From NCBI GenBank assembly GCA_943704525.1, contig CALSCQ010001049.1, positions 1 to 22,796 of the forward strand: a stretch of 22,796 nucleotides of DNA, read 5' to 3'. The notes beneath the pieces are model-generated. The model was given only the letters and a program-made list of their open reading frames with translations, was not told where the DNA came from and ran no database searches. Source of the DNA: Pigoraptor vietnamica. Lineage: Eukaryota; Opisthokonta; Filasterea. Made by a program: the position numbers and the translations under genes. This document shows, in pieces, positions 1 to 22,796 of the stretch; the first letter of the stretch is position 1; the number at the start of each line of letters is the position of its first letter.

Positions 1-35
1 GGGGGAGGGGGGAGGGAAACGAGGCTCATGCGCAC

Positions 36-555
36 CTGGCAGAAGTGCAAGTTGTAAACCCAGTTCACAAGGTTTGCCGACTCCGTTCCACGGAACGCCA
101 CGACGATCGAGCGGGTGCTGTCGTCGTACCCAACGTACGCTTGCGAGTGCGTCAGCAGCACGTCGATGACCTTTGTTGTTTGGAAAGTCTGCGCAAGCGG
201 CGGCCGTTCACTCGTCAGTGTGGCTTCGACGGGTGTTGCATGATTGCACGGGACAAGTAGAGGTGCATTTCACTCACCGCAGAAGCGTTCTTGCACACAT
301 CGCCCGACCACGCCTGGATCACGGACGACGAGCAATACGCAATGCCGGCAAACCGCGCAAAGGTGACCGCCATGGAGACGTCCAGCCCCGGCTCATCCAC
401 TGACAAGCACAAGTAATTAGCACTCTCTTCTCTCAGTACTGAAAGCACTCGATTTTAGTTACAATGTCAGCGCATATATACGCACCTGGTGCAGAGTGGG
501 CAAGTGACAACACGACCGCCAACACGGCGAAGGCTGCCATCAGGGTGCGCGCCAT
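36..555 (-). CDS. Class 3 (fungal-type) lipase, secreted, N-terminal part only
   Basis: Likely a secreted triacylglycerol lipase or esterase of the alpha/beta-hydrolase fold. Three exons are visible: 555-486, 399-278 and 188-36, joined by introns of 86 and 89 bp with donors GTGCGT and GTGAGT; the third exon ends at another GTGCGT donor and the gene leaves the window. The phases fit (1, then 0). The first 23 residues form a signal peptide (MARTLMAAFAVLAVVLSL). The joined 115 residues include VTFARFAGIAYCSS, then QAYVGYDDSTRSIVVAFRGT followed by NWVYNL, which is the typical segment before the catalytic GHSLGG elbow in class 3 lipases. The elbow and catalytic triad lie outside the window, so activity cannot be judged. 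The start ATG was chosen because it opens directly onto the signal peptide. Family call is firm; substrate is unknown. Confidence 0.85.
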
Positions 556-1532
556 TTTCTCAAAACAATGGAAACAGCCCACACACAACAAACAAAGCGC
601 AGTAAAAAAAAAGGGGGGGGGCGATGCACGCAACACAGCGTGGCAATTGCATGCGCCGCGCCGTCTTGCACGCAGTTGCGCAACCCCAACATACTGAAGA
701 AGCCAGTCAGGTGGCTGCGCGCAGAGTGCCCGTGATAGTGGCAAGCGCACCACGATTGGCTGGCCGGTCATGTGATGCCAACTGGAACGCCCATTGCAGC
801 GTAGGGTGGGAGTTACACGGTATTCTGCTTAATACACTGTTAGCAGTCACGTAAATATTACTACAGCCATAATCAAATGTGGTAAGCGTAATTGTCTATT
901 GGTCGTAAAGTGGTAACAATGCTATTTTGGGACATCCGCATGCGCGCGAAACGGCGCCGTTTTCAAGAGTGGCGGGAGTTCCCCTGCTAGCCACCAACGC
1001 CAGTGGATCACCCGTCTCTCACACGCACACGCACGCGTCTTACTGCAGCGGCAGACATTCCCCGGCACCGCATTCCTTTCCTGTTATGGTGCGCGGACAG
1101 CGGCGTGCGGTGGCCGTATTTGGGTGCCAAGCCCCGCAAATCAGCCACAGGCCGAGTGTTGAGTCAGCTTGAGTGTTGCCCAAGTGCGGCACGACAGCAC
1201 CGAGTGCGTGGACTCACGCCGTTTCACCTGTTAAGCCGCGTCCATTGCCTTTTATGGTATTATGCGTGCCGAGATTTTCGGCCGGTGTTACCCCGGCGCG
1301 TCCAGGCGACAGCTGGTGTGCACGAACAGCCGGTCGTGCGCCACACGTGGGAAGCTCAGGTCGCCGAGTCAGCGTGGAGCTAACACACCCGGCTCACTCG
1401 CTAAGCCGTGTTGTTTGACTTTTATGGTAAAAAACGTGCAATGTTACCCTTCACCCCGTCCAAGCGTCAGCCACTGTGTGCATCGTCCATGCCAGCCACG
1501 TGCGCCGTGAGTCAACAAGTGCATCGCCCCGG
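556..1532. other. Intergenic spacer between divergent lipase and MACPF-like genes
   Basis: About 1 kb with no convincing exon on either strand; open frames here are short, lack family motifs and have no supporting splice structure. It holds an A9G8-like homopolymer junction near 602-620 and, in its right half, the degenerate ~170-bp repeat listed separately. The left part should contain the lipase promoter; I see an inverted CCAAT-like ATTGG at 755-759 but no clear TATA box for that gene. Confidence 0.6.
1075..1500. repeat. Degenerate ~170-bp tandem repeat, about 2-3 units
   Basis: The core TTATGGT occurs at 1084-1090, 1252-1258 and 1422-1428, spaced 168 and 170 bp. The last two units are clearly related: each has TAAGCCG 20 bp before CTTTTATGGTA, and later TGTTACCC and CCCG(T/C)GTCCA(A/G)GCG-like stretches, then TGTGTGCA-like and CACGTG-like stretches, with small indels. 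The first unit is much weaker. Lying just upstream of the CCAAT/TATA promoter, it may carry repeated regulatory sites; that role is inference. Confidence 0.5.
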
Positions 1533-1560
1533 CCAATCTGCGACTGCGCGCAAGTATAAA
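1533..1560 (+). promoter_or_regulatory. CCAAT plus TATA promoter of the MACPF-like gene
   Basis: CCAAT at 1533-1537 and TATAAAT from 1555 lie 106-130 bp before the start codon at 1666. With initiation about 30 bp after the TATA, the leader would be about 80 nt. Core promoter geometry is good, and no other TATA-like string lies nearby. Confidence 0.6.
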
Positions 1561-1665
1561 TGCAGTGAAGAACAGCGCTAGGAATAGAGCACAAGAAGAC
1601 ACCGCAGCTCACACAACAACCAGCGACAACGAACCTCAGCCCAATTAACAGCCTTCCCCGCAGAG

Positions 1666-4409
1666 ATGTGGCGCCTGCCGTGCGCACTCTTGTGCGCCAT
1701 GACGCTCTTTCTGTCCAGCGTCAACGGCGCCCCCTTGATGGCCGACGCCGAGCCCGAACTCCTCGCCCTTCGCGACGTCGCCAGTGCGCCCAAGGTCCGT
1801 CTACCTAAGCAACAGCGTTCGTGTGCCTGACCACAGTGCTCACTGTGTCCGACCATGTCCAGGTGCACACTCGCCCCGTGCTCGCCGCAGACGGCACCGT
1901 GATGCTTCCCGAGATCGAAGAGGACGCCCCGGCAAATCCCGGCGTGCTCGTCATCGACATACTCGCGGCGCTGGACGACTGGTCCGCAACGTCCGTCGCG
2001 CTGTGGGGCGGCAAGGGCCACTGGCAGATCCGCGCGAACGGCACCGCCGCGTGGATGGCCGCGCACCCCGACGACTACACGCGCGTCGATCGCTACGACC
2101 GCATCCGCTTCGACGCGCCTTCCAACTTTAATGGCCGAGTGGAGACCCACATATCCGACTGGGCCACGCTCGGGACCAAGAGGGTCAAGAAGGTCCCGCT
2201 GTCAATTGCCGTGCGCCCTGTCAACGACGCGCCGGTCGTGCCGTTTGGCGCGCGCGTGCAGCTGAGCGACGACGAGAGCGGCAAGCACGGCGTCGCAGTC
2301 GCCGATATTGTTCGCAAGGCCGGCATTACAGACGTTGACACGCCGGCGGAGCACATCGGTCTCGCCGTCTGGTCCTCGGACGCTTGGGAATACTCGACGG
2401 ACAAGGGCGCGACGTGGAAGCCGCTCGGCGCGACAGGAAATCGCGACGCGCGCTTCCTCGCACCGTCTCACCGCCTGCGGCATGCGACCGCGCACACGGG
2501 TCGCCGGGATGCGTCGTCCATTTGGAACTATCTCGGCCGCCTTCTCGGTTACGCCTGGGACGGGACGAACGGCAAGGCCGGCGAGAAGGCGACCCCTGCG
2601 GACAATAACGACAGCGACGCCAACGACAACAAGGGCAACAAGGGCGACGACAACAAGACGGCCGCGAGCGACGCCGCCTCGGCCGTGAGCACGACACCCG
2701 TCGAGATCACCACGGGCTACTCGTCGCCGCCGCTCAGCCTCGGCGTGTTCCAGGGATCGTCGGTGCCTCCGCAGACGGTGGGGTCCGTGTGGGCCGGCTA
2801 CGACATTCGCTCGGGCGCTGCGAAGGCGGAGACGCCGTACGCCGCCAACTCCATCAAGGTGTCGGACAAGCAGCCGAACAACCAGGCCACCTACAAGCTC
2901 GGGTTCACGTTCAGCGAGCGCTCGCGCTCCAAGACGGACCAGCTCGCCGTCTCGGTGGAGGGATCGTACCTGGCGTTCTCGGCGTCGGCTTCCCTCGCCA
3001 CGTCCAAGGCGTCCGAGAGCTCGTCGGGCTCGGTGTCGTTCGTTCTCTTCATGTCGAAGCGCACGCACTCGGAGGCGCTCGTCGAGTCGAGCCTCAACGA
3101 GCAGGCCAAGGCGCTGCTCAAGCGCAGCCCAGAGTCCTTCATGGGCGTGCACGGGACGCATTATGTCAAGAGCCGCACGTACGGGTGCTCGATGCGCGCG
3201 TACGGCCGCTACATCTTCAAAACCGACTCGGACGCGAGCAGCCTGAAGCAGGCCTTCTCCGCCAAGGTCAGCGCGTTTACAGTGGACATTTCTGCGTCGC
3301 AGTCGTTTGACCAGATGGCCAAGTCCGTGAGCGACGACTACTCGATCGACATCACCGTCGAGGGGGACTTCGCGACCGACCCCGACGTGCAGTTCAAGCC
3401 CTCCAGCGACGGCAAGTCCCTCGCAAAGTGGGTCGAGCGCGCGCAGGCCAAGTGGGCGGAGCGGTGCAACGAGAAGACGTCGGTCGTCAAGGAAATCGTC
3501 GTCTACAGCTGGGCGGACCACCCCGACGTCGTCGCCAACCCCGGCGCGCGCGAGGCGTGCGTGCAGCTCGGCGACCTCCGCGGCCAGGACTCGATGTTGG
3601 GCCTCGCGATGCGCAAGCGCGAGCAGCTCGTCGCGAATCTCCTGCAGGCGCACTCGGACATCGCTGAACTCGGTCCCATCAAGCCGGAGCACGTCTACTC
3701 CATGGGCATGTTCACCGGCTGCGCACAGGACGTCGAGATCACCGGACCCACGGCGACCTCCCTCGCCACGCTCGAGCAGTGCCGCAAGCGCGTGCGGGAG
3801 CTCGTCTACTACGACAGCACGGCCACCCCGCAGTTGCAGGTCGACCGTTTCATATCCGACCTGAGCGTCATTACCGGCGAGTGCAACCAGGCGCTCCTCG
3901 CCCTGACGCACCGCTGGGACTTCACGTACGTCGACTTCTCCAAGGGCCCTGCGACGGCCTACTCGACGAAGTTCAAGGCGATTGGGTCCGGCGCGGCGAC
4001 GACCGCTTTCGGCTCTGGCTTCCGGGGGACCGGCGGGCAGCGCTGCGGCATGGGTTCCGCGAGGTCGTGCTTGGCGATGTACGACGACGACAACGAGAAG
4101 ATGATGACGTTCCACGGCGTCATTATCGCCGCGTGCGGAGCCGTCAAGTCGATCGACACCAACTTTCTACCGCCGGCCGGTCGCCCTTCGCCGTGCGCAG
4201 GACTCGTGCCGGCCATGTGGGCCAACACGGACGACGTCCGCAAGAGCCCGCAGTCCAAGTACATTCGCCTGCCCAAGTTCATAAACAACTACGGCGACAC
4301 GTACCTCCACATGTGCGTGCGCAATGCGGCGGGGGAGGCGATCGGAGGGCAGTGCTCCGGCGGCTTCCTCACGGCGGCGCCCGTCATGTACGGCTTCTGC
4401 ACCGACTGA
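1666..4409 (+). CDS. Secreted protein with bacterial-type cadherin-like repeats and a MACPF-like region
   Basis: Two exons, 1666-1794 and 1863-4409, joined by a 68-bp intron (donor GTCCGT, acceptor GTCCAG, phase 0), give 891 residues. The start at 1666 opens a signal peptide (MWRLPCALLCAMTLFLSS, likely cleaved after VNG). Residues about 60-170 and 165-260 look like two tandem cadherin-like repeats of the kind common in bacterial adhesins: an EEDAPA opening, GHWQIRANG, DRIRFDAPSNFNG, the junction PVNDAPVV near residue 163, then WEYSTDKGATW. A low-complexity N/D/K linker follows. The region about 300-560 resembles the MACPF/CDC superfamily: alternating small-residue strands and the signature FMGVHGTHYV near residue 475, although the usual following Gly-Gly is replaced by YGCSMRAYG. 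The last ~300 residues are cysteine-containing and unrecognised. A role in attack, defence or adhesion is inference from the family. Confidence 0.7.
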
Positions 4410-4467
4410 CAGATTGGCTATCGCGGCCTGCGCGTTTCTTCATAGTCGCTGGTCGACACGCGCAGAA

Positions 4468-4492
4468 TGTGTGTGTGTGTGTGTGTGTGTGT
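4468..4492. repeat. (TG)n microsatellite
   Basis: An uninterrupted TG run of 25 bp in the 257-bp spacer between the convergent 3' ends of the MACPF-like gene and the two-RING gene. The rest of this spacer shows no gene and no AATAAA signal that I could see in the sense direction of either neighbour. Confidence 0.95.
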
Positions 4493-4666
4493 CTTGGCAC
4501 GCCATTTCGCCGCGAATACAATTGCCAAGCCCCAACCCACGAACTCATTTCCCCACACACGCCTTACGCGACGAGCAACTACATGGACGGCGGCAACGGG
4601 GGAAAGGCAAAAGACAGAATATAATACAGCACGCGTACGCCCTCAAATCGCCGCGTGAAATCGCCT

Positions 4667-6597
4667 TCACACGCCGTATACAACGCGCAGTGTCTGTCGC
4701 GGACGCCTGAAAAGGCCCAAGCCGTCCCAGCTGAGGCATAGATAGAGCATCCATACGACAAACGCAAACGACATGGCAGCGCCCTCGATGGCCAGCTCGC
4801 GCTCGTTCCAGACGAACAGGTCGTGGTAGTAGCGCCACACGCCAATTCCAGCGAAAATGGGCGCGCCGATCACGACAAGGAGTGCGGGAAGCAGCCCAAA
4901 CACGGCGATGCCGGAGAATGCCGACGCCACAATCGCGGCTATCGAGTACGCCGTGAGTGTGCAACAATCGCCGTGCGCAACACCGGACGCGCCCACGACA
5001 TCTCTCGACGCGCGCGCTACTGAGGCGTCGTCGGACGGCAACAGCGAAGCAGGAAGAGACAGCGGCAGGTCGGCGGCGCGATTGATGCGGAGGCTCACGC
5101 CGAGTGGAACCGTGCGCGCGTCGTGTAGGCGGGTACTGGACTGGCCGACTCCTGCAAACACGACCATTCCCGCGACGGCGAGCATGCACGCGAGGCCGAG
5201 GAGGCGCAGCGAGACAAATTCGGACCGCACATGGCCGCTGAAGAAGGTGAGACCAGGCGCACGTCAGACGCAGTAACATAGACCGACAAAGCAAAAAAAT
5301 TGCACACGCGAAACTGCATCGGTCACATCCCGCGCGCCGTGCAAGCAACGCACCGGCACACGTTCCACCAGGAGTGCTTGTAGAGCATCCAGAACGACGG
5401 CGTGTCGTCCGAGCGCCTGAGAAGAGGCAGGGATACGGAATCGTCGTCGTCACCTGCGTGAAAAACAGAGTTCCGTCAACATGTGTGCAATTACAAACAA
5501 CTAAGCTGCCTGTCGACTCCCTCAAACGCACAGCTGCAACAAACACCGTCCTCGTTCAACTGCCCACTCTCCACGCGCACAGCCACTTCAGAATGCCCAC
5601 CGTCCTCGGACTCCTCCTCGTATTCGGCGCTGTTGACGCGGCGTCCGTCCGCAGAGAGCATGTAGGCCCACGTGCCACGCTGGTCCACGCGCTCGCACGT
5701 GGGACATTGCATGCGGCCCTTCGAATTGAAGTAACGTCCCGCGCACTCAAAGCTGCGCGAAAAAAACAAAGCGAAACAGATCCTAGTTGAGATAACTCTC
5801 CTCTCTTGCGTCACCTTCCGCACTCCCTTTGCGCTGCTCAGAACAGCCACACGACCACCACAACAGAATCACCTCTAGCACTAGTCACGGCCATGAAGCA
5901 GAGACCCACTGAAATTCGTGGCGACAGCGGAGGCGGACGATGCTCCTCCGCCATCCGCTGCGGAAGTCGTCGCCGCACTGCGAGCACACGCACGCCTCCA
6001 AGTCCTTCGATCCGAACGGCAAGCCCACTGCGCGCGTCGTTTCACAAAACTCATCAGCCACAAATGCGCACGACAACAGCAACAGGGCACCTGGAACCAC
6101 ACCGTCGATAAGAACTGCAAGACTCACTCACAAAGTAGTGAGACGCCCATACACCCACCGACGCGAGGCACCGCCGACCGCGTCGACTGCTGCTGGGCCA
6201 TCTCGCACGACCACTCGGACCGCTCCACCGTCTGGCAGTACGGACAGCGCATCTGATTCACGCGATTGAATTCGCTCCCAATGCACGACATGCTGCGCAA
6301 AAAATGACAACAGGAGACTCAGTACCGACATTACCGTCGTACGCACCGCACTCTCCTCCTCCAACAACTCCTCCATTCACAGGTCCAATGAAATCGTGCA
6401 GGAGCCACCCACTGAAAGATGTGACCGCACGTGAGCGTGACATCCACGCGCTTCTTCGAGCCGAGCTCTTCGTAGCAAATGGGACACTCGCTCTCCGACT
6501 TTGTTGTGCCTGTGCTGCTAGCATTCTCTTCGCTCAAACCGCCGCCGCTCTCAATGTCGTCAGGCCGTCCGCGGCTTCGGCCGCTTTCGGCATCCAT
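4667..6597 (-). CDS. Membrane-anchored protein with two RING-H2 fingers, probable E3 ubiquitin ligase
   Basis: Six exons: 6597-6413, 6292-6159, 6114-5910, 5752-5547, 5453-5354 and 5237-4667, giving 466 residues in one intact frame. RING1 (residues 38-81) reads CPICYEEL, CGHIFHMSC, CPYC; RING2 (150-194) reads CSQCGDDF, CRHEFHFEC, CPTC. Both are complete C3H2C3 zinc ligand sets. Both are split by an intron in the same histidine codon (CA|C) with the same donor GTGGGT, so one arose by internal duplication. The C-terminal part has hydrophobic segments near 288-308, 370-411 (long enough for two helices) and 429-447, so it should be membrane-bound; VVPGALLLLSCAFVA between the RINGs is weaker. Transfer of ubiquitin to membrane substrates is inferred from the domains. 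Intron 2 is taken as 44 bp (6158-6115). Exon 4 could instead end at 5601, dropping 18 residues without a frame change. ATG 6597 precedes RING1 in frame. Confidence 0.8.
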
Positions 6598-7056
6598 CGG
6601 AGTTGAGCTCGACCGAGACGACACACAATAGAAGGATACTGTGACCTTTGCTAGCCGCGCACGAGCGACAGTATGCCGCTTTGTACGATTTCACGCAGCG
6701 GACTCGAACGGACGTGTCGCGCAATTACACGCGATAACACGAGCCAATCGTCGCAGCTCACCCACGCACACGCTCGTACGCACGCAGACAACAGCACATG
6801 CGCGTCCCACAGCAAATTCGCACGCCCTCTTCTTGCCATGCCCTGCCGCAACAACGGTGCGCACTTGTGAGCCGTGCCGCAAGCCTCGATGACGGAAACA
6901 ATCGCGCGCAACGGCACATCCGGGGTGGTACATTTGAAACCGCTGTGGCTAGGTCACGTGCTCGACAACGAAGTGGAGCGCCCGGCACATCGCGTTTACG
7001 CACTCCGAAACAAACGCGAGAGGAGCAAAACAGAGACACGCCACAATACTCCTCTT
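6598..7056. other. Divergent intergenic region between two-RING and methyltransferase genes
   Basis: About 460 bp separating genes transcribed away from each other, so it probably carries both promoters. It has many short ACGCACG-type stretches and no exon that I can support. A TTCGAGTCC string on the minus strand near 6690 suggests a tRNA B box, but no T-arm stem forms around it. No TATA box is evident for the minus-strand gene. Confidence 0.6.
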
Positions 7057-7063
7057 TATATAA
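7057..7063 (+). promoter_or_regulatory. TATA box of the methyltransferase gene
   Basis: TATATAA at 7057-7063, followed by CCAAT at 7065-7069, lies 39 bp before the ATG at 7102. Initiation 25-30 bp downstream would leave a leader of only about 10-20 nt, which is short but common in compact protist genomes. Confidence 0.6.
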
Positions 7064-7101
7064 GCCAATTCCGAAGCGGCGTTTGTTTTGATTGCGTCGA
7101 A

Positions 7102-7963
7102 ATGGCGTCGATCGCAGGCGACTGCCCACCTTCAGCCGCGCCTGAGTCTGACGAGCGACAGCGCCTGCGGGAGCACAAGCGGCGACAGCAGGCAAGAAGA
7201 AACCGAGAGGCATCGCATCAGGGGCTGCAAGTGCTCGCCGACGTCGTCTTCAAGCGCGCATTGTTTCCGGGGGCGTCAGTACGTGCCACTCCTGCGCTCT
7301 CCAGTGACGCACGATGCAATGCCGAAACGTCCGAGTGCGACCAATTCGATGCGCTCGCCGCGCGAGTGCGAGACTCGGCGGGGGACTTCCATGCTGCGTA
7401 CAAAACACTTCGCGAATTGCGACGCGTCGATTGGGATTCGATTCCTGCGCCGATTGACATTGCGGTGGAGAACAGCGGCCGAGGGGCTCGCGCGGGGCAG
7501 CGGGCCGTGCGGAAGCGGTTCCAGGCGGACACGTTTGCGGGGATACTCTCTGTGCTTGCCACGGACGGAAGTGTGATTGTGGTGGGTGCAGTGTCGTTGT
7601 CTTGTGGGATTACCGCGCGGCGGACGAGGATGTTCACGCACTATACGGCACGAGCGACTGACCGCCCGGTTCGTGACGCAGGATTTTGGGAGTGGAAGCG
7701 GCAACTTCTCGCTCCCTCTTGCCTTTGCATTTCCAAAATGCACGTTTGTGCTAGTGGACCTGCGTGAGAAGGCGCTTGAGATTGCGGCGGAGCGTGCACG
7801 GGCGGCGGGTCTCTCGAACGTGCGCACGCGCACGTGCCTCATTCAGGTAGCCCTCGACGACTGTGCTATTGTCGTGATTGCAGTTCACTGGTGTTGTTGC
7901 TTGTGCACCAACTCATTCCACGGTTTTTGCGCTGACATTTTCTCTGTCGTTTCCGCACATCGC

Positions 7964-8041
<78 letters not shown>

Positions 8042-8880
8042 CACGCGCAAACACACACGCACTCTCTCACTCTCTCACGCAAAGGATTTCAACGAACCCT
8101 TCGACATATGCATTTCTCTCCACGCGTGCGGCAACGCTTCGGACTACGCTCAAGTGCAGGTGCTGCGCTCTTTTCCATCGCCATGTGCTCCCTTTTCAAC
8201 ATACTCACAGGCAATCTCAACTGTGGCCCACAGGCCATGATTCGTGGCGCGGCGTTTGTGCTGTGCCCCTGCTGCATCGGGAAGCTCCAGCACAGCATCG
8301 ACTACAACGAGGGCCGCGACGTCCCCGAGTTCACGAAAGTGTCGGCTTCTTCGCACGGCGCGTCCATCGGCCATCACGAGCGCAAGTCTGCGCACGAGTT
8401 TCGTCTGACCCACCCGCGGTCGTCATGGCTCTCGGTGCACGTGACTGCTGCCGAATTTCGACACCTTGCGGCTGCGGCTGACTGGTCCGAGTACGACTTT
8501 GATAATGAGGAGGTACTGTGGGTGAAGTTGTTGTTGCATTGCAGCCGTCTGCATTGGGCGCTTGGGTGCTACGCAGGCGCTTAATTTGTCTGCGCGCACT
8601 GATTGGTGTGTGGTGTGACTGGGCGCAGAATGACTGGCGGCGCGTCTGCAAGACCCTGCTGGAGCTTGATCGCAATCACGCGGCAACGGAGGCTGGCTAT
8701 TCTGTGTGGGTACTCCGCCGGGGCGTGGGCCTGTCTGAATGCGCTTTGTTTCTGACGTTGTTTGGTCTCTTTCACAGCTGGCTCACAAAGCTGCGACCCA
8801 TTGACGCCTCGCCCAAGAACGACGTGTTAGTGGGAGTCTCCAGTGGGCGCGCTTTCGACCCGTCGTCGCTATTTCAATAG
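7102..8880 (+). CDS. GSTCD-type SAM-dependent methyltransferase (Methyltransf_32-like)
   Basis: Six exons, 7102-7581, 7682-7846, 8085-8159, 8234-8512, 8629-8705 and 8778-8880, give 392 residues. Introns are 100, 238, 74, 116 and 72 bp; donors include GTGGGT twice. The SAM-binding motif I is IVDFGSGSGNFSLPLA (from residue 159), followed by FVLVDLREKALEIAAERA, the acidic motif II. Then come ISLHACGNASD and FVLCPCCIGKL, the pair of motifs typical of the GSTCD/METTL25/RRNAD1 group, and SPKNDVLVG near the end as in GSTCD. The first ~100 residues are basic and charged; there is no GST-like domain, unlike animal GSTCD, so this is a shorter relative. Its substrate is not known; an RNA target is a family-based guess. 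Intron 2 carries a 70-bp (AC)n tract. The start follows a TATA box and gives an uninterrupted first exon. Confidence 0.8.
7965..8034. repeat. (AC)35 microsatellite in intron 2 of the methyltransferase gene
   Basis: A pure 70-bp AC tract, followed by imperfect ACGC and CTCTCA units up to the splice acceptor at 8084. It makes up about a third of the 238-bp intron. Confidence 0.95.
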
Positions 8881-9006
8881 TAAACATGAATGAAGCTGCC
8901 ACGCCCCTTTTTTTGCGCTGCATCCAGGGTACACTTTGCACTAATGACAACTTTAGCGTATGGTGGAGGTTAGAGTCCATAAGAGTCAATTCGTGCATCA
9001 TCATGT

Positions 9007-9125
9007 AGCTACGGCCACATCTGCTGGGAAGCACCCCATCCCGTTCCGCTCTGGGAAGTTAAACCAGGACGAGAGTGGTCAGTACTGCGGTGGGAGACCA
9101 CGCGGGAATACCACTTGCTGTAGTT
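9007..9125 (+). rRNA. 5S ribosomal RNA
   Basis: A 119-nt sequence matching the eukaryotic 5S pattern throughout: GCTACGGCCA at the 5' end, GGGAAGTTAAACCAGGACG (box A / intermediate element region), then GGTCAGTACTGCGGTGGGAG and CGCGGGAATACCA (box C region), and TGCTGTAGT at the 3' end. The terminal helix forms between 9007-9012 and 9120-9125 with one G-U pair. A T-run follows at once, as expected for RNA polymerase III. It stands alone in the 450-bp spacer between the convergent methyltransferase and DBP3 genes, so 5S genes here are dispersed, at least in part, and not only in the rDNA repeat or a tandem array. Confidence 0.96.
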
Positions 9126-9129
9126 TCTC

Positions 9130-9140
9130 TTTTTTTTTTT
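9130..9140 (+). terminator. RNA polymerase III T-run terminator of the 5S gene
   Basis: Eleven consecutive T on the coding strand begin five bases after the end of the 5S terminal helix; four or more T suffice for Pol III termination. Confidence 0.9.
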
Positions 9141-9271
9141 CGTACGATTTTCCTTTTTTCACTTGCGGTTTGTTTGCTTGCTCAGTTGGGACTGTTTTCT
9201 TTGTGGAAACGTCCTTCAACTCCAGTTTTTTATACGCAAACGATTCGACGACGACGGCGCAACGCAAGCAA

Positions 9272-9302
<31 letters not shown>
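9272..9302. repeat. (GCAC)n minisatellite
   Basis: About eight units of GCAC/ACGC just downstream of the DBP3 stop codon (28 bp away) in the 5S-DBP3 spacer. No gene is seen in 9141-9329 apart from this. Confidence 0.9.
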
Positions 9303-9329
9303 GAAGACCACGACAGCAGCAAGAGCCGC

Positions 9330-11117
9330 TCAGTCGTCAAACTTCATGTGGACCTTCTCCTTCATCGGCTTGCCGTCATCCTCCTTAAAGTGCGCGCCGT
9401 ACATCTTGTGCTCCTTTCGCTTGACGTGCGTGCCAAACTTCATGAGCGCCTCGGGCACCTCCTGGTTCGCCTCGCGCAGCACGTTGACGAGCTCGCCAGA
9501 GTGCGACTTGTCGTTCACCGTGAAGAGCGTGTGAGACGTGCCCGTGCGACCGCCACGACCCGTGCGCCCGATGCGGTGGACGTAGTCCTCGATCGTCAGC
9601 GGGAACGTGTAGTTGAGCACGACCTCCACCTGCGGAATGTCGAGGCCGCGCGCAGCGACGTCCGTCGCAATGAGCAGTGGGCACGTGCCGTCCTTGAACG
9701 ACGAGAGAGCGCGCGTGCGCTCCGCCTGCGTGCGGTCGCCGCTGATCGCCTGTGCCGCCCACCCGCGGCTGGCGAGCATGCGCTCCACGCGTCCGGACTC
9801 GGCCTTGTAGAGGACAAACACGAGCACGCGGTTCTTCCGGCTCGAGTGGTACTTCTTGAGCAGCTCGAGCAGACGCCGGTCCTTGTCCTTCGGGTCCACA
9901 ACCTCGACAATCTGCGTAACGGCGTGGTTCGCGCACAGCTCCGTGTTGCCGACCGTCACGCGCGCCGGGTTGGCGTTCAAAAACTCGCTCGCGAGCGCCT
10001 GCACCGACTGCGGCCACGTCGCGCTGAACATGAGCGTCTGACGGTCGCGCCGCACCTGCGAAAGGAGCGTCCGCACGTCCTTTTCGAACCCAAGATCGAG
10101 CATGCGGTCGGCCTCGTCCAGCACCGCATACGTCACAGACGACAGGTCGCACACACCCTCCTCGCAGAGATCGAGCAACCGGCCAGGCGTCGCAACGCAG
10201 ATCTCCACGCCGGCCCTGAGCGCCTGGCGCTGGGGACCCTTGTCGACGCCACCGTACACGCAGACGCTCCTAACGCCGCACGCAGCACCGGCAACCGCCG
10301 CGACCTCGGCAATCTGCATGGCGAGCTCGCGCGTGGGCGATAGGACGAGCACGACCGGTCCGCGCCGCCCCTTCTTCTTTCCGTTCTTGACCTGATCGAG
10401 CAGGTGCACAAGACCCGGCAGAAGGAAAGCAATCGTCTTGCCCGTGCCGGTCGCGGCAATGCCGACGACGTCGCGGCCGGCCAGCGCGAGGGGCCACGTC
10501 TCACTCTGGATGGGCGTGGGACGCTCAAAGCCCTCGCACGCCTTGAGCAGCGACGGCGAAAACGTTGACACGGAGAACGCGAGAACGGGCTTGTGGTCCG
10601 ATCCGTGGACCTGAATGTTGTTCGAGCTGCGGAACTGGGTGATCTGCGCGTGCGTCAGCTTGGACGTGTCCGCGTGTTCCCTGTAAAAGTCCTTGCGGAA
10701 GGCAGCGGAGGACGACGTCGTCGAAGCACCGAAAGACTTCGGCGCGGGCGACGGCGCCTGAGAAGGCGCTTCGGCGTCGGTCATTTCCACATCGGCAAGG
10801 GCCGCACTGGAGGACATGTCGACATCCGACGACGATCCCTCGGACGTAGGGGCGCTGAGGGCCGTCTTGCGTTTGAGCTTCTCCGCGCGCTTCTTCTCCT
10901 TCTTGGCGCGCTTCTTCTCCTTCCGACGGCGCTCCTCGGCGTCCGAATCGGACCGCTCCTTCGAGGACTTTTCGCTCTTTTCGTGCTTTGCGCGTTTCTT
11001 GTCGCCCTCCGCGGCAGCATGGTCGCTGCCATCGGCGGCGTCGGCATCCTCGGTGCGCTTGCGCTTCTTCTCCTTGAGGCCCAGCGCAGCCACCGTCTCG
11101 ACGTCCGTCGGCTTCAT
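9330..11117 (-). CDS. DBP3: DEAD-box ATP-dependent RNA helicase, DBP3 type
   Basis: A single uninterrupted frame of 595 residues. An RNA helicase that remodels pre-60S rRNA in the nucleolus in yeast; the same role is inferred here. All DEAD-box motifs are present: Q motif FERPTPIQ (198-203), motif I ATGTGKT (222-228), PTRELA, GG, TPGR, motif II DEAD, SAT, then VFVLYKAES, ARGLDIP and HRIGRTGRGG. Residues 12-85 are a very lysine/arginine-rich nucleolar-type tail (KEKKRKR, RRRKEKKRAKKEKKR), followed by an acidic/serine region. The C-terminal tail KFGTHVKRKEHKMYGAHFKEDD matches the DBP3 signature, in contrast to other DEAD-box subfamilies, which supports the symbol. ATG 11117 is chosen over upstream in-frame codons because it begins the usual lysine-rich tail directly. 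A frame with no introns among intron-rich neighbours is notable but common for highly expressed genes. Confidence 0.93.
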   Translation of the reverse strand: MKPTDVETVAALGLKEKKRKRTEDADAADGSDHAAAEGDKKRAKHEKSEKSSKERSDSDAEERRRKEKKRAKKEKKRAEKLKRKTALSAPTSEGSSSDVDMSSSAALADVEMTDAEAPSQAPSPAPKSFGASTTSSSAAFRKDFYREHADTSKLTHAQITQFRSSNNIQVHGSDHKPVLAFSVSTFSPSLLKACEGFERPTPIQSETWPLALAGRDVVGIAATGTGKTIAFLLPGLVHLLDQVKNGKKKGRRGPVVLVLSPTRELAMQIAEVAAVAGAACGVRSVCVYGGVDKGPQRQALRAGVEICVATPGRLLDLCEEGVCDLSSVTYAVLDEADRMLDLGFEKDVRTLLSQVRRDRQTLMFSATWPQSVQALASEFLNANPARVTVGNTELCANHAVTQIVEVVDPKDKDRRLLELLKKYHSSRKNRVLVFVLYKAESGRVERMLASRGWAAQAISGDRTQAERTRALSSFKDGTCPLLIATDVAARGLDIPQVEVVLNYTFPLTIEDYVHRIGRTGRGGRTGTSHTLFTVNDKSHSGELVNVLREANQEVPEALMKFGTHVKRKEHKMYGAHFKEDDGKPMKEKVHMKFDD

Positions 11118-11410
11118 TCTCTTGGAAATAAAACACAACGAAGGACTCTTTACAAGATTTGGAACAAGTGGCCACTGATTTGTCCGTCGATCGCTTTGGC
11201 CTCTCTCACAACGTGCGGGCATTGCACGTGGTAATTGCCGTGTGCCATGTTACCCGGCCGTCTCCAATTTGGCACTAATTGTGCCGAGCTCTCGGGTGCG
11301 GTAACGTGTACATTAATGTTACATCCTTGTTACAACGAAATAAATAAAAAGAAAGCGGTAGGTGTCAGGAAAGCGGCGACAATTGCTGAATTGACGCCGG
11401 CCCAATGGTT

Positions 11411-14400
11411 TCAAACGTCCGAAACCTCCGGCAGTGTCTCCGCGTACGTTGCCGTCGCCAGATCGAGCGGCTCCGTTTCGGCGTAGGCGGACTGGAGCAA
11501 AGTGTCCTGCGATTCGTTGAGGGCCATCGTCTTGGTGACGAGCGTGGACTGCGTGCGCTTGCCCACGCCGTCGTCGCCCGAGTTGGACGCGGCGCTCTCC
11601 GTGCGGCACAGGAGCATCACGGCACGGCGCAGCTGGTTCGCAATGTCGGTGAAGCTGGGGCGCGTCTCCGGATGCTTGCGCCAGCACGACTCCATAATGG
11701 CGTAGATCTGTGGAGGGCACCCATCGGGGCGCTCGAGGCGCTTGCCAGTCCCCACTACTCAAGTGAAACGAAAAGGATTCACATGAGAGTAAGTGACACG
11801 CATTTTTGACAACCAGAGTGCGGTTTTAACGTACGGTAGTGAAGAACGTCTTGATTCTCGACGCCCGCGTACGGTTTGATGCCCTGTTCGTCGGTGGCAA
11901 TGTGAGACAAATGCGTCCGTGAATCCGAGTTGTCAAACATCTCACCTTCGAGTAGATTTCCCACATCGTCACGCCGTAACTCCACGCGTCCGAAGCCTGG
12001 AGAGGGGGAGAGGCGAATGAGTCACATGAGATAGATAAGCATGCGCCAGCACGTGCCAACTGAACATTGGCGGCTGTCGCACCGAAGTGAAAATCCGCCG
12101 CTCGAGTGACTCGGGTGCCCTGCAGGGTCGACAGGTGAGTGGAAATGGCAGAACGGCGGCTACCATGATCGACATTATGACGCCTACGCCCCACAATCCT
12201 ATTGCCGGAGCACTCGGGCCAACGGAGCTCCCCCCCTCTTCTCCCCACCACACGCACTCACATCCATTTCACCGGAAGCTTGATGCGCGACTTGGCCCTA
12301 CAAACAACAACAATTCGGCGCAGTTAATCTCCAATTCAGGCGCAGAGTAGCCGGGATACGTAGGCTCGCGCGCACACCTGTAGTAGTCGCCGCCGCTGCC
12401 GGCGTCGCGCGACAGACCGAAGTCGGCGATCTTGACAATGACGTTCGCCTCCGAAGACAGGCGCCCGGTAGCCGCCGCCTCCTGCTTGCTTGTCGGGCGC
12501 GGCGCAACAACCATGCAGTTGCGCGCCGCGAGATCTCTGAGAGAGCAATGTGGGCGAATGGCACGTGAGAAGAGGTCAAACTGACTGGTGAGAAGAACGA
12601 TGGTGTGCGTGCGTGACACAAAGTTGACAGAGTGACGGTGTGCAGTAAACGTGCCTGTGCACGATCTGCGACTTGGCTAGCTGTTCCATTCCACGGGCGA
12701 CATCGAGACAGAACACGAGGCAGTCGAAGGGTTGGAGGCCCTTCGCGTGGTCGGTCACAAAGTGGCGCAGGTCGCCGTGCTGCGCGAACTCCAGGATCAC
12801 TGCGATCGCGCAAAGTGCCATCTTAGAAGAAATGCGAAGTTCGGGGTGTGACTAGGCGTGCGAAAAGGCACAAGCGACTGATACTGCGCAATGAAGTGTG
12901 CACTTACTTGCGTTGGGTTCGTCCCTGCGGTTAATGGCACGCATGCGTGTGAGCCAACGCACGTGAACACATGGGGCGTCACAAGGCGTGTCACGTGGAC
13001 CACTTACTGCGTGCACACGCCCAGCAGGGCAATGATATTAACGTGGCGGGGCACTGCGTTCGCAAGGAGAGAAAGACGTCAGAACAGCCGCGACTGTCGG
13101 AATAAGCGCGCGGCTGCTCTTGCAACGACTACTCATCGGCCCAACAGGCATACTGTTCCACAGTGATTGCCTTCTGAGCTAGAGAGCACGCACATGCCGG
13201 CTACTCTGCTAAGTGTAGAACAAATGGCTGGGGACAATTGAACGCACCCGTGCGCATGAGGTCAATCTCTGCCATGAATGCGCTGCGTGCGCTGCGGAGG
13301 CCCTGCGCGTCGAGGTTTGTGATCTTGAACGTCTTGATCGCCGCCGTGCGCCGCTCGCCGGGCTTGAGTTCGACCTCGCCCGCGTACACTTCGCCAAACT
13401 CTCCCTCTGCGAAGGCCAAGGGACGCACAGTGAGAAATGCAGAAGATCGAGAGAGGAAAAGGAAAATACGGTATGAGGCATTAAACGTTTGACCAACACA
13501 GCCGCACTCGGCGAAGAAGACAGTTTCCCACACGCACCGCCAATGCGCTTGCCCAGCTTAATGCAGCTCCCGGGAATCTCCAGCTCGGCAATCTCCGGTC
13601 GCCGCACGACCGTGTCGATGAGGTCGAGCTCCGAGCGCGCAAGAGCCTCGCGCTTGGCACGCTTGCGGCGACGCCAAAATACGAACGCGCCGACCGCAAG
13701 TGCGCTGACGCCGAGGATGGAGCCAACGGCGCTGCCTGCGACCGCGCCTGCACTCGCCCCGGACGACGACTTTACTGGCAGCGTCGTGTCGGATGTCGGC
13801 GCAGGGACGAGGAAGGGGTCGGTGGGCTTCGAGGGCCGAGAAACACCGTACGCATTCCTCAAACGAATGGTGTAATTGTACGAGCGACCAGGTTGCACCT
13901 CAATGTCGTCGTACTGCCCGTGCGTGCGGTTGGACCCGGATATGTTGAACCAGCGACCGTCCGAGCGGAGAATGTACTCCTCGAGGATGGGCCCGCTGCT
14001 TTCGTCCTCATCCCACGTGATGCGCATGGCTTTCGTGGCGTTGTAATAGTACGCAGCGACCGTCTTCGGGGCGTCCGGTGGGTCCGTCGGCACCGCCTCG
14101 ACGAACGGCAGCGTCACAGGCTTCGACCGCGTGAGATTCCGGAGGTTGAGCGGATTCAGAGCCGTCACGACGTAGGCGTACTTCTGGCTGCGCGTGATGT
14201 TACGTGTGTCGGTATAGTTCGTCTGGTTGAACACCTGCGTTATGGGCGGCGGTTAGCCCGGCCCTGCGCAGGATGCGCCGAAGTGAGGTGGCAGCCACCC
14301 GGACATGCAAAAATACAGCTGCAATGCGAAAAAGTCCCCACGTACCCGCACGACATCGACGATCGGGCACCCGAGCCGTTCAATCTCGTAGCCCCACACG

Positions 14401-15234
14401 GCGTCTCCGGGATCGAGCGTGAGCACAATTTCCTTCGCCGACCACTTTGTGACGTTGGCTGCCGCCGGCGACGCGGGCACGGCGAGATCGGAGCACGTCT
14501 CACCACCCCACAGAATGCCGCACGTGCACGCGCCGGTGAATCGGTCACACGTACCGCCGTTCTCGCACCTGCACGGCACCGCGCAGTTGGGCCCGTAATA
14601 CGATCGGCCGTCCACAGCAGTGCACGGGGCGCTGCAGTCGTAGCCGGTCCACCCTGACGTGCAATTGCACGCGCCGGAGAAGCGGTCGCACGTCGTCGCG
14701 TTGTGAAGACATGAACATGGTAAAGCGCAGTTGGCACCCCACCGAGTGCCCTCGCACGGCGTGCCGCAGTCGTTCCCCGTCCATCCTGACGTGCAGTTGC
14801 ATGCACCGGTAAAGCGATCGCACTCGGTCGCGCCGTTGAGGCAGGCGCACGGGCTGCTGCAGTTGTTGCCGAAGCGCGTCGACGGGCACGGGGTGTTACA
14901 AGTGTCGCCGTACCATCCCGTCACGTTGTTGCATCGACAGACCCCGGTGAAGCCATCGCACATTGTCGCGCCGTGGTAACACAAGCAGTCCGTTACGCAA
15001 CCAGGTCCGTGCTTCGTGGGCGGGCACATCGAGTTGCACTGGGGCATGGTGCGACAGGAACGGGATGGGTATGAGTAATCAGTTAGGCACGAAAGACTAT
15101 AACTGCACGCGACACCCACAGAGGAGACACTCAGGCGCACGCATATGCGCGAACACGCACGCATGCACACACGCGTGCATGCCCACGCCCACGCACGAAC
15201 ATACACACGGCACACACGCACGTGCGCCACGAAA

Positions 15235-15314
<80 letters not shown>

Positions 15315-18300
15315 TGTCTCCTCGCCATCCCGACAGGCACGTACACGATCCGTTGAATGGATTGCACGCCGCCCCATTCATACACTCGCAGGTGGAGACG
15401 CACGACGCCCCATATCTATCGCCCGGGCACGTGACATTGCACGTCGCTCCCATCCAGCCCGCCGTGCACGTGCACGATCCGTCCACGGGATTGCACACGG
15501 CGCCATTTTTGCAAGGACAGACGCCGATGCACTGGAGACCGTAGGTCCCCTGCGAACATTGAGTTCCGCAGTTCACGCCCGTCCAGCCCGGTTTGCACGC
15601 GCACGCCCCGCTGAAGCGGTCGCAATCGCCGCCGTTCTGGCACGAGCACACACTGCTGCAGTTGGCGCCGTACGTTGTATTGGCGCACGGTTGCGCGCAC
15701 GTCGGGCCCGTCCATCCCGCCGTGCAATAGCATACTCCCGTCACGTGGTCGCACGAAGCACCATTCGCGCACGTGCAATTTCTGGCGCAGGCGAGTCCAA
15801 AAGTTCCGTCGCGACACGGCGCATCGCAAAGGTCGCCCGTCCACCCCGCCGTGCACGTGCATGAGCCGTCGAACCGGTTACAATTAGCCCCGTTCTTGCA
15901 TAGGCACTTCTCCGCGCAGTTGCTTCCATACGTCGTCGGCGTACATTGCGTGTCGCACGTCGCGCCCGTCCATCCCGCCGTGCACGCGCACGTGCCATTG
16001 AAGCGATTACACGCGCCTCCGTTTACGCACGCGCAGAGTGAGCTACAGTTGCGGCCGAAGGTGCCAAGAGGGCATGCGAGTGAGCACGCCGCACCCGTCC
16101 ACCCCGCCGTGCAAATGCATGTGCCGTTGGTCGGGTAGCAGTCTGCGCCGTTCGTGCAGTTGCAAGTATTGGCGCACCCGAGTCCGAACGAGCCCTTCGC
16201 ACACGGCGTGTCGCAGTTCGTTCCCTGCCAACCGGCCAAACAGGTGCAGCTTCCGTTAAAGCGATCGCAGGCGCCGTTTACGCAAGTGCACTGGCGAACG
16301 CAGTTGGGCCCAAACATGTTGCCTGGGCACGGCTGCGCGCATGTGCTGCCCGTCCAGCCATTCAAACACTGACAATTGCCGCCGGTCACGGGATCACAGC
16401 CGGCTCCGTTTGCGCACCGGCACGGGCGGGTGCAGTTCGGGCCGTACGAACCGAAGGCGCACCTGGCATCGCACTTCGTCCCCGTCCACCCAGCAATCGA
16501 GGAACAGTTGCAAGCGCCTGTCACAGGATCGCACGAGGCCCCGTTCGCGCAATCACAATCGCCTGCGCATTGCAACCCCCATGTGCCCGACCAGCACGGC
16601 GTGTCACAGAGTGCTCCCCTCCACCCCGCCTTGCAGAGACAGCCGACGTACTGATCGCACACGCCATTACCCGAGCAGCCACGACAGCTTTCAGTACAAT
16701 TCCGACCGAAGTAGTCGAATGGGCACTCCGTTGTGCAATTCGGTCCCGACCAACCGGCACCGCAGAAACACGAACCGTCGATTGGGTTGCACGTCGCTTT
16801 CTCCGGGTTCGACACACACGGGCATGAAGAGGGCTGCGAGCACCCACCGCCATAACTACTTCCAGTACAGGGAGTAGCGCAGTTATCGCCTATCCAACCG
16901 TCGTAGCACGACCATCTGCTGGGAGTGCACGTGCACGCGCCGCCCTTACCGGAGTTGCAACATGTACGGGTGGCCGTCTTCGAACACTGGGCGCACTGAG
17001 CGCCTGTACCGATGCAGCTAAACACGCAATTTGGTCCCCAGTTTTTCTCCGAACACGGCGTGTCGCAATTCGAGCCGGTATATCCGGCCGCGCAGATGCA
17101 CCCGACGTACCGATCGCAGGTAACCGCGTTCTCACAGTCGCACGTCGACGTGCAGTTCGGGCCGTACGTATTCGGCGGACACTTATCGTTGCAACCCGAG
17201 CCCGTGAACCCGGAAGCACACGGGATATCGCACAAGGGGCCTGAAAATCCACTCGGGCACCGGACGTCTAAACGCGGCAATAAGATGTAAGGTTTTCATC
17301 AATTTTGAGAAGGAAGGGCTCTGCGCAGTGCCACGGCCCACTCACCGCGACAGTCCTTCTGCGAGCCGGTCGGACTCATGTAGCCGTCACGACACTGGCA
17401 GGTGTTGGTTCCCGGTCCAGTCATCGTACAATCGGAGTTGGCGCCGCACCCGCCGTTGCTCGTAACGCAAGGGTTCGTCGCTGCGACGAGAGACAATCCA
17501 ACGATCCAAACAATCAATGTGACTGATAAACAAATCTCACAAGCAATAACACAATAAAGACAAAACAACTCACGTTCACAGAAACCGCTTGAGTTCGTAG
17601 AAGGACGGCTGTAACCCGCAAAGCACGTGCAGTTCGCCTTCCTTTGTGGCGTGGGAGTGCAGGTGGAAAACGGCCCGCAGTTCCTGGTAGAAGAGAGTGG
17701 AGAAGACGGAGCATTTAGTCAAACTGAAGCGCTGGACAGTGGCACTGGAGAGGCGAAAGGCCAGACAGGATTCGCTGAACATGAACACAAACGAATAAAC
17801 TGTTTCCCGAAACTCTCACGGACGGGATATGGGCACGAAGAAAAGTGAGCGGCAAGGGCAAAAGGAGTGCTGACGGTGGTGATCGCGGTGTGTGTGTGTG
17901 TTTCTTCAGTTGTGTGTTGCGACCTCTGACTTACCCATTATTCACGTCGCAGTCGGTCGGCTGGCGGCACGAGCGCCCATCGTTTGTGTTGCTGACATAG
18001 CCCGAATTGCACTGACAGCGCGAGGCTGTGACGTTGCAAGTGGAGTTCGACCCGCAGTTTTCGCAGCCGACCACAGCTGTGAAGTGAGATTGCCCCGACA
18101 ATGTCAGTTTCACTGAATACTCTCATCCTATCTTTCGAGCCTCCCACTGAAAATGAACCTCCCATCAGCGTGTCAACGGTCACGTACTCACCAACGCATT
18201 TTCTCCCATCATTGGAGAGGGACATGAAACTCGGAAAGCAAGTGCACGAGTTCGTGCCGACGCCAGTTTGGAGACACGTCGAGTTGCCGCCGCAATTTCC

Positions 18301-20710
18301 GTTGTTCAACTGGCACGGATTCACGACTGCGACGAGGTAAACCACATGTGAGCTGGCTACGTAGTGACACGACAGACCCACAAACACCGTGAGCATTCTA
18401 ACGGAACCCACGTGAACAGTTCTTTCCGTTGTTGGTTGGGCTATAGAACGACGAGTTGTAGCACGCGCACGACGACACGGTCGGCGACGGGTTCGTACAC
18501 ACAGCGTTCGTGCCGCACAGGGCTTGGCTCGTCGTCAGTGTGCACGGGTTGGTTACTGCATCGGCGCAGAGGAATGATCAGCCATAGGAGTTCAAAACTT
18601 TTAGCTGCAGAGGAGAAGGAACCACGTGCCTGCGCAGAACTGTGACGAAAGGTCGAGGGCGGTAGCATTGACGGACGCGTCGCGGAAGATTCCGTCGGAG
18701 CGGCACTGGTACGTCTTCGTGTTCACAAGCGTGTAACTCCACTTGCACGAGGCAGAGCAGCCCATTCCAGTCGGCGCGCTGGTTGACGAGAGCGTCGTGT
18801 CGCACGAGAAGGTACCGTTTGTCACGGTGCCTCCGGGGGTGTTGCACGCCGTGTATGTCGTGCCCGCAACAAAGTACATCGAATTCGGCAGAAGTGCCTG
18901 AAACGTCGCCCCTTCGTGTCGAATGGTGATGGAGCTCGCCGTCCACTTGTCGGTCACCGTCCACGAGTACTGCTCGATGCGAAACGCGATCGTGACGATG
19001 TTCGGCCCAACCCACGGCATCACGAATGTGGCGCGGAGAGTGCTGTATGTCGAAAGTGCCGAGCCGACGACGAACTCTTCCGTCTGCAGAGAACACATGT
19101 TAGAGACGGAGAGAGAAGTGGGACAGGACGGGGAGTGCCGACGGAAAGATAAGACCAACCTTATTTGACCCTGTTCCGAACAGTGTCATGTACAACTTCC
19201 CAGGGCAGCCCTTATCCCACGTGCTGACGGTGACGTCATAGCTTGCGTATCGAATACAGGCGGTGTTCCCAGACGCCGGCGCCGACGGGGTTGACGTATT
19301 GTACCCCGGCATGCAAGGGCCACACGTCTGCGGCGTGTCGCTGCAGGGGAGCCGGTTCAACACAGCGCAGCTGGCGGCCGACGTCTGGCTGCAGTCCGGA
19401 ATGCACGACGCGCTGTCGAGTGACGCCGTCGACTTCAAATCCGCATCCGGGAGATAGACCGTCGCGGGCCCGCCGAGAACGTATCCGGAATCACAGATGA
19501 CATTGCAGGGCTTGCCTGGAAACGACGACACGCACGTGATCTGCCCGTTCGCGGGGAATCCGGACTCCTTCGTAGGCGGCGCAAAGAGATACGTGGTGCC
19601 GACGTCGATGGTGTCGTTCTTGGGATCGAGGTTGAACCGGAGCGTGCCGGGGAAGGCCTTGTTGTCGTCCGCGAAGATCTCAAAGTAGAGGGGCAGCCAC
19701 CAGTTCGTGTTGCCGTTGCTGTTGTAGTCACAGTCGATCTTGATCCCACGAAGCGCCTCAAAGCCGAAAAACGTCGAGGAAAACGTGTAGCGATAAGTGG
19801 CGCCCGCTGACATCGCTTGCGGGTTGCCGAGAAAACTGAGGGGGTTGAGGTAGATGGGTTGGATGTGCGAAAGGCCCAGCGCGCCGACCATGTCGAACTT
19901 GCACGGGATGTCTGTGCCGGCACCGTTCGCACCCGAAATGGTCATCTTGATCGAGTACGAGATCGTCCACACGGAACACTTGAGGTTCGCGTCGCCAACG
20001 GACGACGCAATGTCGCCGTAAACTGCCGTGCCGTCGCTGTCGCTAGTGGTTGTGCACGGCCCGCACGTGTCGGGCTTGCGACACGTCTGGCGGTTGTAGT
20101 ACGAGCACGATGACGGGGGATTGCAGCTCACGGCGCACGTGCCCGCCTTGTTCGGATACCCCGTGAACGAACTTGACGATGACAGCGGACACGAGGCAAA
20201 GGTAGACGTCGACGACGTATAGCCCGGGCTGCACACGAGCGAGCACCCGTTGCCGCTGTTCTGCGCGAGCGATGACTGGCAGTTGAAGTAGCCGTTCGCG
20301 GGCGCCGCGGGCACAGCGCAGATCATAAACTCCTTTCCCCCGACGCTGTCGACGAGGGCGTCCGTCGACACAAAGTTGAACTGATAGGGCACGCCATTCG
20401 CAATCACGATGATGCGCTCGGGGATCCAGTCGTCCGAGCTTGTGGTGAGCGTGACGCCGATGCGGTAGAGCGTCCCGACGTTGACAGTCGACGATATAGT
20501 CGTGTTGAAGCTTCGAGTGCTCACACCGCTGGCGACCTTGATGGCACCCGTGGTACCTGTCGACCCGAAGAGTCGAAAGTAGATGGAGTTTGTCGTGAAG
20601 CCATTCGCCGCCGTCCAGAGGGACACACTGTAGGCGTTCTGCGCGGACGCACTGCCGAAGCACAGCGCGACGAGAACAACGGCGCAGAGCGCGCGCGCTG
20701 ATCGGGCCAT
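11411..20710 (-). CDS. Receptor tyrosine kinase with PLAT-like, EGF and FN3 ectodomain
   Basis: Twenty exons (20710-19160, 19083-18630, 18555-18412, 18326-18192, 18076-17935, 17683-17574, 17480-17346, 17267-15313, 15038-14346, 14234-13538, 13406-13248, 13053-13008, 12924-12908, 12799-12655, 12536-12378, 12297-12262, 12119-12083, 11996-11946, 11883-11835, 11754-11411) sum to 7059 nt, 2352 residues, in one frame. Signal peptide 1-23; PLAT-like domains near 26-118, 246-372 and 489-610, each followed by a cysteine-rich CCP-like stretch and, twice, a TCGPC motif; five NPC-type EGF modules (669-890); about 20 MEGF-type EGF repeats (891-1725); two FN3 domains; helix 1936-1960; then RRRKRAKR. The kinase is complete: GEGEFGEV (2005-2012), K2030, E2052, HRDLAARN (D2129), DFG (D2166), YY 2179-2180, PVKWMAPES, SDAWSYGV. 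The tail has YAETEP and YAETLP. It should bind an unknown ligand and phosphorylate tyrosines at the plasma membrane. The last exon may begin one codon earlier. Confidence 0.92.
12537..12654 (-). other. GC-AG intron in the RTK catalytic loop
   Basis: Exon 14 ends ...GTGCACAG and the intron begins GCACGT; the next exon begins AGATCTCGCG after CTCTCAG. Only this join yields the invariant HRDLAARN. Any nearby GT donor gives the wrong frame. It is therefore a GC-AG intron with donor AG|GCACGT. Confidence 0.85.
14490..17267 (-). repeat. Tandem EGF-repeat coding array in the RTK gene
   Basis: About 20 repeats of ~43 codons (about 129 bp) follow one another in exons 8 and 9, with the pattern GWTGxxCxxxC...GxxC...C.C.NGxxCxRFxGxCxC. 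The units are diverged at DNA level, so this is an old array and not a recent expansion. Intron 8 (15039-15312) interrupts it inside one unit after GWRGDK. The repeats resemble MEGF10/SREC/Tie-type EGF stretches. Confidence 0.9.
15237..15312. repeat. (AC)38 microsatellite at the donor of RTK intron 8
   Basis: A pure 76-bp AC tract. On the minus (coding) strand it reads (GT)n and begins exactly at the splice donor, so the donor GT is itself the first repeat unit (AAG|GTGTGTGT). Degenerate CACGCAC/CATGCA units continue to about 15130. Confidence 0.9.
18556..18629 (-). other. GC-AG intron after the third PLAT-like/CCP-like module of the RTK
   Basis: Exon 2 ends ...TTCTGCGCAG and the intron begins GCACGT, the same donor hexamer as in the catalytic-loop intron. 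Joining to TAACCAACCC restores the EGF start VTNPC in phase 1; the only nearby GT (in CACGTGG) is in the wrong phase for the EGF module. Confidence 0.7.
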
Positions 20711-20786
20711 GGTGGCGCGCCACACGCAAGCGCAACCCCGTAATGCGGCACACACGCGACGTCAACGGCTGCGGGAAAACGAAGGG

Positions 20787-20797
20787 TATATATAAAA
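20787..20797 (-). promoter_or_regulatory. TATA box upstream of the RTK gene
   Basis: TATATATAAAA (plus-strand reading) lies about 80 bp before the RTK ATG at 20710, which itself sits in a good context (ACCATGG). The string could serve either direction, but only the RTK gene has a supported start nearby. Confidence 0.5.
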
Positions 20798-20975
20798 TGG
20801 ATGCGCGGCGACATGCAAACACGCCAATCCACTCAAGGTCAACCAGAGGTAAAATTAAAGTTGGGCGACAAACATTCGGGGCAGACGCCCGGGGTGACCG
20901 CTCACTTGATTTTTCGCGCGGTTATCTCGGCTGAAGTAGGAAAACGCGCAGAAAAGATGCGGAGGCGCTCTGTAG

Positions 20976-21209
20976 TTGCATGCGTGGCTCGTCTACACCT
21001 TCTCTGTGTTGCCCTGCCTTGTCTCGGGGGACTGGTACTGTTACGCAGCCCCGGAGTCATGTCGCACGCTCGGGTTCATAATCTCGGCCGGCCTCAACAA
21101 CACTGCCGAGTCTATGAAACAACAGCGAAAGCCCTATGGATGCGTACGTCCGTGCGTGTGTATTGCGTTTGGGGATGTTTGTAATAGATTTATAGAGAAT
21201 TTGTGGTAG
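20976..21209 (+). other. Coding-like patch of unknown identity, possible exon or exon relic
   Basis: After a possible acceptor (CTCTGTAG at 20968-20975) a 77-codon frame runs to TAG with C/G-ending codons like those of the neighbouring genes and a hydrophobic start (HAWLVYTFSVLPCLVSG, then DWYCYAAPES). The codon pattern fades after about 40 codons. I recognise no family and can place no convincing upstream exon, so this may be a small unannotated gene, a relic or chance. Confidence 0.2.
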
Positions 21210-21387
21210 CGCACAGCACGATTGGTGTTGGGAGGGGCGGGGGAGGGGGAGTGGGAGAGAGACCGGCGAAGGGATGGATATGCAACAAAGGACCTTATAC
21301 TTGACTGCAACGGGAGTTACTTGTTTCGCTCGTAAGCGTATGTTTGGGAGAAGTTGATTAGGAAGCGGATATACTGACGTATTACGC

Positions 21388-21496
<109 letters not shown>

Positions 21497-21816
21497 GCGC
21501 GACGATATAGTCACACGCACACATCGCGCTACGCACGTCAGTTTCAGCAGTTGCGCAGACGCACTGAACGCCAAGAAGCGCAAGACAGCATCGTGCACAT
21601 GTGAGAGGGCATTGCGATATGAACCACTACTCCATCTGCCTTTTTGTGACCCCGGTCGCACCGCAAGCACCAAAAAGCCAAACAGCGCTGCATCCCCAGG
21701 GACAAGCCGGTCGACAAGTCACGTGATCAGCACTGCCGTACCGCCCCACTTGATTAGCTGTCTGACTGGCCAGCGTTTGCAGTGTGGCGCATGCGTGCGT
21801 GGATTCGTGTGCCGAG

Positions 21817-21947
21817 ATGGGCGACACTCAGCAGCTCACGCGGGACCTCTGGGCGCTGACGGAGCGGCTGGTGGTTGTGCCGAGTGCATCGCGCGACAAG
21901 CCGCAGAATAGAGTGTGCCTCGCGCTCGTCGAGGAGTACTTTGCAGG

Positions 21948-21986
<39 letters not shown>

Positions 21987-22653
21987 ACACCCACGCAAAC
22001 GCATGCATGAGCACACGCGCACAAGCAGCACTCGAACAAACACACACATGGACGCATGATCTCACGTTCGCAATTCCCCACCGAACGCATCGTGACCGCG
22101 CCCACGCACGTATGCCCCCTCGCCGCCACGACTGCGCACGCGCACGCAGCGTAACATCCGCATGCATTCGCGCTTACCCCGCCAGCCACGCAACGACAGG
22201 CACGAAATGGAGTCTCACGAAGTTCGAGAAGGGACCCGAGGCATCCCCGATGCTCTACATTGCGAGGAGTTCGGCAACACGCCACAGCAAGCTGCTGTTC
22301 CTGGGCCACATCGACGTCGTCCCCCACGCAGAGTACCGAATGCAGGGTGCGTACGCGGTGCGAGTGGTAGTAGCCTCCCCCTGTGGCAACTCTTGAGTTA
22401 TTGTGTTGCGGCACGCGTTCTTCGTCATCCTATCGCTTTTATCAGCGTGAGAGGCGCGCACTACTACGTGGTGTTGCGCCTTGATCCCAGCCACGTCGAG
22501 AGAGATTCAAGTTTATTTATTCCTCGCGCGCGCCAGGCTCTCCCGACGGCGTGGTCACTGGGCGCGGCGTGAGTGACATGAAGGGACCCGTCGCGTGCAT
22601 GATGCATATGATGCGCGAAATGGACCCGGACGAGCTCGACCTCGCCATGTTAG
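21817..22653 (+). CDS. M20-family metallopeptidase (DapE/ArgE/ACY1-like), N-terminal part
   Basis: Three exons are visible, 21817-21946, 22200-22346 and 22537-22653, all joined in phase 1 through introns of 253 and 190 bp; a third intron opens at 22654 (GTGGGT) and leaves the window. The 131 visible residues carry the first half of the M20 metal site: GHIDVVP (H80, D82) and GRGVSDMKGPVA (D106, the residue bridging the two zinc ions), preceded by LVVVPSASRD, typical of the family N-terminus. No signal peptide is seen, so a cytosolic di-zinc amidohydrolase or dipeptidase is likely; which substrate cannot be told from this half. The ATG is the only in-frame start close to the conserved N-terminus. 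Intron 1 begins GTATACAC and runs straight into an (AC)17 tract. The end of exon 1 is repeated exactly, inverted, at the right edge of the window. Confidence 0.87.
21936..22028 (+). repeat. Inverted repeat, left arm (93 bp)
   Basis: Reads GTACTTTGCAGGTATACA, the (AC)17 tract, then CCCACACCCACGCAAACG and on to CACAAGCAG. It covers the last 11 bases of M20 exon 1 and the first 82 of intron 1. It is exactly the reverse complement of 22704-22796, including the microsatellite length. Confidence 0.95.
21951..21984. repeat. (AC)17 microsatellite in M20 intron 1
   Basis: Pure 34-bp AC tract starting four bases after the donor of intron 1; an identical-length inverted copy lies at 22748-22781. Confidence 0.95.
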
Positions 22654-22703
22654 GTGGGTGAAGAGGAGAGACGTGGTTGCCGTCGTATCCACTGCATTTC
22701 TTT

Positions 22704-22745
22704 CTGCTTGTGCGCGTGTGCTCATGCATGCGTTTGCGTGGGTGT

Positions 22746-22784
<39 letters not shown>

Positions 22785-22796
22785 CCTGCAAAGTAC
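22704..22796 (-). repeat. Inverted repeat, right arm (93 bp, cut by the window edge)
   Basis: The reverse complement of 21936-22028 with no mismatch. It ends only because the window ends, so the real repeat may be longer and reach further into an inverted copy of exon 1. The 675-bp loop holds the rest of intron 1, exons 2 and 3 and part of intron 3. Confidence 0.95.

Follow-up and report, generated by a model that had tools for sequence, protein, structure and literature searches.

A PLAT-headed receptor tyrosine kinase of Pigoraptor vietnamica and a kinase-less receptor with the same predicted head, consistent with head swapping at a phase-1 intron

Introduction

For many receptor tyrosine kinases (RTKs) of the unicellular relatives of animals the ligands are unknown. 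The variety of their ectodomains is credited, in general terms and in the available sections of one study, to domain shuffling (PMC3584944). Can a single shuffling event be followed in the DNA itself, and what would it say about how such receptors are put together? We address this question with one contig of the filasterean Pigoraptor vietnamica (C418, analysed over its full 22,796 nucleotides and called the window below), for which the original prediction was a lineage-specific RTK whose ectodomain starts with three PLAT-like plus cysteine-rich modules.

The gene in the window

On the minus strand, from 20710 to 11411, the window holds one complete RTK gene of 20 exons and 2352 codons; this is a predicted gene model, in which exon ends were picked by eye on reading frame, splice signals and domain continuity and were then frame-checked. 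The region singled out in the original prediction, 18630-20710, was placed to the base: 20710 is the A of the ATG (CACCATGG), 18630 is the final base of exon 2, and the interval comprises exactly exons 1 (20710-19160) and 2 (19083-18630), which together encode residues 1-668. Eighteen further in-frame exons follow, up to the stop at 11411. Seventeen of the 19 introns are GT-AG and two are GC-AG, an uncommon type; both GC-AG introns (intron 2, from 18629, and intron 14, from 12654) have the identical donor AG/GCACGT. The corresponding donors in related genes are GT (contig C1230 for intron 2, contig C816 for intron 14), which lends support to these two splice sites. The 5' start of intron 8 is a perfect 76-base dinucleotide tract (15237-15312), the first repeat unit of which is the donor GT.

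The predicted protein begins with the ATG and a signal peptide (residues 1-24, 20639-20710; hydropathy 1.9 over residues 5-23), and the head encoded by exons 1 and 2 is followed by five EGF-like modules in exons 3-7 (residues 669-891, 17346-18555), where Pfam EGF_3 exceeds its cut-off at 31.3 bits. Exons 8-9 (14346-17267) encode a long EGF/laminin-EGF-like array and the start of an FN3 region (22.5 bits, below the FN3 cut-off of 25), exon 10 (13538-14234) encodes FN3 region as well, a membrane helix (residues about 1936-1960, with the hydropathy peak at about 1941) and the start of the kinase, and exons 11-20 (11411-13406) complete the tyrosine kinase and add a short C-tail with two tyrosines, both in YAET. 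The kinase domain scores 284 bits against PF07714 and has GEGEFGEVYAG, AAIKTF, HRDLAARN, DFGLSR and LPVKWMAPE, that is, the predicted catalytic residues; among the best 60 of 886 PDB chains, the closest are EGFR, Mer, UFO and FGFRs. The ectodomain, of about 1900 residues, is cysteine rich (213 cysteines). Signal peptide, ectodomain and single membrane helix thus all lie in one predicted in-frame gene, the same one that encodes the complete tyrosine kinase, as had been proposed, and we are confident that the model describes a complete, single-pass, PLAT-headed RTK of a unicellular holozoan.

The gene belongs to a large kinase family, as judged from 117 exon-level matches of its kinase in the genome at E <= 1e-10; genome-wide profile matches number 150 for kinase and 27 for SH2 domains. 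By eye, the related kinase loci have varied ectodomains, including laminin-EGF plus FN3, LRR-like stretches nearby (contig C180) and a Calx-beta-like stretch (contig C77). Integrin beta is above cut-off on three contigs and below it on a fourth, and cadherin repeats occur on two contigs. The consulted part of one review lists integrins as present in filastereans, ichthyosporeans, Corallochytrium, Syssomonas and Tunicaraptor (PMC8061703). Taken with the SH2 and tyrosine kinase matches, the integrin and cadherin content fits a unicellular holozoan, perhaps a filasterean.

Elsewhere in the window, a single-exon DEAD-box helicase lies directly downstream of the RTK gene (9336-11219, minus strand; DEAD 156.9 bits, Helicase_C 103.4 bits), and a RING-finger-like exon (6382-6687, minus strand) reaches at best 23.5 bits against a Pfam cut-off of 27.3. 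Long (AC)n tracts occupy 7965-8062 and 21389-21490. An apparent inverted repeat at the contig end (21951-21994 versus 22738-22781), in which YFAGIHTHTH..PHPRKRMHEHTRTS is read on both strands, is possibly an assembly artefact.

A second receptor with the same head

Is the head private to this kinase? When the 668 residues are searched against all 1395 contigs of the genome (32.5 Mb) at E <= 1, four matches are returned on two contigs, the RTK's own and C1230, and C1230 is the sole other place where this search found the head. The new observation is that the predicted PLAT head is not private to the kinase. The C1230 gene model is intact (19 exons, 1554 amino acids, 18 GT-AG introns) and encodes, in order, the three head modules, five EGF-like exons, additional EGFs, a membrane-spanning helix with a hydropathy of 2.52 at residue 1336, and a 199-residue tail without a kinase. 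Over the 889 codons of the front, the two genes have an amino acid identity of 0.885, a dS of 0.32 (interval 0.27-0.38) and a dN/dS of 0.19 (0.14-0.24), a ratio that demonstrates purifying selection on the predicted front that they share. Within the head, constraint is strongest in the second module, module B (dN/dS 0.066, interval 0.02-0.15), and weakest in the first CCP-like stretch (0.39, 0.20-0.80).

The kinase half has its nearest relative elsewhere. The gene on contig C816 shares with the RTK the laminin-EGF-like array, the FN3 region, the helix and the kinase, in 13 exons whose ends correspond; in the whole-protein comparison it is matched only from about residue 1111-1113 onward, and it is not among the matches of the 668-residue head search, so that the kinase half is common to the two genes and the head is not. 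C816 lacks a counterpart of RTK residues 892-1110, for which the rest of the genome offers nothing closer than a match of 42% identity. The C816 receptor starts with a domain other than the PLAT head; its N-terminal exons looked Jagged-like by eye, a label that we dropped when no Pfam match was found. The shared back halves are 78% identical in protein, with a dS of 0.83 over 1213 aligned codons; when the part ahead of residue 1192, where the match is poor, is left out (residues 1192-2352, 1145 codons), dS is 0.79 (0.69-0.90) and dN/dS is 0.13-0.19. The description of this gene as a lineage-specific receptor stands as far as our searches reach and is incomplete, because the head also belongs to a receptor without a kinase, and the kinase half also sits behind another head.

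The intervals for the dS of the front (0.32) and of the kinase half (0.79) do not overlap. Because the front pair is the younger of the two, the head would have moved after the kinase genes had parted. Where, then, does the shared block end? Introns 1-6 of the RTK and C1230 can be aligned (72-88% identity over 69-183 aligned bases), whereas in intron 7 (17268-17345, phase 1) agreement extends 10 bases past the splice site and then stops. At the other end, the two genes are alike from about codon 4 onward and differ in their 5' flanks. The shared block thus starts in the signal peptide and ends in a phase-1 intron, and such a block is the classical form of exon shuffling; exit from exon 7 and entry into exon 8 are both in phase 1. 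In our judgment these observations make it highly likely that the head and its five EGFs are a module that was moved between receptor genes by recombination at this intron, a process that we refer to as head swapping. The direction could be either, from the kinase gene to the tail gene or the reverse. Given that a nearly identical outer end is found on a kinase-less sister receptor, the sensing end of the RTK looks like an exchangeable part.

What the two receptors might do

If two receptors have one head, do they also have one ligand? The C1230 tail offers a starting point. Six of its 13 tyrosines lie in YxxP, a docking pattern for Crk/Nck-type SH2 domains, against 0.98 in shuffled tails, and a count of six was equalled by only 1 of 10000 shuffles. 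An ITIM-like reading of the tail was rejected, since its two motifs of that kind were equalled in 407 of 10000 shuffles, which is within chance. No relatives of the tail were found in the genome.

We speculate that the head would bind a ligand common to the RTK and C1230, perhaps a surface lipid, glycan or protein, and we lean slightly toward this being so. On the assumption that both receptors are expressed in the same cell, such a ligand would, in the simplest mechanism, bring them together, the RTK kinase would phosphorylate itself and the C1230 tail, and the phosphorylated tail would in turn dock SH2 proteins, a class in which the genome is rich (27 SH2 matches). Phosphorylation of the C1230 tail by the RTK is a conjecture that we would not yet expect to hold. 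Taken as an explanation of the whole, the best that we can offer is that head swapping gave rise to two receptors, one with a kinase and one for docking, which probably have a ligand in common, and we give this an even chance. A fuller version, in which intron-mediated swapping created a split receptor system, with one selected PLAT/CCP head presenting the same ligand to a kinase and to a trans-phosphorylated YxxP docking receptor, is put forward more tentatively still, as an idea with perhaps a third of our belief.

The most serious competitor accepts the swap and has the two receptors act apart: the head would be a general adhesion or matrix module, and C1230 would signal through cytoplasmic kinases, for example, Src. 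We regard this as a real possibility, if one short of even, for ectodomains appear to have been widely exchanged among the RTKs of this genome (eight related kinase loci carry, by eye, EGF, FN3, LRR-like or Calx-beta-like parts), and in the sections seen of a study of Monosiga an RTKB2 tail peptide is also a substrate of MbSrc1 (PMC3584944). However, selection holds the common part in both copies, and most of all in module B, a pattern that fits, without proving, a common binding site, as the common-ligand proposal would have it.

Is the joint real?

Could the contig instead be a misassembly, in which the front of one gene was joined to the kinase half of another? In principle an assembly switch could have happened here, since C418 and C1230 agree in all of the 32 bases that span the exon 7 splice site, and a C1230-like front and a C816-like back are both present separately in the genome. 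Nevertheless, the front of the RTK (88.5% protein identity to C1230) differs by 11% and its back by 22% from the related loci, so the contig is not a join of C1230 and C816. The match in phase between exon 7 and exon 8 also speaks against an accidental joint, and had C418 and C1230 been switched reciprocally, the genome would all the same have a kinase and a tail receptor, each with a PLAT head. We consider a misassembly very unlikely.

The modules of the head

What is the head made of? Its PLAT modules had been assigned by eye; put to the Pfam profile PF01477, the 668-residue head scores 36.6 bits (E 8.4e-9), above the family cut-off of 23, and the C1230 head scores 32.2 bits. Taken one at a time, the modules are weaker: in the RTK, module A (residues 25-125, 20336-20638; best Pfam stretch 27-113) reaches 22.3 bits, just below the cut-off, module B (residues 238-375, 19586-19999) has no match, and module C (residues 487-598, 18841-19252, with intron 1 at 19159-19084 inside it) reaches 14.5 bits, while in C1230 module A alone reaches 24.4 bits and B and C alone have no match. 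Single modules too weak for the threshold also explain why an exon-by-exon Pfam PLAT search of the genome at E <= 0.001 gave 32 matches and none on the RTK contig. Twenty-one of these 32 lie in tandem on contig C935 (18884-26870), an array that we take to be LOXHD1-like; other short PLATs of extracellular type occur on contigs C838 and C8, beside a Ser/Thr-rich stretch and a TSP1-like stretch, respectively (by eye).

A second profile was built from the genome's own PLATs, using 21 of the 32 matched domains (11 of the 21 on C935 and 10 of the 11 from elsewhere) and none from the PLAT-headed RTK or the C1230 gene. With this profile, RTK modules A, B and C score 22.7, 14.7 and 9.7 bits, equalled by 0, 0 and 1 of 2000 shuffles, and the C1230 modules score 23.0, 13.8 and 9.7 bits, none of them equalled in 2000 shuffles each. 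As controls, five stretches of the RTK (two FN3, one EGF, one laminin-EGF and one CCP-like) give -1.3, -0.1, none, none and -0.1 bits. On the whole RTK protein the profile places three domains, at residues 31-115, 252-337 and 491-574 (14.4, 7.3 and 1.3 bits; i-E of 1.7e-6, 2.8e-4 and 0.02), the third of them weak. Among 230 sliding windows along the RTK, none starting at or beyond residue 660 exceeded -0.2 bits, and among 150 along C1230 the best such window had 1.5 bits. Module B also has the GAGTD stretch of the genome's PLATs. At the level of sequence profiles, then, the proposed trio of PLAT-like modules is upheld: we take module A as PLAT, find good support for module B and regard module C as probable.

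Structure-based and wider searches were less informative. A search of solved-structure profiles returned one chance match for the module A alignment (formate hydrogenlyase, E 1.3), none for module B and no PLAT; hhalign with two-row alignments of module A did not separate PLAT (E 0.017) from an FN3 control (E 0.0064); and scans of viral and prokaryote contigs, among which there are few or no eukaryotes, gave no relative of module A or B. An alternative identity as PLAT look-alikes, with beta-sandwiches of some other kind (C2 or FN3-like), is suggested by the want of a solved PLAT match, by the FN3 control coming out ahead and by the Pfam scores of modules B and C, and is nevertheless highly improbable given that the whole-head score exceeds the PLAT cut-off in both genes, that all three modules rise above shuffles and above the FN3, EGF and CCP controls and that module B shares the GAGTD stretch with the genome's PLATs.

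Behind each PLAT module there is a cysteine-rich stretch, as had been noticed, and the CCP label given to these stretches is where the original prediction has to be softened. The Sushi/CCP profile PF00084 scores 15.3 bits in the RTK head, in stretch A (residues 126-237, 20000-20335), and 20.4 bits in C1230, at the place of stretch C (residues 599-668, 18630-18840), both below the cut-off of 20.7. By hhalign, stretch A resembles stretch B (residues 376-486, 19253-19585) at E 9.3e-6 and stretch C at E 2.5e-4, and the remaining pair gives E 0.058, so that likeness is seen in two of the three pairs. The repeated motifs were read correctly, with NG.[FI].C in all three stretches (residues 139, 388 and 606) and NR..C..TCGPC in the first two (residues 196 and 440). 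We call the stretches CCP-like only.

Comparison with known systems

PLAT/LH2 domains occur in LOXHD1, polycystin-1 and lipoxygenases, with which the RTK head shares PF01477 by sequence score. We know of no RTK with PLAT, and a literature search that combined the two terms gave no PLAT-bearing RTK in titles and the beginnings of abstracts; a published mention is possible, since the principal premetazoan kinase surveys (Suga 2012 and Manning 2008) lay outside that search.

Two animal systems invite comparison. Paired immune receptors, such as the Siglecs and CEACAMs, have nearly identical ectodomains and different signalling ends, as do the RTK and C1230, whose fronts are 88.5% identical over 889 codons; in contrast to those pairs, the RTK partner has its own kinase and C1230 carries mainly YxxP rather than ITIM or ITAM. 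In the choanoflagellate and Capsaspora papers searched, nothing relevant on ITIM or immunoreceptor tyrosine-based signalling was found among titles. In ErbB2/ErbB3, a kinase receptor phosphorylates a kinase-poor docking partner, and by analogy the RTK may act on C1230 as its docking partner; unlike ErbB3, C1230 is without any kinase domain and has an unrelated back half, and the heterodimer is only proposed.

Among unicellular holozoans, RTKB2 of Monosiga brevicollis is, in the sections available, the closest in outline: a single-pass RTK whose ectodomain combines an SCR/CCP domain, five EGF-like modules, a Cys-rich domain and hyalin-like repeats and whose tail carries tyrosine docking sites (PMC3584944). 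It resembles the Pigoraptor receptor in its CCP and EGF-like modules, the CCP part of the latter being CCP-like only, and differs in that PLAT appears in no description of RTKB2 that we met there. The same sections describe how, in the choanoflagellate RTK families (RTKA and others), kinases that are related carry ectodomains of many kinds, a diversity put down to duplication and domain shuffling (PMC3584944). What distinguishes the Pigoraptor case from these descriptions is that the head is also found on a kinase-less receptor and that the point of the swap can be placed in one intron.

Outlook

What does this locus mean for the receptors of unicellular relatives of animals? One step of shuffling can be read in the DNA, where the introns match as far as the breakpoint in the phase-1 intron 7 and the two halves differ in age. 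As the head of an RTK, PLAT is unusual, and it suggests the sensing of lipids or surface proteins. A kinase receptor and a putative docking receptor with the same head provide a handle for finding the ligand and for asking whether the pairing of receptors predates animals. If the proposal is true, paired receptors and kinase/docking pairs would have a pre-animal counterpart in this split receptor system.
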